Of a stretch of DNA of 64,000 nucleotides, positions 1 through 64,000 are shown one piece after another. This DNA comes from Lysobacteraceae bacterium (GTDB lineage: Bacteria; Pseudomonadota; Gammaproteobacteria; Xanthomonadales; Xanthomonadaceae). How positions within the stretch are numbered: position 1 is the stretch's first letter; every line of letters starts with the position of its first letter. A model generated the notes under the pieces. That model was not told the origin of the DNA. It ran no database searches and saw only the letters and a program-made list of their open reading frames with translations. The stretch covers positions 1 through 64,000 of the forward strand of contig JAEUPQ010000010.1 of the NCBI GenBank assembly GCA_016789405.1. Direction: 5' to 3'. A program made the translations under genes and the position numbers.

Positions 1-53
1 CGCAGGCGCGCCAGCAGGGCGTCGGCGGTGAAGTCCTGTGCTTCGTGGCGTAA
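1..53 (+). CDS. rpsH: 30S ribosomal protein S8, C-terminal end (partial)
   Basis: The window opens inside a reading frame whose last residues are [16 protein letters not shown] before a TAA at 51-53. This matches the usual C-terminus of ribosomal protein S8 (an ARQ..G.GGE....VA ending). It lies immediately before rplF, the standard spc-operon order. Only about 16 codons are present. The call rests on this short tail plus gene order. The AAGGAG just after the stop serves as ribosome binding site for rplF. Confidence 0.85.
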
Positions 54-66
54 GGAGAACGATCCC

Positions 67-594
67 ATGTCTCGCGTCGCCAAAAAGCCGATCGCCCTCC
101 CGAAGGGTGTCGAATTCAACATCCAGTCCGACAACGTGAGCGTCAAGGGCCCGAAGGGCACCCTGTCGATCGCCAAGCCGGCCGGCATCGAAGTCAAGAT
201 CGAAGACGGCAATGCGCTGCTCTCGGCCAACGACGATTCGCTGGTCCCGTTGACTGGCACACTCCGCGCCATCCTGTCGAACATGGTCCATGGCGTCAGC
301 CAAGGCTTTGAGCGCAAGCTCGAGCTCGTCGGCGTCGGTTACCGCGCCGCCATGCAGGGCAAGGACCTGAGCTTGTCCCTGGGCTTCTCGCATCCGGTCG
401 TGTTCCCGGCCCCGGAAGGCATCACCATCGCCACGCCGACGCAGACCGAGATCTTGGTCTCGGGTGCCGACAAGCAGCGCGTCGGTGAAGTTGCCGCCAA
501 GATCCGCGGATTCCGTCCGCCGGAACCCTACAAGGGCAAGGGCGTGAAGTACTCCGACGAAACCATCATTCGCAAAGAAGCCAAGAAGGCCTAA
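67..594 (+). CDS. rplF: 50S ribosomal protein L6
   Basis: L6 is a large-subunit protein that binds 23S rRNA near the factor-binding centre. The 175-residue product has the usual length and two-domain layout, starting MSRVAKKPI and carrying the late family signature [13 protein letters not shown]. An upstream in-frame ATG at 28 lies within rpsH. The ATG at 67 is chosen because TAAGGAG lies about 10 bases before it and it gives the family N-terminus. It sits 13 bases after rpsH and 32 bases before rplR in the spc operon. Confidence 0.97.
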
Positions 595-626
595 TCAGGC
601 CTATCCGCTTCTTGAGGATCAAGATC

Positions 627-986
627 ATGAGCAGCATCAAGAACACCGCCCGCCTGCGTCGCGCCAAGTCCACCCGCGCGCACATTCGCGAACTCGGCGT
701 GCCGCGCCTGACCGTGCTGCGCACGGGGCAGCATCTCTACGCCCAGGTGTTCACCGCCGACGGTTCCAAGGTGCTGGCTGCCGCCAACACCATGCAGGCC
801 GCCGTGGGTGAAGGGCTGAAGAGCAAGAAGAACAGCGACGCCGCCGCCAAGGTGGGTCGCGCCATTGCCGAGCTGGCCAAGGCTGCGGGCGTCGAAAAGG
901 TCGCGTTCGACCGCTCGGGCTACCGCTACCACGGCCGCATCAAGGCGCTGGCCGAAGCCGCTCGCGAGGGCGGTCTGCAGTTCTGA
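627..986 (+). CDS. rplR: 50S ribosomal protein L18
   Basis: L18 binds 5S rRNA and anchors it to the large subunit. The 119-residue product starts [20 protein letters not shown] and ends with the typical [19 protein letters not shown]. Another in-frame ATG at 612 is possible, but the ATG at 627 is preceded by GAGGATC at suitable spacing and gives the normal family length. It follows rplF in the spc operon. A 238-base gap then separates it from rpsE, which is unusually long for this operon. Confidence 0.97.
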
Positions 987-1224
987 TCCATCGTGGCCCG
1001 GGCCTTCGCCCGGGTCGCGTCGTTCTACGCCCGTGGTGTCGAATGGCACCCGGGCGACTGCGGGAACTTGAAGCGGGCTGTCGCGGTCCACATCGAGTCT
1101 CCTCTCCCGCCGGCGCGGTTTGCGTCGGACGCATGTGCCGTTTCCGGTACGTGCGGAGCACCCGAAATACACCACAACGATAAGCGGCCACGCCGCAAAT
1201 CCCTCAAACAACCGAGATATCGAA
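987..1224 (+). other. Unusually long rplR-rpsE spacer
   Basis: In the spc operon rplR and rpsE are normally a few bases apart; here 238 bases lie between them. A GC-rich hairpin (arms 997-1003 and 1008-1014) directly follows the rplR stop, without a T-run. No convincing ORF is present and no promoter was recognised with confidence. The spacer may hold an internal promoter, processing site or regulatory RNA structure; that is inference. Confidence 0.4.
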
Positions 1225-1764
1225 ATGGCAGAACAACGTGAATCGCGCGGCCGCGATCGTGATCGCAACCGCGAAGAGGTCGATGACGGCATGATCGAAA
1301 AGCTGATCGCGGTCAACCGCGTCAGCAAGACCGTCAAGGGTGGTCGCCAGTTCACCTTCACCGCACTGACGGTGGTGGGTGACGGCTCCGGCAAGGTCGG
1401 CTTCGGCTACGGCAAGGCGCGCGAAGTGCCGGTCGCGATCCAGAAGTCGATGGAAGGTGCCCGCAAGAACATGCGCAACGTCGACCTGAACAACGGCACC
1501 CTGTGGCATGCCGTGAAGTCGGGCCATGGCGCCGCCCACGTCTTCATGCAGCCTGCTTCGGAAGGTACCGGCGTCATCGCCGGTGGCGCGATGCGCGCCG
1601 TCCTCGAAGCGGTCGGCGTCAAGAACGTGCTCGCGAAGGCCACTGGCTCGCGCAACCCGATCAACCTGGTGCGCGCCACGCTGAAGGGCCTCGAGTCCAT
1701 GCAGTCGCCGGCCCGCATCGCGGCCAAGCGCGGCAAGAAGACGGAGGACATCCTCAATGGCTGA
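1225..1764 (+). CDS. rpsE: 30S ribosomal protein S5
   Basis: S5 is a small-subunit protein important for decoding accuracy. The 179-residue product has the N-terminal S5 double-stranded RNA-binding domain ([20 protein letters not shown], then [14 protein letters not shown]) followed by the C-terminal domain ([18 protein letters not shown]). The start at 1225 is chosen over an upstream ATG at 1120 because it gives the canonical MAEQRE N-terminus and length. Its end overlaps rpmD by 8 bases, implying translational coupling. Confidence 0.97.
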
Positions 1765-1948
1765 TTCCAAGAACGGCACCGTCAAGGTCCGCCTCGTCAA
1801 GGGTCTGCGCGGTACCCAGGCGCGTCATCGCCTGTCGGTCAAGGCGCTGGGCCTGAACAAACTCAATGATGTCCGCGAGCTGAAGGACAGCCCGCAGGTG
1901 CGTGGCCTGATCACGCAGCTGCACTACCTCGTTCGCGTGGAGGAGTAA
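1757..1948 (+). CDS. rpmD: 50S ribosomal protein L30
   Basis: The 63-residue product is a normal-length bacterial L30, a small protein on the surface of the large subunit. It shows the family features [10 protein letters not shown] near the N-terminus and [21 protein letters not shown] in the middle. It starts inside the end of rpsE (8-base overlap) and is followed 4 bases later by rplO. Confidence 0.97.
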
Positions 1949-1952
1949 TCAC

Positions 1953-2387
1953 ATGCGTCTCAATACTCTCAAGCCCGCCGATGGCGCCCGCAAGGAGCGC
2001 ACCCGCGTTGGCCGTGGTATCGGTTCGGGCCTCGGCAAGACCGCAGGTCGCGGCCACAAGGGTTCGTTCGCTCGCGCCGGCAAGGGCAAGATCAAGGCCG
2101 GCTTCGAAGGCGGCCAGATGCCGATGCAGCGTCGTCTGCCGAAGATCGGCTTCCGTTCGCCGATCGCCAAGGACACCGCCGAAGTGCTGCTGTACCAGCT
2201 GGACAAGCTGGACGGCACGATCGACCTGGCTGCGCTGCGCGCCGCCAAGCTGGTGCCCAGCACCGCGAAGAAGGTCAAGATCGTGAAGAAGGGCGAGCTG
2301 ACCAAGAAGCTCGTGATCAAGGGCATCGCGACGACCGCCGGCGCCAAGGCCGCGATCGAAGCGGCCGGCGGCAGCATCGAAGCATAA
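1953..2387 (+). CDS. rplO: 50S ribosomal protein L15
   Basis: L15 is a 23S rRNA-binding protein that acts late in large-subunit assembly. The 144-residue product begins [20 protein letters not shown] and has the glycine/basic-rich extended N-terminal region ([14 protein letters not shown]). The globular C-terminal domain ends in [16 protein letters not shown]. It is positioned between rpmD and secY as in most bacteria. Confidence 0.97.
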
Positions 2388-2405
2388 GGCAGGAGTAATC
2401 CGGGC

Positions 2406-3758
2406 ATGGCGGCAAGCGCGAACGCAATGGGTGGTCTCGGCGGTCTCGGCAAATTCACCGAGCTGCGCCAGCGGCTGTTGTTCGTGCTCGGGGCGCTGAT
2501 CGTCTACCGCATCGGGTGTTACATCCCGGTGCCGGGCGTCAACCCCGAGGCGATGCTGGAGCTGATGAAGTCCCAGGAAGGCACCATCGTGGACATGTTC
2601 AACATGTTCTCCGGTGGCGCACTGGAACGTTTCAGCCTGTTCGCGCTCAACGTCGTGCCGTACATCTCCGCGTCGATCATCGTCCAGTTGCTGGTGCAGA
2701 TCGTGCCCAGCCTCAAGGCGATCCAGAAGGAAGGCGAGTCCGGCCGTCGCAGGATTACCCAGTGGTCTCGCATCGGCGCGATTCCGCTGGCGGTGTTCCA
2801 GGCGGCCGGCATCGCGACTGCGCTCCAGGCACAGGGTGCGAGCAACGGCATTGCCGTCGTCTACGCGCCTGGCATGGGCTTCATCCTCACGGCCGTCGTT
2901 TCGCTGACGGCGGGCACGATGTTCCTGATGTGGCTTGGTGAACAGATCACCGAGCGTGGTATCGGCAATGGCGTCTCGCTGATCATCTTCGCCGGCATCG
3001 TGGCCGGCCTGCCTGGCGCGGTGCTCAACACCCTCCAGCAGGCAAGCAGCGGTGACATGCAGTGGATCACGGTCATCCTGATCCTAGCCATCGTTCTTGT
3101 CTTCACGTATTTCGTGGTGTTCGTCGAGCGCGGCCAGCGCCGGATCACTGTCAATTACGCGCGCCGTCAAGGCGGTCGCAACGCGTACATGAACCAGAGT
3201 TCGTTCCTGCCCCTGAAGCTCAACATGGCAGGCGTGATCCCGGCGATCTTCGCGTCCTCCATCATCATGTTCCCGGCCACCGCGTCCACCTGGTTCAGCC
3301 AGACGGGCAACGTCAGCACGCTGCAGAAGATCGCGCAGGCGCTCTCCCCGGGCGAGCCGCTCTACATGATCCTGTTCGCGGCGCTGATCATCGGCTTTGC
3401 ATTCTTCTACACAGCGCTGGTCTTCAACTCGCAGGAAACTGCCGAGAACCTGAAGAAGTCCGGCGCGTTGATTCCCGGCATCCGTCCGGGCAAGGCGACG
3501 GCCGATTACATCGACGGCGTGCTGACCCGGCTCACCGGCGCTGGCGCGCTCTATCTGGTCATCGTCTGCCTCTTGCCGACGATCATGCAGACCGAGCTCA
3601 AAACCTCGTTCTACTTCGGCGGCACTTCGCTGCTGATCGTGGTCGTCGTGGTGATGGACTTCATCGCCCAGATCCAGGCCCACCTGATGTCGCACCAGTA
3701 CGAGAGCCTGTTGAAGAAGGCCAATCTGAAGGGCGGCAATCGCGGCCTGACGCGGTAA
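2406..3758 (+). CDS. secY: Protein translocase subunit SecY
   Basis: SecY is the central pore of the inner-membrane SecYEG translocase. The 450-residue product contains the roughly ten hydrophobic segments expected, starting at [15 protein letters not shown]. Conserved stretches include [22 protein letters not shown], split across TM2, and the cytosolic loop region [22 protein letters not shown]. The C-terminal [11 protein letters not shown] is also typical. It is the last gene of the spc operon here; rpmJ, which follows secY in many bacteria, is not found after it. Confidence 0.97.
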
Positions 3759-3766
3759 ACTTGACG

Positions 3767-3794
3767 GGCGGGATGGCATCGATGCCATCCCGCC
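3767..3794 (+). terminator. Perfect 28-bp palindrome after secY
   Basis: Two 14-base arms (3767-3780 and 3781-3794) are exact reverse complements and lie 8 bases after the secY stop. A second hairpin follows (3864-3871 pairing with 3877-3884). There is no T-run, so this may be a processing or attenuation structure between the spc and alpha operons rather than a classical intrinsic terminator. Confidence 0.5.
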
Positions 3795-4194
3795 GCGCTG
3801 CCCCCGACGCTTGACGTCGCGGTCCGCGCAACGGGAATCCGCTCACCTCGAGCTGGTTTCCGAGCCCCGGTCGGAAACCGGGGCAGGGGCGACCCGGGCG
3901 GCGGTCTCGCGTCCGGGTGGGCCAGGGTTGTGCCGGCACCTGAGGAGTGTCGGTCGGTGTGGTCAAGGCATCTTCCAGTGCTTTGCCATGTCAGCCCGGG
4001 TCCATCGCCGGAGCATGGGCACTCTCCCCATGCCAGGAAGGTCCGCTGGCGCCCGGAAGGGGGCCGGCGGCGTTTGGCTACGGCTAAACCCCCTTCCTTG
4101 TTGAACGAGACCTTGCTAGAATTTCGAGTTCACTTAGTCCAAGTGCCCCATGAGCCGGGGTGACCCGGCCACCAAACCAGTTGGAGATCCGCGC
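3795..4194 (+). promoter_or_regulatory. secY-rpsM intergenic region with candidate alpha-operon promoter
   Basis: About 400 bases without a supported gene. No L36 (rpmJ) reading frame was found. An extended -10 element (TG at 4114-4115, one spacer base, TAGAAT at 4117-4122) lies 72 bases before rpsM in a locally AT-richer stretch, suggesting a separate promoter for the alpha operon. The -35 match is weak. The region also holds a hairpin with arms 3864-3871 and 3877-3884. Confidence 0.45.
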
Positions 4195-4551
4195 ATGGCG
4201 CGTATTGCAGGTGTCAACCTGCCTGCCCAGAAACACGTCTGGGTCGGGCTGCAAAGCATCTACGGCATCGGCCGTACCCGTTCGAAACTCGTCTGCGAAG
4301 CCGCCGGCGTCACCTCGAACACCAAGATCCGCGACCTGTCCGAAGCCGAGGTCGAGCGCCTCCGCGCTGAAGTCGGCAAGTACACGGTCGAAGGCGACCT
4401 CCGCCGTGAAGTCGGCATCGCCATCAAGCGTCTGATGGATCTGGGCTGCTACCGCGGCCTGCGTCATCGTCGTGGCCTGCCGCTTCGCGGCCAGCGCACC
4501 CGGACCAATGCCCGCACCCGCAAGGGTCCGCGCAAGGCCATCAAGAAGTAA
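4195..4551 (+). CDS. rpsM: 30S ribosomal protein S13
   Basis: S13 sits in the head of the small subunit and contacts the P-site tRNA and the large subunit. The 118-residue product starts [19 protein letters not shown] and ends with the family signature [19 protein letters not shown] and the basic tail [13 protein letters not shown]. The ATG at 4195 is preceded by GGAG; an upstream in-frame ATG at 4150 would add an unrelated leader. It is the first gene of the alpha operon. Confidence 0.97.
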
Positions 4552-4563
4552 GGGGCATAGACC

Positions 4564-4956
4564 ATGGCCAAGCCGGCAGCTACCAAGACGAAGAAGAAGA
4601 TCAAGCGCGTCGTCACCGACGGCATCGCGCACGTCCATGCTTCGTTCAACAACACCATCGTGACCATCACCGACCGCCAGGGCAATGCGCTCTCGTGGGC
4701 GACCTCCGGCGGCGCGGGTTTCCGCGGTTCGCGCAAGTCGACCCCGTTCGCAGCGCAGGTCGCAGCAGAGAAGGCCGGCAAGGCCGCTCTCGACTACGGT
4801 CTGAAGGCGCTCGAAGTGCGCATCAAGGGCCCGGGTCCGGGTCGCGAATCGGCCGTCCGCTCGCTCAACAGCGTCGGCTACAAGATCACCAACATCATCG
4901 ACGTGACGCCGATCCCGCACAACGGGTGCCGTCCGCCGAAGAAGCGTCGCGTCTGA
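4564..4956 (+). CDS. rpsK: 30S ribosomal protein S11
   Basis: S11 lies on the small-subunit platform near the E site and the Shine-Dalgarno helix. The 130-residue product has the family hallmarks [38 protein letters not shown] and the conserved C-terminal [18 protein letters not shown]. It is spaced 12 bases from rpsM and precedes rpsD in the canonical alpha-operon order. Confidence 0.97.
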
Positions 4957-4982
4957 CCGCGGCCTGAGGAGCAGAGAACACC

Positions 4983-5609
4983 ATGGCTCGTTATATCGGT
5001 CCCACCTGCAAACTCGCCCGTCGCGAGGGCGCAGACCTCAGTCTGAAGTCGCCGGCGCGCGCTCTCGACTCGAAGTGCAAACTCGAGCAGAAGCCGGGCC
5101 AGCACGGCGCTGCCCGCAAGGGCAAGCTGTCTGACTACGCCACGCAGCTTCGCGAGAAGCAGAAGGTCAAGCGCATCTACGGTCTGCTGGAACGCCAGTT
5201 CCGCAACTATTACAAGAAGGCGTCGACCAAGAAGGGCAACACCGGCGAAAACCTCCTGCAGATGCTGGAGACCCGCCTCGACAACGTCGTCTATCGCATG
5301 GGCTTCGCCGTCACCCGCCCGGCCGCGCGCCAGCTGGTGTCGCACCGCGGCGTGCTGGTCAACGGCAAGTCGGTGAACCTGCCGTCGTACCAGGTCAAGG
5401 CCGGCGACGCGATCACCCTGTCCGAGAAGGCGCAGAAGCAGCTCCGCGTCCAGGAAGCCCTCAACGTCTCTTCGACGATGGATCTGGCCCCGGGCTGGAT
5501 CGAAGTCGACAGCAAGAAGTTCAGCGGCGTGTTCAAGGCCGTTCCGGATCGCAGCGATCTGCCGGCCGACATCAACGAAGCGCTGATCGTCGAGTTGTAC
5601 TCGAAGTAA
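4983..5609 (+). CDS. rpsD: 30S ribosomal protein S4
   Basis: S4 is a primary 16S rRNA-binding protein and, in enterobacteria, the translational repressor of this operon. The 208-residue product has the N-terminal S4/S9 region ([16 protein letters not shown]) and an S4 RNA-binding domain from about residue 97 ([20 protein letters not shown], then [16 protein letters not shown]). It ends [10 protein letters not shown]. Whether it represses here cannot be judged from sequence alone. Confidence 0.97.
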
Positions 5610-5760
5610 GCGACGGTGAATCGCCCCTGCCTTGTGCGGGGGCGCGGCTCCAGACCCCCACGGCCGTGGCGCCTGTCGCCCCGGTCGCCTCCCTTGCCCG
5701 GGGAGGCCACCAGAAACACCGCCGCGGCCGCGAGGCCCCGGCTCCAGGAGACACCACAAG

Positions 5761-6759
5761 ATGACGGTATCCGCCAATCAGGTCCTGCGTCCGCGCGCTC
5801 CGCAGATCGAGCGCCTTGCCGGCAATCGCGCCAAGGTGGTGATCGAGCCGCTGGAACGTGGCTACGGCCACACCCTCGGCAACGCACTGCGTCGCGTGCT
5901 GCTGTCGTCGATCCCGGGTTACGCGATCACCGAGGTCGAGATCGACGGCGTGCTGCATGAGTACACCACGGTCGAAGGCCTGCAGGAAGACGTGCTGGAA
6001 GTGCTGTTGAACCTCAAGGATGTCGCGATCCGCATGGGCACGGGCGAGTCCTCGACCCTGAGCCTGAGCAAGCAGGGCCCGGGCGTGGTCATCGCCGGAG
6101 ACATCCGGACCGACCACAACGTCGAGATCCTCAATCCGGAGCACGTGATCGCGCACCTCACGAAGGATGCCGCGCTTAACATGCGCCTGAAGATCGAGCG
6201 TGGCTTCGGCTACCAGCCGGCTGCCGCGCGTCGTCGTCCGGATGAAGAAACCCGTGCGATCGGCCGCCTGATGCTCGACGCCTCGTTCTCGCCGGTCCGC
6301 CGCGTGGCCTACGAGGTCGAAGCGGCTCGCGTCGAACAGCGCACCGACCTCGACAAGCTCGTGCTCGACATCGAAACCAACGGCACGATCGACGCCGAGG
6401 AAGCCGTGCGCACCGCCGCCGACATCCTCACCGATCAGCTGTCGGTCTTCGGCGACTTCACCCACCGTGATCGCGGCGCGTCCAAGCCGGCGACCACCGG
6501 TGTGGATCCGATCCTGCTCCGCCCGATCGACGATCTGGAGCTGACGGTGCGTTCGGCCAACTGCCTCAAGGCCGAGAGCATCTACTACGTCGGCGATCTG
6601 ATCCAGAAGACCGAAGTCGAGCTGCTCAAGACCCCGAACCTCGGCAAGAAGTCGCTCACCGAGATCAAGGAAGTCCTCGCCCAGCGTGGTCTTTCCCTCG
6701 GCATGAAGCTTGAAAACTGGCCGCCGGCCGGCATCGCCACCCACGGCATGCTGGGCTGA
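5761..6759 (+). CDS. rpoA: DNA-directed RNA polymerase subunit alpha
   Basis: The alpha subunit dimerises to nucleate RNA polymerase assembly and contacts activators and UP elements through its C-terminal domain. The 332-residue product has the N-terminal assembly domain ([20 protein letters not shown] near residues 37-56). The C-terminal domain carries [20 protein letters not shown] and [16 protein letters not shown]. The ATG at 5761 fits the family N-terminus ([12 protein letters not shown]) and follows a CAGGAG. Longer upstream frames are GC-rich noise. A 151-base spacer separates it from rpsD. Confidence 0.97.
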
Positions 6760-6825
6760 GTTTCGTTCCCACTTTGAACATCGATCCCGGCACACGTTGC
6801 CGGGGATAACCCAGGAAACACGACC

Positions 6826-7197
6826 ATGCGCCACCAGAAGTCCGGACGCAAATTCAGCCGCACCAGCGCCCATCGCGAAGCGATGTTCCGCAACATGGCG
6901 GCTTCGCTGATCAAGCACGGCCTGATCCGCACCACGCTGCCGAAGGCGAAGGAACTCCGTCGCGTCGCCGAGCCGCTGATCACCCTGTCGAAGATCGACG
7001 GCGTGGCCAACCGCCGCCTTGCGTTCGCTCGCCTGCGCGACAAGGAAGCCGTCGGCACGCTGTTCACCACCCTCGGCCCGCGCTATCGCGAGCGTCCGGG
7101 CGGTTATCTGCGCATCCTGAAGTGCGGATTCCGTGACGGCGACAATGCTCCGATGGCCTACGTCGAGCTGGTTGACCGCCCCGAAGTCGCGGCCTGA
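6826..7197 (+). CDS. rplQ: 50S ribosomal protein L17
   Basis: L17 is a large-subunit protein near the exit tunnel. The 123-residue product starts [20 protein letters not shown] with [20 protein letters not shown] next, as in the bacterial family. It ends with [19 protein letters not shown]. It closes the alpha operon, 66 bases after rpoA, and is followed by an intrinsic terminator at 7268. Confidence 0.97.
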
Positions 7198-7267
7198 TCG
7201 CCCCGGAGCCGGCCGGGCGACCCGCCGGATCCGCGCAGATCAAGATGCGCAAAGGTTCTAAGCAAGA

Positions 7268-7292
7268 CCCCGGCGAAAGCCGGGGTTTTTGT
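7268..7292 (+). terminator. Intrinsic terminator of the alpha operon
   Basis: A 7-bp GC stem (7268-7274 with 7279-7285) with a GAAA tetraloop is followed by a run of five T (7286-7290). It lies 71 bases after rplQ, a textbook rho-independent terminator. Confidence 0.9.
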
Positions 7293-7420
7293 TATTGTGG
7301 CACCGCAACACGGTTGACGGACCCGTCTCGGGGCGCGACGCTGGCAGGTCGCTGCACCGGAACTTCGCAATACGCGTGCCGGTCAGTCCGTCATCCCGTC
7401 CATCGCAGATTCCATTGCCC

Positions 7421-7927
7421 ATGCAAGCCAACCCTCTCCGCTGGTCCTTCCGCCTCCAGTTCCTGCTGGGCTTCATCCTGTGCGCGGCGCTGATCGGGTT
7501 CGCCCTGTTCTCCCAGTTTGAGTGGGGCCTCGTGCCTTGCCCGCTGTGCATTTTTCAGCGTGTCGCCTTCGCGGCACTGGGCGTGGTGTTTCTGTTCGGG
7601 GCGGCGTTCGCGCCCAAGGGCCGGTTCGGTCGCGGGACTTTCGGCGCGTTGGCCCTGGTCGCCGGCGGCATCGGCGGCTACATCGCCGGCAAGCATGTCT
7701 GGCTGACCACGCTGCCGCCGGATCAGGTGCCGGCCTGCGGGCCCACGCTGAGCTGGTTGCTGGAGAACAACTCCTATCTGCAGACCTTCAGCACCGTGCT
7801 GAATGGCTCTGGCGAGTGTGCGAAGGTCGACTGGACCTTCCTCGGCCTCTCGATGCCGGCCTGGAGCCTCGTCTGGTTCGTCCTTCTCTCCCTGTTCGCC
7901 CTCTACGCCGCCTTCAAGCCACGATGA
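7421..7927 (+). CDS. dsbB: Disulfide bond formation protein B
   Basis: DsbB is the inner-membrane quinone reductase that reoxidises periplasmic DsbA. The 168-residue product has four predicted membrane helices. The first periplasmic loop carries the redox pair CPLC (about residues 40-43, followed by FQR), and the second loop has the separated pair in PACGP and SGECAKVDW. The start at 7421 places a short basic N-terminus before the first helix; a longer frame from 7289 runs through the upstream spacer. It could supply oxidising power to periplasmic proteins, possibly including the disulfide-containing peptides at 28.5 kb (inference). Confidence 0.9.
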   Translation: MQANPLRWSFRLQFLLGFILCAALIGFALFSQFEWGLVPCPLCIFQRVAFAALGVVFLFGAAFAPKGRFGRGTFGALALVAGGIGGYIAGKHVWLTTLPPDQVPACGPTLSWLLENNSYLQTFSTVLNGSGECAKVDWTFLGLSMPAWSLVWFVLLSLFALYAAFKPR

Positions 7928-7958
7928 CACGACCATGAATTCGTCCAGGAAACACGCC

Positions 7959-9353
7959 ATGTCCCGCTCCGAACATCTGCAAGCCGTCGTTCCGCCGCCC
8001 GAAGGTTGGTCGCCCGCCAGCTGGCGTGGCTATCAGGCGCTGCAGCAGCCGACGTACGGCAACCCGGAAGAGCTCGAAGGCGTCCTGAACGAACTGCATG
8101 CGCTCCCGCCGCTGGTGACGTCGCGCGAGGTGATGAACCTGCGCCAGCAGCTGGCGGAAGCGCAGGAAGGCAAGCGTTTCCTGCTGCAAGGCGGCGACTG
8201 CGCGGAAATCTTCGACGACTGCACGCCGGAAGTGATTTCCAATCGCCTGAAGGTGCTGCTGCAGATGAGCCTCGTGCTCGTGCACGGCATGCGCCTGCCC
8301 GTGGTGCGCGTGGGCCGTTTCGCCGGCCAGTACGCGAAGCCGCGCTCGGCCGACACCGAGACCAAGGACGGCGTGACCCTGCCGAGCTACCGTGGCGATC
8401 TGGTCAACGGTCCGGCTTTCACGGCCGAGGCGCGAATCCCGGATCCACGCCGCATGATCAAGGGGCACGCGCGTTCGGCGATGACGATGAATTTCATCCG
8501 CGCGCTGATCGACGACGGCTTCGCCGACCTGCACCACCCCGAATACTGGAACCTCAACTGGGTCGGTCATTCGCCGCTCGCCGCCGAGTACCAGAAGATG
8601 GTCTCCGGCATCGGCGACGCCGTCCGCTTCATGGAGACGCTCTCGGGCGAGCCGATCCACAACCTGCGCAGCGTCGAGTTCTACACCTCGCACGAAGCGC
8701 TGCTTCTGCCCTACGAAGAGGGCGTGACGCGCCAGGTCCCGCGCCAGCAGGGCTGGTTCAACCTCGGCACGCACTTCCCGTGGATCGGCATGCGCACTGC
8801 GGCGATCGACGGCGCGCACGTCGAGTACTTCCGCGGCATCCGCAACCCGATCGCGGTCAAGATCGGTCCGTCGGTGGCTCCGGACCAGTTGCTGCGCCTG
8901 ATCGACGCATTGAACCCGCACGACGAGCCAGGCCGCCTGTGCCTGATCCATCGCATGAGCGCGACTTGCATCGCCGAGAAGCTGCCGCCGCTGCTCGATG
9001 CCGTGAAGCGCGAGGGTCGTCGCGTGCTGTGGATCTGCGATCCCATGCATGGCAACACCGAGGCGACCAGCAACGGCTACAAGACCCGCCGATTCGAGAA
9101 CATCCGCAGCGAGCTGGAGCAGGCGTTCGAATTGCACGCGGCGGCCGGCACGCGCCTCGGTGGCGCGCACCTGGAGCTGACCGGCGAAGACGTCACCGAG
9201 TGCACCGGAGGCGCGCGCGAACTGACCGACAAGGATCTGGAGCGCGCCTACCGCACGACGGTCGATCCGCGCCTGAACTACGAGCAGGCGCTGGAAATCG
9301 CGATGCTGATCGTGCGCAAGCAGGCGCAGATCAACGCACCGGCTGCGTTCTGA
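7959..9353 (+). CDS. aroG: 3-deoxy-D-arabino-heptulosonate 7-phosphate (DAHP) synthase, class II
   Basis: The enzyme condenses phosphoenolpyruvate and erythrose 4-phosphate, the first step of the shikimate pathway. The 464-residue product is a class II (plant/mycobacterial-type) DAHP synthase. It carries LLQGGDCAEIFDDC with the metal-binding Cys, RVGRFAGQYAKPRS, NWVGHSPL, WICDPMHGNT and GGAHLELTGEDVTEC. The ATG at 7959 follows CCAGGA at good spacing; an in-frame ATG at 7935 is an alternative. It lies 31 bases after dsbB and is closed by a strong terminator. Confidence 0.93.
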   Translation: MSRSEHLQAVVPPPEGWSPASWRGYQALQQPTYGNPEELEGVLNELHALPPLVTSREVMNLRQQLAEAQEGKRFLLQGGDCAEIFDDCTPEVISNRLKVLLQMSLVLVHGMRLPVVRVGRFAGQYAKPRSADTETKDGVTLPSYRGDLVNGPAFTAEARIPDPRRMIKGHARSAMTMNFIRALIDDGFADLHHPEYWNLNWVGHSPLAAEYQKMVSGIGDAVRFMETLSGEPIHNLRSVEFYTSHEALLLPYEEGVTRQVPRQQGWFNLGTHFPWIGMRTAAIDGAHVEYFRGIRNPIAVKIGPSVAPDQLLRLIDALNPHDEPGRLCLIHRMSATCIAEKLPPLLDAVKREGRRVLWICDPMHGNTEATSNGYKTRRFENIRSELEQAFELHAAAGTRLGGAHLELTGEDVTECTGGARELTDKDLERAYRTTVDPRLNYEQALEIAMLIVRKQAQINAPAAF

Positions 9354-9383
9354 TCCGCCCATTGCCTGAATCATGAATCAGGC

Positions 9384-9420
9384 AAAAAGAAACCCGCGGA
9401 AACGCGGGTTTCTTTTTTTT
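9384..9420 (+). terminator. Bidirectional terminator between DAHP synthase and the convergent gene
   Basis: Arms GAAACCCGCG (9389-9398) and CGCGGGTTTC (9403-9412) with a GAAA loop are followed by eight T on the plus strand. AAAAAGAAA precedes the hairpin, giving T-runs on both strands. A separate small dyad (9362-9369 with 9378-9385) precedes it. Confidence 0.9.
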
Positions 9421-9436
9421 CGGAAAGCAGGCTCGC

Positions 9437-10219
9437 TTACTGGCTCTGGGTTGCTTCCGTCGCGGCCGGCTTGGCTTCGGCGGCCTTGTTGACCAGGGTC
9501 TGGATTGCCGCGGGCAGTGCCACGGCGTCGGCAGCCGGCGGCGTGGCGTCGTAGGCCGTCAGGCTGATGACCTGGGTCATGCCGCCGACCTTCACGCGCG
9601 TCACCGTGGCCGTCGTGGCCGGGCCGAACGGCTTGTATTCGTGGAAGTGCGAGGTCTGCTTGAGCTCGCCCATCGGCGTGGTCACCGTGGATTCGGTGGA
9701 CAGCAGCAGCTTGTCTTCGACGCCATAGCAGTCGGCGGTCTTCTTGCCGGATTTCCACGTGATTTCGACGCGGTGGCAGGGACGACCCTCGGAATCGGAC
9801 AGGGCCGTGGTGGTCGCCGATTCGATGAGGCTGGCATCGCGCATCACGTACTTGGGTTCGAACGGTTCGACCTGGTCCTGACGCTCCTTGCCTTCGAGGA
9901 TGCGCGGGCCGGTCATCGGGTCCATCGACCAGACCACGTCGCCGTGGCGTCCGCTGCGGAATTCGCCGACGCTCGGGATCGCCATCGTCATCGCGCGGTT
10001 CTTGCCCAGGCTGGCCATGCGCACCTCGGCCTTCATGCCGTTCTCGACGATCTCCATGGTGCCGGTGATGCTGCCGTCGCTTTCCTTCTCGATGGCCTTG
10101 CGGCCGCCGATGGCCTTGATATGGGCGTCGAACAGTGCCTGGGGCTTGGGCAAGTCGGCTGCGGTCGCGGCGAACGGCAGGGCGAGCGCGAGGGCTGCGA
10201 ATGCGAAACGGTGGGTCAT
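9437..10219 (-). CDS. Secreted protein of unknown function (LolA/outer-membrane lipoprotein-sorting-like)
   Basis: The 260-residue product has a clear signal peptide (MTHRFAFAALALALPFAATA, cleaved before ADLPKP). It then shows a periplasmic beta-rich sequence with the start pattern ALFDAHIKAIGGRKAIEK seen in proteins related to LolA-type lipoprotein carriers. A Pro/Ala-rich tail ends in EATQSQ. No catalytic motif is visible. It is transcribed convergently with the DAHP synthase gene and 73 bases downstream of the S41 protease gene on the same strand, so the two may be co-transcribed. Function unknown; the LolA-like resemblance is impressionistic. Confidence 0.6.
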   Translation of the reverse strand: MTHRFAFAALALALPFAATAADLPKPQALFDAHIKAIGGRKAIEKESDGSITGTMEIVENGMKAEVRMASLGKNRAMTMAIPSVGEFRSGRHGDVVWSMDPMTGPRILEGKERQDQVEPFEPKYVMRDASLIESATTTALSDSEGRPCHRVEITWKSGKKTADCYGVEDKLLLSTESTVTTPMGELKQTSHFHEYKPFGPATTATVTRVKVGGMTQVISLTAYDATPPAADAVALPAAIQTLVNKAAEAKPAATEATQSQ

Positions 10220-10292
10220 GTCGGTTCCTGTGCGTTTGGGGGGATCGATGTAGCGGATTGTGCGGGATTCGGGGGCGCTCGTCGTTCGTGGT

Positions 10293-11633
10293 TCAGCTGC
10301 CGGCCCCGGTCCAGGCGACGGCAGCGTCCAGCACCGGGTCGGCGCCCTTGGACAGGCTGGCCGGCGTCGGGGCGATCGGCTGGTCGGGCACCACGCCGAC
10401 GCCTTCGATGCGGCGCTTCAGCGGGTCGACGAAATCGGCGGTGGGATACATCAGGCGATCGCCGGACGGCAGCGGCACTGCGGCGGCCGGCAGGGCCATG
10501 CCGGCGCTGGTGCTGCCGAAGATGCGGGCGCGGCCGACGGCCTGCAGGCTGGCGGGGAAGATGTCGGAGCAGCTGATCGAGCCGCGGTCGGTGAGGATCG
10601 CCAGCTTGCCGGTGTGGCGGCGGATCTCGCGGCCGTCATCGCTGACCTGGCGAGGCAGGGCCATCAACTGGAGCGATTGGCCGTCGCCGAGGGTCATCGT
10701 GCCCAGCGAGGTGGGCTTCTCGAAGAACAGCCCGCTCACCGCGGTCAGGCTGGGGATCAAGCCGCCGCTGTTGCCGCGCAGGTCCAGCACCACGCCGTCG
10801 CAACCGGGATGCTCGCGCAGCGCGTCGGACAATTCCTCGTACACCGGCATCGCCCACTGGTTGAATTCGAAATGCAGGGTGCAGCCGGCACCGGCGCGAT
10901 CGATGCGCCGATAGGCGATGCGCAGCGGCATCGGCGGCAGGCCGGGCAGGGCGACGCTCTGCAATTGCGGGTCGGCGACTGCCGCCACTTCGACCTTCCG
11001 CGGCTTGCCGGCTGCATCGCGCAGGCGCAGCGCGATCCGCGCGTCGGCGGCGATGCCCATCACGTGCTTGTTCGCGCGCGAAAGCAGGATGGCTTCGCTC
11101 TGTCGACGCGCGTCGTCGTCGAGCTCGACCATCGCACCGAGCGCGGCGGTCGTGTCGATGTCGTCGATGCCGTCGACTGACCAGCCTGCGCGGATGCCGG
11201 CCTTGTCCGCGGCCGAGCCAGGCAATACGCGTTCGATCAGCAGTTGCTTGCCGGACAGGGCGAAGCGCAGGCCGGTGTCGCCAAGACCCGGCGACACGGT
11301 CTTGCCCGAGTCGGGCATGGCTTCGGACGGGATCAGGGCGAAATGCGAGGCTTTGAGGTCCTCCAGCAGTTCGTTGATCTCCTTGCGCAGCTGCTTGATG
11401 TCGGTGGACGCCTCGATCTCGGGCTGGTGTTCGGCCTTCAGCGCGGCCCAGTCCAGGCCCTCGTGTTCGCCCTTGAAGCCGCTGCTCTGCAGGCGCTCCC
11501 AGACGACGGCGAATGTGTCCTTCGGCTTGGGATCCGCCGTCTGGCCGGCGGCTGCGGTGGCCTGCGGGGCGAAGGCAAGGCAGGTCGCCGTGGCGAGCGA
11601 GGCTGCGAGGACGTGGACGACGGGGTATTTCAT
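10293..11633 (-). CDS. S41 family carboxy-terminal processing-type peptidase
   Basis: The 446-residue product begins with a signal peptide (MKYPVVHVLAASLATATCLA). It continues with an N-terminal helical segment, a PDZ-like domain (LIERVLPGSAADKAGIRAGW) and an S41 protease core containing VVLDLRGNSGGLIPSL and the nucleophile-region motif GSISCSDIFPASL, followed by FGSTSAG. S41 enzymes cleave periplasmic proteins near their C-termini or peptides. The ATG at 11633 is chosen because it starts the signal peptide; the longer upstream frame has no such feature. Substrate unknown. Confidence 0.85.
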   Translation of the reverse strand: MKYPVVHVLAASLATATCLAFAPQATAAAGQTADPKPKDTFAVVWERLQSSGFKGEHEGLDWAALKAEHQPEIEASTDIKQLRKEINELLEDLKASHFALIPSEAMPDSGKTVSPGLGDTGLRFALSGKQLLIERVLPGSAADKAGIRAGWSVDGIDDIDTTAALGAMVELDDDARRQSEAILLSRANKHVMGIAADARIALRLRDAAGKPRKVEVAAVADPQLQSVALPGLPPMPLRIAYRRIDRAGAGCTLHFEFNQWAMPVYEELSDALREHPGCDGVVLDLRGNSGGLIPSLTAVSGLFFEKPTSLGTMTLGDGQSLQLMALPRQVSDDGREIRRHTGKLAILTDRGSISCSDIFPASLQAVGRARIFGSTSAGMALPAAAVPLPSGDRLMYPTADFVDPLKRRIEGVGVVPDQPIAPTPASLSKGADPVLDAAVAWTGAGS

Positions 11634-11804
11634 GTGGGGAACGACTCCTCGGGGATCGGGTGGCGCCGGGAAACTCCCGGAACCCATGCCGCCCAGACGA
11701 GGCGGGCATTGCATTTGTGACCGTGCCCGATGGCACGGGTGCCCATCATCGCCAACCGCTGCGGTGCGGCAAGCCCCACAGGTCACGCCCGATTGTTCCG
11801 TGCG

Positions 11805-12587
11805 TCAGGGTTGCGTCGCCAATTGCCAGGCCTGGCGCGCGATCAGGGACAGCACGATGACCAGGAAGACGGCGCGGACGAAGCCCTGGCCGCGCTTGAT
11901 GGCCATGTGGCTGCCGATGTAGCTGCCGATGATGTTGCCGATGATCAGCGGGATGGCCAGCGTCCAGAGCACGAAGCCGCCGAGCGCGAGCACTGTCCAC
12001 GAGCTCAGGTCGGCGGCGACGTTCGTCGTCTTCGACACTGCGGAGGACTTCAGGAAATCCAGGCCGAGGAAGCTGACGAAGGCGAAGACCATGATGGTGC
12101 CGGTACCGGGGCCGATCAGGCCGTTGTAGAAGCCGGTCGCCCCACCGATCGCCACGGCGGCGATGGTTTCGTGCTTCGGATGGAAGCGCCGGTCCTCGCG
12201 CAGGCCGAGGTCCTTGCGGAACACGGTGTAGATCGCGAGCACGACGCAGATCGCCAGCACGGTCCACTTCAGCACATCGCCATCGATGCGCTTGGCCAGT
12301 TGGACGCCGACCGCGGATGCGGACAGCGCGGCGATGCACGCCGGCACGAGGATGCGGCGTTCGACGCGGATGCGACGCAGGTAATTCCACGCAGCGACGC
12401 TGGTGCCGAAGATCGAGCTGGTGCGCTGCGTGCCGATGGCCTGCAGGATGTGCAGCTGCGGATGCAGGTTGAGCATCGCCGGTGTCAGCACCAGCCCGCC
12501 ACCGCCGACGATGCTGTCGATGAGTCCGGCCGCGAATCCGGCGAGCGCGGTGAGCAGCCACAGGGTGGTATCGATTTCCAGGGACAT
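11805..12587 (-). CDS. TauE/SafE family sulfite exporter-type membrane protein
   Basis: The 260-residue product is almost entirely hydrophobic with about eight predicted helices. It has the paired repeats of the TauE/SafE (DUF81) family: an N-terminal AGFAAGLIDSIVGGGGLVLTP and a second half with IGGATGFYNGLIGPGTGTIM. The family moves sulfite, sulfoacetate and related organic anions across the inner membrane; the substrate here is unknown. It starts 13 bases after the stop of the amidase gene, suggesting co-transcription without an obvious functional link. Confidence 0.88.
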   Translation of the reverse strand: MSLEIDTTLWLLTALAGFAAGLIDSIVGGGGLVLTPAMLNLHPQLHILQAIGTQRTSSIFGTSVAAWNYLRRIRVERRILVPACIAALSASAVGVQLAKRIDGDVLKWTVLAICVVLAIYTVFRKDLGLREDRRFHPKHETIAAVAIGGATGFYNGLIGPGTGTIMVFAFVSFLGLDFLKSSAVSKTTNVAADLSSWTVLALGGFVLWTLAIPLIIGNIIGSYIGSHMAIKRGQGFVRAVFLVIVLSLIARQAWQLATQP

Positions 12588-12599
12588 GCGTGGCGCGAC

Positions 12600-14180
12600 T
12601 TATTTCGACGACAGCGTCGCGCGGAACGTCGGCGGCTTGCGATGCCGCGTGGTGCGTTCGTAGTCGTAGGCGAGTGCGATCAATCGCGCTTCGCTCCAGG
12701 CGCCGCCGAGGAAGACGATGCCCACCGGCAGGCCTTCGACATCGCCCATCGGCACGGTCAGGCTGGGCGTGCCGGCGACCGCGGCCACGCCGTAGCCGGC
12801 ACCGGTGAAGTGGTCGCCGTTGATCGGGTCGATCGGCCACGCAGGCGAGGTCGTCGGTGCCACGAGGGCATCGAATTCGCCTGCCGCGAGCGTGGCTTCG
12901 ATGCCTTCGGTCGCGGCAAGCCTGCGTGCCTTGGCGCGTGCGGCGAGATAGGCCTTGTCCGTGAGCGGGCCTTTCTCCTGGGCCATGACGAACAACTCCT
13001 GCGCGAACCAGGGCATTTCCTGTCCGGAATGGATCTGGTTGTACTCGATCAGCGCGGACAGCGAGATCACCGGTGCGCCGCTGTCCACGAGGTAGCGATT
13101 GAGGCCGTCCTTGAATTCGTGCAGCAGGACTTCGAATTCGGCATCGCTCCAGGCCCCCGCATTCGCGATGCTGGCATCCTGGACGTCCGCGCCGGCGTCG
13201 CGAAGCGCTCGCAGCGCGCGTTCGAACGCGGCGTCCACACCGGGCTGGTAGCCGGCCGAGTCGCGCAGCACGCCGATGCGCGCGCCCTTCAGTGCGCCGG
13301 GTTTCAGCGCGGCGGCATAGCGCGTCACGCGGGCATTCGCCGTCGCGGCATCGGCCGGATCGGCGCCGGCGATCGCATCCAGCAGCTTCGCCGCGTCGGC
13401 GACGCTGCGCGCCATCGGCCCGGCGGTGTCCTGCGTGGCGGAAATCGGGATGATGCCGCTGCGACTGACCAGACCGACGGTGGGCTTCAAGCCGACTAGG
13501 CCATTCACCGCCGACGGACACAGGATGCTGCCGTCGGTCTCGGTACCGATGCCGACCGTCGCGAGATTCGCGGCGATCGCGCTGCCCGAGCCCGAACTGG
13601 AGCCGCAGGGCGAGCGATCGAGCACGTACGGATTCTTCGTCTGGCCGCCGCGCGCGCTCCAGCCGGAGGTCGATCGCGTGGAGCGGAAGTTCGCCCATTC
13701 GCTGAGATTGGTCTTGCCGAGGATCACTGCGCCGGCCGCGCGCAGGCGCGCGACCAGGAAGGCATCCTGCTTCGGACGATGTTCGGCCAATGCGAGCGAA
13801 CCGGCGGAATTGACCATCGGCGTCGCGTCGATGTTGTCCTTCAGCAATATCGGGATGCCATGCAGCGGGCCGCGCGCCTTGCCGGCCTTGCGTTCGGTGT
13901 CGCGCGCTTCGGCGTCGCGCAGGGCGTCGGGATTGAGTTCGATCACCGCGCCGAGCGTCGGTCCAGCGTCGTCGAGCGCGGCGATGCGGTCGAGATAGGC
14001 ACGGGTGAGCGTGGCGCTGTCGAGCGTGCCGGCCCGCATGCGTGCCTGCAGGTCGTCGACCGTGGCTTCCTCGAATGCGAAGGGCGCCGTGCGGCCAGCC
14101 GACGCCGAGTCGCCATCCGTGTTGCAGCCGGTGAGCGGGAGGAAGCAAAGCGACAGGACGAGCGGGGCGCGCCGGGACAT
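12600..14180 (-). CDS. Amidase-signature family lipoprotein
   Basis: The 526-residue product is an amidase-signature hydrolase that would cleave amide bonds through a Ser-cisSer-Lys triad. Visible motifs are the Lys in PILLKDNIDATP, the glycine/serine loop SPCGSSSGSGSAIAANLA and the nucleophile region GTETDGSILCPSAVNG. Uncommonly for the family, it carries a lipoprotein signal (LCFLPLTGC), so it is probably anchored in the periplasm. Related proteins are often annotated as GatA-like, but no gatB/gatC lie nearby, so a tRNA role is unlikely. Confidence 0.88.
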   Translation of the reverse strand: MSRRAPLVLSLCFLPLTGCNTDGDSASAGRTAPFAFEEATVDDLQARMRAGTLDSATLTRAYLDRIAALDDAGPTLGAVIELNPDALRDAEARDTERKAGKARGPLHGIPILLKDNIDATPMVNSAGSLALAEHRPKQDAFLVARLRAAGAVILGKTNLSEWANFRSTRSTSGWSARGGQTKNPYVLDRSPCGSSSGSGSAIAANLATVGIGTETDGSILCPSAVNGLVGLKPTVGLVSRSGIIPISATQDTAGPMARSVADAAKLLDAIAGADPADAATANARVTRYAAALKPGALKGARIGVLRDSAGYQPGVDAAFERALRALRDAGADVQDASIANAGAWSDAEFEVLLHEFKDGLNRYLVDSGAPVISLSALIEYNQIHSGQEMPWFAQELFVMAQEKGPLTDKAYLAARAKARRLAATEGIEATLAAGEFDALVAPTTSPAWPIDPINGDHFTGAGYGVAAVAGTPSLTVPMGDVEGLPVGIVFLGGAWSEARLIALAYDYERTTRHRKPPTFRATLSSK

Positions 14181-14255
14181 GCGATTGCGACCAAGGATCG
14201 ACGGGCACCCAGCATTGCCTGTCGGCGACGAGCGTACAAGCGCGGCGTTTGGCGC

Positions 14256-14759
14256 TCAGCCTGGTTCGGAGACGAGCTCTGCGCGGTGGCGGACCATGAG
14301 GTCGCGCGCAAGGATCCAGACGATGCTCAGGTTGATCGCGACCACGATCAGCGGCACCCAGCCCGGGTCGCGCAGCAGGGCGATGGCTTCGACCGGCAGG
14401 TAGATGGCGGCGCTGATGCAGCCGAGCCAGGAGGCCCAGCGGCGCCCGCGCCACAGGCCCCAGGCTTCGACCAGGTGCAGCAGGCCGTAGGCAGCGGCCA
14501 CGGCAGCCGCCAGGTGCACGGATTCGGGATCGATCCTGCGCGCGAACGTCGCCAGCGCGCTGTGGTGGGCGTCGAAGCGGAAGACCTCGATCAGCCAATG
14601 GACGAAGCGCTGGATCGGCGCCGGTCCGAGCAGCTCCAGGCCGCTCGCGGCCAGCAGCGCGAACACGCTCTTGGCCAGTTCGATCAGCGCGATGGCGCGC
14701 GTGGCCCCTGCGCCGGAATGGGCTTCCGGCGCCGTGGGCGATTGCGCATCGGGCGTCAT
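14256..14759 (-). CDS. DUF2127 family membrane protein
   Basis: The 167-residue product has about four hydrophobic segments, beginning after a short hydrophilic N-terminus with IALIELAKSVFALLAASGLELL. It continues with LLHLVEAWGLWRGRRWASWLG and ends IVWILARDLMVRHR. This layout is typical of the DUF2127 family, which has no established function. It lies 34 bases downstream of typA on the same strand. Confidence 0.75.
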   Translation of the reverse strand: MTPDAQSPTAPEAHSGAGATRAIALIELAKSVFALLAASGLELLGPAPIQRFVHWLIEVFRFDAHHSALATFARRIDPESVHLAAAVAAAYGLLHLVEAWGLWRGRRWASWLGCISAAIYLPVEAIALLRDPGWVPLIVVAINLSIVWILARDLMVRHRAELVSEPG

Positions 14760-14793
14760 CGCGACGCGCCTGTCCGATGATGCGGAGGGCGAG

Positions 14794-16653
14794 TTACGCG
14801 GAACGCGAGGCGCGCTTGCGGTCGGTTTCGAGACGGAACTTCTTGCGCAGGCGGATCTGCTTCGGCGTGACTTCGACCAGTTCGTCGTCGTCGATGAATT
14901 CCAGCGCCTGCTCCAGCGAGAACTTGATCGCCGGGATCAGGCCTTCATCGTCGTCCTTGCCCGAGGCACGGAAGTTGGTCAGCTGCTTGCCGCGCAGGGC
15001 ATTGACCGTGAGGTCGTTGTCCTTGCTGTTGATGCCGACGATCTGGCCTTCGTAGATTTCCTCGCCCGGCTCGATGAACAGGCGGCCACGTTCCTGCATG
15101 GCGATCTGCGCGTAGGCCGGCGACGGACCGGTGCCGTTGGAGATCAGCACGCCGTTCTGGCGCTGTCCGATCGCGCCATCGGCCTTCGGACCGTAGTGAT
15201 CGAAGACGTGGAAGAGCAGGCCGGTACCGGCGGTGAGCGTGCGGAATTCGGTCTGGAAGCCGATCAGGCCGCGCGCCGGGATCAGGTAGTCGAGGCGCAC
15301 GCGACCCTTGCCGTCGGGTTCCATGTTCTGCAGCAGCGCCTTGCGCTCGCCGAGACGGCCCATCACGCCGCCCTGGAACTGCTCTTCCATGTCGACGACC
15401 AGCGATTCGATCGGCTCCTGCATCACGCCGTCGATTTCCTTGATGATCACTTCCGGTCGCGACACGGCCAGTTCGTAGCCTTCGCGACGCATGGTTTCGA
15501 TCAGGATCGACAGGTGCAGCTCGCCGCGGCCGCTGACCTTGAACTTGTCGGCATCCTGCGTGTCCTCGACCTTCAGCGCGACGTTGTGCTGCGTCTCGCG
15601 GGTGAGGCGGTCGCGCAGCTGGCGCGAGGTCAGGAACTTGCCGCCCGAACGATCCTTCACGCCGGCGAACGGCGAGTCGTTCACCTGGAAGGTCATCGAG
15701 ATGGTGGGTTCGTCGACGGCGAGGACCGGCAGCTGTTCGACCGCATCGGGCGCGCACAGCGTGTCGGAAATGCCGATGCCTTCGATGCCGCTGAACGCGA
15801 TGATGTCGCCGGCCTGCGCCTCGGGAACTTCGATGCGCTCCAGGCCCATGAAGCCGAGCACCTGCAGCACCTTGCCGTTGCGGGTCTTGCCTTCGCGATC
15901 GATCACGACCACCTGCTGGTTGGTCTTGACCTTGCCGCGCTGGATGCGGCCGACGCCGATGATGCCGACGTAGTTGTTGTAGTCCAGCGAGGTGACGCGC
16001 ATCTGGAACGGGCCGTCCGGATCGACCGGCGGCGCGGGCACGTGCTCGCAGATGGTTTCGAACAGCGCGGTCATGTCGCCGTCGCGCACGTCTTCGGTCA
16101 TGCCGGCGAAGCCCTGCAGGCCGGACGCGTAGACGGTGGTGAAGTCGAGCTGGTCGTCGTTCGCGCCGAGGCGGTCGAACAGGTCGAAGGTCTGGTCCAG
16201 CACCCAGCTCGGGCGCGCGCCCGGGCGGTCGACCTTGTTGATGACGACGATCGGCTTGAAGCCCATCGCGAACGCCTTCTGGGTCACGAAGCGCGTCTGC
16301 GGCATCGGGCCGTCCATCGCGTCGACCAGGATCAGCACGGAGTCGACCATCGACAGCACGCGTTCGACTTCGCCGCCGAAGTCGGCGTGTCCGGGGGTGT
16401 CGACGATGTTGATGCGCCAGTCTTCACCCGTCTTCGGGTTGGTCCAGCGGATCGCGGTGTTCTTGGAAAGGATCGTGATGCCGCGTTCCTTTTCCAGATC
16501 GTTGCTGTCCATCACGCGGTCGGGGACCACGGCGCGCTCGTTCAGGGTGCCGGACTGCTTGAGCAGCTGGTCGACGAGGGTGGTCTTGCCATGGTCGACG
16601 TGGGCGACGATGGCGATGTTGCGGAGGCGTTCGACGGAATTGGATGCGGACAT
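14794..16653 (-). CDS. typA: Ribosome-associated GTPase TypA/BipA
   Basis: BipA is a translational GTPase related to EF-G that binds the ribosome and helps large-subunit assembly, especially in the cold or under stress. The 619-residue product has G1 [16 protein letters not shown]3 [17 protein letters not shown]4 [10 protein letters not shown] and the BipA C-terminal region ([16 protein letters not shown], ending in basic [17 protein letters not shown]). The ATG at 16653 ([16 protein letters not shown]) is chosen over one four codons earlier. Confidence 0.97.
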
Positions 16654-16830
16654 GGCGATGGGCACCCGGGGAGGTCGGGCGCTGAGATTTTCGTGAAGGA
16701 AGCCGATTATTATAGCCGTCCGCCGCGAGCAATGGCTCCATCGGCCCGTTCAGGCTTCACCAAGCCCCGGTCGAGCCAGCCGATCGCCCGCGTCAGCCGC
16801 CCGCCCAGCCCAGCCCACGAGGTCCTCCGG

Positions 16831-17058
16831 ATGTCCCGAACCCCCTGGAAACCGCCGATCTGGCTGATCGCCGCCGACCTGGCAGGTTGCGCCGCCCTGG
16901 TCATGGGGCTGGCGATGCAGTTCGAGCCCGATGGCCCGATCGCCGCCCATCTGCCGCCGACCCTGCGCCTGCCACTGTTGCTAGGCGGGGGACTGGTGGT
17001 CGCCATCTGCGGCCTGACCATGTTCCGCCAGATCCAGGTCGCCAAGGGGCGGGGTTGA
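16831..17058 (+). CDS. Small two-helix membrane protein of unknown function
   Basis: The 75-residue product has a short basic N-terminus (MSRTPWKPP) and two hydrophobic helices (LIAADLAGCAALVMGLAMQF and LRLPLLLGGGLVVAICGLTMF) joined by a DGPIAAHLP loop. The ATG follows a GAGG at about 8 bases. It reads divergently from typA and lies 77 bases upstream of the cyclophilin gene. I recognise no function. Confidence 0.6.
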   Translation: MSRTPWKPPIWLIAADLAGCAALVMGLAMQFEPDGPIAAHLPPTLRLPLLLGGGLVVAICGLTMFRQIQVAKGRG

Positions 17059-17135
17059 TCCGGGTGCGACGGCACCCATCTCGTCCTTCCGGCGCGCCCT
17101 GCCGCGCACCCACTCTTTCCTGACAGAGAACCACC

Positions 17136-17630
17136 ATGAGCCTGATCGCCCATTTCGATACCGACCGCGGTCCGATCCGCATCGAGCTGCACGCCGACAA
17201 GGCGCCGCTGACCGTCGCCAACTTCGTCAACCTGGTCCAGCGCGGCTTCTACAACGGCCTGGTCTTCCACCGCGTGATCGCCGACTTCATGGTCCAGGGC
17301 GGCTGCCCGCAGGGCCGCGGCACCGGCGGTCCGGGCTACCGTTTCGAGGACGAGGCCAACAACGGCGTGCGCCACGAGCGCGGCGTCCTGTCCATGGCCA
17401 ATGCCGGCCCGAACACCAACGGCAGCCAGTTCTTCATCACCCACGTCCCCTGCGGCTGGCTCGACGGCAAGCACACCGTCTTCGGCAAGGTGATCGAGGG
17501 CCTGGACGTGGTCGACAGCATCCGCCAGGGCGACACCATCACGTCGGTCAAGATCGAAGGCGACGCCCAGGCCGCGCTCGACGCCAAGGCCGACCGCGTG
17601 GCGGAGTGGAACAAGATCCTGGCGGCGTGA
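17136..17630 (+). CDS. ppiB: Peptidyl-prolyl cis-trans isomerase, cyclophilin type
   Basis: Cyclophilins catalyse proline isomerisation during folding. The 164-residue product lacks a signal peptide, so it is the cytosolic type. It contains [19 protein letters not shown] with the catalytic Arg and Phe-Met-Gln, then [10 protein letters not shown] and [20 protein letters not shown] good AGAG-type ribosome binding site precedes the start. The downstream gene may begin within its last codons. Confidence 0.93.
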
Positions 17631-17707
17631 GCCTGCGAGGCGCCCGCCAGCGACATCCGGAACGCGGCCCCAGGCCGCGTTCTTCGTTTGACGCATTCGT
17701 CGTCGTG

Positions 17708-18388
17708 ATGTGGGCCGTCGTGTTGGGAGCAGTCGTCCAGTTCGCGGCGCCGGCGCGGGCCGCCGACAGCGTCTGCCACGGCACGCCATCCGCCGGGAGT
17801 CTCGAACGCGGGATGCGGCTGCCGTCGAGCGGGGCGAATTTCCGCGCCTACAGCAGTGCCGGCGTAGCCATGGGGCGTACCCACGCCCATTCGCGCGTGG
17901 TCGCCGCGATCATCGATGCGTATGCCGAACTGGATCGGGATGCTCCCGGGACGACCTACGTCTACGGCGAAACCGGATTCGCGACGGGTGGATCGTTCAA
18001 GCCGCACCGGACGCATCGCAATGGCCTGTCGGTCGACTTCATGGTGCCTGTGCTGGATCGTCGCGGTCGTTCGGTGCCCTTGCCCGGCCATGCGAAGAAC
18101 CGCTACGGCTACGATCTCGAGTTCGATGCGAACGGACGCCTGGGCGATCTGCGGATCGACTTCGAGGCGCTGGCCGCGCACCTGCACGCACTCGATCGCG
18201 CGGGTCGACGTCGCGGTGCGCCGATCGGTCGGGTGATCCTCGCGCCGGAATACCTGCCGGCGCTGTTCGCGACCTCGCGTGGTCGCGAACTGCGTGGGCG
18301 ACTGCGTTTCGAGCGCGGGCGCGTGTGGTGGCGCCACGACGAGCACTATCACGTCGATTTCGTCGTGCCGTGCAAGCCCATGCGCTGA
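17708..18388 (+). CDS. Secreted LAS-type zinc peptidase (MepA/VanY-like fold)
   Basis: The 226-residue product starts with a signal peptide (WAVVLGAVVQFAAPARA). It shows the LAS metallopeptidase zinc pattern: H-x6-D in THRNGLSVDF and the H-x-H element in DEHYHVDF near the C-terminus. Such enzymes cut peptide cross-links in murein or peptides; the exact substrate is unknown. The start is uncertain: ATG 17708 has no clear ribosome binding site, and GTG 17627, overlapping the ppiB stop, is an alternative that would give a longer N-terminus. Confidence 0.7.
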   Translation: MWAVVLGAVVQFAAPARAADSVCHGTPSAGSLERGMRLPSSGANFRAYSSAGVAMGRTHAHSRVVAAIIDAYAELDRDAPGTTYVYGETGFATGGSFKPHRTHRNGLSVDFMVPVLDRRGRSVPLPGHAKNRYGYDLEFDANGRLGDLRIDFEALAAHLHALDRAGRRRGAPIGRVILAPEYLPALFATSRGRELRGRLRFERGRVWWRHDEHYHVDFVVPCKPMR

Positions 18389-18612
18389 TCGGGAATGTCG
18401 TCGACGAGGGCGGTGCATGCGTCGCTGATGGCGAATGTCGGTGCCGAGAGGCGATGTCTGGGTCAGCGGAACACGGCATGGGTGGCGTTGCTCTGTGACG
18501 ACTCTCCGTGTCGGCAAGCCGGGGCAGCCGCCATGCCGAACAGCCAGAGGTGACCTGTTTCGCGACGACGGGCCCATGCCATGATGCCATCCCTACTGGA
18601 AAGGGCTCCCGC

Positions 18613-19158
18613 ATGCGTCCTGCAACCGTTTTCGCCGGATTGGTCGGCTTGCTGTCGATCGCGTTGCTGGCCTCGGGGTACCTGGTGCCGGCGCTGCTTG
18701 CGGCGGTGTTCGCAGCGCTCGTCTTCGTCTCGCGCGCGATGTCGCCAGACAGGGGGCGGCATGACAGCGACGGTTATGTCCCGGATGCTTCGTCGGCAGC
18801 TTCGTCGACCGGTTGGTCGAGTGACTCGTCGACGTGGAGCGACGGTCGCGACGACAACGATCGCGACATGTCGAATCGGTGCGACGACCGCAGCGACGAT
18901 GATGGCAGCAACGACTGCGATGCCGGCGGCGACAGCGGTGGGGACAGCGGTGGAGATGGTGGCGGCAGCGACTCAGTCGGCTGCCGCTCTGCATTCGGGA
19001 TTCGGCTGCTTCCACTCGTCGCGTCCAATCGTCGAGGCCATGCAACGCCGTGGTTCCACGCAATGTCCGGCGGGTGTCGTTTGTTGCGAAGATGGACGGA
19101 TGGTGGCCGTCCTCGACTGGCGGCGCGCATCGAGTGCAGAAACTCTGGAGAGACGGCG
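18613..19158 (+). CDS. Small membrane protein with Ser/Asp/Gly-rich tail; 3' end unresolved
   Basis: From ATG 18613 (preceded by GGAAAGGG) the frame encodes two hydrophobic helices (VFAGLVGLLSIALLASGYLV and ALLAAVFAALVFVS). A low-complexity acidic tail rich in Ser, Asp and Gly follows (for example DGSNDCDAGGDSGGDSGGD). There is no stop codon: the frame runs on in phase into the lipoprotein at 19159. Composition after about 19000 (arginine-rich, no pattern) looks non-coding. Either the true stop has been lost by mutation, the two genes are fused, or a frameshift ends the first product earlier. The end given is only the start of the next gene. Confidence 0.4.
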
Positions 19159-19977
19159 TTGATCGTGAAGTCGTGGGGAACGCGCGGAAGGATCGCGTTG
19201 TGCGTGGGAATGCTGGTGTTGTCCAGTGGTTGCGACAAGGCGCCCGGGCCGGGCGAGGCCGTGCACGGAACTGCCCCGGATGCAGTCGCCGCCGCGCCCG
19301 CGGTTTCACCGGATCGACAGCTGCTGATCGATGTGGAAGGCGTCTGGAGTACCCACGAAAGCGAGGGTACCGACGACAGCGAAGACATCTACATGCTGTG
19401 GCTGGAGGACGGCGTCCTGCGTGTCTTCCTCGACCAGGGCGGGATGGCGGAATGGACGTTCGACGTCGACGATATCGATGCCGGCAACGGCACGGTCACG
19501 CTGAAGCGTGCCGTGCAAGGGCTGGAGGAGATCATCACGCTCAGGCGCGTCATGGCCGATGAGCAGGAAGGTGGTGGCCACCGCCTGACGATCACCTATG
19601 GCAACGGGCAGCGCAGCGAGCTGGGTTTCGTGAGGCGCATTTCGCCTGCCGACATCGGAAAAATGCAGGCGGTGCGTCGTGACGAGAAGGCGGGTCTCGC
19701 TGCGGTCCAGGATGAACAGGATGGCCTGGCTTGCGCGTCACCCGAAGGTTTCTACGAATCCAGCGTGTGCCAGGACGCCGCGCTTCGGCAGGAGCATCGC
19801 AAGCTGACATCGATCTTCCAGGCATTGAAGGATCGGGGTCGGGCGGATATCGAAGCCACCGAAGCTGCGGCATGGAAACAGTTGCGTGCCTGCAAGGCGA
19901 AGCAGTGCATCCTGGACATCTATTCGGAATGGAATTCCTACATGATCGTCAACTACACGGACGTCTTCGTCGAGTAG
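19159..19977 (+). CDS. Lipoprotein with a C-terminal LprI/DUF1311-like cysteine region
   Basis: The proposed start is TTG 19159, with GGAGAG six bases upstream. It gives a lipoprotein signal peptide ending VGMLVLSSGC. The 272-residue product has a central beta-rich region (GVWSTHESEGTDD, DGVLRVFLDQGGMAEWTFD). The C-terminal stretch has four spaced Cys (ACASPEGFYESSVCQDAAL, then WKQLRACKAKQCILDIY) that recalls the LprI/DUF1311 pattern of lysozyme-inhibitor-like proteins. GTG 19165 is an alternative start. The function is a guess from the Cys pattern. Confidence 0.55.
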   Translation: MIVKSWGTRGRIALCVGMLVLSSGCDKAPGPGEAVHGTAPDAVAAAPAVSPDRQLLIDVEGVWSTHESEGTDDSEDIYMLWLEDGVLRVFLDQGGMAEWTFDVDDIDAGNGTVTLKRAVQGLEEIITLRRVMADEQEGGGHRLTITYGNGQRSELGFVRRISPADIGKMQAVRRDEKAGLAAVQDEQDGLACASPEGFYESSVCQDAALRQEHRKLTSIFQALKDRGRADIEATEAAAWKQLRACKAKQCILDIYSEWNSYMIVNYTDVFVE

Positions 19978-20008
19978 TCGCGGATGTTGTCTTGCGCGTG
20001 CGGCTGCC

Positions 20009-20671
20009 TTAGCGCAGCCTCAGCGTGTCCAGCATCTTCGACACCTTCTCGGCATCGCGTGGATAGTAGTGTTCGGCGGGCGCAAGGAAGATCGCCAGCG
20101 CGAGGCCTTTTTCGTGTTCGAAGGCGGCGGCCATGCCGCGATAGCGCAGGCCTTCCTGGTTCGCGAGCGAGAACTCGAAGCGCAGGCCATCCCGGTTGCC
20201 GAAACGCGCGGGACGCAGGTCCGTCGCTTCCACATTCGCGGTGCCCGAGGCGCGCAGGCCGTCGAGGATCAGGTCGCGCAGTTCGTCGGCGCGCAGGCCG
20301 CGGTGGTAGAACGCACCATCGGGGCGACGTTTCGTCTGGCGCTGCCCGAGGAAGATGAATTCGCGCTCGCGTACGCGATGCACCAGGTACAGGCGGTTGA
20401 GCAGTTCGCCATCCATCGTCCACAACTGGTAGCGCGGCGCGCTCATCCGCGTCCACTCCATTCCGCTGTCGATCACGAGCCTGCCGCCGGCCTGGTTCGG
20501 GCCGGGTCTGACCAGTCGGCCTCCGCCGGCGGCACAGGCAGTCAGCGCCAGCACCAGCGTGATGAGCGCGAAGGTGCGCAGCATGCGGACGATCATGCTG
20601 TTGACGTTCGTGCTGTTGACGTTCGTGCTGCTGAGGATCGTGCTGCTGAGGATCGTGCTGCTGAGGATCAT
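20009..20671 (-). CDS. Lipoprotein of unknown function, third gene of M48 operon
   Basis: From the ATG at 20671 the product is 220 residues. Its first 25 residues come from a 15-bp tandem repeat (ILSST three times, then NVNST/NVNSM) and precede a normal lipoprotein signal (MLRTFALITLVLALTAC). Internal ATGs at 20596 and 20584 would remove the repeat. The ATG at 20671 overlaps the stop of the M48 protease gene as ATGA, so coupling favours it. The mature part (RYQLWTMDGELLNRLYLVHR, then FIFLGQRQTKRRPDGAFYHR) has no recognised motif. Confidence 0.65.
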   Translation of the reverse strand: MILSSTILSSTILSSTNVNSTNVNSMIVRMLRTFALITLVLALTACAAGGGRLVRPGPNQAGGRLVIDSGMEWTRMSAPRYQLWTMDGELLNRLYLVHRVREREFIFLGQRQTKRRPDGAFYHRGLRADELRDLILDGLRASGTANVEATDLRPARFGNRDGLRFEFSLANQEGLRYRGMAAAFEHEKGLALAIFLAPAEHYYPRDAEKVSKMLDTLRLR

Positions 20672-20672
20672 G
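20598..20672. repeat. Five 15-bp tandem repeat units at a coupled gene start
   Basis: Two copies of CTGTTGACGTTCGTG (20598-20627) are followed by three copies of CTGCTGAGGATCGTG (20628-20672, the last with A for G, which creates the start codon on the minus strand). Unit length is a multiple of three, so copy-number change would lengthen or shorten the N-terminus of the downstream lipoprotein without a frameshift. Confidence 0.85.
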
Positions 20673-21849
20673 GCGTGCCTCCGAGACGATCGAGTTCGCG
20701 TTGCACGAAGGCGCGATCGTCGGCCTGCGTGGCGGTGTCGAGGTAGCGGCGAAGCGAGGCTTCGGCGTCGGCCTTGCGCCCCGCGTCGCGCAACGCAAAG
20801 CCATGCTCGCGCCAGGCCGCTGCCGGCGCACCGGGCAGGGTCACGGCGCGCGCGTACAGTTCGGCGGCCTTCGCACGGTCCCCGGCGGCGTTGCGGCGGC
20901 GGTGCGTCTCGCCGAGATAGAAGGTCAGCAGCGCATGGTCTTCCTGCGGCGAATCCGCAAGCAGGTCGCCGATCACCAGCAGCGAGCTGGCATAGCGGCG
21001 ACGCGAGACTTCCTCCGCGAGCCAGTGTTCGAGAAAGGGCCGCATGGCGGCGCGGTAGGCGTCGCGATTGCGATTCCGCGGCGGCGACGCCAGTGCTGCG
21101 GCGGCGCTGCGGATGTCTTCGAGCCGTTCGTCCGTGGCCGGATGGGTGGCGAAGATCACGCCGCGTCGTTCGTACTTGCGCGTCTCTTCCTCGCGCTTGA
21201 GACGGGCCCACAGGTCGCCACCGGCCGCAGGGTCGTAGCCGCGCGCGACAGCGGCTTCGAAGCCCAGCCGGTCGGCTTCGCGTTCCTGGTCGCGACTGAA
21301 CTTGAAGATGCCGGCATACGCGCCGAGCGCGCCGAGCAGCGCGGCGTCGGGAACGCCCGCGCCGTACGCGACCAGTTGGAACGCGCTGAGCACTGCGCTG
21401 GTGTCCTTGAGCCGCCGCCATTGCCGGAGCGAATGCTGCGCGCGGAAATGGCCGGCTTCGTGGCCCAGCACGAAGCCCAGTTCGGCTTCGTCGCGGGCGC
21501 GGAGCAGGGCGCCGGTCCAGACCAGCATCATCCCGTTCGGCGCCATCGATGCGTTGAATTCGGGCACATCCATGATGTAGACGCGCAGGTCGCGGCAGTG
21601 CTCGGCGGCGACCTTGCAGCTGAGCTCGCGCACGTAGGCGTTGAGCGCGGGATCGCGCACGCGCTGCGGCGAACGCTGCAGCTCGGCCTCGGCGCGCTGC
21701 ATCGCGTACCACAGCTCGTCTTCGTCGGTGCCTGCGACCGGCGCGTCGCCCGGGCGGTGTTCGCGCAGCGGCTGGCTGGTGGCGCAGCCGGCGAGGGCGG
21801 CGCATAACGCGATGTTCGCGGCAATCTGCAGGAGGGCGCGGAATGTCAT
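20668..21849 (-). CDS. M48 family metallopeptidase lipoprotein (BepA/LoiP-like)
   Basis: The 393-residue product has a lipoprotein signal (IALCAALAGC). A zinc peptidase domain carries GFVLGHEAGHFRAQHS (HExxH) and the later glutamate in DQEREADRLGFEAA, followed by a TPR-like helical C-terminus (AAELYARAVTLPGAPAA). This layout matches periplasmic M48 proteases that maintain the outer membrane (BepA, LoiP, YcaL types). It starts within the stop of the upstream lipoprotein gene (ATGA) and ends within the start of the next one, so the three are translationally coupled. Confidence 0.88.
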   Translation of the reverse strand: MTFRALLQIAANIALCAALAGCATSQPLREHRPGDAPVAGTDEDELWYAMQRAEAELQRSPQRVRDPALNAYVRELSCKVAAEHCRDLRVYIMDVPEFNASMAPNGMMLVWTGALLRARDEAELGFVLGHEAGHFRAQHSLRQWRRLKDTSAVLSAFQLVAYGAGVPDAALLGALGAYAGIFKFSRDQEREADRLGFEAAVARGYDPAAGGDLWARLKREEETRKYERRGVIFATHPATDERLEDIRSAAAALASPPRNRNRDAYRAAMRPFLEHWLAEEVSRRRYASSLLVIGDLLADSPQEDHALLTFYLGETHRRRNAAGDRAKAAELYARAVTLPGAPAAAWREHGFALRDAGRKADAEASLRRYLDTATQADDRAFVQRELDRLGGTP

Positions 21850-22697
21850 TGCCGGGCTCCACGCTGCACGTTCAGTCCGCGCAGCAGGTCGTCTGCGGTC
21901 TCGCGCGCGCCGGCCGGATCGCGCAGGTCGCCGGCCTGGTCGAACAGCAGGTTGTGCCAGACCACCTGGCCGGTGCGCAGGTCGACCAGCGAGGCCACGC
22001 CGACCTGGTAGCCTCCGCCGATGTCGCCGCCCAGCAGCAGGAAGCCGATGACCCGCATCGCCACGCGGCCGCCGCTGGTGTAGCTGTCGCGGATGTAGGT
22101 GAACAGTGCGTAGTCGGCGCCGGTTGCCTCGCGCATCGCGGAGACACCGGGGCCCAGGGTCCAGTCGAAACGCCCGTGCTTGTTGCGCAGGCCGGCGTCG
22201 GGATTGGTGCTGGCGCGCGCGTACTGGAGGATGCTGATCGAAACGGCCTGGTTCAGCAGGTAAAGCTGGCGCAAACGGTCGTCGTTGCTGTCGGCAGGGG
22301 GCAGGGCGAAGTCCGGCGCCACCGCCAGTCCGCGCGCCGTCAGGATCTCTCGGGTCATCTGCGGATACAGGCGACGGGCCGTGTCGGTCCATGTCTTGCG
22401 TGGCTCCTGGGCGCCGCCAGCGAGGACTTCGTACAGCTCGATGTCCGGCTCGACCACGACCACGCTCCCCGACAGGCTGACGGGCCGTCCGCTGTCGTCC
22501 TTGACCGTACGGACCTGTGTGGACGTGCAGGCGCCGAGCAGCAGGCTCGCGAAGACCAGAAGCAGGAGCCTCGGCCATGGCACCGGTGCAGGCGAAGGCC
22601 GGCATCGCGGAGAGTCCGCCCATGACGAATGGGAATGCCGCGAAACCCGGGAAAACAGCGTTCCGGCGACGGCCTCGACGATGCCCTGTGTTAGCAT
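21846..22697 (-). CDS. Lipoprotein of unknown function, first gene of M48 operon
   Basis: The product has a lipobox in LLLVFASLLLGAC and a mature part with VVVVEPDIELYEVLAGG and GADYALFTYIRDSYTSGGR. The pattern suggests an envelope protein that reads or stores a polypeptide, but I recognise no family. The ATG at 22697 has an excellent GGGAGGGAG ribosome binding site but gives an unusually long 40-residue leader before the signal helix. GTG 22583 would give a conventional lipoprotein signal. It is the promoter-proximal gene of the coupled three-gene operon. Confidence 0.6.
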   Translation of the reverse strand: MLTQGIVEAVAGTLFSRVSRHSHSSWADSPRCRPSPAPVPWPRLLLLVFASLLLGACTSTQVRTVKDDSGRPVSLSGSVVVVEPDIELYEVLAGGAQEPRKTWTDTARRLYPQMTREILTARGLAVAPDFALPPADSNDDRLRQLYLLNQAVSISILQYARASTNPDAGLRNKHGRFDWTLGPGVSAMREATGADYALFTYIRDSYTSGGRVAMRVIGFLLLGGDIGGGYQVGVASLVDLRTGQVVWHNLLFDQAGDLRDPAGARETADDLLRGLNVQRGARQ

Positions 22698-22848
22698 TTC
22701 GTGCTCCCTCCCGACCTGTGTTCGACAGCCTTGTGACCGGTACCTACCGGGGCGTTTCGACGGGGATGTTGTACAGGTTCGTGCCGCGGGCATCCATCTC
22801 CTGCCCTGCAGGTTCCCGACCCCCCACTCCACAACGACAGGTTCCGCG

Positions 22849-24054
22849 ATGCTGCAGCTTGCCCGGCGCGTTGGTCGCGCCAAGCCCAGTGCCATCATGG
22901 TTGTCGCCGAAAAGGCCAAGCGTCTCAAGGCCGAAGGGCGCGACATCATCAGTTTCTCGATCGGCGTCCCGAATTTCCTGCCCGGCGGCCACGTCTACGA
23001 CGCGGTCCGCGAGGCCCTGAGCAAGGACTCGGGCCAGTACGGCAGCAACCGCGGCGCGGACGCGCTGCTGGATGCCTTCCTGAAACACATCGAAGCCATC
23101 GGGCTTACCGGCTACAAACGCGGCAACGTTGCCACCGGCATCGGCGCCAAGCACATCATCTACAACCTGGCCGAGGTTCTGCTGGACGAGGGCGACACCA
23201 TCGCCTTCCCGACGCCGTACTGGACCAGCTACATGGACATCGCCGAGATCGTCGATGCCAAGGTCGACCTGCTGCCGTGCCCGGCGGAGCAGAATTACAA
23301 GTTGACGCCGGAACAGCTCGACGCCGCTCTGGCGAAGAAGCCGAAGGTCTTCCTGTTCAACAACCCGTCCAACCCGACGGGCATGGTGTACACGAAGGAA
23401 GAGATCGCGGTGCTGGCCGACGTGATCGCGAAGTATCCGGACACCTGGATCATCACCGACGACATCTACAACCGCATGGTGTTCGACGGCCTGGGCTACC
23501 ACAACTTCGTGCACTTCCGCCCGGAACTGCGCGACCGCGTGATCTTCCTGGATTCGCTGTCGAAGACCTACGGTATGCCCGGCTGGCGCGTCGGCTTCAT
23601 GGTCGGCCCGGAATCGGTGGCCAATGCCGTGGTGACGATGAACTCGAACCACATCACCAACATCCCCGAGCTGACCACCGCCGCCGCGATCGCGGCGCTG
23701 TCCGGCCCGCAGGACGTGCCGACGCAGAAGAACGAGGAGTTCCAGGCCAAGCGCGACCAGGTGATGGCGGCGATGACCTCGATCCCCGGCGTGGTCTGCC
23801 CGAAGCCGCAGGGCGCGTTCTACGTCTTCCCGGACGTGAGCGCCTACTTCGGCAAGACCCACGGCCCGACCGGCCAGAAGATCGCCAACGACATGGACCT
23901 GTGCAACGCGCTGCTCGACGCCAAGGGTGTCGCCTGCGTGCCGGGTTCGGCCTTCGGCGAGCCGCGCGCGCTGCGCATCAGCTACACCTGCCCGACGCCG
24001 CAGCTGGCGCCGGGCCTGCAGCGCATCGTCGAGTTCTTCGCCGAACTGCAGTGA
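22849..24054 (+). CDS. Class I/II PLP-dependent aminotransferase
   Basis: The 401-residue product is a fold-type I aminotransferase of the aspartate/alanine group. It shows IISFSIGVPNFLPG at the N-terminus, the cofactor region FNNPSNPTGMVYTKEE, the PLP-binding Asp/Tyr in ITDDIYNRMVF, the Schiff-base lysine in DSLSKTYGMPGWRVGF and the substrate-binding Arg near LRISYTCP. Specificity (aspartate, alanine or aromatic) cannot be fixed from sequence reading. It is transcribed divergently from the lipoprotein operon. Confidence 0.88.
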   Translation: MLQLARRVGRAKPSAIMVVAEKAKRLKAEGRDIISFSIGVPNFLPGGHVYDAVREALSKDSGQYGSNRGADALLDAFLKHIEAIGLTGYKRGNVATGIGAKHIIYNLAEVLLDEGDTIAFPTPYWTSYMDIAEIVDAKVDLLPCPAEQNYKLTPEQLDAALAKKPKVFLFNNPSNPTGMVYTKEEIAVLADVIAKYPDTWIITDDIYNRMVFDGLGYHNFVHFRPELRDRVIFLDSLSKTYGMPGWRVGFMVGPESVANAVVTMNSNHITNIPELTTAAAIAALSGPQDVPTQKNEEFQAKRDQVMAAMTSIPGVVCPKPQGAFYVFPDVSAYFGKTHGPTGQKIANDMDLCNALLDAKGVACVPGSAFGEPRALRISYTCPTPQLAPGLQRIVEFFAELQ

Positions 24055-24106
24055 CCCCGCAAGTCCGCCGGGCGGCCTGTCCGCCCGGTGGGCCGGACCC
24101 CTTCCG

Positions 24107-24511
24107 ATGAACCGACTCGTCTGGATCCTGCTTGCGCTGGCCCTCGTGGGTGGACTGCATCATCTGCTGTCCGCCTCGTGGACGCGCATGCCCGGGCTGG
24201 GCGACGACCAGATCGCCGCGATCCGCGCGGCCTCGGCGACCCGCGATGCCGGCGATCCGCAGCACCAGCGCAGCATCACGATGCTGCGCGCCGACTGGTG
24301 CGGCTACTGCAGGAAGCTGCAGGCAGAGTTCGATCGCAAGGGCGTGCGCTACCACGCCGTCGACGTCGACACCGAGGCTGGCGCGAACGCGATGATGGCG
24401 CTCAATGCGCGCGGCATTCCGGTGCTGGTGGTCGGACGGACGCCGCTCCACGGCTACGACGAGACCCGCACCCGCGAATTGCTCGCGCCGCTGGGCTATC
24501 GCGTGTTCTGA
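24107..24511 (+). CDS. Membrane-anchored glutaredoxin-like protein
   Basis: The 134-residue product has an N-terminal hydrophobic segment ([18 protein letters not shown]). The glutaredoxin/thioredoxin-fold domain starts near residue 57 with the redox motif CGYC at residues 65-68 ([14 protein letters not shown]) and the cis-Pro loop RGIPVLVVG. It probably faces the periplasm and handles thiol exchange. It lies 52 bases after the aminotransferase gene and 100 bases before mdh. Confidence 0.8.
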
Positions 24512-24611
24512 AGGTTTCCATGCGCATTTCCGCGGCGCGCGCAAACGCCGCGGTCCACGAACGATCCTCCAACGATCCACCCGCCAAGACATTTCCGTGA
24601 AGGACATCCCC

Positions 24612-25595
24612 ATGAAAGCACCCGTTCGAGTCGCAGTCACCGGCGCCGCCGGCCAGATCGGCTACGCCCTCCTGTTCCGCATCGCCTCCGGCGAAATGCT
24701 CGGCAAGGACCAGCCGGTCATCCTGCAGATGCTGGAACTGCCGCTGGAGAAGGCGCAGGCCGCGCTGAAGGGCGTGATGATGGAGCTGGAAGACTGCGCT
24801 TTCCCGCTGCTCGCCGGCATGGTCGGCACCGATGATCCGAACGTCGCGTTCAAGGACGCCGACTACGCCCTGCTGGTCGGCGCGATGCCGCGCGGCCCGG
24901 GCATGGAGCGCAAGGACCTGCTGCTCAAGAACGCCGAGATCTTCACCGTGCAGGGCAAGGCGCTGAACGATGTCGCGTCGCGCAACGTGAAGGTGCTCGT
25001 GGTCGGCAATCCGGCCAACACCAATGCCTACATCGCCATGAAGTCGGCCCCGGACCTGCCGGCGAAGAACTTCACCGCGATGCTGCGCCTCGACCACAAC
25101 CGCGCGCTGTCGCAGCTGGCCTCGAAGGCCGGCGTCGCCGTCGCCGACATCGAGAAACTGGTCGTGTGGGGCAACCACAGCCCGACCATGTACCCGGATT
25201 ACCGCTTCGCCACCGTCGGCGGCCAGTCGCTGAAGGACAAGATCAACGACGCCGACTGGAACGCCAACGACTTCATCCCGAAGGTCGGCAAGCGCGGCGC
25301 GGCGATCATCGAAGCGCGCGGCCTGTCCTCGGCCGCCTCGGCCGCCAATGCCGCCATCGACCACATGCGCGACTGGGCGCTGGGCACCGACGGCAAGTGG
25401 GTGACGATGGGCGTGCCGTCCGACGGCAGCTACGGCATCCCGGAAACCGTGATGTACGGTGTGCCGGTGACCTGCGCCAACGGCGAGTACACCCGCGTCG
25501 AAGGCCTGCCGGTCGACGACTTCAGCCGTGCCGCGATGGACAAGACCCTCGCCGAGCTGGAAGAAGAGCGTGCCGGCGTGGCACACCTGCTCTGA
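24612..25595 (+). CDS. mdh: Malate dehydrogenase
   Basis: Malate dehydrogenase interconverts malate and oxaloacetate with NAD(H) in the TCA cycle. The 327-residue product has the NAD-binding [18 protein letters not shown], the [16 protein letters not shown] substrate loop, [13 protein letters not shown] and the catalytic His region [13 protein letters not shown]. This is the longer type found in many proteobacteria. It is followed by a strong terminator with a UUCG loop. Confidence 0.95.
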
Positions 25596-25641
25596 TCGCG
25601 ATCTCATCGCCATTTGATCGGCGACCGATGCGCGAGAACGA

Positions 25642-25668
25642 CGGGAAGGCTTCGGCCTTCCCGTTTTT
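25642..25668 (+). terminator. Intrinsic terminator of mdh
   Basis: A 9-bp perfect stem (25642-25650 with 25655-25663) closed by a TTCG tetraloop is followed by TTTTTGTTT. It lies 46 bases after the mdh stop. Confidence 0.93.
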
Positions 25669-25689
25669 GTTTGCGAGCGTTTCGTTGCG

Positions 25690-26337
25690 ATGATGCTGCC
25701 CATGTCTTCCATCGCCATCCGCCACGCCGACGAGTACCTGCTTGTCGTGGAGAAGCCTGCCGGGCTGCTGTCGGTGCCGGGGCGTTCGCCGGAACTCGCC
25801 GATTGCCTGATCGCGCGCGTGCAAGCGGACCATCCCGATGCGCTGACCGTGCATCGCCTCGACCAGGTCACCAGCGGCCTGGTGGTGATCGCGCGTGGCG
25901 CCGTGATGCAGCGCGCGCTGTCGATGCAGTTCGAGCAGCGACAGGTGGCGAAGGGCTACGAGGCGCTGGTGGAAGGCCTGGTGTCCGGAGGCGATGCTGC
26001 GGACGATGCCGGCGAGATCGACCTCCCCCTGATCCGCGATTGGCCGAACCGTCCCCGCCAGAAGGTGGACCGCGATGTCGGCAAACCCTCGCTCACGCGC
26101 TGGCGGGTGCTGGCGCGCGACCCGGTTGCGCTGAGGACGCGGCTGGCGCTGGAGCCGGTGACCGGTCGTACCCATCAACTGCGCGTGCACCTGGCGAGCA
26201 TCGGACACGCGATCGTCGGCGATGCGTTCTACGGCGCAGCGCCGGGCGAGCGCGTCTGCCTGCATGCCGCCCGATTGGGATTCTCACACCCCGCTACGGG
26301 GGCATGGCATGAATGGGTGTCGCCCGCGCCGTTCTGA
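25690..26337 (+). CDS. RluA-family RNA pseudouridine synthase
   Basis: The 215-residue product lacks an S4 domain and carries the RluA catalytic motif HRLDQVTSGLVVIA with the essential Asp, preceded by VVEKPAGLLSVPG and followed by VTGRTHQLRVHLASIGHAIVG. The length and the HRLD..TSG form resemble RluA itself (23S rRNA U746 and tRNA U32), but the target is not proven. ATG 25690 and 25702 are both possible starts. Confidence 0.85.
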   Translation: MMLPMSSIAIRHADEYLLVVEKPAGLLSVPGRSPELADCLIARVQADHPDALTVHRLDQVTSGLVVIARGAVMQRALSMQFEQRQVAKGYEALVEGLVSGGDAADDAGEIDLPLIRDWPNRPRQKVDRDVGKPSLTRWRVLARDPVALRTRLALEPVTGRTHQLRVHLASIGHAIVGDAFYGAAPGERVCLHAARLGFSHPATGAWHEWVSPAPF

Positions 26338-26403
26338 GCGGAAAGCCGGGCGGATGTGGATGGACACGACACCCGACGCCAGATCGAGGCCCAGTCCCGG
26401 GCC

Positions 26404-28230
26404 TCATTCGACCGGCTCGCCTTGCGTGGCGGTTCTGGTGCGGTCGACGGCGTGGTCGATGAACTGCAGTCGTGCCAGCTCTTCGTACAGTCCGCCCTGC
26501 GCCATCAGGCCCTGGTGGGTGCCCTCGGCGACGATGCGCCCCCGGTCCATCACGACGATGCGATCGGCCTTGAGCACGGTCGCGAGGCGGTGCGCGATCA
26601 CCAGCGTGGTGCGGCCGCGCATCAGCGACTCCAGTGCCTGTTGGACCGCGTGTTCGCTGTGCGCGTCCAGCGCACTCGTTGCTTCGTCGAGCAGCAGGAT
26701 GGGCGCGTCCCTGAGCAGGGCGCGCGCGATCGCCACGCGCTGCTGCTGACCACCGGAAAGCCGGGCGCCGCGTTCGCCCAGGTCGGTGTCGGGTCCCTGT
26801 GGCAGGGCAGACAGGAACTCGGAGGCCTGCGCCGCCTGGATGGCGGCATCGAATGTGCCTTCGTCGGCCTCGAGGTTGCCGTAGCGAATGTTGTCCCGTG
26901 CCGAGACCGAGAACAGCGTGGGCTGTTGCGGCACCAGCGCCACCGCTGCGCGCAGCTCAGCCGGGTCCAGGCGCGTCAGCGGCGTGCCGTCGATGCGGAT
27001 CGACCCCTGGTCCGGATCGTGAAAGCGCAGCAGCAGGGAGAACACGGTGCTTTTCCCGGCACCGGAGGGGCCGACCAGTGCGACGGTCTCGCCGGGGCGC
27101 ACCCGCAGTTCGAAGTTCACCAGCGCCGGCACATCGGGGCGCTGCGGATAATGGAAGCCAACGTTCTCGAACACGATGTCGCCGTGGACCGGCTGCTGCA
27201 GCCTGTCAGGATTCTCCGGTGCGTGGATCGACGGGTGCTGGGCAAGCAGCTCGGTGATCCGGCTCATGCCGCCGGTGGCGCGCTGCAGATCGTTCCAGAT
27301 TTCCGCCAGGCTGGTCGCCGTGTTGCCGCCCAGCAGCGCATACATCACGAATTGAGCCAATGTCCCCGGGCTCATGCGTCCAGCTGCGACATCGTGCGCG
27401 CCGTGCCACAGCAGGAACACGACGGCGCCGCCGCCCAGCACGACTGCGGTCGCGTTCAAGGTGGCCTGGGCCCGGATCCGGCGTCGCGCAGCGGCGAGCG
27501 CCGCGTCCAGCGCGGTCGTGAATCGGCGATGCTCGTGGGACTCGCGCACGTGCGCCTGCACCGTGCGCACTGCCGCCAGTGTTTCGTTGGCCAGCGCGTT
27601 GGCATCGGCAATGCGATCCTGTCCCGAGCGTGCGAGTGTGCGCAGGCGTCGCCCGCCCAGGACGCTGGGCAGCACGCCCAAGGGAATCGCCAGCAGGGCA
27701 AAGAATGCAAGCTGTGCATTGGTGACGAACAGCATCGTGATTGCGCCGATCGTCATCGTCACGCCGGACAGCAGGCCCGAGATCGCGTACGTGAGTGTGT
27801 AGCGCAGGAACTCGACGTCCGACGTCAGTCGGGACATCAACTCGCCGCTGCGATTGACGTCGTGGAAGGCAGCGTCCAGCGTGAGCAGTCGCAGGTAGAG
27901 ACGCTCGCGAAGGTGGGCAACCACCCGTTCGCCGAGCAGTGCCGAAAAGACGTAGCGTGCTGCGCCGGCCACCGCGAGGAGCAGAGTGATACCGAGCAGG
28001 CCAAGGAAATCGCGATCGATCTGTGATGGATCGCCCTGTACGAAGCCGCCATCAATCAGCTTCGCCGTTGCCGTCGGCACGATCAGCGTCGCCGCGCTCG
28101 CAATGACGAACGAGATCAACCAGATCGTGAACAGCCAGGGATGCGCGCCGATCAGCGGCCAGAGTGCGCGCAGGCCGCTTTTCACCGCGGAGGTGGGCTT
28201 ACGCGCCATATGGAGATCGTCGTTGGTCAT
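26404..28230 (-). CDS. ABC transporter fusing membrane and ATPase domains (MsbA/LmrA type), candidate peptide exporter
   Basis: The 608-residue product has six membrane helices in about residues 1-310. The ATPase domain shows Walker A GPSGAGKST (387-395), signature LSGGQQQR (491-498) and Walker B ILLLDE (511-516). It has no N-terminal C39 peptidase, so it would export but not cleave a leader. ATG 28230 is preferred; ATG 28209 is possible. It is divergent from the two Cys-ended peptides and the ATP-grasp operon, so peptide export is a reasonable inference, though generic lipid or drug export is possible. Confidence 0.85.
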   Translation of the reverse strand: MTNDDLHMARKPTSAVKSGLRALWPLIGAHPWLFTIWLISFVIASAATLIVPTATAKLIDGGFVQGDPSQIDRDFLGLLGITLLLAVAGAARYVFSALLGERVVAHLRERLYLRLLTLDAAFHDVNRSGELMSRLTSDVEFLRYTLTYAISGLLSGVTMTIGAITMLFVTNAQLAFFALLAIPLGVLPSVLGGRRLRTLARSGQDRIADANALANETLAAVRTVQAHVRESHEHRRFTTALDAALAAARRRIRAQATLNATAVVLGGGAVVFLLWHGAHDVAAGRMSPGTLAQFVMYALLGGNTATSLAEIWNDLQRATGGMSRITELLAQHPSIHAPENPDRLQQPVHGDIVFENVGFHYPQRPDVPALVNFELRVRPGETVALVGPSGAGKSTVFSLLLRFHDPDQGSIRIDGTPLTRLDPAELRAAVALVPQQPTLFSVSARDNIRYGNLEADEGTFDAAIQAAQASEFLSALPQGPDTDLGERGARLSGGQQQRVAIARALLRDAPILLLDEATSALDAHSEHAVQQALESLMRGRTTLVIAHRLATVLKADRIVVMDRGRIVAEGTHQGLMAQGGLYEELARLQFIDHAVDRTRTATQGEPVE

Positions 28231-28363
28231 CGCATCCAGCGCTGGCCATGGGAGATCGGAGTGTGGCTTGGTACGCGAAGGCATACAAGCGGCCGCCGGA
28301 TGCATGCTGCCCTGCAGCAAGCATGAATGCCGTGACGCAGCGCCGATACGCGAAACAATCCGG

Positions 28364-28392
28364 TTGCCCTTCCCTGGGCTGCGTGCTATGTA
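28364..28392 (+). promoter_or_regulatory. Candidate promoter for the precursor peptide genes
   Basis: TTGCCC (28364-28369) and TATGTA (28387-28392) are spaced by 17 bases, 112 bases before the first peptide start. The match to sigma-70 consensus is only moderate. The 273-base region between the divergent ABC gene and the first peptide shows no other gene. Confidence 0.25.
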
Positions 28393-28503
28393 CGATCCGG
28401 TGTTGCCGGCGGCGGCAACGGCAACGGACCGCACGACAGGACTGTTTCTCGCCGCATCTTTCAACGTCATATCCACATCGACAAGGAACAAGGAACCATC
28501 GTC

Positions 28504-28701
28504 ATGCAAAACAAGAAGACGTTCGCATTCCAGCTGGCCTCGACGCAGAAGACCGCCGCAAAGACCGAAGACAAGCAGTGGCAGGTGCGCGATGGCGTGG
28601 CCCTGGCGGGCTGCACCGATCCGACCCGTGAAGGCGACTATCGCGCCGACATCGATATCTGGGGCAATTACCGCGGTCGCGACAAGGGCTACTGGTGCTG
28701 A
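28504..28701 (+). CDS. Putative RiPP precursor peptide 1 (two Cys, C-terminal YWC)
   Basis: The 65-residue peptide has a basic leader-like N-terminus with FAFQLAS at residues 7-13. The block WQVRDGVALAGC spans residues 26-37, and a polar, Asp/Arg/aromatic-rich C-terminal part ends in YWC. It has only two cysteines, Cys37 and Cys65 (the last residue). An AAGGAACAAGGAA region precedes the ATG. It is closely similar to the next small gene and has no signal peptide. The context (ATP-grasp ligase, protease, redox pair) points to a modified peptide whose leader is roughly residues 1-36. I know no named family for it. Confidence 0.75.
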   Translation: MQNKKTFAFQLASTQKTAAKTEDKQWQVRDGVALAGCTDPTREGDYRADIDIWGNYRGRDKGYWC

Positions 28702-28793
28702 TCCGGGCGACATCGCCCTGACAGTCGCCGCGTTCAGCGGCGAACTTCGTTCGCGCATGCTGCGCGATGATCCAGAGCTCGATGGAGTGGCAC

Positions 28794-28979
28794 ATGAAAA
28801 CACCAGACAAGGCCAGATCGTTCGCATTCAAGCTGGCAACGGATGCGAAGAAGCAGGACGAGAAGAAACCCGCGTGGCAGGTGCGCGACGGCGTTGCGGT
28901 CGCAGGCTGCAGCGGTCCCGATGCCCGTGCCGACGCTTACACGCCGTTCTACCGTCGCGATGCGGGATTCTACTGCTGA
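28794..28979 (+). CDS. Putative RiPP precursor peptide 2 (two Cys, C-terminal FYC)
   Basis: The 61-residue peptide is a paralogue of the preceding one. It has FAFKLAT at residues 10-16, WQVRDGVAVAGC at 28-39, then a core-like tail containing D, T, R and Y and ending GFYC. Cys39 and the terminal Cys61 are its only cysteines. ATG 28794 is chosen because GGAG lies 6 bases upstream; ATG 28782 would add four residues. The leader block is more conserved than the tail, as expected of leader and core in RiPP precursors. Confidence 0.75.
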   Translation: MKTPDKARSFAFKLATDAKKQDEKKPAWQVRDGVAVAGCSGPDARADAYTPFYRRDAGFYC

Positions 28980-29017
28980 GGCTGCGATTGCGATCCTGCA
29001 GTCGCCGCACGTCGACA

Positions 29018-29047
29018 ACAGGCCCCGCTTCGCGGGGCCTGTACTTT
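29018..29047 (+). terminator. Hairpin between precursor genes and modification operon (attenuator-like)
   Basis: An 11-bp perfect stem (29018-29028 with 29032-29042) is followed by ACTTTTCC, a short T-run. It sits 39 bases after the second peptide and 59 bases before the ATP-grasp gene. A partial terminator here would give high precursor and low enzyme expression. Confidence 0.7.
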
Positions 29048-29105
29048 TCCATCACGTCGTGATGACGCGCGCCGTCCTTCTGTCACGAGCCACATTCCCA
29101 AGCGC

Positions 29106-30116
29106 ATGAAGAACCACATCCTGGTCGTCACCCACAGCGGCGATCTGCATGCCGACCTTGTCATCGAACGACTGCACGGGCGCGATGCGCGCGTCTTCCG
29201 CCTCGATCTCGATCGCTTCCCTGCACAGTATCGATTCGATGCCCGGCAGCACTGCGGCGCTCCCTCGGGAGTGTTGCATCACCTGCCTTCGCGGGCGGAA
29301 GTGTCGATCGAGGACATCGGTGCGGTGTGGACGCGCAAATCGGGCGATTTCCGTTTTCTCAGCGACGAAGAGCTCGGCCCGCAGGAGCGCGCCTATGCGA
29401 TCGCGGAAACCCATCACATCCTGACTGGCCTGCTGCTGGCGATGGACGTGTACTGGATGAACCATCCCATGGCCACGAACAGCGCACGATGGAAGGGCGA
29501 GCAATTGCGACGGGCGGCGCGGATGGGCTTCCGCGTGCCGCCGTCGCTGGCAAGCAACGATGGCGATGTCGTACGTCGCTTTCGCGCCGAGCATGGCGGC
29601 GAAATCATCTTCAAGCCGCTCTCTTCGCCAAGCCTCGGGGCGGACGAGGTAGCGCCTGCCGATCGCATCGTGCCCAACCTGGCCACGACGCTGATCACCG
29701 ACGCGCACGACGACATGCTCGATGCGGTGCGCGAACTCCCCGGCTTCTTCCAGAAGTACATCCCGAAGCGCCATGAAATCCGGGCGACCGTCGTCGATGG
29801 CTGCGTGTTCGCTGCCCGGATCGAATCCCAGGGCGACGAGCGCACGCGCGTCGATTACCGCGATTTTTCTGCAGAGATCGACTATCGCGCCGAACGCCTG
29901 CCGCAGGAGGTCGAACATCGCTGTCTTGAGTTCGTCCACAGTTACGGATTGAAGTTCGGTGCGCTGGACCTGATCTGTACGCCCGAAGGTGAGTACGTGT
30001 TCCTGGAGAACAATCCCGCCGGGCAATTCCTGTTCGTCGAGCAACTGGTGCCGGAGCTGCGCATGCTGGATGCGGTCGCCGACTGCCTGTTCGACGGCGC
30101 AAGCCGCAGAGGTTGA
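29106..30116 (+). CDS. ATP-grasp peptide ligase, graspetide (MvdC/MvdD) type
   Basis: The 336-residue product resembles ATP-grasp enzymes that form ester or amide links between Asp/Glu and Thr/Ser/Lys side chains of precursor peptides (microviridin-type, graspetides). Visible marks are an N-terminal pre-ATP-grasp domain with AVWTRKSGDF (residues 73-82), MNHPMATNSARWKGEQLRRA from 118, IIFKPLSS at 167-174, FFQKYIPKRHEIRATVV at 214-230 and the metal-site motif ENNPAGQFLFVEQ at 301-313. Typical graspetide ligases have NPxGQWxWIE at this point. It is followed 4 bases later by the protease gene. RimK-like ligation of other substrates is an alternative. Confidence 0.82.
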   Translation: MKNHILVVTHSGDLHADLVIERLHGRDARVFRLDLDRFPAQYRFDARQHCGAPSGVLHHLPSRAEVSIEDIGAVWTRKSGDFRFLSDEELGPQERAYAIAETHHILTGLLLAMDVYWMNHPMATNSARWKGEQLRRAARMGFRVPPSLASNDGDVVRRFRAEHGGEIIFKPLSSPSLGADEVAPADRIVPNLATTLITDAHDDMLDAVRELPGFFQKYIPKRHEIRATVVDGCVFAARIESQGDERTRVDYRDFSAEIDYRAERLPQEVEHRCLEFVHSYGLKFGALDLICTPEGEYVFLENNPAGQFLFVEQLVPELRMLDAVADCLFDGASRRG

Positions 30117-30120
30117 CACG

Positions 30121-30990
30121 ATGTCCGCATTTCCCGGTCTGCACCTGTTCGAGAGCGATGGACATTCCCGCGTCCTGGTGCTGGGCGCGACCCATCTGGA
30201 ATGCGAGCTGCTGCCCGTGCTGCACGATGCGCTGCGGCGAATGGGGCGCGTGCAACGTCTCGATGTGATCGCGTACTGTCGCGGCGGCGAGGTGGCCGTT
30301 GCGCGCCGGATCGGCTTGCTGCTGCACCGGTTCGCTGAGCGCGTGCGCTTCATCGTCCCCCACCACTGCCAATCGGCGGGCACCGTGATGGCGCTGGCCG
30401 CGCACGAGATCGTCGCTGGGCCGCTGGCGATGTTCTCGCCGATCGATCCGCATCTCGCCGGCACCGATGCGAGCGGGGAGGCTGCTGCGATGTCGGCGCT
30501 GGACATCCGCATGTTCCCGAAGCTGGCGCAGGACTGGTTCGGCCTGGACGAAACCGCTGCGCGCGAACGCGCATTGCCCTTGCTGTGCGAGAGCATCGCA
30601 CCTGCCGCGCTTACCGCGTTCTATCGCAGCACCCTCGCGGTGCGCCAGATCGGCGAGGAATTGCTGGCGTTGCACATGCCGGAGGCATCGCAGGACGCGC
30701 GCAGCACCATCGTCGAGACGCTGCTGTTCGGCTTCCATGCGCACGATTACACGCTGACCGGAGAAGATCTTCGCGCGATCGGGTTGAATGTGCAGGGCGA
30801 TCCTGCCCTGGAAGACGCCGCATGGACGATCGTGGCGGAACTGCGCACGCGCATGGGCCCGGAGACGCGCAAGGCGAATCCACGCGGCTGGTGCGATGCC
30901 CTGGTCGCGACCCGCGACGGTGGGTTCGTGCGCACCCGCCAGCAGGACATGCTGCCGGGCGACTGGCATGCCTTCGACGTGGCGTCATGA
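30121..30990 (+). CDS. SDH-family (ClpP/SppA-fold) serine protease
   Basis: The 289-residue product has the crotonase/ClpP-fold pattern of serine dehydrogenase proteinase proteins. An oxyanion-loop region shows CRGGEVAVARRI (53-64), the nucleophile motif HHCQSAGTVMALAAHEIV has Ser85, and LAMFSPIDPHL follows at 102-112. No membrane segment is obvious. It overlaps the next gene as ATGA and follows the ATP-grasp gene by 4 bases. Since the exporter lacks a peptidase domain, removal of the precursor leader is a reasonable proposed role, but this is inference. Confidence 0.75.
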   Translation: MSAFPGLHLFESDGHSRVLVLGATHLECELLPVLHDALRRMGRVQRLDVIAYCRGGEVAVARRIGLLLHRFAERVRFIVPHHCQSAGTVMALAAHEIVAGPLAMFSPIDPHLAGTDASGEAAAMSALDIRMFPKLAQDWFGLDETAARERALPLLCESIAPAALTAFYRSTLAVRQIGEELLALHMPEASQDARSTIVETLLFGFHAHDYTLTGEDLRAIGLNVQGDPALEDAAWTIVAELRTRMGPETRKANPRGWCDALVATRDGGFVRTRQQDMLPGDWHAFDVAS

Positions 30991-31541
30991 GCATCGATGT
31001 CTATCTCGCTGAGGGTTGCCGGTGGTTCGTGCTCATCGCGCTGCTGGCCGCGGCGATCGGCAAGAGTGTGCACTTCCGCAGGTTTGGCGAAAGCCTCGAT
31101 GAGGGTTTCCAGGGGCTGGGTCGCGGCAGTGCCGCCATCCTTGCATCGCTCGTGCTCGCTGGTGAATGGTCTGCCGCTGCACTGATGCTGGCCGGAGGTG
31201 GTCTGTCGCGCGCCGGATTGATGCTGTCGCTGGTCCTGTTCGTTTCGCTCACCCTGGTAGTGCTCGTCGTGCTTGCCAGGGATCTGACGGTTCGCTGCAA
31301 CTGCTTCGGCGCAGGCCAGCAACGCATTTCCGGGTTCGATCTGGCGCGCAATCTGATGTTCATCGCGTCCGCCGGCATCGGCTTGCAGGGCGCTTCCGCC
31401 ACGGGGGCGACCGGTATCCTGGGCGGCTTGCCGGCCATGTCCTCTGCGCCGATCGCCATCGTGGCGCTGATGTTGTTCCTCCTGTCCATCCACCTGCGCG
31501 ATGTCGTCCATCTGATGCAGATACGCACGCAGGACCTGTAA
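30987..31541 (+). CDS. MauE-like membrane protein
   Basis: The 184-residue product has about four to five membrane helices and the MauE/DoxX-type motif VRCNCFGAG (Cys104 and Cys106). In methylamine dehydrogenase clusters MauE works with MauD to form disulfides in the small subunit. No methylamine dehydrogenase genes lie here. It is coupled to the protease gene by an ATGA overlap and precedes the MauD-like thioredoxin by 50 bases. It probably passes electrons across the membrane for disulfide formation (inference). Confidence 0.78.
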   Translation: MSIDVYLAEGCRWFVLIALLAAAIGKSVHFRRFGESLDEGFQGLGRGSAAILASLVLAGEWSAAALMLAGGGLSRAGLMLSLVLFVSLTLVVLVVLARDLTVRCNCFGAGQQRISGFDLARNLMFIASAGIGLQGASATGATGILGGLPAMSSAPIAIVALMLFLLSIHLRDVVHLMQIRTQDL

Positions 31542-31591
31542 GTCCCGTCTGCATGACTCGCTAACATGACCCGCGAACCGATTCCCACCCC

Positions 31592-32155
31592 ATGACGCTC
31601 GATTCGACCCTGCTCGGCACGCTGGTCATCGCACTGACCGCCCTGGTCGCGTTCAACCTGTTCCTGAGCCTGCGCCTGACCCGGTTGGTGAATGCGCTGG
31701 CACAGGCGCGTCTTCCGGACACGGTGCCGATCGGCGCGCCATTGCCGCGATTCCAGGGAACCTTGCTGGATGGACGGAGTATCGGTGCCGGCGCGTTTCC
31801 GGACGGGCAGGCGGCGGTGCTGGTCTTCCTCAGCGCGGGTTGCCAGGCCTGCCAGCAACGTCTGCCGGAACTCGCACGGATGCTGCCTCTGATGGAGGAG
31901 TCCGGTGTTGCCCTGTGGGTGGTTGCCCAGGGTCGGCAGCGCGACCTGCACGCGTATTTCGAGACGACCGGTCTGCTGCATCGTCTCGTCCGCGTTGATC
32001 GTCGCAGCCTGCGCAGGCTGAATCCGAAATTCTCCGCGCCGTTCTACGTCTTCGTCGACGCCGATGGCATTGTGCAGGCCAGCAATCTCATCGGTGACGA
32101 GAACTGGCTGAGCTTCCGTGAACAGATCGGCGACAAGACTCTGATCATCGAATGA
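31592..32155 (+). CDS. MauD-like membrane-anchored thioredoxin
   Basis: The 187-residue product has an N-terminal membrane helix (residues 8-28) and a thioredoxin-like domain with the redox pair Cys84-Gln-Ala-Cys87 (FLSAGCQACQQRLPEL). A cis-Pro region SAPFYVFVDADGIV follows. The CQAC active site and long pre-domain linker resemble MauD rather than classical thioredoxin. With the MauE-like protein it forms a likely periplasmic thiol-redox pair, here probably acting on the two-Cys peptides. It is the last gene of the operon. Confidence 0.8.
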   Translation: MTLDSTLLGTLVIALTALVAFNLFLSLRLTRLVNALAQARLPDTVPIGAPLPRFQGTLLDGRSIGAGAFPDGQAAVLVFLSAGCQACQQRLPELARMLPLMEESGVALWVVAQGRQRDLHAYFETTGLLHRLVRVDRRSLRRLNPKFSAPFYVFVDADGIVQASNLIGDENWLSFREQIGDKTLIIE

Positions 32156-32183
32156 CCGCAGCGGCCGGTGTTGGCCGCTGCGG
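32156..32183 (+). terminator. Hairpin at the end of the RiPP-like operon
   Basis: An 11-bp perfect stem (32156-32166 with 32173-32183) overlaps the region just after the MauD-like stop and lies between convergent genes. There is no T-run, so it may act as a bidirectional stop with moderate strength. Confidence 0.5.
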
Positions 32184-32194
32184 GCAGTGCGGGG

Positions 32195-33373
32195 TCAGGC
32201 TTTCTTGCGCAGCGTGTTGATCTGGATGTGCGGCCAGCGCGTGGTCTGTCCGTTCGATCCGAACATGAATTCGAAGAAGATGATCTGCTCGTACTGCAGC
32301 TGAAGCACTTCGGTACCGTCTTCTTCCACGACCGTTTCCAGCCACATGTTCATGGTCATTTCGGTCGGCTTGGCGAACTGCGTCACGAACGGCGTGTTCA
32401 GGATGCCGCCCTGCGGCCCGCCGTCGTGTTTCGTCGTGAGCTGGATCAGGGTGTACTTGCTGATGTTCTGGTTCTTGATGACATCGCGCAGGCGCAGATC
32501 CGGGCGCACCGAGTACGGATAGTGCGGATCGGCGACGATGCGCTGGAAGTAGGTGAGATTGCCATCGGGATCGGTCACCGGCAGCGCCTTGTCGAAAGCC
32601 CAGGCCGGCGCCGACTCGTCCAGGTTCAGCGGCGCGGCGGTGGAGCTGCCGGGTGCCGTCAACAGCACCGTCGCGCCCATGCTGGGCGAGATCGCCAGCG
32701 GCGACGCTGCCAGGTTCGGCGCGTTCGCGACCTGCAGCGCCGGCCATGAGGTGACGAACGGATGCGTCCAGCTGTCCGGGCCGGTGGGAAACGGCGGCTT
32801 GCCGTCGACGTCCTGCGCGAAGCTGCCCATCAGCATGATCGTGCTGCCGTGCGGAATCGTGCCGCTGCGCGCGATCGGGTAGGGCGGCACGAAGTTCGGG
32901 CCATTGGCGCCTGCGCCGACCGAAATGCCGGGGTAGCCGTTGTCTTCGATCACCGACTGCTCGGTCGCCGCATGGTTGTACATCTGGTCGAACCACAGGT
33001 ACATGCCAACTTCTTCGTGCAGGCCCACGCCGTCACTCGCGCGCTGGATGCTCTGCCGATACTCGACGGCGCCTGCGAACTGTTCGTTGGTGCCGCCGCG
33101 ATTGCGCACCGAGCCCTCGACCGGCGCGAACGTCAGTTCCTCGACATAGTCTTCGCACAGGAAGTGGAAGATGCCGAAGATCGTTTCGGAATTGGTGCCC
33201 GGCGACGGCATGCAGGTCGTATGCAGCCCCAGGTTCGTGCTGCTGTTGCTCGGGTTGACATTGACCCATGTGCCGAACAACTGCTCCAGGATGCCGTAGT
33301 TCGCGGGCTGGGTCAGCACCGCGTCGGTATATTCCGGGTAGGGCGGCGTCGGAAAGGTGGGAATCTGCATCAT
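32195..33373 (-). CDS. Large cytosolic protein with a heme-binding beta-barrel (FABP/nitrobindin-like) domain
   Basis: The 392-residue product starts after an excellent AAGGAG at 7 bases (MMQIPTFPTPPYPEY). It shows NYGILEQLFGTWVNVNP, LHEEVGMYLWFDQ and repeated beta-strand patterns resembling fatty-acid-binding or nitrobindin-type heme barrels, but longer than usual. No signal peptide is seen. Family assignment is tentative and no neighbour explains it. It is convergent with the RiPP-like operon. Confidence 0.45.
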   Translation of the reverse strand: MMQIPTFPTPPYPEYTDAVLTQPANYGILEQLFGTWVNVNPSNSSTNLGLHTTCMPSPGTNSETIFGIFHFLCEDYVEELTFAPVEGSVRNRGGTNEQFAGAVEYRQSIQRASDGVGLHEEVGMYLWFDQMYNHAATEQSVIEDNGYPGISVGAGANGPNFVPPYPIARSGTIPHGSTIMLMGSFAQDVDGKPPFPTGPDSWTHPFVTSWPALQVANAPNLAASPLAISPSMGATVLLTAPGSSTAAPLNLDESAPAWAFDKALPVTDPDGNLTYFQRIVADPHYPYSVRPDLRLRDVIKNQNISKYTLIQLTTKHDGGPQGGILNTPFVTQFAKPTEMTMNMWLETVVEEDGTEVLQLQYEQIIFFEFMFGSNGQTTRWPHIQINTLRKKA

Positions 33374-33649
33374 CGAGCACTCCTTGCTGGGTTGGATGAC
33401 CGGGCTGTCCATGGTGTGGCTTTGTTGATATCGGGCTCGCCATTGCGATCGACCTGAAGCCACTGCGCGTCGCGATATCTCCTCGTCCCTGCGGCGGTGA
33501 AGCACCTGTCCGCATGACGAAGGCTCTTCCCGAAAGGGTACGGAATCGATGCGGTGGGACGGGATCAGAACGGGATCAAAAAGCGCGAAGATGCCCGGAA
33601 ATTTCCAGTGGGAGCGCATTGTCTTCGTTGACGGGTGCGTGCATGGCCG

Positions 33650-34165
33650 CTATGCCCATGCACATTTGCGTACCGTGTCCAGCGTCCGCGTGGTGATGGT
33701 CTTGCCGAAGGTGCGCTCCAGCAGGCTCATGAAGACGGAGCTTTTGGGGCCCGGGACATAGGTACACAGCGCCTCGCTGCCGTTGAAGCCGAGGATGCTG
33801 CCGTCGCCACGATGAGCCGGCAGATCAAGCGTCAACTCCGTCGGATTGCGAAGAAAGACGATCAACGGCTTGGTCGCCGGCGATATCTCGAACGCTGCGA
33901 AGGGCTCCGACTGCACCAGCGCCTGCAGGTCCTCGGCGCGCCGGACGATGGTGTCGAAACTGCGCCCGAGCCCGGGTGGCATCGCCTTCTCCGCGCGTTT
34001 CTCCAATGCGGACAGGGAGGATGCGCGAGCCGTGAATGCGACATTCCCGCTGGAGAGCAGGGTGCGCACATCCGTGAAACCCGCCGCCTCGAAACACGCC
34101 TTGAGCACCGGCATCCTGGCGTTCATCGGGCTGACGCCTCGGAGAAATGCGACGTAACGGGGCAT
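33650..34165 (-). CDS. DUF1697 family protein
   Basis: The 171-residue product starts MPRYVAFLRGVSPMNARMP and has VRTLLSSGNVAFTARA and a late PGPKSSVFMSLLERTFGKTITTRT split across strands, all typical of the DUF1697 family, whose function is unknown. The 276-base upstream spacer to 33374 on the other side has no gene I can support. Confidence 0.85.
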   Translation of the reverse strand: MPRYVAFLRGVSPMNARMPVLKACFEAAGFTDVRTLLSSGNVAFTARASSLSALEKRAEKAMPPGLGRSFDTIVRRAEDLQALVQSEPFAAFEISPATKPLIVFLRNPTELTLDLPAHRGDGSILGFNGSEALCTYVPGPKSSVFMSLLERTFGKTITTRTLDTVRKCAWA

Positions 34166-34215
34166 GGGGTTGAAGGTCAGCGTGGAGGGTGCTGTGACGT
34201 TTGATGGTGTCGCAT

Positions 34216-34314
34216 CGTAGCTCGGGTAGAGGCGAAGCCGACCCGGTGCGTTATATGACTTGCCCTCCTGAACCGGGCATCCCGCGGGTTTCGCTGCGCT
34301 CTATCCGGGCTACG
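34216..34314. repeat. REP/BIME-like imperfect inverted repeat, copy 1
   Basis: A left half (from 34216, GTAGCTCGGGTAGAGGCGAAG) and a right half (34281-34314, reading GGGTTTCGCTGCGCTC then CCGGGCTACG) are imperfect reverse complements. The right half recurs at 34785-34817. Such palindromic elements are common extragenic repeats in related genomes. Confidence 0.65.
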
Positions 34315-34317
34315 TCA

Positions 34318-34644
34318 CTATCGAGTATCTGTCCAATGCCGGAGCAAATGACCATAACCAGATCCAATCCATTCAGCGTGCTCAACTTTGTAATGGTGGT
34401 CCTTCATGAAATGGTACTCGAAAGCGAAGCCGCAACCGGGGCAAGAAAAGATCGGTTCTTGCGGCTTGAAGTGGTTCACTCCATCACGACTGCCTGAAAT
34501 GAGCGTAAGGTCGGAATACAAGGTGTCACATTCATAACAAAAGACCATGAGTCGTTGGCATTTCGGGCAACCGAACGGGTACAGGTCTTCGTCGCCACAG
34601 CAGTTGAAATAGCTGAATTCGAGATCCTCTTCCTCTACCAGCAT
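34318..34644 (-). CDS. Cysteine-rich zinc-ribbon-like protein of lower GC content
   Basis: The 108-residue product has four Cys pairs or clusters (NCCG, CPKC, CYEC and CPGC) that suggest one or two zinc ribbons, with acidic and aromatic flanks. A GGGAGG lies 5 to 6 bases before the ATG, so the start is firm. Base composition is visibly lower in GC than the neighbours, and it sits between two REP-like elements, suggesting acquisition by transfer. I recognise no family. Confidence 0.65.
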   Translation of the reverse strand: MLVEEEDLEFSYFNCCGDEDLYPFGCPKCQRLMVFCYECDTLYSDLTLISGSRDGVNHFKPQEPIFSCPGCGFAFEYHFMKDHHYKVEHAEWIGSGYGHLLRHWTDTR

Positions 34645-34717
34645 GATGCCTCCCGATATCGAAAATGAAATGTCTTCGGTTTGATTGAATCGTCAGGACA
34701 GCGCTCGGCTGGCGGTA

Positions 34718-34817
34718 TCGTAACGGGACAGAGGCAAAACCGGCACCCGAGGCTGTTTGGCTCGGGTATGCATATCATGTGATGCCCCGGGTTTCGCTGC
34801 GCTCTCCCCGGGCTACG
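34718..34817. repeat. REP/BIME-like imperfect inverted repeat, copy 2
   Basis: The right half at 34785-34817 is nearly identical to 34281-34314 (GGGTTTCGCTGCGCTC core, then CCGGGCTACG). A decayed left half begins near 34718. Together with copy 1 it flanks the low-GC zinc-ribbon gene. Confidence 0.6.
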
Positions 34818-34826
34818 CCATTGGCA

Positions 34827-35440
34827 TCAGCTTCCCCGGTGAGGGGGCAAACTCAGATTCCAGCGGATCGCCGCACCTCGCAACGCGAATCCGGCGATGA
34901 CAGCAATCGCCGCAGGCCAGTGCCCGGGAAGCCCGATTTGTGTCAGGCCGACGTACAGTGCGGATGCCACGAGTGCGGCGGTCACATACAACTCGTGGCG
35001 CATCAGGATGGAGGGCACGCCGACCGTGATGTCGCGGATGACGCCGCCGATGCATGCGGTGATGACGCCGGCCGCGACTGCGGAGACGGGCGATACGCCG
35101 AAGCTCATGGCCTTGCTCGCGCCGTAGACGGCGTAGGCCGCGAGGCCAGCGGCATCGAACCATTCCAGCGCGCGCTCGGGCCACCAGCGCAAGGGGGCCA
35201 GCCATGCGACGAGCGCCACCGCCACGCAGAGGATGATCGGGGCCGGGTCTTCCATCCAGAACACCGGCGCGCCGATGAGGATGTCCGCAGCGTGCCACCG
35301 CCGACCGCCGTGACGATCGCGAAGAAGCACGCGCCGACGACATCGACATGCTTGCGTACCGCCACGAGCACGCCCGAGACCGCGAAGACCGAGAGTCCGG
35401 CGATGTCGAGCCAGGGAAGGAGCTGGCCTAGTTCATTCAT
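34827..35440 (-). pseudogene. TRIC/YicG-like cation channel gene with one-base frameshift
   Basis: From ATG 35440 the frame encodes MNELGQLLPWLDIAGLSVFA and reaches FAIVTAVGGGTLR. The expected continuation DILIGAPVFWMEDPAP is in the next frame, so one base is missing near 35284-35287 (a GGG run reduced to GG on the coding strand). Together the two halves make a normal-length UPF0126/TRIC-type protein with about seven helices and the paired GGxxRD motif (later GGVIRDITVG). It overlaps the previous gene by 8 bases. A sequencing error is possible. Confidence 0.8.
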
Positions 35441-35861
35441 CTGGCCTGCTCCTGCTGCGTACAAGCCTCAAAACCTCAAGCGCAAGGTATCCGTTCGACT
35501 TGCCGACCCCCGGAACATGTTGACTCACGGGCGTGGATGTCGTCACGTCCTCGATGCTTGTGTGCTCGAGGCGTCCCGAGGCGTCGAGCGGGCGGGCGCC
35601 ATAGGCTTCTTCCGCAACGAAGCGGATGAAGCGCCCTTCTGCGGTCAGCCAGAGACCGTAGTGAACCCAGCAATCCTGATCCGGCACCGACCTCAATTCG
35701 ACCAGGACGCCGTCATGCTGGTCGAGCGAATACATGGCAAGCATGGCACGCAGCCATTCGTATCGCTCGGGATGGCGCGAAAACGCCTGCGCATTCTCCA
35801 GCATGGTTTCCAGCCGACTGCTGGCTTGCTGCGGGACGTTCTGCTGTCGGCGCCTGCTCAT
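35433..35861 (-). CDS. Small protein of unknown function between HTH-citrate synthase and TRIC channel
   Basis: The 142-residue product starts MSRRRQQNVPQQASSRLET, has a mixed charged middle (WLRAMLAMYSLDQHDGVLVE, then DCWVHYGLWLTAEGRFIRF) and ends in a basic tail. No signal peptide or family is recognised. Its ATG overlaps the stop of the citrate synthase gene (ATGA) and its 3' end overlaps the channel gene, so it belongs to that operon. Confidence 0.6.
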   Translation of the reverse strand: MSRRRQQNVPQQASSRLETMLENAQAFSRHPERYEWLRAMLAMYSLDQHDGVLVELRSVPDQDCWVHYGLWLTAEGRFIRFVAEEAYGARPLDASGRLEHTSIEDVTTSTPVSQHVPGVGKSNGYLALEVLRLVRSRSRPDE

Positions 35862-37072
35862 GCCTCCGCCCCCGGCGCCACGCCGGTATACCTCGCCCTC
35901 GGCCGGATCAGCTTCCCTTCCGCCTGCTGTTCCAGCGCATGGGCGAGCCAGCCCGCGAGTCGTCCAGCTGCGAACATCACGAGTGCGGGTGTGGCAGGCA
36001 GCGCGTTCGCATGGCAGATCGCGGCGAGCATGAAGTCGATGTTCGGGTGCTGCCCACTCACGTTTTCGGTCGCGGTAACCAGGGCATCCAGTTCGTGCAT
36101 GACGGGTTCGCCGGCATGGCGCGCGCGCAGTCGCACGAGCAGTTCTGCTGCGCGCGGATCGCCGTGCGGATACAGCGCGTGACCGAAGCCGGGCAGGTCG
36201 TCGCCGCGCTGCAGGCGAGATTCGATGAAATCGTGCGGCGATTCGGCGTCGCGCGCGTCGGCGATGAGTGCGTACGCGCGCGCGGTGGCGCCGCCGTGCC
36301 GTGGGCCGGACAGCGCGGCAAGGCCAGCGCAGACGGTCGCATGCAGATGCGCCCCGGTGGATGCGACGACGCGCGCGGCAAATGCGGAGACGTTGAGTTC
36401 GTGATCTGCGCAGAGCACGAGGGCGGCGCGGACCAGATCGGCGAATCCAGTGTCTCCGGGCTTCCACACGTCGGCGAGCAGGATGTGCGCGGGCCCGTCG
36501 GGCGGCGCGCGACCGACCAGCAGCGCCGCGTTCTGGCGCAGCAGGGTCGCCGCGATCTCGTGCCGCGCCCGCTGGGTCGAGTTGAGCGCGCCGCGCGCGC
36601 CGAGGGCGAGCAGCGGGATGGCGGCCATCGCGCGTTCCAGCGGCGGCAGGGTGGCGTCGGCCGCGAGCCCTGCCACGTGCGCGGGCCAGTCGCCGCCGTG
36701 CAGGGCAGCGAAGGGGTCGTGGGGGCCGCAATCCCAGAGCAGCCGGGCGGCGTCCTCCAGGGTCGCGCCGTCGCGTACGGCCACGATCGCCGAGCGGCCG
36801 CGGTAATAGGGACCGTCAGGGCGGATGAGGGAGATCCGCGTCTCCAGCACCGGCAGGCCCCGGTCCAGGCTGTGCGCTGCAGCAGCAGCGGCGCTGCGCC
36901 CGACCTGCTTGCGCTGCGCCAGCCGCTCCACGTCGAGCCGGGCGTACAGGCGGGTGCGATGGTCGGGGCCGGGCCGGGATTCGATCAGGCCGCGGCTCAC
37001 GTAGGCGTAGAGGGTGGCCTGGCTGATGCCAAGCAGCTTGCAGGTCTCGCGGGCGGTGAGCAGGTCGGCCAT
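35858..37072 (-). CDS. Citrate synthase family protein with N-terminal MerR-like helix-turn-helix
   Basis: The 404-residue product has an N-terminal DNA-binding helix-turn-helix (ARETCKLLGISQATLYAYVS, about residues 7-26). A citrate synthase domain follows with the catalytic His in GPRHGGATARA, His in GFGHALYPHGDP and Asp in HPNIDFMLAAI, so catalysis is probably retained. It is transcribed divergently from prpB, 125 bases apart, with dyad sequences between. The natural reading is a citrate synthase-based sensor regulating prpBC and itself, but an ordinary HTH-linked synthase is possible. Confidence 0.82.
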   Translation of the reverse strand: MADLLTARETCKLLGISQATLYAYVSRGLIESRPGPDHRTRLYARLDVERLAQRKQVGRSAAAAAAHSLDRGLPVLETRISLIRPDGPYYRGRSAIVAVRDGATLEDAARLLWDCGPHDPFAALHGGDWPAHVAGLAADATLPPLERAMAAIPLLALGARGALNSTQRARHEIAATLLRQNAALLVGRAPPDGPAHILLADVWKPGDTGFADLVRAALVLCADHELNVSAFAARVVASTGAHLHATVCAGLAALSGPRHGGATARAYALIADARDAESPHDFIESRLQRGDDLPGFGHALYPHGDPRAAELLVRLRARHAGEPVMHELDALVTATENVSGQHPNIDFMLAAICHANALPATPALVMFAAGRLAGWLAHALEQQAEGKLIRPRARYTGVAPGAEA

Positions 37073-37079
37073 GCCGACA

Positions 37080-37108
37080 GATTGATCGATCCAATCAAGA
37101 TTGATCAA
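37080..37108. promoter_or_regulatory. Candidate operator between HTH-citrate synthase and prpB
   Basis: Overlapping dyads are present. GATTG (37080-37084) pairs with CAATC (37092-37096) across an ATCGATC centre, and a perfect TTGATCAA palindrome lies at 37101-37108. The AT-rich stretch lies 8 bases upstream of the synthase start, suitable for autoregulation. Confidence 0.45.
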
Positions 37109-37197
37109 CCCCGGGCTTGGTGCGAGATTGGCGCCCCCGACGGCCCGTTGCCGTCGATCCCGGCGGGATGGCCCGCCGACGTGCCAGGAGCTCCACC

Positions 37198-38082
37198 ATG
37201 TCCCACGCTTCCCCGGGCGCTCGCTTTCGCGCCGCCCTCGCCGAAGAAAGCCCATTGCAGGTGATCGGCGCCATCAACGCCAACCACGCCCTGCTGGCCA
37301 AGCGCGCCGGCTACCGCGCCATCTACCTGTCGGGCGGCGGCGTCGCCGCCGGCTCGCTCGGCCTGCCTGACCTCGGCATCAACACGCTCGAAGACGTGCT
37401 CATCGACGTCCGCCGCATCACCGATGTCTGCGACCTGCCGCTGCTGGTCGACATCGACACCGGCTTCGGCCCGAGCGCCTTCAACATCGAGCGCACCGTC
37501 AAGTCGCTGATCAAGGCCGGCGCCGCCGCCTGCCACATCGAGGACCAGGTCGGCGCCAAGCGCTGCGGCCATCGTCCGGGCAAGGAGATCGTGTCGCAGG
37601 GCGAGATGGTCGACCGTGTGAAGGCCGCCGCCGATGCGAAGACCGATGCTGATTTCTTCCTCATCGCGCGCACCGACGCCATCCAGGTCGACGGCGTGGA
37701 CGCGGCGATCGAACGCGCCATCGCCTGCGTCGAGGCCGGCGCCGACGGCATCTTCGCCGAGGCCGCCTACGACCTCGACACCTATCGCCGCTTCGTCGAT
37801 GCGGTGAAGGTGCCGGTGCTGGCCAACATCACCGAGTTCGGCAAGACCCCGCTGTTCTCGCGCGACGAACTGGCCTCGGCCGGCGTCGCCATCCAGCTGT
37901 TCCCGCTGTCCGCATTCCGCGCCATGAACAAGGCCGCAGAGAACGTGTACGCAAGCATCCGTCGCGATGGCCACCAGAAGGCCGTGGTCGATACGATGCA
38001 GACCCGCGAGGAACTGTACGACCGCATCGGCTACCACGCGTTCGAAGGGAAACTCGACGCGCTGTTCGCCGCGAAGAAATGA
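37198..38082 (+). CDS. prpB: 2-methylisocitrate lyase
   Basis: PrpB cleaves 2-methylisocitrate to succinate and pyruvate in the methylcitrate cycle for propionate. The 294-residue product has the isocitrate-lyase-superfamily motif [22 protein letters not shown] split around the catalytic KRCGH, plus VDIDTGFG and [12 protein letters not shown]. The ATG at 37198 follows CCAGGAG at 7 bases; an ATG at 37117 is in frame but has no such support. It overlaps or abuts prpC. Confidence 0.95.
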
Positions 38083-38102
38083 TGACGAAGGACGACAAGA
38101 CC

Positions 38103-39257
38103 ATGAACGATTCCCAGCAAGTGCTTCCCAAGGCCAAGAAATCCGTCGCGCTGAGCGGTACCGCGGCCGGCAACACCGCGCTGTGCACCGTCGGCCGCAG
38201 CGGCAACGATCTGCATTACCGCGGTTACGACATCCACGACCTCGCCACGAAGTCGACTTTCGAGGAAGTCGCGCACCTGCTGGTGCACGGCAGCCTGCCG
38301 ACAGCCTCGCAGCTGAAGGCGTACAGGACCAAGCTCAAGCGCCTGCGCGGCCTGCCCGCGCTCGTGCAGGAAGCCCTGGAGCTGGTGCCTGCGAATGCGC
38401 ACCCGATGGACGTGATGCGCACCGGTTGCTCGGTGCTGGGTACGGTGCTGCCCGAGCGCGAAGGCCATCCGGCCAGCGAAGCGCGCGACCTCGCCGACAA
38501 GCTGATCGCAAGTTTCGGTTCGATGCTGCTGTACTGGTGGCACTTCACGCGCAATGGCCGCCGCATCGATGTCGAGACCGATGATGACAGCGTGGCTGCG
38601 CACTTCCTGCACCTGCTGCACGGCGAACCGCCGAGCGACCTGCATGCCGATTCGCTGGACAAGTCGCTGATCCTCTACGCTGAGCACGAATTCAACGCCT
38701 CGACGTTCACGGCGCGCGTGATCGCAGGTACCGGTTCCGACATGCATTCGTGCATCACCGGCGCCATTGGTGCGCTGCGTGGCCCGAAGCATGGCGGCGC
38801 CAATGAAGTCGCGATGGACATCATCAGCCGCTACGGTTCGGCCGACGAAGCGGAAGCCGACATCCGCGCGCGCATGGAGCGCAAGGAAATCATCATCGGC
38901 TTCGGTCATCCGGTCTACACCATCGGCGATCCGCGCAACCCGATCATCAAGGAACTCTCGCGCAAGCTCTGCAAGGATGGTGGCAACCAGACGCTGTTCG
39001 ACGTCAGCGAGCGCATCGAGACGCTGATGATGGACACCAAGAAGATGTTCCCGAACCTCGACTGGTACAGCGCGTCGGCGTATCACATGATGGGCATCCC
39101 GACACCGATGTTCACGCCGCTGTTCGTGATCGCGCGCACCACCGGCTGGAGCGCGCACGTGATCGAGCAGCGCGAGGACGGCAAGATCATCCGCCCGAGC
39201 GCGAACTACACGGGCCCGGAAGATCGCGAGTACGTCGCGATCGACAAGCGCGGTTGA
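38103..39257 (+). CDS. prpC: 2-methylcitrate synthase
   Basis: PrpC condenses propionyl-CoA with oxaloacetate. The 384-residue product has the family N-terminus ([20 protein letters not shown]) and RGYDIHDLA. It carries catalytic His in [12 protein letters not shown] and [12 protein letters not shown], Asp in the [14 protein letters not shown] region, and a C-terminal [10 protein letters not shown]. The ATG at 38103 is chosen (MNDSQQ); ATG 38079, overlapping prpB, is an alternative. prpD or acnD/prpF are not in the window. Confidence 0.95.
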
Positions 39258-39367
39258 TCGCAATCACCGCCATCGCGAGACGACATCGGGGCGCCTTCGG
39301 GCGCCTCGATGCGTTCGGGGCGGCCGCATGCGGTATCGTGCCGTGATCGAACCCCAGCACCATCGCA

Positions 39368-39844
39368 ATGGATACTTCCTGGCTGATCCCCTCCGAGCAA
39401 TGGGCCGAGCACGCGCTGGTCGCGTTCGTCGCCGCCGGCGTGACCGCGCTGGTCGTGGTGCTGCACTACGAGGGCCTGCACTGGCTGGCGAAACACTTTT
39501 CCGGCCGCGCGCCCAGCCGCAGTCGCGCGGTCATGCTGCGCATCATGTTCTCGCTGCTCGCGCTGCATATCGTCGAAATCTGGTGCTACGGCCTGGCTTA
39601 CTGGACCCTGCTGAAGATTCCGGGCACCGGCTTCGTCCATGGCGAGCACGGTCTCGACAACCTGTTCGATGCGATCTATCTCTCCGCCACCACGTATTCG
39701 ACGCTCGGCTTCGGTGACCTCGCGCCGGTCGGCGCGATCCGCCTGGTTGCAGGCCTTGAAGCGCTGACCGGCTTCCTGCTGGTCACGTGGTCCGCATCGT
39801 TCACGTATCTGGAAATGTCGCGGTATTGGCGACGGGATGCGTGA
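39368..39844 (+). CDS. Two-helix ion channel (potassium channel-type pore)
   Basis: The 158-residue product has three or four hydrophobic stretches and a pore motif TTYSTLGFGDLAPVG (about residues 108-122), which contains the TxGFGD selectivity filter of bacterial potassium-channel-like proteins, followed by a final helix. No regulatory domain is attached. It lies 110 bases after prpC, which ends with a hairpin, and converges with the glutathione transferase gene. Confidence 0.85.
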   Translation: MDTSWLIPSEQWAEHALVAFVAAGVTALVVVLHYEGLHWLAKHFSGRAPSRSRAVMLRIMFSLLALHIVEIWCYGLAYWTLLKIPGTGFVHGEHGLDNLFDAIYLSATTYSTLGFGDLAPVGAIRLVAGLEALTGFLLVTWSASFTYLEMSRYWRRDA

Positions 39845-39851
39845 TCGCCAC

Positions 39852-39885
39852 AACGAAGAAGCCGCCCCCGGGCGGCTTCTTCGTT
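39852..39885. terminator. Bidirectional terminator between ion channel and glutathione transferase genes
   Basis: A 16-bp perfect stem (39852-39867 with 39870-39885) lies between the two convergent genes, with a GC-rich core and AT-rich ends (AACGAAGAAG with CTTCTTCGTT) that give short A/T runs on each strand. Confidence 0.8.
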
Positions 39886-39919
39886 GGCATGTCTTGAAAC
39901 GTGCGCAGAAGGCTGCGGG

Positions 39920-40534
39920 TCAGGACAGCCCCTCGTCCTTCAGCACCTTCTGCACGGCCGGATCTGCTTCGATGCGTGCGGCGAATGCCGCAAGGTTGTC
40001 GAGGCCCGACAGATCGACACCGGTGCCGCGCGCCCAGCGATACGTGACATAGAGATAAGGGTCGGCGATGGAGCGCGTGTCGCCGGCGATCCACTCGCGC
40101 GACTTCAGCTGTTCGTCGGCGCGTTCGTACAACTTGCGCACCTTCGAGCGCGCGGCGTCCTTGCTCTTGTCGATCAGCGCGGCCTCTTCGAGATACGCGG
40201 TGCTGCCGAAGATCGGATGGAACGCGGGATGCACGTCGGAATTCGCGAACGCCAGCCACTTGTTCACCTCCGCGCGGCTCTTCGCGCTGCCGTCGCCGCC
40301 GAGGCCCGATTCCGGATGGAGGTCGGCGAGATAGTTGAGGATCGCGGCGTTCTGCGTGAGCACCCAGCCGTCGTGCTCGAGCGCGGGCACCGCGCCGGCG
40401 GGATTGATCGCGAGGTATTCGGGCTGATAGCGCTCTTCGCGCGTCACGCGCACCGCTTCGTACGGCTTGCCGATCCATTCCAGCGCGATGTGGTCGGCGA
40501 GCGAGCATGCGCCGGGCGAGTAATAGAGTTTCAT
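39920..40534 (-). CDS. Glutathione S-transferase
   Basis: The 204-residue product has the thioredoxin-like N-terminal domain beginning MKLYYSPGACSLADHIALEW, the glutathione-binding INPAGAVPALEHDGWVLTQNAAIL and an all-helical C-terminal domain. The SPGACS segment and length are typical of bacterial beta-class enzymes (detoxification by glutathione conjugation or peroxidase activity). It lies near a SleB-like gene on the same strand, with a terminator between. Confidence 0.88.
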   Translation of the reverse strand: MKLYYSPGACSLADHIALEWIGKPYEAVRVTREERYQPEYLAINPAGAVPALEHDGWVLTQNAAILNYLADLHPESGLGGDGSAKSRAEVNKWLAFANSDVHPAFHPIFGSTAYLEEAALIDKSKDAARSKVRKLYERADEQLKSREWIAGDTRSIADPYLYVTYRWARGTGVDLSGLDNLAAFAARIEADPAVQKVLKDEGLS

Positions 40535-40640
40535 GTGCGACTCCGTTGTTGTGCGGGACAGCCCGCGATCATGGTCGTTGCGGACAGGATGCTCAACGAC
40601 ATGGCGTGGAACGCAGTGTCGTTGCGCGGAAGGATCCCGC

Positions 40641-40667
40641 AAAAAACGAAGGCCGCACATGGCGGCC
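40641..40667 (-). terminator. Minus-strand terminator after the SleB-like gene
   Basis: On the minus strand a 6-bp GGCCGC/GCGGCC stem (40651-40667) is followed by TTCGTTTTTT (40641-40650). It lies 39 bases downstream of the SleB-like stop. Confidence 0.75.
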
Positions 40668-40705
40668 CTGGAGTCTTGCGATGTTGCCTGGGTTTGTCGC
40701 GTTGC

Positions 40706-41191
40706 TCAGCCTTCCGCGCGCGCCTGCACGGGCTTGCGATCCTTCGGCTTGAGCGCCTGCACCTTGAGGAAGGTGTGGTCGCCGATCGTCGCGACCTGGT
40801 AGGCGTTGCGCCAGCTCGGCTGTGCGATCGACAGCGCAGCGAAGTGGCTGGCGCCGGGCACGATTTCCTTGCGCTCGCCATCGGGCAGCGCCCAGTTGCG
40901 CTCGGCTTCGAGGGCGATGGTGACGGCCTGCGACCAGGCTTCGGCGTTGCCCAGCTGCGTGCGCGGCGACACCAGGGTCGGTGCGAACTGCTTGCGGGCG
41001 GTGACGACTTCGCACATCGAGTCGCCCCACAGGCCGCTGTCCTCGCGACGGAGCGCGACTTCTGCGACGGCCTGCTGGCCGCGGACCGGCTGGTTGCGTG
41101 CTTCGAGGTAGAGGGTGGTGCTGAGACACAGGGAGTCGGCTGCCTGGGGCGGCAATACCGACGCGATCCAGAGGATCCATGCGAGTTTCAT
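40706..41191 (-). CDS. Cell wall hydrolase, SleB/CwlJ type
   Basis: The 161-residue product has an N-terminal signal peptide or hydrophobic segment (LAWILWIASVLPPQAA). The Hydrolase_2 (SleB) domain follows with TLYLEARNQPVRGQQAVAEVAL, the region MCEVVTARKQFAP and ASHFAALS. These glycoside-type hydrolases act on peptidoglycan; in Gram-negative bacteria they have roles in wall turnover. The upstream region to 41754 has no supported gene. Confidence 0.8.
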   Translation of the reverse strand: MKLAWILWIASVLPPQAADSLCLSTTLYLEARNQPVRGQQAVAEVALRREDSGLWGDSMCEVVTARKQFAPTLVSPRTQLGNAEAWSQAVTIALEAERNWALPDGERKEIVPGASHFAALSIAQPSWRNAYQVATIGDHTFLKVQALKPKDRKPVQARAEG

Positions 41192-41754
41192 TGAGACTCC
41201 TTGCTCCGTTGCTTCGGGCCGTACGGGGGCGCTGTCGGATGGCGGGGGGCCTGACAGGGCTTCGTGATCGGCGGGACGAGTTGGCGTACTGGGGAGGGCG
41301 AGCGACTCTGTGGTCGCTTGGCGTCTGCCGGGCGCTCTCTGCGGAGCGGTGTTGCCGGAATCAGACCCTTGCCCGAACGTGGACCGTGTTCAGGGGCTTC
41401 ACCTCTCTGGGTGGAGCGTCGCCTGTCGCGATCTCGCGCTGGTCCCGCACTGGCCAGGGCGGGAAAGCGGGCGCATCGTAGCCGGCGAAACATAATGCCA
41501 GCTGAATGCAAAATCAGAACTTCATGATTTGAATGGAGTTTTTGTTCAGAAGGCCACGTAAGCCTCTGTTCCCGCAGGCGTATCAGGCCGTGCTGAGTCA
41601 TGCCACCGGCATCGCACTGCAGCACGGGAAGTCGCGATGAGGGTCACGGAATGCGCGGATTTTGGGGTCGAAAACTCCTGTGGAACATGATTTTCATGTT
41701 CCACGGACGCTCGGGAGGCGCGAATCACCTTTCCGAGGTTTTCGGATGCATCGG
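41192..41754. other. Intergenic region of about 560 bases without a supported gene
   Basis: No gene with coding character was found on either strand. A patch near 41490-41560 is AT-rich and could carry the promoter of the SleB-like gene. A perfect 11-bp stem (41680-41690 with 41694-41704) is followed on the minus strand by AGGAGTTTTC and probably acts as the fadH terminator. Confidence 0.5.
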
Positions 41755-43854
<2,100 letters not shown>

Positions 43855-44016
43855 TCAATACGTCAGCGTATGGAATTGAGGGAGGATGCCGGGAAGGGGG
43901 CGCAGCTTCAAGCTTCGCGGGCGTCCGCATGCTACCCCGTGCTTCCGGTTGCCATCCGCTGCCGCATCGCCGACCATGGCCGCCCTTTGCCAGACGCCCG
44001 ACCCGCCGCCGCCCTG

Positions 44017-45444
44017 ATGGAGTCCAGCGACCACACCGACAGCGCGCCCCTGCGGGACTACCTCCGTGCGGGCATCGTCGCCAGGGACCTGCCCGAGCTC
44101 CATCCGCTGCTGGCCGCGCGCGATCTGCTCCGCGCATTCTCGACCCTGTTCCACGGCGGCGAGGAAAACGTGTTCGTCCGCCTGCTGGTGCTGCGCGCGA
44201 TCGGCGAGCGCGGCGAGGCGCCCGACTGGTCTCCGCAGGAGCTGCGCGACACCTTCGCGTATCTCGATCCGGTCAAGTGCGACACCGTCCTGCAGCGTCT
44301 GCGCGACAACCACCTGCTGCTGTGGGACGGCGCGACCCAGCGATACCGGATCAGCCCGGTCGGCCGCCAGGCGCTGGCCGCCATCGGCATGCTGCTGCAG
44401 TTCAACCGGGAAGGCGATGAGCTCGCCTACGTCACCGCGCAGATCGCCGCCGGACAGGCCGTGGGCAAGGTGGGGGCCGAAGACCTGCAGCACCTGCTCT
44501 CTCGACTCAACGAGCTGCGCGCCGATTTCGACGAAGCCGTGCTCAGCGGTTCCGAGCACCGCATCCACCGCGCCGCGAACACGCTTCAATCGGTGTGGCA
44601 GTGGGTGGAGAAGGGCACCGAGATCGTCAACCGCATCGCCGCCGACGACATGCTCGATCCCGCGACGCATCGCGTCGCGCAGCAGATCGGCCGTGCGCAG
44701 AGCGCGATGCTTCGCCAGGCGAGCGTGTTCCAGCGCGCACTCAATCAATTGGACCGCCACCGCGTGCATCTCGGCGCCAGCGGCCTGTCCTCGTCCGACG
44801 TCAATCGCTACCTGCGCGCGATCGACGCCAAGGCCCTGCGCGCGCATGCCGACGACGCCCTGGCGACGGTGCCGGCGCCGGCGTTCGCGCTGTCGCCGAT
44901 CGCGCTGGACATCGCCGAGTTCGAATTGATCGAGCGCGAACGCGAGTCCGCGGAAGACGAAAGCCTGCCCGATGCCCAGGCCGTGCCCAAGGACGCCGCG
45001 ATCCCGCTGCCGGAATCCGACGAAACCGTCGCGCGCGACTGGCTGGGACAGCTGGGTGCGCTGATCGAAGGCGGCCGCCTGGCCGACCTCGTGCCGCACG
45101 GCGATTTCGTGCGCAGCGCCTACCGGTTTTCGCTGCTCGGCCTGCTCGGTGATCCCGGCGCCGAGAGCCGCAGCGGCGTGAGCGCGGAACTGGCGCGCAT
45201 TCCGCTGCGCTGGCGCACCACGCGCGAACTCGAACCCGTCGGCCGCGCCGGTGTCGCAGCGATCAGCCGCAGCGAGCTGGTGCCCTTCGACGGCGACGAG
45301 CCCTCGCCCGAACCGCCCGACGACGCGTCCGACGCGCCCGGTGCCGCAGGCGATTCGCCCGACGCCGCGCCGCGTGCAAAGACGAAACGAACACGAACGG
45401 CAGCCGCGAAGCCTGCGGCCGCCAAACGCAAGAAGACCGCATGA
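44017..45444 (+). CDS. Kleisin-like condensin subunit (MksF/JetA type)
   Basis: The 475-residue product is the first of three overlapping genes ending in an SMC-like ATPase. The N-terminal part looks like a winged-helix domain (LRAFSTLFHGGEENVFVRLLVL and LQRLRDNHLLLWD), followed by long helices as in MukF/MksF/JetA proteins. The C-terminal tail is strongly basic (KRTRTAAAKPAAAKRKKTA). The stop overlaps the next ATG (ATGA). Identification depends on operon position more than on motif. Confidence 0.65.
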   Translation: MESSDHTDSAPLRDYLRAGIVARDLPELHPLLAARDLLRAFSTLFHGGEENVFVRLLVLRAIGERGEAPDWSPQELRDTFAYLDPVKCDTVLQRLRDNHLLLWDGATQRYRISPVGRQALAAIGMLLQFNREGDELAYVTAQIAAGQAVGKVGAEDLQHLLSRLNELRADFDEAVLSGSEHRIHRAANTLQSVWQWVEKGTEIVNRIAADDMLDPATHRVAQQIGRAQSAMLRQASVFQRALNQLDRHRVHLGASGLSSSDVNRYLRAIDAKALRAHADDALATVPAPAFALSPIALDIAEFELIERERESAEDESLPDAQAVPKDAAIPLPESDETVARDWLGQLGALIEGGRLADLVPHGDFVRSAYRFSLLGLLGDPGAESRSGVSAELARIPLRWRTTRELEPVGRAGVAAISRSELVPFDGDEPSPEPPDDASDAPGAAGDSPDAAPRAKTKRTRTAAAKPAAAKRKKTA

Positions 45445-46253
45445 CGTCATCCGATCCCGTTGCATCGCTGATCGCGCGACTGCTGGCCGAACGCTGGCTG
45501 CCGCGCGAGGACCACGCCGTCCGCCAGATGCTGGTCGACGCCGGCCCGCGCGCCGAGCTCGATCGTCGCCTCGCCGAGTCCGGCCTGCGCCTGCTCGAAC
45601 ACCCGTATGCCGCGCACGTCGCGCTGGGCATCGCGAAAGCGCAGGAAACCGACGTGTTCGGCGGCGGACGCGCATGGGCCGCGAGCAACCTGCAGCTCGA
45701 CCGTGATGCCATGGCGCTGCTGGTGGTGATCTGGGCGCAGTTGATCCTGCCCAAGCGCCAGCGCCAGCTCGACCGCCAGGAGAACGATCGCGCGCAGGAC
45801 CAGTCGCAGATGTTCGCCGAGCTCAAGCCGGTGCCGGTCGGCGCCGAAATCGTCGAGCCCCTGAGCGAACGCACCCTGATCGCCGACTTCGGCGACAAGC
45901 TCGGCGGCAAGACGCGGATCAGCTTCAACCTCGGCATCCTCGCCCGCCACGGTTTCATCATCCGGCGCCGCGAGCGCGTGCAGGAAGGGCCGCTGCTCGA
46001 CCTCGCGTTCGATTACGAGCGCATCGCCGGCCGCATCATGGGCGGCGCACTGGCCTTCGTGGTCGAGCGCGCGCGGGAGAACGTGATGCACGCGCGGAAT
46101 GTCGACGAGGTGTACGTGGAAGACGACATCGTGTCCGAGGAAGGCGCGGTCGACGACCCGATCCAGGACGCGGACGGCCTGGCCGATGGCCTTGCCGACA
46201 TCGCGGACACGACTGTCGACGACATGGCAGGCGACGACATGGAGGGCAACTGA
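45441..46253 (+). CDS. Condensin accessory subunit (MksE/JetB, DUF4194-like)
   Basis: The 270-residue product has a compact helical N-terminal domain (ALLVVIWAQLILPKRQRQLD) and a winged-helix-like section (GKTRISFNLGILARHGFIIRR, split over two strands). Its tail is very acidic (VDDPIQDADGLADGLADIAD). Its position between the kleisin-like and SMC-like genes, with overlaps at both ends, is that of MksE or JetB. The charge of its tail is opposite to that of the preceding protein. Confidence 0.65.
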   Translation: MTSSDPVASLIARLLAERWLPREDHAVRQMLVDAGPRAELDRRLAESGLRLLEHPYAAHVALGIAKAQETDVFGGGRAWAASNLQLDRDAMALLVVIWAQLILPKRQRQLDRQENDRAQDQSQMFAELKPVPVGAEIVEPLSERTLIADFGDKLGGKTRISFNLGILARHGFIIRRRERVQEGPLLDLAFDYERIAGRIMGGALAFVVERARENVMHARNVDEVYVEDDIVSEEGAVDDPIQDADGLADGLADIADTTVDDMAGDDMEGN

Positions 46254-49042
46254 TGTTCGAGTTCCGCTCCCTCGAAGTCGTCCATTGGGACTACTGGCAG
46301 CGCTTCGAGCTGCCGCTCGACGGCACCATCGTCACCGTGGTCGGTCCGAACGGTTCGGGCAAGACCACGCTGCTCGATGCGCTGCGCACCATCCTCGCCA
46401 TCGAGGACCGCGACACCGCGCGCGACTACAAGACCTACCTGCGCCACAACGGCAAGTCGCATGCCTGGCTGCGCGCCGTGGTCAGCAATCGCCAGGATCG
46501 TCGCGGTGGCCGTCCGTTCTTCCCGCTGAAGGACGAGACGGTCACGCTGTTCTGCCGCATCCGCAAGAAGGGCGGCGAATGGGTGCGCGACTACCGCATC
46601 GCCGGTGGCGACGTGCCGGTCGAGGAGAACGAGCAGGGCGGCGACTGGATGGGCGTGCGCGACTACCGCGTGCGACTGGCCGGCGCCGGCCTCACCCGCG
46701 CGATCTGCCGCGTGCTCACCCTGGAGCAGGGCGCCACCGACAAGCTCTGCCAGTATTCGCCGCGCGAGCTGCTGCAGCTGGTCTTCGACGTGTTCGAAGA
46801 CAAGGCCGTGCTCGACGACTACCAGCGTGCGCGCAACGAGCAGTTCGATGTCGAACGCGAGATCGCGCAGCTGCGCCAGGATCTCGCCGGCCTGCACGTG
46901 CGTCTGGAAGCCGCGCGTGCCGACGTGCGTTCGTACGAAGAGGGCCGTTCGCTGCGCAACGAACTGCAGCGCCTGCAGGCGGAGATCGCGCCGAAGGTCG
47001 AGTTGGCCGAGCTGCGATCGGAATCGCTGGGCGCACGCGCGAGCCTGGTCGGCCTGCGTCGCGGCCTCTTCGAGCGCGCCGCGCTGCGCGACGCCGCGCG
47101 TGCCAAGCACGCCGAAGCACAGGTTGCGGTCGAGCAGTTGCGCGAGCAGCTGAAGCAGGATCGCAGCGACGCACGTCAGGCCGAAGCGCTGTTCCAGCAG
47201 GCACGCGACCTGGCGCGCGACGCCGAAAAACTCATCCAGCGTCACGACGAGCTGCTGGTGTCCGACGCCGAACGCGGCGCCGTGGACGCCGATGCCCTTG
47301 CCGCACGCATCGAGCAGACGCGCACGCGCCAGGCCGAACTGCATTTCGAAGAGAAGCGCGACCGCCAGCGTGCCGCCGAACTGACCGCCGAACTTGCCGC
47401 GCATGGCCGAGGCGAGAACCCGGTCCCCGCCGACGAACGCGCCTTCCGCAAGGCGCTTGACGACGCCGGGATTCCGCATCGCGCGCTGACCGAGCTGGTC
47501 GACATCCGCGATCCCGAATGGGCCGTCGCCGTCGAGGCCGTCCTGCGGCCCTATCGCCAGCTGATCGTGCTCGAGAATCCGAAGGACGCCCGTGATGCCT
47601 GGCGCCTCGGCGAACAGATGGAGTACCGCCACTTCGTCGTCGCGGACCGCGCACCGGCCGGCAAGGCCGGCGCCGGCACGCTGCTCGAAGTGGTGCGCTT
47701 CGCCGCCGAACCGCCCGCCTGGCTGCCGCGCCAGCTCGACCGCATCCGCCGCGTCGCCGACATCGAGCACGGCGCGAAGCTGCCGAAGGACCAGGACTGG
47801 ATCACCCGCAACGGCTACCTGCGCGAGCATCGCGGCGGCCGCCATATCGGCGGTGGTCCGCAGGTGTTTGGCGCCGGTGCGAAAGAAGCGCGGGCCCAAA
47901 CGCTGCGTGTCGAGCAGACGACCCTGATCCAGCGTGCCCAGGCCCGCGAAGTGGAACTGCACACGCTGCGCCAGCATCTGGCCGCCGACGAGGCCCGCTT
48001 GCGCGGCCTCGACGGCGCGCAGGAACTGGTCTCGCGCGCGGCCGAATTCGCCGAAGCCAAGGCGCGGTTCCCCGAGCTTTCGCAGGCCGCCGCCGATGCA
48101 GCGGAAGCCATGCAGGCAGCCAAGGCGCGTCTCGACGCGACCCTGCAGGAGGACAAGCGGACCGACACTGCGGTCGCCACCAGCGCCTACGAGGCCGAGC
48201 GCCTCGATCGCGAACTGCAGCAGGCCCGCACACAGATCGACCAGCAGCGTCGCCAACTCGCCCGCCGCATCGTCGAGTTCCGTGCGCGACGCGCGAAGAT
48301 GCCGGCGGCCTGGCGTTCCTCCGAAGCCCTTGCGGCTGCGCGGGAGGAATACGAAAGCCTGCATGCCGTTCGCAAGGAAATCGAACGCATCGGCGAGCGC
48401 CTGGCCCGGGATCGCTATGTCGAGGACGACGCTTGCGTGGCCCTGCGCGACAAGATCGGCGCCGATCACCACGACATGGAGACCACGCTCGGGCGTCGCG
48501 AAGCCCACCTCGACCGTGCCAAGCGCCTGACCGAGGAAGCCCGTGGCGCCTACCTGAACGTGCTGCGCGCGACCGTCAGGCGCTATCGCAAGAACCTGAT
48601 CGCGCTGGGCGAGCTTGCAGGCATCGCAGTCGACGCCGAGATGCCCGAGTTCGCCAACGACGACGTCGCGCTGGCACAGGCGGGCCTCTCCGTCCGCTTC
48701 GATTTCGACCGCAAGGGCTGGATCGGCCTCGACGACGGCGAGGCCTCGGGTGGCCAGCAGGTCATGAAGTCGCTGCTGCTCCTGGTGGCCCTGCTGCGCG
48801 ACGAGGACCAGCCGGGCGGCTTCGTCTTCATCGACGAACCCTTCGCCCATCTCGACGTCTTCAACATCGAGAAGGTTGGCCGCTTCCTGCGAGCCACCGA
48901 TGCGCAGTACATTCTCACTACGCCGATCACCCACAACCTCAACGTCTACGAACCGTCGGATCTGGTGCTGGCCACCAGCAAGCGTCGTCCGGGTGGTCAG
49001 TGGGCCGAACCCGTGGCTGTGATCAAGCGTCAGCGGGACTGA
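46253..49042 (+). CDS. SMC-like ATPase (MksB/JetC type)
   Basis: The 929-residue product has Walker A GPNGSGKTT (residues 32-40) and long heptad-rich coiled coils rich in Glu, Arg, Ala and Gln. The C-terminal ABC signature is DDGEASGGQQVMKSLLLL, with Walker B FVFIDEPFAHLD. It is shorter than many MukB-like proteins. Such ATPases load on DNA with the kleisin and E-type subunits. No JetD-like nuclease follows, so a Wadjet defence assignment is not supported by this window; a housekeeping or plasmid-silencing MksBEF-type condensin is likely. Confidence 0.8.
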   Translation: MFEFRSLEVVHWDYWQRFELPLDGTIVTVVGPNGSGKTTLLDALRTILAIEDRDTARDYKTYLRHNGKSHAWLRAVVSNRQDRRGGRPFFPLKDETVTLFCRIRKKGGEWVRDYRIAGGDVPVEENEQGGDWMGVRDYRVRLAGAGLTRAICRVLTLEQGATDKLCQYSPRELLQLVFDVFEDKAVLDDYQRARNEQFDVEREIAQLRQDLAGLHVRLEAARADVRSYEEGRSLRNELQRLQAEIAPKVELAELRSESLGARASLVGLRRGLFERAALRDAARAKHAEAQVAVEQLREQLKQDRSDARQAEALFQQARDLARDAEKLIQRHDELLVSDAERGAVDADALAARIEQTRTRQAELHFEEKRDRQRAAELTAELAAHGRGENPVPADERAFRKALDDAGIPHRALTELVDIRDPEWAVAVEAVLRPYRQLIVLENPKDARDAWRLGEQMEYRHFVVADRAPAGKAGAGTLLEVVRFAAEPPAWLPRQLDRIRRVADIEHGAKLPKDQDWITRNGYLREHRGGRHIGGGPQVFGAGAKEARAQTLRVEQTTLIQRAQAREVELHTLRQHLAADEARLRGLDGAQELVSRAAEFAEAKARFPELSQAAADAAEAMQAAKARLDATLQEDKRTDTAVATSAYEAERLDRELQQARTQIDQQRRQLARRIVEFRARRAKMPAAWRSSEALAAAREEYESLHAVRKEIERIGERLARDRYVEDDACVALRDKIGADHHDMETTLGRREAHLDRAKRLTEEARGAYLNVLRATVRRYRKNLIALGELAGIAVDAEMPEFANDDVALAQAGLSVRFDFDRKGWIGLDDGEASGGQQVMKSLLLLVALLRDEDQPGGFVFIDEPFAHLDVFNIEKVGRFLRATDAQYILTTPITHNLNVYEPSDLVLATSKRRPGGQWAEPVAVIKRQRD

Positions 49043-49135
49043 AGTGCAGGGGGGCTTGATGCCTGTTTTTCGCGGGCGAATCGCCGATGTTGCGATGCAC
49101 CAGTCGCCACCAAACCGTGCTTGGCTTCCCAAAAC

Positions 49136-49144
49136 TGTTATGCT
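49136..49144 (+). promoter_or_regulatory. Candidate extended -10 promoter of ompA-like gene
   Basis: TG (49136-49137), one base, then TATGCT (49139-49144) forms an extended -10 element 123 bases before the gene start, in a locally AT-rich stretch. No strong -35 match is seen at 17 bases. Confidence 0.4.
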
Positions 49145-49266
49145 AGTGTTAACAAGGCCATGACGCGGCCGGATGATAATGAACGAGATGCGTGCCAAGA
49201 TGGTCACGATCGAGTTCGCTATTGAAACCACCGAGTCTTTCAATTCCTTCAAGGAGCATTGAGTAA

Positions 49267-50400
49267 ATGAACAAGAAACTCCTCTGCGCTGCGCTGCTGA
49301 GCGGTCTGGCCGTGGCCCAGACTGCCTCCGCGCAGGACTACGATGACCGTTGGTACCTCACGCCGGGCGTGGGTTTCAACATGCAGGACAACCAGCGCGG
49401 CACCAACAATGCCCCGTTCGTCGCCCTCGGTTTCGGCAAGAACCTCAGTGCCGCCTGGTCGCTCGACGCCCAGCTGAACTACCAGAAGCCGACCTTCACC
49501 AACGAGCGCAACAACCTGCGTAACCCGAATGTCGCTGGTGCCATCAGCGGTTTCGCCCAGGACCAGAACTGGAGCCAGTACGGCATCTCGCTCGACGTCC
49601 GTCGTCATTTCCGTGCCGAAGGCCGCAACTGGCATCCGTACATCCTGGCGGGCATCGGTTACCAGCGTTCCGAAGAAGAATTCGATGCCTATCCGAGCCC
49701 GGTCTCCCCGGGTGAGCGCAAGGACGGCAACCTTGCCGCCAAGATCGGTGGTGGTCTCGAGGGTGAACTCGGCCCGGTCCGTACCCGTTTCGAACTGGCC
49801 TACCGCGCCGACTTCGACGACACCAGCGTTGCGAACCCCGATGAAAGCTGGTTCGGTGACGTGCTCGCTTCGGTCGGTTTCGTGATCCCGCTGGGTCCGG
49901 AAGCCGAAGAAGCCGCTCCGCCGCCGCCGCCGCCGCCGGCCCCGAACTGCGCTGACAAGGACAGCGACGGTGACGGCGTCAACGACTGCAACGACAAGTG
50001 CCCGAACTCGCAGGCTGGTGAAGCGATCGGTCCGGACGGCTGCAAGGTCGCCATCGCGATCGACCTGAAGGGCGTGAACTTCGACTTCGACAAGGCCACC
50101 CTGCGTCCGGACGCTGTTGCGATCCTGAACGAGGCCGTCGAAATCCTGAAGCGCTACCCCGATCTGAAGGTCGAAGTCGCCGGTCACACCGACCTGTGCG
50201 GCAATGACGGTTACAACCAGTCGCTGTCGCAGCGTCGTTCGCAGACCGTGTACGACTACCTGACCAGCAACGGCATCGACAGCAGCCGTCTGGCCGGCCC
50301 GAACGGTTACGGCGAGAGCCGTCCGCTGGTGCAGACCGAGCAGACCTCGCCGGCTTGCCGCAACGAGACCAACCGTCGTACCGAGCTGAACGTCCAGTAA
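49267..50400 (+). CDS. OmpA family outer membrane protein
   Basis: The 377-residue product has a signal peptide (LLCAALLSGLAVAQTASA), an eight-strand beta-barrel domain and a proline-rich hinge with a run of Pro. A thrombospondin-type-3-like calcium segment (DKDSDGDGVNDCNDKCP) follows. The C-terminal OmpA peptidoglycan-binding domain carries FDFDKATLRPDAVAIL and VEVAGHTDLCGNDGYNQSLS with Arg in LSQRRSQTVYDYL. It anchors the outer membrane to murein. It is followed by a strong terminator. Confidence 0.92.
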   Translation: MNKKLLCAALLSGLAVAQTASAQDYDDRWYLTPGVGFNMQDNQRGTNNAPFVALGFGKNLSAAWSLDAQLNYQKPTFTNERNNLRNPNVAGAISGFAQDQNWSQYGISLDVRRHFRAEGRNWHPYILAGIGYQRSEEEFDAYPSPVSPGERKDGNLAAKIGGGLEGELGPVRTRFELAYRADFDDTSVANPDESWFGDVLASVGFVIPLGPEAEEAAPPPPPPPAPNCADKDSDGDGVNDCNDKCPNSQAGEAIGPDGCKVAIAIDLKGVNFDFDKATLRPDAVAILNEAVEILKRYPDLKVEVAGHTDLCGNDGYNQSLSQRRSQTVYDYLTSNGIDSSRLAGPNGYGESRPLVQTEQTSPACRNETNRRTELNVQ

Positions 50401-50423
50401 TACCGGTCGTTCCAAGTGCTCCT

Positions 50424-50456
50424 CGAAGCCCGGCCTCGTGCCGGGCTTCGTTTTTT
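50424..50456 (+). terminator. Intrinsic terminator of the ompA-like gene
   Basis: An 11-bp perfect stem (50424-50434 with 50440-50450) is followed directly by six T. Confidence 0.92.
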
Positions 50457-50549
50457 GTGCGCGCGTCTGGAGTGATTCGCGAAATAGCGCCTGTGCGCAG
50501 GCGATTCCTGTCCGCGATCACGTTCCTTGGCACGCGTCGTCGAAGGCGG

Positions 50550-50578
50550 TTGTTACGCTGGGCGCGCGGGCCTACACT
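50550..50578 (+). promoter_or_regulatory. Candidate sigma-70 promoter before 50607
   Basis: TTGTTA (50550-50555) and TACACT (50573-50578) are separated by exactly 17 bases and lie 29 bases before the gene start. Confidence 0.5.
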
Positions 50579-50606
50579 CCGGGCACGTTCGCCGAGGAGA
50601 GTCCGC

Positions 50607-51131
50607 ATGCGCATCCGCCCCGTCGCCCCGAGCCTGTCGTCCGGAGGCGTCATGATGGCGTTGGCCGTGTCGGGCTTGCTGATGTCCGCGACCGCATCCG
50701 CCGCTGTCGATTGCGGGGTGCTCAAGCCGGTTGCGCCGGCGCAGACGAATGCATTGCAGCTCAATCCGATCGCCGAGGAACTGGCTGCGCCGAGTGCGCA
50801 GGTGGGAAGTGGCGTCGGTTTCTCGCAGCTCTTTTCCGACGGTGTGACGGTCGATCTCGCACTGTCGCGTGCTAAGCACCATGAATGCCGCGCGATGGTG
50901 GCTGCTGCGCAGCCCTTGCCGACGTCGGGTGGTTACCAGCCCAAGCCGGGCGATGCGAGTGCCTGGCGTTTCGACATGACCCAGAACGGCAAGCGCATGA
51001 CCGCTGACGAGTTCGATGCGTGGATGAAGGCGCGTGGCGTTCGCGTGGTGCAAGGGCCGCCGAAGCCGGCGCAGCCCGCACCTGCCCCGGAGCCGGCGCC
51101 TGCTCCGCCGCCGAAGAAAAAGAAGCGTTGA
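50607..51131 (+). CDS. Secreted protein with MTQNG-FDAWMKARG motif, proline/lysine tail
   Basis: The 174-residue product has a signal peptide (VMMALAVSGLLMSATASA), a middle part of unknown fold and a motif at about residues 121-150 (RFDMTQNGKRMTADEFDAWM, then KARG). The tail is low-complexity Pro/Ala followed by Lys/Arg. The same motif occurs at 52571 in a second gene. A GAGGAGA ribosome binding site lies before the ATG. No enzyme family is recognised. Confidence 0.72.
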   Translation: MRIRPVAPSLSSGGVMMALAVSGLLMSATASAAVDCGVLKPVAPAQTNALQLNPIAEELAAPSAQVGSGVGFSQLFSDGVTVDLALSRAKHHECRAMVAAAQPLPTSGGYQPKPGDASAWRFDMTQNGKRMTADEFDAWMKARGVRVVQGPPKPAQPAPAPEPAPAPPPKKKKR

Positions 51132-51177
51132 GCCTGGGCGTCGCGCTCGCCTCGTGCCCTGAAGCAGGACGCCGCAG

Positions 51178-51678
51178 GTGCGTGCCGTGTTCCTGACCGC
51201 GTTTTTCGGCCTGTTCCTGCTGGTCGGCCTGGTGATGCTGGGGGCTGCCGGCCGATCCTGGTGGAAGTCGAACCAGGTCGAGGCCTGGCCGGTGGTCGAT
51301 GGCGAAGTGATCGAACGCGACTTCAGCGTGGACAGCGACTCTGAGGGCACGTCGTATCGTGCGGTGGTTCGCTACCGCTACACCGTGGCGGGGCGCAGCT
51401 ACGAATCCGATCGGATCGCATTCGGCTATGTCGGCAGCAGCGGTCGCGATTCGCATCAGGCGATCCACGATGCCTTGTCGCGCAGCGACCGGGTCGGCGT
51501 GCGCTACAACCCCGCTGATCCGGCCGAAGCCGCGCTCGCCTATGGCTTGAACAAGTCGACGGTGATGCTGATGGTGTTCGGCGTGGTCTGGACTTTCTTC
51601 ACGCTGGGTCTCGCAAGCCTGTTCTGGCTCAGCGAGTCCCGCGACGCTGCGCTGGTCGAGCGCCTGATCCTGCGATGA
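51178..51678 (+). CDS. DUF3592 family membrane protein
   Basis: The 166-residue product starts at GTG 51178 and has two membrane helices (FFGLFLLVGLVMLGAAG near the start and MLMVFGVVWTFFTLGLASLF near the end). Between them is a beta-rich extracytoplasmic domain typical of DUF3592 (WPVVDGEVIERDF, YRYTVAGRSYESDRI, VRYNPADPAEAAL). Function unknown. Its stop overlaps the start of the pseudouridine synthase gene by 4 bases. Confidence 0.75.
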   Translation: MRAVFLTAFFGLFLLVGLVMLGAAGRSWWKSNQVEAWPVVDGEVIERDFSVDSDSEGTSYRAVVRYRYTVAGRSYESDRIAFGYVGSSGRDSHQAIHDALSRSDRVGVRYNPADPAEAALAYGLNKSTVMLMVFGVVWTFFTLGLASLFWLSESRDAALVERLILR

Positions 51679-52436
51679 GCAATGCCCCGCGCGGTCCGCG
51701 CCATGGCATCGCCCGTGTCCTGTCCAAGCGTGGCGTCTGTTCGCGGACGCAGGCCGCGGAGTGGGTGCGTGCCGGGCGCGTGAGCGTTGGCGGGCGCGTG
51801 GTGCGCGATCCGGAATTCCCGACGGCGCTGGACCGGGACGATATCCGCGTCGACGGCGAGCCGCTGCGGGCGACTGCGCCGCTGATCCTGATGTTGAACA
51901 AGCCGCGCGGGCTGGTGACGACCGCCAGCGACGAGCGCGGGCGCGACACGGTCTATCGCTGCTTCGACGGTGCGACACGTGATGGCGCGCCGCTGCCGTG
52001 GATCGCGCCGGTGGGTCGCCTCGACAAGGCCAGCGAAGGCCTTCTGCTGTTTTCCAGCGACCCGGCCTGGGCGGCGCGGATCACCGATCCGGCGACGGGA
52101 CCGTCCAAGACCTACCACGTGCAGGTGGATCGCATCCCGGATGAGGGCCTGCTCGTGGCGCTGGTGTCCGGCGCGGTGATCGACGGCGAACGTCTTTCCG
52201 CCGTGTCGGCACGCCTGCTCCGTGCAGGTGAGCGCAATGCCTGGCTGGAGATCGTGCTTGACGAAGGCAGGAACCGGCAGATCCGGCGTCTGCTCGAGGC
52301 CTTCGACATCGGAACCCTGCGGCTGCTGCGGGTGGCCATCGGGGGCTTGGTCCTCGGGTCGCTAGCGAAGGGGGCATGGCGGATGCTCGAAGCAGAGGAT
52401 CTCGAGGCGATCGGTCCCGGATTCGGGGTGAATTGA
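51675..52436 (+). CDS. RsuA/RluE-family pseudouridine synthase with S4 domain
   Basis: The 253-residue product has an N-terminal S4 RNA-binding domain (RVLSKRGVCSRTQAAEWVRAG), the motif LMLNKPRGLVTTASDERGR and the catalytic Asp in PVGRLDKASEGLLLFS, followed by DEGRNRQIRRLLEAF. Family members modify single uridines of 16S or 23S rRNA; the exact target here is not clear. It starts inside the end of the DUF3592 gene (ATGA). Confidence 0.88.
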   Translation: MSNAPRGPRHGIARVLSKRGVCSRTQAAEWVRAGRVSVGGRVVRDPEFPTALDRDDIRVDGEPLRATAPLILMLNKPRGLVTTASDERGRDTVYRCFDGATRDGAPLPWIAPVGRLDKASEGLLLFSSDPAWAARITDPATGPSKTYHVQVDRIPDEGLLVALVSGAVIDGERLSAVSARLLRAGERNAWLEIVLDEGRNRQIRRLLEAFDIGTLRLLRVAIGGLVLGSLAKGAWRMLEAEDLEAIGPGFGVN

Positions 52437-52440
52437 GACG

Positions 52441-52456
52441 AAATTCACGTGAATTT
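52441..52456. promoter_or_regulatory. Perfect 16-bp AT-rich palindrome
   Basis: AAATTCAC and GTGAATTT form an exact dyad (52441-52456), unusual in this GC-rich sequence. It lies 4 bases after the pseudouridine synthase stop and 115 bases before the next gene. It could be an operator or the stem of a weak terminator. Confidence 0.45.
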
Positions 52457-52570
52457 TCGGGTGGGTTCCAGTTCTGTGGCTGCGCTCACGCGCGCATTCA
52501 GATACATGAGAACGCCGTCTCAATAAACTGACGCCCGGGGAAAGGCCCTGTCCTTGAAGGTTCGAACACC

Positions 52571-52882
52571 ATGCGTCTTGTCCTGTTGGCGTCGATGAGC
52601 GCCGCACTGCTCCTGTCCGCCGGTGGTCTGTCCGGCTGCGCCACGGATCGCGCACTCACGGCTCACGCGCCTCCGCCGCCCGCACCCGTGGTGAAGAAGC
52701 CGTCGGCCAAATCCAACCGGTTCGAGATGACCCAGAACGGGCGTCGGATGAGTGCGGCCGATTTCGACGCATGGATGAAGGCCCGTGGCATCCGCATCGC
52801 GAAGGGGCCGCAGCGCGTGCGCTCGCAGGTCCGTGCCGACGCACCGAAGCCCAGGGCGAAGCCGCAGCCGAAGCGCCGCTGA
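52571..52882 (+). CDS. Small lipoprotein sharing the MTQNG-FDAWMKARG motif
   Basis: The 103-residue product has a lipobox (GGLSGCAT, Cys23), a Pro-rich linker, a motif at about residues 50-80 (RFEMTQNGRRMSAADFDAWM, then KARGIRIAKGP) and a basic tail. The motif matches the one in the 50607 product nearly residue for residue. It is followed by a hairpin (52951-52973). Function unknown. Confidence 0.72.
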   Translation: MRLVLLASMSAALLLSAGGLSGCATDRALTAHAPPPPAPVVKKPSAKSNRFEMTQNGRRMSAADFDAWMKARGIRIAKGPQRVRSQVRADAPKPRAKPQPKRR

Positions 52883-52950
52883 GCCGTCGTCTGTCCTGAA
52901 GCAGCGCCAGGTCGCGTACTGCTTCCATCGACGGCATGACCGCTGTCCGC

Positions 52951-52973
52951 AACGCCGCCCAAGAGGCGGCGTT
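52951..52973 (+). terminator. Hairpin after the small lipoprotein gene
   Basis: A 9-bp perfect stem (52951-52959 with 52965-52973) with loop CAAGA follows the lipoprotein gene by 68 bases and is followed by GTCGTCC, without a real T-run. It also lies upstream of a TACACT -10-like element (52983). Confidence 0.5.
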
Positions 52974-53010
52974 GTCGTCCCCTACACTGACGACACGATG
53001 GAGATGGACC

Positions 53011-53535
53011 ATGGAAACACGCGGAAAAAGCGTTCTCGAGGCCGGGATGCGCGTACGAGCTGCGCTGGTGGTGATGATGGCGGCGCTGGTGCTGCTGTTC
53101 GGCGCAACGGCGCAGGCCGAGCCGGGCGCGGCCAACCAGGCCCTGCAGGCGGCGAAGACACAGTTCCAGATCCTGTATCCGCAATACCAGGTGGGGCGCA
53201 ATTACGCGCTCGCTGGCAACGCCAATGCCGCGCGGCCCTATTTCCAGGGCGCATTCTCGAGTGCGAACAACCTGTGCAACCAGGCGACGATCCTGCAGGC
53301 CCAGAACCGCGACACGCTCAATCGCGGCCTGTATCGCAGTCGCACCTACCAGCAGCTTGCGGTCAATCTCTCGGATTCGCTGCGCTCGCAGTGCATCACC
53401 GTGTACAGCAATCTCGGTGCTCTGGTGTCGAACCCACTGTTGCCGGGCCCGCGGGCGATGGTCGATGGAGCGCTGCCGCAGGTCAGCGGCACACTGTCCC
53501 AGCTTGAGCAGGCGATGACGCTCGCGCAGCGCTGA
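53011..53535 (+). CDS. Secreted helical protein of unknown function
   Basis: From ATG 53011 the product is 174 residues. A second in-frame ATG at 53047 starts a better signal peptide (MRVRAALVVMMAALVLLFGA, cleaved near AQA) and may be the true start. The mature part is Ala/Gln/Asn-rich and mainly helical, with two cysteines (NLCNQ and SQCIT). I see no known domain. It converges with the HNH gene. Confidence 0.62.
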   Translation: METRGKSVLEAGMRVRAALVVMMAALVLLFGATAQAEPGAANQALQAAKTQFQILYPQYQVGRNYALAGNANAARPYFQGAFSSANNLCNQATILQAQNRDTLNRGLYRSRTYQQLAVNLSDSLRSQCITVYSNLGALVSNPLLPGPRAMVDGALPQVSGTLSQLEQAMTLAQR

Positions 53536-53536
53536 G

Positions 53537-53929
53537 TCAGTCCGACGCGGTTTCCGGCTCGCGCCAGCGCGCGAGCCGGCTGTCGAGCAGTTGCGACACC
53601 ACTTCGAAGGCCCGCGCGTCACCGGGACCGCGCGCATCGTGGCTCACGCCCTTGCCGTGGTTGCAGGCCGCGCAGGCGATGGCGAGATTGCGCGGGTCGT
53701 TGGCGTCTTCGCCCACGCGCTGGCACAGGGGGACTGCCGTGCGTTTGCCGAACCACGCCTGGGGCACGACATGCTCCAGCGTGGCCTGGCCAAGGGCCTC
53801 GCCGTCTGCGCGCACCTGCAGTCGCTTGCGGCAATGCAGGCAGCGCGTTTCCCAGCGATCGTCGTGCAGCACCGCCGCACTGTCCGTGGACAGCGCGCGC
53901 AGGAACAGGCGACGCAGGGCAGGGCGCAC
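53537..53929 (-). CDS. HNH endonuclease domain protein
   Basis: The 130-residue product has the HNH zinc-type pattern CLHCRKRL, TLEHVVPQAWFG and NDPRNLAIACAACNHGKG. This provides the paired Cys and the His and Asn that bind metal and cut nucleic acid. No phage, restriction or toxin genes adjoin it. It lies one base past the end of the convergent secreted protein gene. Such stand-alone HNH proteins have varied or unknown roles. Confidence 0.82.
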   Translation of the reverse strand: MRPALRRLFLRALSTDSAAVLHDDRWETRCLHCRKRLQVRADGEALGQATLEHVVPQAWFGKRTAVPLCQRVGEDANDPRNLAIACAACNHGKGVSHDARGPGDARAFEVVSQLLDSRLARWREPETASD

Positions 53930-53939
53930 GGTGCGTCGA

Positions 53940-54296
53940 TCAGGGACCGCAGCGCCATTCGGCGGGCGGGCAGACAGTCCACTGCTCCGGCGGGATATGG
54001 CGTCGCGACAGCGGGTTGTCGCAGCGGACGACCAAAGCGCCGGTCGTCCTGTCGTAATAGGCCGGTGTGGCGTCAGGGATCTTGTTCAGATCGAATCTCA
54101 CTTCGACCAGGCGACCGCAGTAGCGCGGTGGTGCAAGCTCGCCGAGCCTGATGGACTCCGCGTATTCGCGGGCGATGTCCGGGTGCAGCGGTGGTGGTGC
54201 ACATGCGCAGATCGCCGTGGCGACACCCGTCAGCAGCACGAGCCGCCACGCGCCGCGATGCGGCGTGGAGGCAAATCCGGAACGCACATGCCGCAT
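53940..54296 (-). CDS. Small lipoprotein-like protein of unknown function
   Basis: The 118-residue product has a hydrophobic N-terminal stretch ending in a possible lipobox (VATAICAC) and a mature part with several Cys (RYCGR, VVRCDN, TVCPP, WRCGP). It lies between HNH and kbl on the same strand with short gaps (10 and 9 bases). No family is recognised; the start is uncertain because the N-terminus before the helix is long. Confidence 0.55.
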   Translation of the reverse strand: MRHVRSGFASTPHRGAWRLVLLTGVATAICACAPPPLHPDIAREYAESIRLGELAPPRYCGRLVEVRFDLNKIPDATPAYYDRTTGALVVRCDNPLSRRHIPPEQWTVCPPAEWRCGP

Positions 54297-54305
54297 GGCG
54301 CGTGA

Positions 54306-55526
54306 TCAGCCCTTGATCACACCCAGCTCGCGGCCGATGCGGGTGAAGGCATCGATCGCGCGGTCGAGGTGCTCGCGGGTGTGCGCCGCGCTCATCTGCG
54401 TGCGGATGCGCGCCTGGCCCTTGGCGACGACCGGGAAGAAGAAGCCGATGGCGTAGATGCCTTCCTCCAGCAGGCGCTCGGCGAATTTCTGTGCGAGCGG
54501 TGCGTCGTAGAGCATGACCGGGCTGATCGGGTGCACGCCAGGCTTGATGTCGAAGCCGGCGGCGGTCATGCGTTCGCGGAAATAGCGGGTGTTGTCCTGC
54601 AGGCGCTGGCGAAGGTCGTCGGCGGCGGCCAGCATGTCGAAGGCCTTGATGCCCGCGGCCACCACATGCGGCGGCAGCGAGTTCGAGAACAGGTACGGGC
54701 GCGAGCGCTGGCGCAACATCTCGATGACTTCGCGCTTGCCCGTGGTGAAGCCGCCCAGCGCGCCGCCCATGGCCTTGCCGAGGGTGCCGGTGAAGATATC
54801 GATGCGGTCCATCACGCCCTTCACTTCCGCCGAACCGCGACCGGTGGCGCCGAGGAAGCCGGTGGCGTGGCATTCGTCGATGTGCACGAGCGCGCCGTAT
54901 TTCTCGGCGAGCGCGGTGATTTCATCCAGCGGTGCGATGAAGCCGTCCATCGAGAACACGCCGTCGCTGGTGATCATGATCGTGCGCGCGCCGTCGGCCT
55001 TCGCCTGCTGGAGTTGCTTTTCCAGATCCGTCATGTCGCAGTTGGCGTAGCGATAGCGCTTGGCCTTGCACAGGCGCACGCCGTCGATGATCGAGGCATG
55101 GTTGAGCGCGTCGGAGATGATCGCGTCGTGTTCGTCGAGGAGTGGCTCGAACAGGCCGCCATTGGCGTCGAAGCAGGCGGCGTAGAGGATGGTGTCCTCG
55201 GTGCCGAAGAAGTCGGCGATGGTCTTTTCCAACTTCTTGTGCAGGTCCTGGGTGCCGCAGATGAAGCGCACCGAGGCCATGCCGAAGCCGTGGCTGTCCA
55301 GCGCCTCCTTGGCGGCGGCGATGATGTCGGGATGGTCCGCCAGGCCCAGGTAGTTGTTGGCGCAGAAGTTCAGGACCTTGCGACCGTCGGACAGCTCGAT
55401 CTCGGCCGACTGCGGGCTGGTGATGATGCGCTCGGACTTGAACAGCCCCTGGGTGCGGATCGCCTCCAGTTCGTCGGCATAGCGACGGGTGAGGTCGGCA
55501 CGGGCGGGGGCGGCGGGCTGGGTCAT
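54306..55526 (-). CDS. kbl: Glycine C-acetyltransferase (2-amino-3-ketobutyrate CoA ligase)
   Basis: Kbl cleaves 2-amino-3-ketobutyrate with CoA to glycine and acetyl-CoA, after threonine dehydrogenase. The 406-residue product is an alpha-oxoamine synthase with [16 protein letters not shown], the PLP Asp in [13 protein letters not shown] and the Schiff-base Lys in [15 protein letters not shown]. Its partner tdh lies 1.1 kb upstream on the same strand, with an opposite-strand porin gene in between, an atypical split of the usual kbl-tdh operon. Confidence 0.95.
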
Positions 55527-55852
55527 GGCGGCATCGGGGCTGGTGGACGGGGCGCCTAGTGTAAGGCTTGGCCCGGAGCGGACTGGTTGGCGGCGAGGCG
55601 TCTGGATGGTCGGCAGGGCATTCGGCTGTTCAAGATATTCATCGGTATGTATCCTGAAACCGAATCACCGAAGGGGCTGCCGGGAGCGTCGTGGGCCCGA
55701 GGTGGCGCTTGAAATATCCGCGGGCGGGACGGGTGTCGGTCCTGGAGTATTCAAGGGTTAAAAATGAGTTAGCCTCGGGGGCGGTGCTGCATGGCGGCAT
55801 CGACTCCCCCCCCCCCGAAAAACCCCACGTCCACATCACCGAGGAGGTTTCC
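55527..55852 (+). promoter_or_regulatory. Divergent regulatory region of kbl and the TorF-type gene, with C11 tract
   Basis: This 326-base region holds the promoters of two divergent genes and no supported ORF. A run of 11 C (55806-55816) lies 25 bases before the GAGGAGG ribosome binding site (55841-55847) of the porin gene. An AT-rich stretch near 55745-55765 may carry its promoter. The homopolymer is prone to slippage and could vary expression. Confidence 0.55.
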
Positions 55853-56554
55853 GTGCGTAAACACATGATCGCGTTGGCTCTTCTGGCTCTGCTGCCTTTC
55901 ACGGCACAGGCACAGGAGGAAGACGAATCCGGCTTCAACTGGAATGCAGCCATCACGTCCGAATACCTGTTCCGCGGCATTTCCCAGACCGACGACCAGC
56001 CCGCCATCCAGGCCAGCGCCGGATACAGCTGGAGCAATGGCCTGTACGTCGGCGCCTGGGCGTCGAACGTCGATTTCAATGAAGGCACCGACGCCGAGAT
56101 CGATACCTTCGTCGGCTGGAACGGCGACCTCGGCGAAAACGTCAATCTCGACGTCCAGCTGGTCCGCTACAACTACGTCGGCGAACCCGACGACGTGGAT
56201 TACGCCTACAACGAGCTCATCGGCAAGCTGACCTTCGCCGAGAACTACAGCGCAACCCTGGGATACACCAACGATTTCCTGGCGTCCGACACCGACAGCG
56301 TCTACTTCGGCGTCGGCGGCGACTGGGAGGTCGGCAAGGGCTACAACCTGACGGCGGGCGTCGGCTACACGACGATCGACGATGACCTGGGCGGCGTCGA
56401 TGGTTACCTCGACTATTCCGTCGGCGTGAACCGCGACTTCGGTCCGGTCAACATCGCGCTGGGCTACTACGGCACGAATGCCGATGCCGAGGATTTCTTC
56501 GGTACCGACAATGCGGAAGACAAGTTCGTGCTGACGTTCTCGGTCGGCGGCTGA
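55853..56554 (+). CDS. TorF family outer membrane beta-barrel protein
   Basis: The 233-residue product starts at GTG 55853 after a strong GAGGAGG. It has a signal peptide (MIALALLALLPFTAQAQ) and a beta-barrel with the TorF-family opening NAAITSEYLFRGISQTDDQPAIQ, split at the strand turn, and an end-facing FVLTFSVGG. The domain is thought to form small outer-membrane channels. It lies between kbl and tdh but on the opposite strand. Confidence 0.85.
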   Translation: MRKHMIALALLALLPFTAQAQEEDESGFNWNAAITSEYLFRGISQTDDQPAIQASAGYSWSNGLYVGAWASNVDFNEGTDAEIDTFVGWNGDLGENVNLDVQLVRYNYVGEPDDVDYAYNELIGKLTFAENYSATLGYTNDFLASDTDSVYFGVGGDWEVGKGYNLTAGVGYTTIDDDLGGVDGYLDYSVGVNRDFGPVNIALGYYGTNADAEDFFGTDNAEDKFVLTFSVGG

Positions 56555-56577
56555 GAGCGTTCCGCAAGGCTGCAACG

Positions 56578-56605
56578 CAGAAGGGCGCCGCGAGGCGCCC
56601 TTCTG
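56578..56605. terminator. Bidirectional terminator between TorF-type gene and tdh
   Basis: A 12-bp perfect stem (56578-56589 with 56594-56605) with loop GCGA sits between convergent genes. T-runs are short, so strength is uncertain. Confidence 0.65.
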
Positions 56606-56641
56606 CTTGCCGGTGCTGCCGGATGCGGCACTGCCGGGCGA

Positions 56642-57679
56642 TCAGTTCCAGCTCAGCACGACCTTGCCGGACTTGCCCGATTCCATCAGTTCGAAGCCCT
56701 TCTGGAAGTCGTTGATCGGCAGCTGGTGGGTCAGCACCTTCTGCAGCGGGAAGCCCGACAGCACCAGCTGGGTCATCTTGTACCAGGTCTCGTACATGCG
56801 GCGGCCGTAGATGCCGTGCAGGGTCAGGCCCTTGAAGATGATCTTGTCCCAGTCGGCGCCGGCGCCCTTGGGCATGATGCCCAGCATCGCGATCTTGCCG
56901 CCGTGGTACATGCAGTCGAGCATGTCGTTGAAGGCGCGCGGATTGCCGCTCATTTCCAGCGCCACGTCGAAGCCTTCCATGTGCAGGTCGGCCATCACGT
57001 CCTTGAGCGAGGTCTTGCTGACGTTGACCACGCGGGTCGCCCCCATGTCGGCGGCGAGCTTGAGGCGATAGTCGTTGACGTCGGTCACCACGACATTGCG
57101 CGCGCCGATGTGCTTGCAGATGCCCGCGGCGATGATGCCGATCGGGCCGGCGCCGGTGATCAGCACGTCTTCGCCGATCACGTCGAATTCCAGCGCGCAG
57201 TGCGCGGCGTTGCCGTAGGGGTCGAAGAACGCGGCCAGCTCGCTGGGGATCTGGTCGGGGATCGGCCACAAGTTGCTGGCCGGCATAACGATGTATTCGG
57301 CGAAGGCGCCGTCGCGATTCACGCCGATGCCCACGGTGTTGGGACACAGGTGCGGGCGGCCGGCGCGGCAGTTGCGGCAGTGGCCGCAGACGATGTGGCC
57401 TTCGGCCGAGACGCGCTGGCCGAGGCTGTAGCCGGTGACGCCGGGGCCGATCTCGACGATGCGGCCGACGAATTCGTGGCCGATCACCAGGCCCGGCTTG
57501 ATCGTGCGCTGGCTCCACTCGTCCCAGAGGTAGATGTGCAGGTCGGTGCCGCAGATCGCGGTCTTTTCCAGCTTGATCAGGACTTCATTGGGCCCCGGCG
57601 CGGGCACGGGAACCTCTTCCATCCAGATCCCCTTGGTCGCTTCCCGCTTGACCAGGGCTTTCATCAACGTCGCGGCCAT
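56642..57679 (-). CDS. tdh: L-threonine 3-dehydrogenase
   Basis: Tdh oxidises threonine to 2-amino-3-ketobutyrate with NAD, feeding Kbl. The 345-residue product is a zinc medium-chain dehydrogenase with catalytic-zinc ligands in [15 protein letters not shown] and [13 protein letters not shown]. The structural-zinc Cys set is [15 protein letters not shown], and the NAD-binding region is [16 protein letters not shown]. Length and motifs match E. coli Tdh. It is upstream of kbl on the same strand. Confidence 0.95.
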
Positions 57680-57851
57680 CGGGGCGCCTGCGGGGGGTAA
57701 GGGAGGGGAGGCGGATTATAAGCGCCCGGGCGCGCCGAGCCGAGAGCCGGGGCTGGCGGTTGGACCATGACCATCGGACATGGTGGTGGCTGCGGTGGAC
57801 GCCTACACTCGCAGGCCATTGCGCCCCTGCGCTGCTCCCGAGAGAACGTCC

Positions 57852-60050
57852 ATGCACCACCAGCCCCTCCGACCCGCCCGTCGCCTCGCTGCCGGCGGCG
57901 CCGCGTTCGCGTTCGCCACGCTTGCCGCCGCCATTTCCGTCGCCCATGCGGGTGAAGGCATGTGGGTGCCGCAGCAGTTGCCCGAGATTTCCGCGCCGCT
58001 GAAGGCCGCCGGCCTGAAGCTGCCTGCGAAGCAGTTGAGCGACCTCACCGGCGATCCGCTCGGCGCGGTGGTCTCGCTGGGCGGCTGCACCGCCAGCTTC
58101 GTGTCCCCGGAGGGTCTGGTCACCACCAACCACCACTGCGTCTACGGCGCCATCCAGCTGAACTCGACGCCCGAGCGCAACCTGATGAAGACCGGCTTCA
58201 GTGCCGCGAACCGGACCGACGAACTCAGCGCCGGCCCGAATGCCCGGATCTACGTCCTCGACCGCATCGACGATGTAACCACGCGCGTGCGCGCCGCGAT
58301 CGACGCGGCACCGGATGCGCTCTCGCGCAGCCGCGCCCAGGACACCGTCGAGAAGCAGCTGGTGTCCGAGTGCGAGTCCGAGCCCGGCTACAACTGCCGC
58401 CTCTACAGTTTCTTCGGCGGGATCCAGTACCGCCTGTTCCGCAACATCGAGATCAAGGACGTGCGTCTGGTCTACGCGCCCCCGGGCAGCGTCGGCAACT
58501 ACGGCGGCGAGGTCGACAACTGGATGTGGCCGCGCCACACCGGCGACTTCTCGTTCTACCGCGCCTATGTCGGTCCCGACGGCAAGCCAGCGGCATTTTC
58601 GAAGGACAACGTGCCCTACCGTCCCAAGCGCTGGCTGAAGATTGCCGACAAGCCCCTGGGCGCCGGCGATTTCGTGATGGTCGCAGGCTACCCTGGCTCG
58701 ACCAACCGCTATGCGCTGGCCGACGACTTCCGCAACACGGTGGACTGGACCTATCCGACGATCAGCCGCCACAACAAGGCGATCGTTGCGATGGTCGATG
58801 CCGAGGGCAAGAAGGTGCCCGACATCGCGGTGAAGTACGCCAGCATCGTCCGCAGCCTCGAGAACGTGCTGAAGAACTACGACGGCCAGCTCGAAGGTTT
58901 CGAGCGCATGGGCGCCAGCGAGATCAAGGGCAAGCAGGAGCAGGCGGTGCTGGCGTGGCTGCGCAAGCGCGGCAAGGCCGGCACGGCCGCGCTCGAAGCG
59001 CACGAAACCCTGCGCAACCTGTCGGCGCAGACGGCGGCGACGCGCGAGCGCGACCTGGTGGTGGGCCGCTTCAACGGTGGCGGCGTGGTCGGTACCGCGC
59101 TGTCGCTGTACCGCCTGTCGATCGAACGTGCGAAAGCCGATGCCGACCGCGAGCCGGGCTATCAGGAACGCGATCTGCCGGCGTTCGAAGGCGCGATGAA
59201 GCAGATGGAGCGTCGCTACCATCCGACCATGGATCGCGAGCTGATGCGCTACTGGCTGCGCGAATACGTGGCCCTGCCCAAGCAGCAGCGCCTCCAGGCG
59301 ATGGACAAGTGGCTCGGCGGCAGCGACGACAAGGCGATCGCAGCAGCGTTGAAGTCGCTGGGCGGGACCAAGCTGGGCGATACCGCCGAGCGCCTGCGCT
59401 GGCTCAAGGCCGATCGCAAGGAATTCGAGCGCAGCAAGGATCCTGCGATCCGCTACGCGGTGGCGATGATGCCGACCGTGCTGCAGCTCGAAGAAGCCCG
59501 CAAGATGCGCGTCGGGGACGCCCTGCGTGCACGTCCGATCTATCTGCAGGCCGTGATCGACTACAAGAAGAGCAAGGGCGAGGCCGTCTATCCGGATGCC
59601 AACAGCTCGCTGCGCATCACCTTCGGCAACGTCATGGGCTACAGCAAGCGTGACGGCAGCAAGCAGAAGCCCTTCACCCTGCTCGAGGAAGTGGCTGCGA
59701 AGGCGACTGGCCAGGAACCGTTCGACGCGCCGCAGTCGCTGCTCGACGCGATCCGCGCCAAGCGCTACGGCGGCCTGGTCGACAAGAAGCTGGGCACGGT
59801 GCCCGTGAACTTCCTGTCCGATCTGGACATCACCGGCGGCAATTCCGGTTCGCCGGTGCTCAACGCCGAAGGCAAGCTGGTTGGCCTCGCGTTCGACGGC
59901 AACTGGGAATCGGTGAGCTCGAACTGGGTGTTCGACGCATCGGTGACCCGCATGATCAGCGTCGACCAGCGCTACATGCGCTGGATCATGCAGGAAGTCT
60001 ATCCGGCGCCGCAGTTGTTGCAGGAAATGGGCGTGTCGCCGAAGAAGTAA
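57852..60050 (+). CDS. S46 family dipeptidyl peptidase (DPP7/DAP BII-like)
   Basis: The 732-residue product has a signal peptide (AFATLAAAISVAHA) and an S46 serine protease fold. The catalytic His is in LVTTNHHCVYG (residues 94-95), the Asp in VDNWMWPRHTGDF and the Ser in TGGNSGSPV (Ser665). These enzymes release dipeptides from the N-terminus of peptides in the periplasm. The residue after FD in the S1 region is Gly (FDGNWE, about 683), as in DPP7-like enzymes preferring hydrophobic or broad P1 residues; acidic-specific DPP11 enzymes have Arg there. Confidence 0.92.
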   Translation: MHHQPLRPARRLAAGGAAFAFATLAAAISVAHAGEGMWVPQQLPEISAPLKAAGLKLPAKQLSDLTGDPLGAVVSLGGCTASFVSPEGLVTTNHHCVYGAIQLNSTPERNLMKTGFSAANRTDELSAGPNARIYVLDRIDDVTTRVRAAIDAAPDALSRSRAQDTVEKQLVSECESEPGYNCRLYSFFGGIQYRLFRNIEIKDVRLVYAPPGSVGNYGGEVDNWMWPRHTGDFSFYRAYVGPDGKPAAFSKDNVPYRPKRWLKIADKPLGAGDFVMVAGYPGSTNRYALADDFRNTVDWTYPTISRHNKAIVAMVDAEGKKVPDIAVKYASIVRSLENVLKNYDGQLEGFERMGASEIKGKQEQAVLAWLRKRGKAGTAALEAHETLRNLSAQTAATRERDLVVGRFNGGGVVGTALSLYRLSIERAKADADREPGYQERDLPAFEGAMKQMERRYHPTMDRELMRYWLREYVALPKQQRLQAMDKWLGGSDDKAIAAALKSLGGTKLGDTAERLRWLKADRKEFERSKDPAIRYAVAMMPTVLQLEEARKMRVGDALRARPIYLQAVIDYKKSKGEAVYPDANSSLRITFGNVMGYSKRDGSKQKPFTLLEEVAAKATGQEPFDAPQSLLDAIRAKRYGGLVDKKLGTVPVNFLSDLDITGGNSGSPVLNAEGKLVGLAFDGNWESVSSNWVFDASVTRMISVDQRYMRWIMQEVYPAPQLLQEMGVSPKK

Positions 60051-60069
60051 TCGGCACGAGATGCTGTTC

Positions 60070-60103
60070 ACGACAACGGCGGCCTTGGCCGCCGTTGTCG
60101 TTT
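60070..60103. terminator. Bidirectional terminator after the S46 peptidase gene
   Basis: A 15-bp perfect stem (60070-60084 with 60087-60101) is centred between the convergent peptidase and small secreted protein genes. Short T-runs on both sides suggest action on both strands. Confidence 0.8.
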
Positions 60104-60138
60104 GCGTGCATCGATCGCACGCTTCGGTGGTGCACGCC

Positions 60139-60366
60139 TCAGTCGTTCGCGGGCAGGCAGATCGCGTAACCGATGCTGTAGCTGTTCGTGCGCACGCCGG
60201 ACTGGTGCAGGTTGCCCTGGCAATCGATCGATGCTTCACCGACGACCTGGCCGGCGGCGTTGAAATAGACGTAGAACTCGCCGATCGATTCCGGGCCCGG
60301 CGGACGGGCCAGCGCGGCACCGGCGTACAGGGCGATGCCGAGGGCGACGATGATCATCTTGCGCAT
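60139..60366 (-). CDS. Small secreted two-Cys protein, paralogue 1 (DUF6289-like)
   Basis: The 75-residue product has a signal peptide (MRKMIIVALGIALYAGAALA), then GEFYVYFNAAGQVVGEASIDCQGNLH, split at the turn, and ends IGYAICLPAND. Two cysteines (Cys in DCQG and in ICLP) may pair. It is a close relative of the gene at 60486, same length and pattern. The family resembles small secreted DUF6289 proteins of related bacteria; function unknown. Confidence 0.68.
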   Translation of the reverse strand: MRKMIIVALGIALYAGAALARPPGPESIGEFYVYFNAAGQVVGEASIDCQGNLHQSGVRTNSYSIGYAICLPAND

Positions 60367-60485
60367 GTGTTTCTCCTTTTTTGTCGTCGGAACAGGTGGG
60401 CACGGACCGCGACGACGCTCGGACCGTGCAGGGCAGGCGCTGGTGGCTCGATGCCGGAATGCGTCAAGCCTGGTGCGACGCGGGA

Positions 60486-60713
60486 TCAGATCGGATCCGG
60501 GTCGCAGATGAAATAGCCGTCGGCGTAGTTCTTCGTGAACTTGCCCCACGAGCTGTAGTTGCCGTGGCAGTCGATGGCCTGGTAGCCGACGACCTTGCCG
60601 GTGCTGTCGTAGTAGTAATAGAACTGTCCCGGGCCGGTCGGGCCAATGGCCGCGAATGCGTAGCCGGCGACGGCGGCGGCGACCAGGCCGAGGGCGAATG
60701 CGGTCTTGCGCAT
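60486..60713 (-). CDS. Small secreted two-Cys protein, paralogue 2 (DUF6289-like)
   Basis: The 75-residue product has a signal peptide (ALGLVAAAVAGYAFA), the run GQFYYYYDSTGKVVGYQAID, a Cys in DCHGNYSSWGKF and a second in YFICDPDPI. It shares the pattern of paralogue 1 at 60139 (aromatic run, VVG, DCxGN, YxIC). Both are on the minus strand, 119 bases apart, each with its own ribosome binding site, so a tandem duplication is likely. Confidence 0.68.
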   Translation of the reverse strand: MRKTAFALGLVAAAVAGYAFAAIGPTGPGQFYYYYDSTGKVVGYQAIDCHGNYSSWGKFTKNYADGYFICDPDPI

Positions 60714-60942
60714 GTATCACTCCTTGCGTGCGTGCGAGGCCGGCGTCATTGCCGGCGATGCGACGCTATCGCCTTCGCGTCTCGCGGACTGGGACGGCGG
60801 TGTGAAGAATGCGTGGATCCGTGACGGTGCTCGCGTCGCGCGCCTGCCTCCGCGCGAATCGGCACATCGCGCAAGGCGAACGGTTCATGTCGACGGGCGA
60901 TCACTGCATGCGCGTGCGTGGATCAGGCCGATCTCATGCACG

Positions 60943-61338
60943 TCAGGCGGACAGCGAGTAGTCGAGGGTGTAGTAGTGCGTACCGTCGACGATGTCGATG
61001 GTCATCGTGCCGCGCAGGCCGGCGAGGGCATCGGTGCCGGAGCCCGGGATCACCTTGATCGACTGCAGTGGCGCGCCGTGGTCCATCAGGCTGCTGTGCT
61101 GGAGCATGAAGCTGCCGACATGGCCGTCCAGCGTGCCGACGATGCGCTCCAGTGCCACGTAGCCACCCGAGCCCGTGGCCGGGTCCATCACGCCGAGCAT
61201 GTGTACCGTCGAGCGTGCATCCAGCGGGCCGTGGAAGGTCTTGTCGAAGCGCACGCGCATTGCATGGACGCCATCGCCGAAGTCGGCGGCGGGCTCCGGG
61301 CTGCGTTTGATGTCGAATGTTCCCTTGGCCTGGTGCAT
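60943..61338 (-). CDS. DUF3224 family protein
   Basis: The 131-residue product begins MHQAKGTFDIKRSPEPAADF and has RVRFDKTFHGPLDARSTVHM, GGYVALERIVGTLDGHVGSF and VIPGSGTDALAGLRGTM. Together these are the pattern of the DUF3224 (allene-oxide-cyclase-like barrel) family, with no established role. It stands alone on the minus strand upstream of the serA region. Confidence 0.85.
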   Translation of the reverse strand: MHQAKGTFDIKRSPEPAADFGDGVHAMRVRFDKTFHGPLDARSTVHMLGVMDPATGSGGYVALERIVGTLDGHVGSFMLQHSSLMDHGAPLQSIKVIPGSGTDALAGLRGTMTIDIVDGTHYYTLDYSLSA

Positions 61339-61697
61339 GGTGGTCCTTCCGTTCGTGAGCTGCCCCGAAGGATCGCGCGTTCCCCAGCGAGGCGCGAGTG
61401 CCTGTGCTTCGCCGGGGCGGGCGATCCGGGTTTTCCATCCCCGGGATGTCTGCTACGCTGGTGCCCGTCGCGGATTCCCATGCCAGCCGGCCCCGTCTCC
61501 CGACCCGCAGGTGAAGTCCCTCGTGCCCAGGCACGCAGGAGGCATCACCGGACCAGCGTCATCGGTCCATCCGAACTGCCCAGGGACAGTGTTTCAGCGT
61601 CAAGTCCCGATCCGGTTCGCGTTCTGTGCAGTGCCGGCCAGCCACACCGAGCATGGGCTCCGCGGGATCTCAATTCCCCACTCAGGAGCCGACGAAA
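61339..61697 (+). promoter_or_regulatory. Upstream region of serA with a candidate promoter
   Basis: About 360 bases between the DUF3224 start and serA contain no supported gene. An extended -10-like element (TG at 61451-61452, one base, TACGCT at 61454-61459) lies 238 bases before serA. The remainder is GC-rich without a clear hairpin or leader peptide. CAGGAG (61683-61688) is the serA ribosome binding site. Confidence 0.35.
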
Positions 61698-63275
61698 ATG
61701 AAAGTGCTGGCATGCGATGGTATCCACGAAGACGGTCTGGCGATGTTCCGTGACGCCGGTTGGACCGTCGAAATCTCCGATCCGATCAAGGACCCCGCGA
61801 AGCTCGCCGCCGCGCTCGAAGGCGTCGACGCGCTGCTCGTGCGCTCGGCCACCCAGGTCACCGCCGACGCCATCGAAGGCGCGAAGCAGCTGAAGGTGAT
61901 CGGCCGTGCCGGTGCCGGCGTGGACACCATCGATGTCGATGCGGCCACGGCGCGCGGCATCGCGGTGATGAACGCCCCCGACGGCAACACCCTTGCCGCG
62001 GCGGAACACGCGATCTCGCTGCTGTTCTCGCTGGCGCGCCACGTGCCCCGTGCCGATGCGGGCATGAAGGCCGGGCAATGGCCGAAGGCCGGCCTCACCG
62101 GCTTCGAGCTCGAAGGCAAGAAGCTCGGCGTCATTGGTCTGGGCCGCATCGGCGGCACCGTGGCGCGCAAGGCGCAGGGCATCGGCATGGAGGTCGCCGC
62201 ATTCGACCCCTTCCTGCCACCCAACGCTGCCGCAAAGGGCAGCGTGCCGCTGAAGTCGCTCGATGACCTGCTCGCCTGGGCCGACATCGTCACCCTGCAC
62301 ATCCCGCGCACCAAGGACACGACGAACCTGCTGTCCGAAGCGCGCATGCGCCAGATGAAGAAGGGCGCCTACCTCATCAACGCCGCACGCGGCGGCCTGG
62401 TCGACGAAGACGCGCTGCGCCTCCTGCTCGACGAAGGCCATCTCGCCGGTGCCGCGCTCGACACTTTCGCCACCGAGCCGCTGCAGGCCGACTCGCCGCT
62501 GCGCGCCCATCCCAAGCTGATCCTCACCCCGCATCTCGGTGCATCGACCAGCGAAGCGCAGCAGGCGGTCAGCACCATCCTTGCGCGCCAGATCATCGAC
62601 TTCGCCGCCACCGGCGCGGTCGCGGGCTGCGTCAACCTGCCGCCGCTCAGCGCCGAGGCCGCGCGCGAAGTCGGGCCGTGGATGCCGCTGATGTCCGCAC
62701 TCGGTCGTCTCGCAGTGCGCCTGGTGCAGGCACCGACGCGCCTGGAAATCACCTATGCAGGCCGCACCGACGCGCTCGACACCCGTCCGTTGACCCGCCT
62801 GCTCGTCGCGGCGCTGCTCGGCACCGCATCCGGTCGCGTCACTCCCGTGAACTCGCTGCAGGAGGCCGCCGCGCGCGGGCTCACGGTCGCCGAAACCGTG
62901 GGTGGCGATGGCGATGGTTTCGATCGCCTGCTCAAGGTGCGCGTGATCGGCGAAAACGCCGGTGGCATGGTCCGCACCCGCGAGATCGAAGCCACGCTGC
63001 ATCGTGGCCCGCGCGTGGTGCGCCTCGACGGCGTCGAGATCGAATTCGATCCGCTGTCGCACGTGCTGCTGATGCGCAACGAAGACCGTCCGGGCATGAT
63101 CGGTCGCGTCGGCACGCTGCTCGGCGAGGCCGGCGTCAACATCATCAACTTCGCACTCGGTGCGGCTGGCGATGGCCAGGCCCGAGCCGCGATCACCATC
63201 GACAAGCCCTTGACCGCCGAACAGGTCGCATCGATCAAGGCGGCGCCGGGCATCCTGTCGCTGCAGCAGGTCTGA
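61698..63275 (+). CDS. serA: D-3-phosphoglycerate dehydrogenase
   Basis: SerA oxidises 3-phosphoglycerate to phosphohydroxypyruvate, the first step of serine synthesis. The 525-residue product is the long form. A Rossmann domain has VIGLGRIGGTVARKAQG, and catalytic residues lie in NAARGGLVDEDAL and TPHLGASTSEAQ. An intervening ASB-type domain follows, and the C-terminal ACT domain carries VLLMRNEDRPGMIGRVGTLL, which usually gives serine feedback control. The ATG at 61698 follows CAGGAG. Confidence 0.95.
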   Translation: MKVLACDGIHEDGLAMFRDAGWTVEISDPIKDPAKLAAALEGVDALLVRSATQVTADAIEGAKQLKVIGRAGAGVDTIDVDAATARGIAVMNAPDGNTLAAAEHAISLLFSLARHVPRADAGMKAGQWPKAGLTGFELEGKKLGVIGLGRIGGTVARKAQGIGMEVAAFDPFLPPNAAAKGSVPLKSLDDLLAWADIVTLHIPRTKDTTNLLSEARMRQMKKGAYLINAARGGLVDEDALRLLLDEGHLAGAALDTFATEPLQADSPLRAHPKLILTPHLGASTSEAQQAVSTILARQIIDFAATGAVAGCVNLPPLSAEAAREVGPWMPLMSALGRLAVRLVQAPTRLEITYAGRTDALDTRPLTRLLVAALLGTASGRVTPVNSLQEAAARGLTVAETVGGDGDGFDRLLKVRVIGENAGGMVRTREIEATLHRGPRVVRLDGVEIEFDPLSHVLLMRNEDRPGMIGRVGTLLGEAGVNIINFALGAAGDGQARAAITIDKPLTAEQVASIKAAPGILSLQQV

Positions 63276-63285
63276 GGAGACATCC

Positions 63286-63936
63286 ATGCGCATCCTCCTC
63301 GCCCGCCACGGCGAAACGCCGTGGAACGCCGAAGGCCGCTACCAGGGCCAGATCGACATCCCGCTCTCGCCGGTCGGCGAAGGCCAGGCGCGCGCGCTCG
63401 GTGCGCGTCTCGCCGATGCGCGCATCGACCGCGCGGTCGCGTCGCCGCTCGCCCGCGCGCGCAGCACCGCCGAGTTCGCGCTCGGCGATGCCCGCCGCGA
63501 CCTGCTCGCCACCGATGCCGGGCTGATGGAGATCGGCCACGGCGAATGGGAGGGCCTGCTCGCCAGCGAGATCCGCGAACGCGACCCCGATCGCCTGCAG
63601 GCCTGGCGCGACGCACCCGATACGGTGCTGATGCCCGGAGCCGGCGGCGAATCCTTGCAGACCGTGCTCGATCGCGCCTGGCCGGCCTTCGAGCGCGCGA
63701 CTGCGGGACTCGGTGACGACGACACCTTGCTGGTGGTCGCCCACGACGCGGTGAATCGCGTGCTGCTGTGCCGGATCCTCGGCATTCCGCTGAACCGGCT
63801 GTGGAGCTTCCGCCAGGCGCCGGCCACGCTGAACCTGCTCGAAGGTCCGTCCGCCGATCGCGTCGAAGTGGTGCGTCTCAACGATTGCGCGCATCACACC
63901 GCGCTGTTCGGCGAAGCGGTGCACCGCGCGCTGTGA
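63286..63936 (+). CDS. Histidine phosphatase family protein (phosphoglycerate mutase-like)
   Basis: The 216-residue product has the phosphohistidine motif LLARHGETPWNAEGRYQG, an acidic acid/base region MEIGHGEWEG and the second His in LLVVAHDAVNRVLL. Members act as phosphoglycerate mutases, alpha-ribazole phosphatases or metal-independent phosphoserine phosphatases. Being 10 bases after serA, a phosphoserine phosphatase role is attractive but unproven. It overlaps nothing. Confidence 0.85.
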   Translation: MRILLARHGETPWNAEGRYQGQIDIPLSPVGEGQARALGARLADARIDRAVASPLARARSTAEFALGDARRDLLATDAGLMEIGHGEWEGLLASEIRERDPDRLQAWRDAPDTVLMPGAGGESLQTVLDRAWPAFERATAGLGDDDTLLVVAHDAVNRVLLCRILGIPLNRLWSFRQAPATLNLLEGPSADRVEVVRLNDCAHHTALFGEAVHRAL

Positions 63937-63955
63937 TCGCCTGAAGCCGGCGCGG

Positions 63956-64000
63956 TCAGGGCACAGGATGCCCGCGCGCCGCTTCCCACAACGCGTACCA
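63956..64000 (-). CDS. C-terminal end of a minus-strand gene (partial, tentative)
   Basis: On the minus strand the last 15 codons read WYALWEAARGHPVP then a TGA (TCA at 63956-63958 on plus), with strong G/C at third codon positions. This suggests the end of a gene running in from the right, converging on the phosphatase gene. Too short to identify. Confidence 0.35.
   Translation of the reverse strand, partial: WYALWEAARGHPVP

Follow-up and report, generated by a model that had tools for sequence, protein, structure and literature searches.

The question raised by the window, a 64,000-nucleotide stretch of a Lysobacteraceae genome, is what kind of peptide is encoded by two tandem small open reading frames (ORFs) in its middle part, and which enzymes of the locus might act on it. 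Both ORFs were found where the original prediction had placed them. Precursor peptide 1 (28504..28701, plus strand) has 65 amino acids, with a leader of residues 1-36 and a predicted core of residues 37-65 (28612-28698), and precursor peptide 2 (28794..28979, plus strand) has 61 amino acids, with a leader of residues 1-38 and a predicted core of residues 39-61 (28908-28976), as delimited by the family alignment described below. The start of precursor 2 at ATG 28794 is backed by homologues; a longer ORF would begin at the upstream ATG 28767. The predicted common blocks FAFxLA and WQVRDGVAxAGC, the latter followed by T or S, were seen in both peptides, as was an aromatic pair preceding a Cys as the last residue (YWC in precursor 1, FYC in precursor 2). 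Each peptide contains exactly two Cys, spaced by 28 residues in precursor 1 and by 22 in precursor 2. Analysis of all 142 ATG-initiated ORFs of 40-90 amino acids in the six frames of the window revealed two ORFs ending in Cys, and the same two were the ones ending in Cys with exactly two Cys in total; since both precursors have these features, they are the 2 of the 142. Comparison of precursor 1 with four orthologues, from four genomes of the window's genus, gave dN/dS values of 0.10-0.37 for the whole gene and 0.06-0.26 for the core alone (ten pairs). This indicated that precursor 1 is a translated gene under purifying selection, core included. An AlphaFold model of precursor 1 was uninformative (pLDDT 53.5). 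No sigma-70-type promoter was found in 28220-29200 and no tRNA within the window.

The two precursor genes are followed on the plus strand by a hairpin and by genes for an ATP-grasp ligase, an SDH-type protease, a MauE-like protein and a MauD-like protein, and an ABC exporter gene lies upstream in divergent orientation. The ATP-grasp ligase (29106..30116, plus strand) is of the graspetide-synthetase type. It matched TIGR04187 with an E-value of 1.1e-72 (244.9 bits, under the curated cut-off of 350) and the MvdD-type pre-ATP-grasp domain PF21068 with 64 bits (cut-off 27). The best match in the Protein Data Bank (PDB) was CdnC (7mgv, 5.6e-42), followed by the ligases 5ig8 (1.9e-37) and 5ig9 (1.8e-36), which we take to be microviridin enzymes. 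As its scores stay below the NCBIfam curated cut-offs, the protein is not a member of the MvdD, MvdC or SAV_5884 families in that sense.

The SDH/ClpP/SppA-like serine protease (30121..30990, plus strand) matched PF01972 with 61.9 bits (cut-off 31.3) and missed the cut-off of NCBIfam NF047768. The Ser located in a C[QEA]S[AS] motif was conserved in all 36 homologues. A structural model (pLDDT 78.9) had ClpP and SppA as best structural matches, with E-values of 3.9e-5 at most and a TM-score of about 0.4 by query length; enoyl-CoA hydratases matched too, with lower TM-scores. No other protease was recognised in the cassette, and this protein is a candidate leader peptidase. The ABC exporter (26404..28230, minus strand) was found to have no C39 peptidase domain, and a Pfam scan of three ABC proteins (that of the window and those of loci L105 and L106) found this domain in none of them, so that a separate leader protease is to be expected. 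The ABC protein of the window is 77-80% identical to those beside four related Lysobacter-group cassettes and 59-62% identical to copies in four genomes without precursors; genomes G006 and G007 have both kinds.

The MauE-like membrane protein (30987..31541, plus strand) matched PF07291 with 69.5 bits (cut-off 27) and carries a CNCFG motif; CxCFG was found in 32 of 32 MauE proteins. The MauD-like protein (31592..32155, plus strand), a membrane-anchored thioredoxin-fold protein with a CxxC motif, matched PF00578 with 31.4 bits (cut-off 26) and, among PDB entries, a thiol:disulfide interchange protein (E 2.7e-5). CxxC is present in all 32 MauD-like proteins. The score for the MauD equivalog TIGR02661 (18.9 bits) was below the curated cut-off of 188.6, and the protein is therefore named MauD-like only. 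PADLOC gave no match for the four cassette enzymes. Beyond the cassette, and convergent with it, a gene for an FMP-type peroxidase (NF040571, 565 bits) lies at 32198-33619 on the minus strand.

The distribution of the precursors was assessed by searches of increasing breadth. When the window's own genome was searched with precursor 1, five matches were clear, from E 4.7e-43 (precursor 1 matching itself) to 7.0e-6; two of them lie in the window and the other three on contig 28. A sixth match on contig 34 (E 0.18) was dismissed as chance. Contig 28 carries a second, diverged cassette that was not part of the original prediction (L030, 7255-11356), with three precursors and genes for ATP-grasp, SDH, MauE and MauD-like proteins; an ABC gene was not found alongside. 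A scan of genome contigs with one precursor returned nine loci, namely six in Lysobacter or Lysobacteraceae MAGs, one in a Brevundimonas MAG, one in Massilia sp. YIM B02769 (L106) and one false locus (L107, Verrucomicrobiales), which was rejected because the same peptide string lies within a 307-amino-acid hydrolase-like ORF. With a profile of 17 precursors, 24 of the 395 genomes of the window's bacterial family were matched at E <= 0.01. Eight of these were convincing (E <= 5.2e-13), seven in the window's genus, own genome included, and one in another genus (G355). The other sixteen (E 1.6e-4 to 0.0084) were judged to be chance matches; in four of them that were fetched (L065-L068), no cassette gene was seen except ABC-type matches in two. 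With 32 precursors in the profile, matches were obtained in 24 of 294 genomes in the bacterial family of the Massilia genome, in 1 of 199 in the family of the Brevundimonas genome (that genome itself) and in 1 of 369 in a class-wide sample (the window's own genome). Within the sampled genomes the precursor family is rare overall, yet not rare in one group. Searches of NCBIfam and Pfam with the 32 precursors produced scattered matches only (best E 0.0056, at most 2 of the 32 members per family), and the PDB gave no match to them at E <= 1.

The family analysed comprises 86 precursor genes, spread over 37 loci and 33 genomes, with one to ten precursors per locus and cores of 19-29 residues. The largest array (L161, 7941-10159) has ten tandem precursors with ten different cores upstream of one ATP-grasp gene. 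The original prediction had asked for conservation of both Cys and of core Asp/Glu/Thr/Lys positions. In 85 of the 86 members the core has exactly two Cys (the first and the last residue, hereafter Cys1 and CysN), Thr or Ser directly after Cys1 (T/S2), and Asp at position -5 from the last Cys (D-5). The sole exception is a decaying copy in L032 (4797-4985), in which the FAF motif and the terminal Cys are both lost. Homologues without the Cys, which would have spoken against the two-Cys pattern, were sought with a leader-only pattern that ignores the core: it selected 84 ORFs across the 37 loci, every one a family member, and the only member without a terminal Cys, the L032 copy, fails this leader-only pattern. 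For one L161 precursor (8771-8911) FAF was not seen in the ORF as called, with the core complete.

Comparison of the 68 distinct cores, from the 85 members that remain when the L032 copy is left out, was made after removal of one extra Ala past the last Cys in three L161 copies. Both Cys bracket the core, with none elsewhere, in 68 of 68. Residue 2 is Thr in 42 and Ser in 26 cores, D-5 is present in all of them, and Gly at -3 in 67. The residue T/S2 is the sole S/T/K in nine cores and D-5 the sole D/E in one. As both residues are universal and some cores offer no alternative, T/S2 and D-5 are the only donor-acceptor pair common to all cores. Both were also kept in 27 of 27 representatives under 60% identity, with the reservation that two-Cys members had been used to build the family profile and that a few lineages contributed all the sequences. 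Additional S/T/K residues occur in 59 of the 68 cores (two or more in 48) and additional D/E in 67, so that further rings are possible, also in the peptides of the window. An aromatic residue precedes the last Cys in 62 cores; Ser, Ile or Leu is found there in six. Upstream of the core, FAFxLA is invariant in the 32-precursor alignment, and there is no Pro at the position of the Phhx(1,2)h motif, a leader motif that, according to the accessible text of Makarova et al. (2022; PMC8939145), occurs in about half of graspetide precursors. The leader ends with Ala-Gly right before Cys1 (Gly-Gly once, in L030), and a small-residue doublet of this type is used for predicting graspetide precursor cleavage in the same text (PMC8939145).

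The second point that could have told against the reading as modified peptides was an occurrence apart from modification genes. An ATP-grasp gene was found in 37 of 37 loci, SDH in 36, and MauE together with the MauD-like gene in 32. An ABC gene lies no more than 1.2 kb away in 31 loci; the complete set including ABC was present in 30. The Massilia family contributes 24 loci (L106, L142-L164), every one of them complete; in L144 the ABC gene shows up as two overlapping ORFs. Five loci lack MauE and MauD-like genes, of which L036 and L037 run into contig ends and L033, L102 and L038 are uncut; in L102 SDH is absent as well. For L102 (genome G007), MauE and MauD-like genes are present in a second cassette on contig 13. 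L038 lies on contig 4 of genome G004 with precursors and no MauE/MauD in cis, and the other half of that cassette (L192, contig 32, 4295-8410) has SDH, MauE and MauD-like genes and a divergent ABC gene, with no precursor and no ATP-grasp gene. In genome G006, which has precursors and is 82% complete, MauE and MauD were not found anywhere in the genome. Among ten genomes of the window's genus that were searched, a set that leaves G005 outside, the MauD-like protein and MauE were over the cut-off in the same five, and all five have precursors; the four without precursors have no MauD-like protein and no MauE over the cut-off, one of them (G008) giving a sub-cut-off MauE match. The conserved leader, the variable core, the tandem copies and the graspetide-synthetase-type ATP-grasp gene at every locus together support the proposed reading of the peptides as RiPP precursors.

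As controls served 16 ATP-grasp loci from the window's bacterial family that are not members, hand-picked across 73 such places with the best-scoring one included. Homologues of SDH, MauE or MauD (E <= 1e-5) were seen at none of the 16 within the 8-12.5 kb fetched. An ABC gene was near 9 of the 16, which indicates that ABC linkage alone is not specific. Matches to the precursor profile at four control loci (best E 0.03) were taken as chance. Beside one control ATP-grasp gene of the window's genus, a graspetide-like precursor candidate of another type was noticed, which contains a GGGG stretch (L172, 3114-3287).

A single branch of the ATP-grasp tree has the 37 members on one side (100/100). 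The protein of G355, a genome from the window's bacterial family although from another genus (cassette L064, 6793-11773), groups with the 24 rows of the Massilia family (100/99), a placement that suggests horizontal transfer, with the warning that long branches meet where the controls join the members and that the G355 row is among the long ones. A search with the ATP-grasp protein of L106 (E <= 1e-55) matched 21 of 250 Massilia-family genomes, each of which belongs to the 24 (of 294) that have precursors. Outside the 37 loci, contig 547 of G005 (270-557) encodes the 96-residue end of a member-like ATP-grasp protein, 86% identical to that of the window; from this fragment, G005 probably has a second cassette too.

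MauE and MauD are known from the maturation of methylamine dehydrogenase, an enzyme with a quinone cofactor. It has been speculated that MauE aids disulfide formation in a subunit of this enzyme, and the role of MauD was described as unclear (van der Palen, 1997, as cited in the accessible part of PMC7794033). This speculation, together with the two invariant Cys of the precursors, is the reason for assigning the disulfide step to MauE and the MauD-like protein, and their presence in 32 of 37 loci is strong circumstantial support for a Cys1-CysN disulfide. In 32 of 32 MauD-like proteins, some with uncertain starts, the segment that follows the membrane anchor carries more positive charge than the preceding segment. 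By the positive-inside rule, applied here uncalibrated against canonical proteins, the CxxC domain would face the cytoplasm, and on the same uncalibrated charge rule the CxC loop of MauE (ten proteins examined) probably does so too. Thiol motifs predicted to be cytoplasmic are a poor fit with periplasmic disulfide formation.

Taken together, these observations make it reasonably probable that the locus is a self-contained graspetide-type RiPP operon in which a T/S2-D-5 ester is nested in a Cys1-CysN disulfide, with a protease and export of its own. The assignment as graspetide-type comes from features of the enzyme and the precursors, and the linkage is a predicted one. The FAFxLA leader would likely be the recruiting handle for the ATP-grasp ligase, a role that PFFARFL plays in microviridins (accessible text of PMC8939145). 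The ligase would phosphorylate and so activate a core Asp, most likely D-5, which would then be esterified with T/S2 behind Cys1 to give a macrolactone. The predicted pair would be T38 and D60 in precursor 1 and S40 and D56 in precursor 2. In the presumed order of steps, MauE and the MauD-like protein would next assist the oxidation of Cys1 and CysN to a disulfide. The result would be two concentric staples, the disulfide outside and the ester inside, enclosing the variable loop. The monoisotopic masses calculated for core 1 are 3480.536 in linear form and 3460.510 with both staples, and those for core 2 are 2601.116 and 2581.090. The SDH/ClpP-like protease would most likely cleave after Ala-Gly, at a predicted site that makes Cys residue 1, and the ABC exporter would secrete the product. 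We further propose, as a tentative model with somewhat lower odds than even, a distinct graspetide class of doubly stapled hairpins in which a dedicated MauE/MauD relay forms the disulfide, possibly in the cytoplasm and before export, one T/S2-D-5 ester is made, and an SppA/ClpP-type enzyme is the leader peptidase, which would be of a kind new to RiPPs.

Other readings of the same genes have to be weighed against this. The peptides could be ordinary multi-ring graspetides, with esters or amides that depend on the individual core, Cys that oxidise unaided, and MauE/MauD employed otherwise, for instance in keeping thiols reduced. The additional residues described above fit such rings, with at least one S/T/K besides T/S2 in 59 and at least two in 48 of the 68 cores and two or more D/E in 67, as does the lack of MauE/MauD in cis at three uncut loci. 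We regard this reading as rather unlikely, because nine cores have no donor but T/S2, the only universal residues that could be linked in this way are T/S2 and D-5, and MauE/MauD follow the two-Cys precursors and are missing at 16 of 16 control loci. The Cys themselves might be the nucleophiles of the ATP-grasp reaction, giving Cys-Asp thioesters that replace or precede the O-ester. Cys and D-5 are both universal, and non-native thioesters are within reach of graspetide synthetases according to the accessible parts of PMC13097080 and PMC12291112. Such a reaction would give no account of the universal T/S2 or of the MauE/MauD pair, which makes it improbable. It also has against it that thioesters are labile.

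An ATP-grasp ligase need not form a ring at all, and amino acids are joined to peptides by other ATP-grasp families. The product could accordingly be a secreted two-Cys peptide that is not cross-linked, to which an amino acid or other group is added, and a weak match of the window's ligase to rimK (TIGR00768, 28.6 bits) would agree with this. Graspetide maturases and CdnC are by far the nearest matches, and the conserved D-5 and T/S2 lie inside the core and not at its extreme ends, so that we hold this to be quite improbable. The homology of MauE to a protein linked to methylamine dehydrogenase maturation brings up a peptide-derived redox cofactor, in which the aromatic-Cys end would become a quinone or thioether. 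The aromatic residue that precedes the last Cys in 62 of 68 cores would suit such chemistry, and so would the FMP-type peroxidase gene that adjoins the cassette in the window and in L031. Ser, Ile or Leu takes the place of the aromatic residue in the other six cores, and the peroxidase adjoins the cassette only at these two of the 20 loci compared; the locus-wide searches covered five cassette families and the peroxidase, with other neighbours viewed as raw ORFs at few loci. A cofactor is in our opinion very improbable.

The doubly stapled graspetide reading was compared with known systems. The family shares with graspetides of the microviridin/chryseoviridin type, which are omega-ester-containing peptides, the MvdD-type pre-ATP-grasp domain, with CdnC and 5ig8/5ig9 as nearest solved relatives, as well as a conserved leader, an acceptor Asp, a donor Thr/Ser and a small-residue doublet preceding the core. 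It differs from them in that two invariant Cys bracket every core and a single donor-acceptor pair is universal, in that the FAFxLA leader is without the Pro of Phhx(1,2)h, and in the cassette, which has an SDH/ClpP-like protease, MauE, a MauD-like protein and ABC proteins without C39 (three scanned). Predicted Lysobacter graspetide precursors with their own arrangement of linking residues were placed in cluster 859 by Makarova et al. (2022; accessible text of PMC8939145), and the present family may be this cluster, a comparison made by description only. The main text of PMC8939145 makes no mention of MauE, MauD, ClpP, SppA, disulfide or thioredoxin. The accessible passages of the decRiPPter paper (PMC7794033) describe MauE in three candidate families, accompanied in one of them by MauD, next to predicted precursors, and its authors suggest a precursor-modification role for MauE/MauD. 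Those are Streptomyces families whose precursors have at least eight Cys, in contrast to two here, and a link to a graspetide ATP-grasp enzyme is not stated in these passages. A serine proteinase occurs in over half of the clusters of graspetide group 9 (accessible part of PMC13097080). The main text of PMC13097080 does not mention Cys, cysteine, disulfide, Massilia, MauE, MauD or thioredoxin, and the motifs of group 9 were put in cluster 2, tied to an actinobacterial branch, in the accessible text of Makarova et al. (PMC8939145). The Lysobacter graspetide Gra-8 has, according to the accessible part of PMC9576775, several conserved acceptors and up to three dehydrations, and so does not resemble the present family. 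Disulfides that appear in the accessible parts of PMC12291112 and PMC13003496 are incidental (a fluorescent-protein construct, a removed Cys of ThfA and an engineered lasso chimera). In the accessible literature, with the numbered-group papers lying outside it, no description of a MauE/MauD-linked two-Cys graspetide architecture was found. What would be new relative to known graspetides, judging from the sequences, is the universal pair of bracketing Cys with the MauE/MauD/SDH set; we do not claim that the precursors themselves are unrecorded.

If the proposed architecture is correct, graspetides would have a second, redox-controlled staple with enzymes devoted to making it. MauE and MauD would gain a small, tractable substrate of about 20-30 residues for their proposed disulfide role, and the SDH protein would be a candidate leader protease for a class in which many clusters have no identifiable one (accessible part of PMC13039773, which also reports the first specific protease for microviridins). 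With its constant frame and a core that varies freely (19-29 residues, as many as ten tandem copies per genome), the family would also be an attractive scaffold. By analogy, the product may inhibit proteases, an activity ascribed to every graspetide characterised by 2022 (accessible text of PMC8939145). Arg is present in 67 of 68 cores and the remaining core has Lys, which would be in keeping with a trypsin-like target, although the indication is weak.

A strong terminator-like hairpin (29018..29042, plus strand) with 11 pairs and a T-rich tail separates precursor 2 from the ATP-grasp gene, and the region 28980-29060 has a z-score of -5.46. This hairpin is possibly an attenuator. Similar hairpins were seen in 22 of the 37 loci by a rough scan run without a shuffle control.
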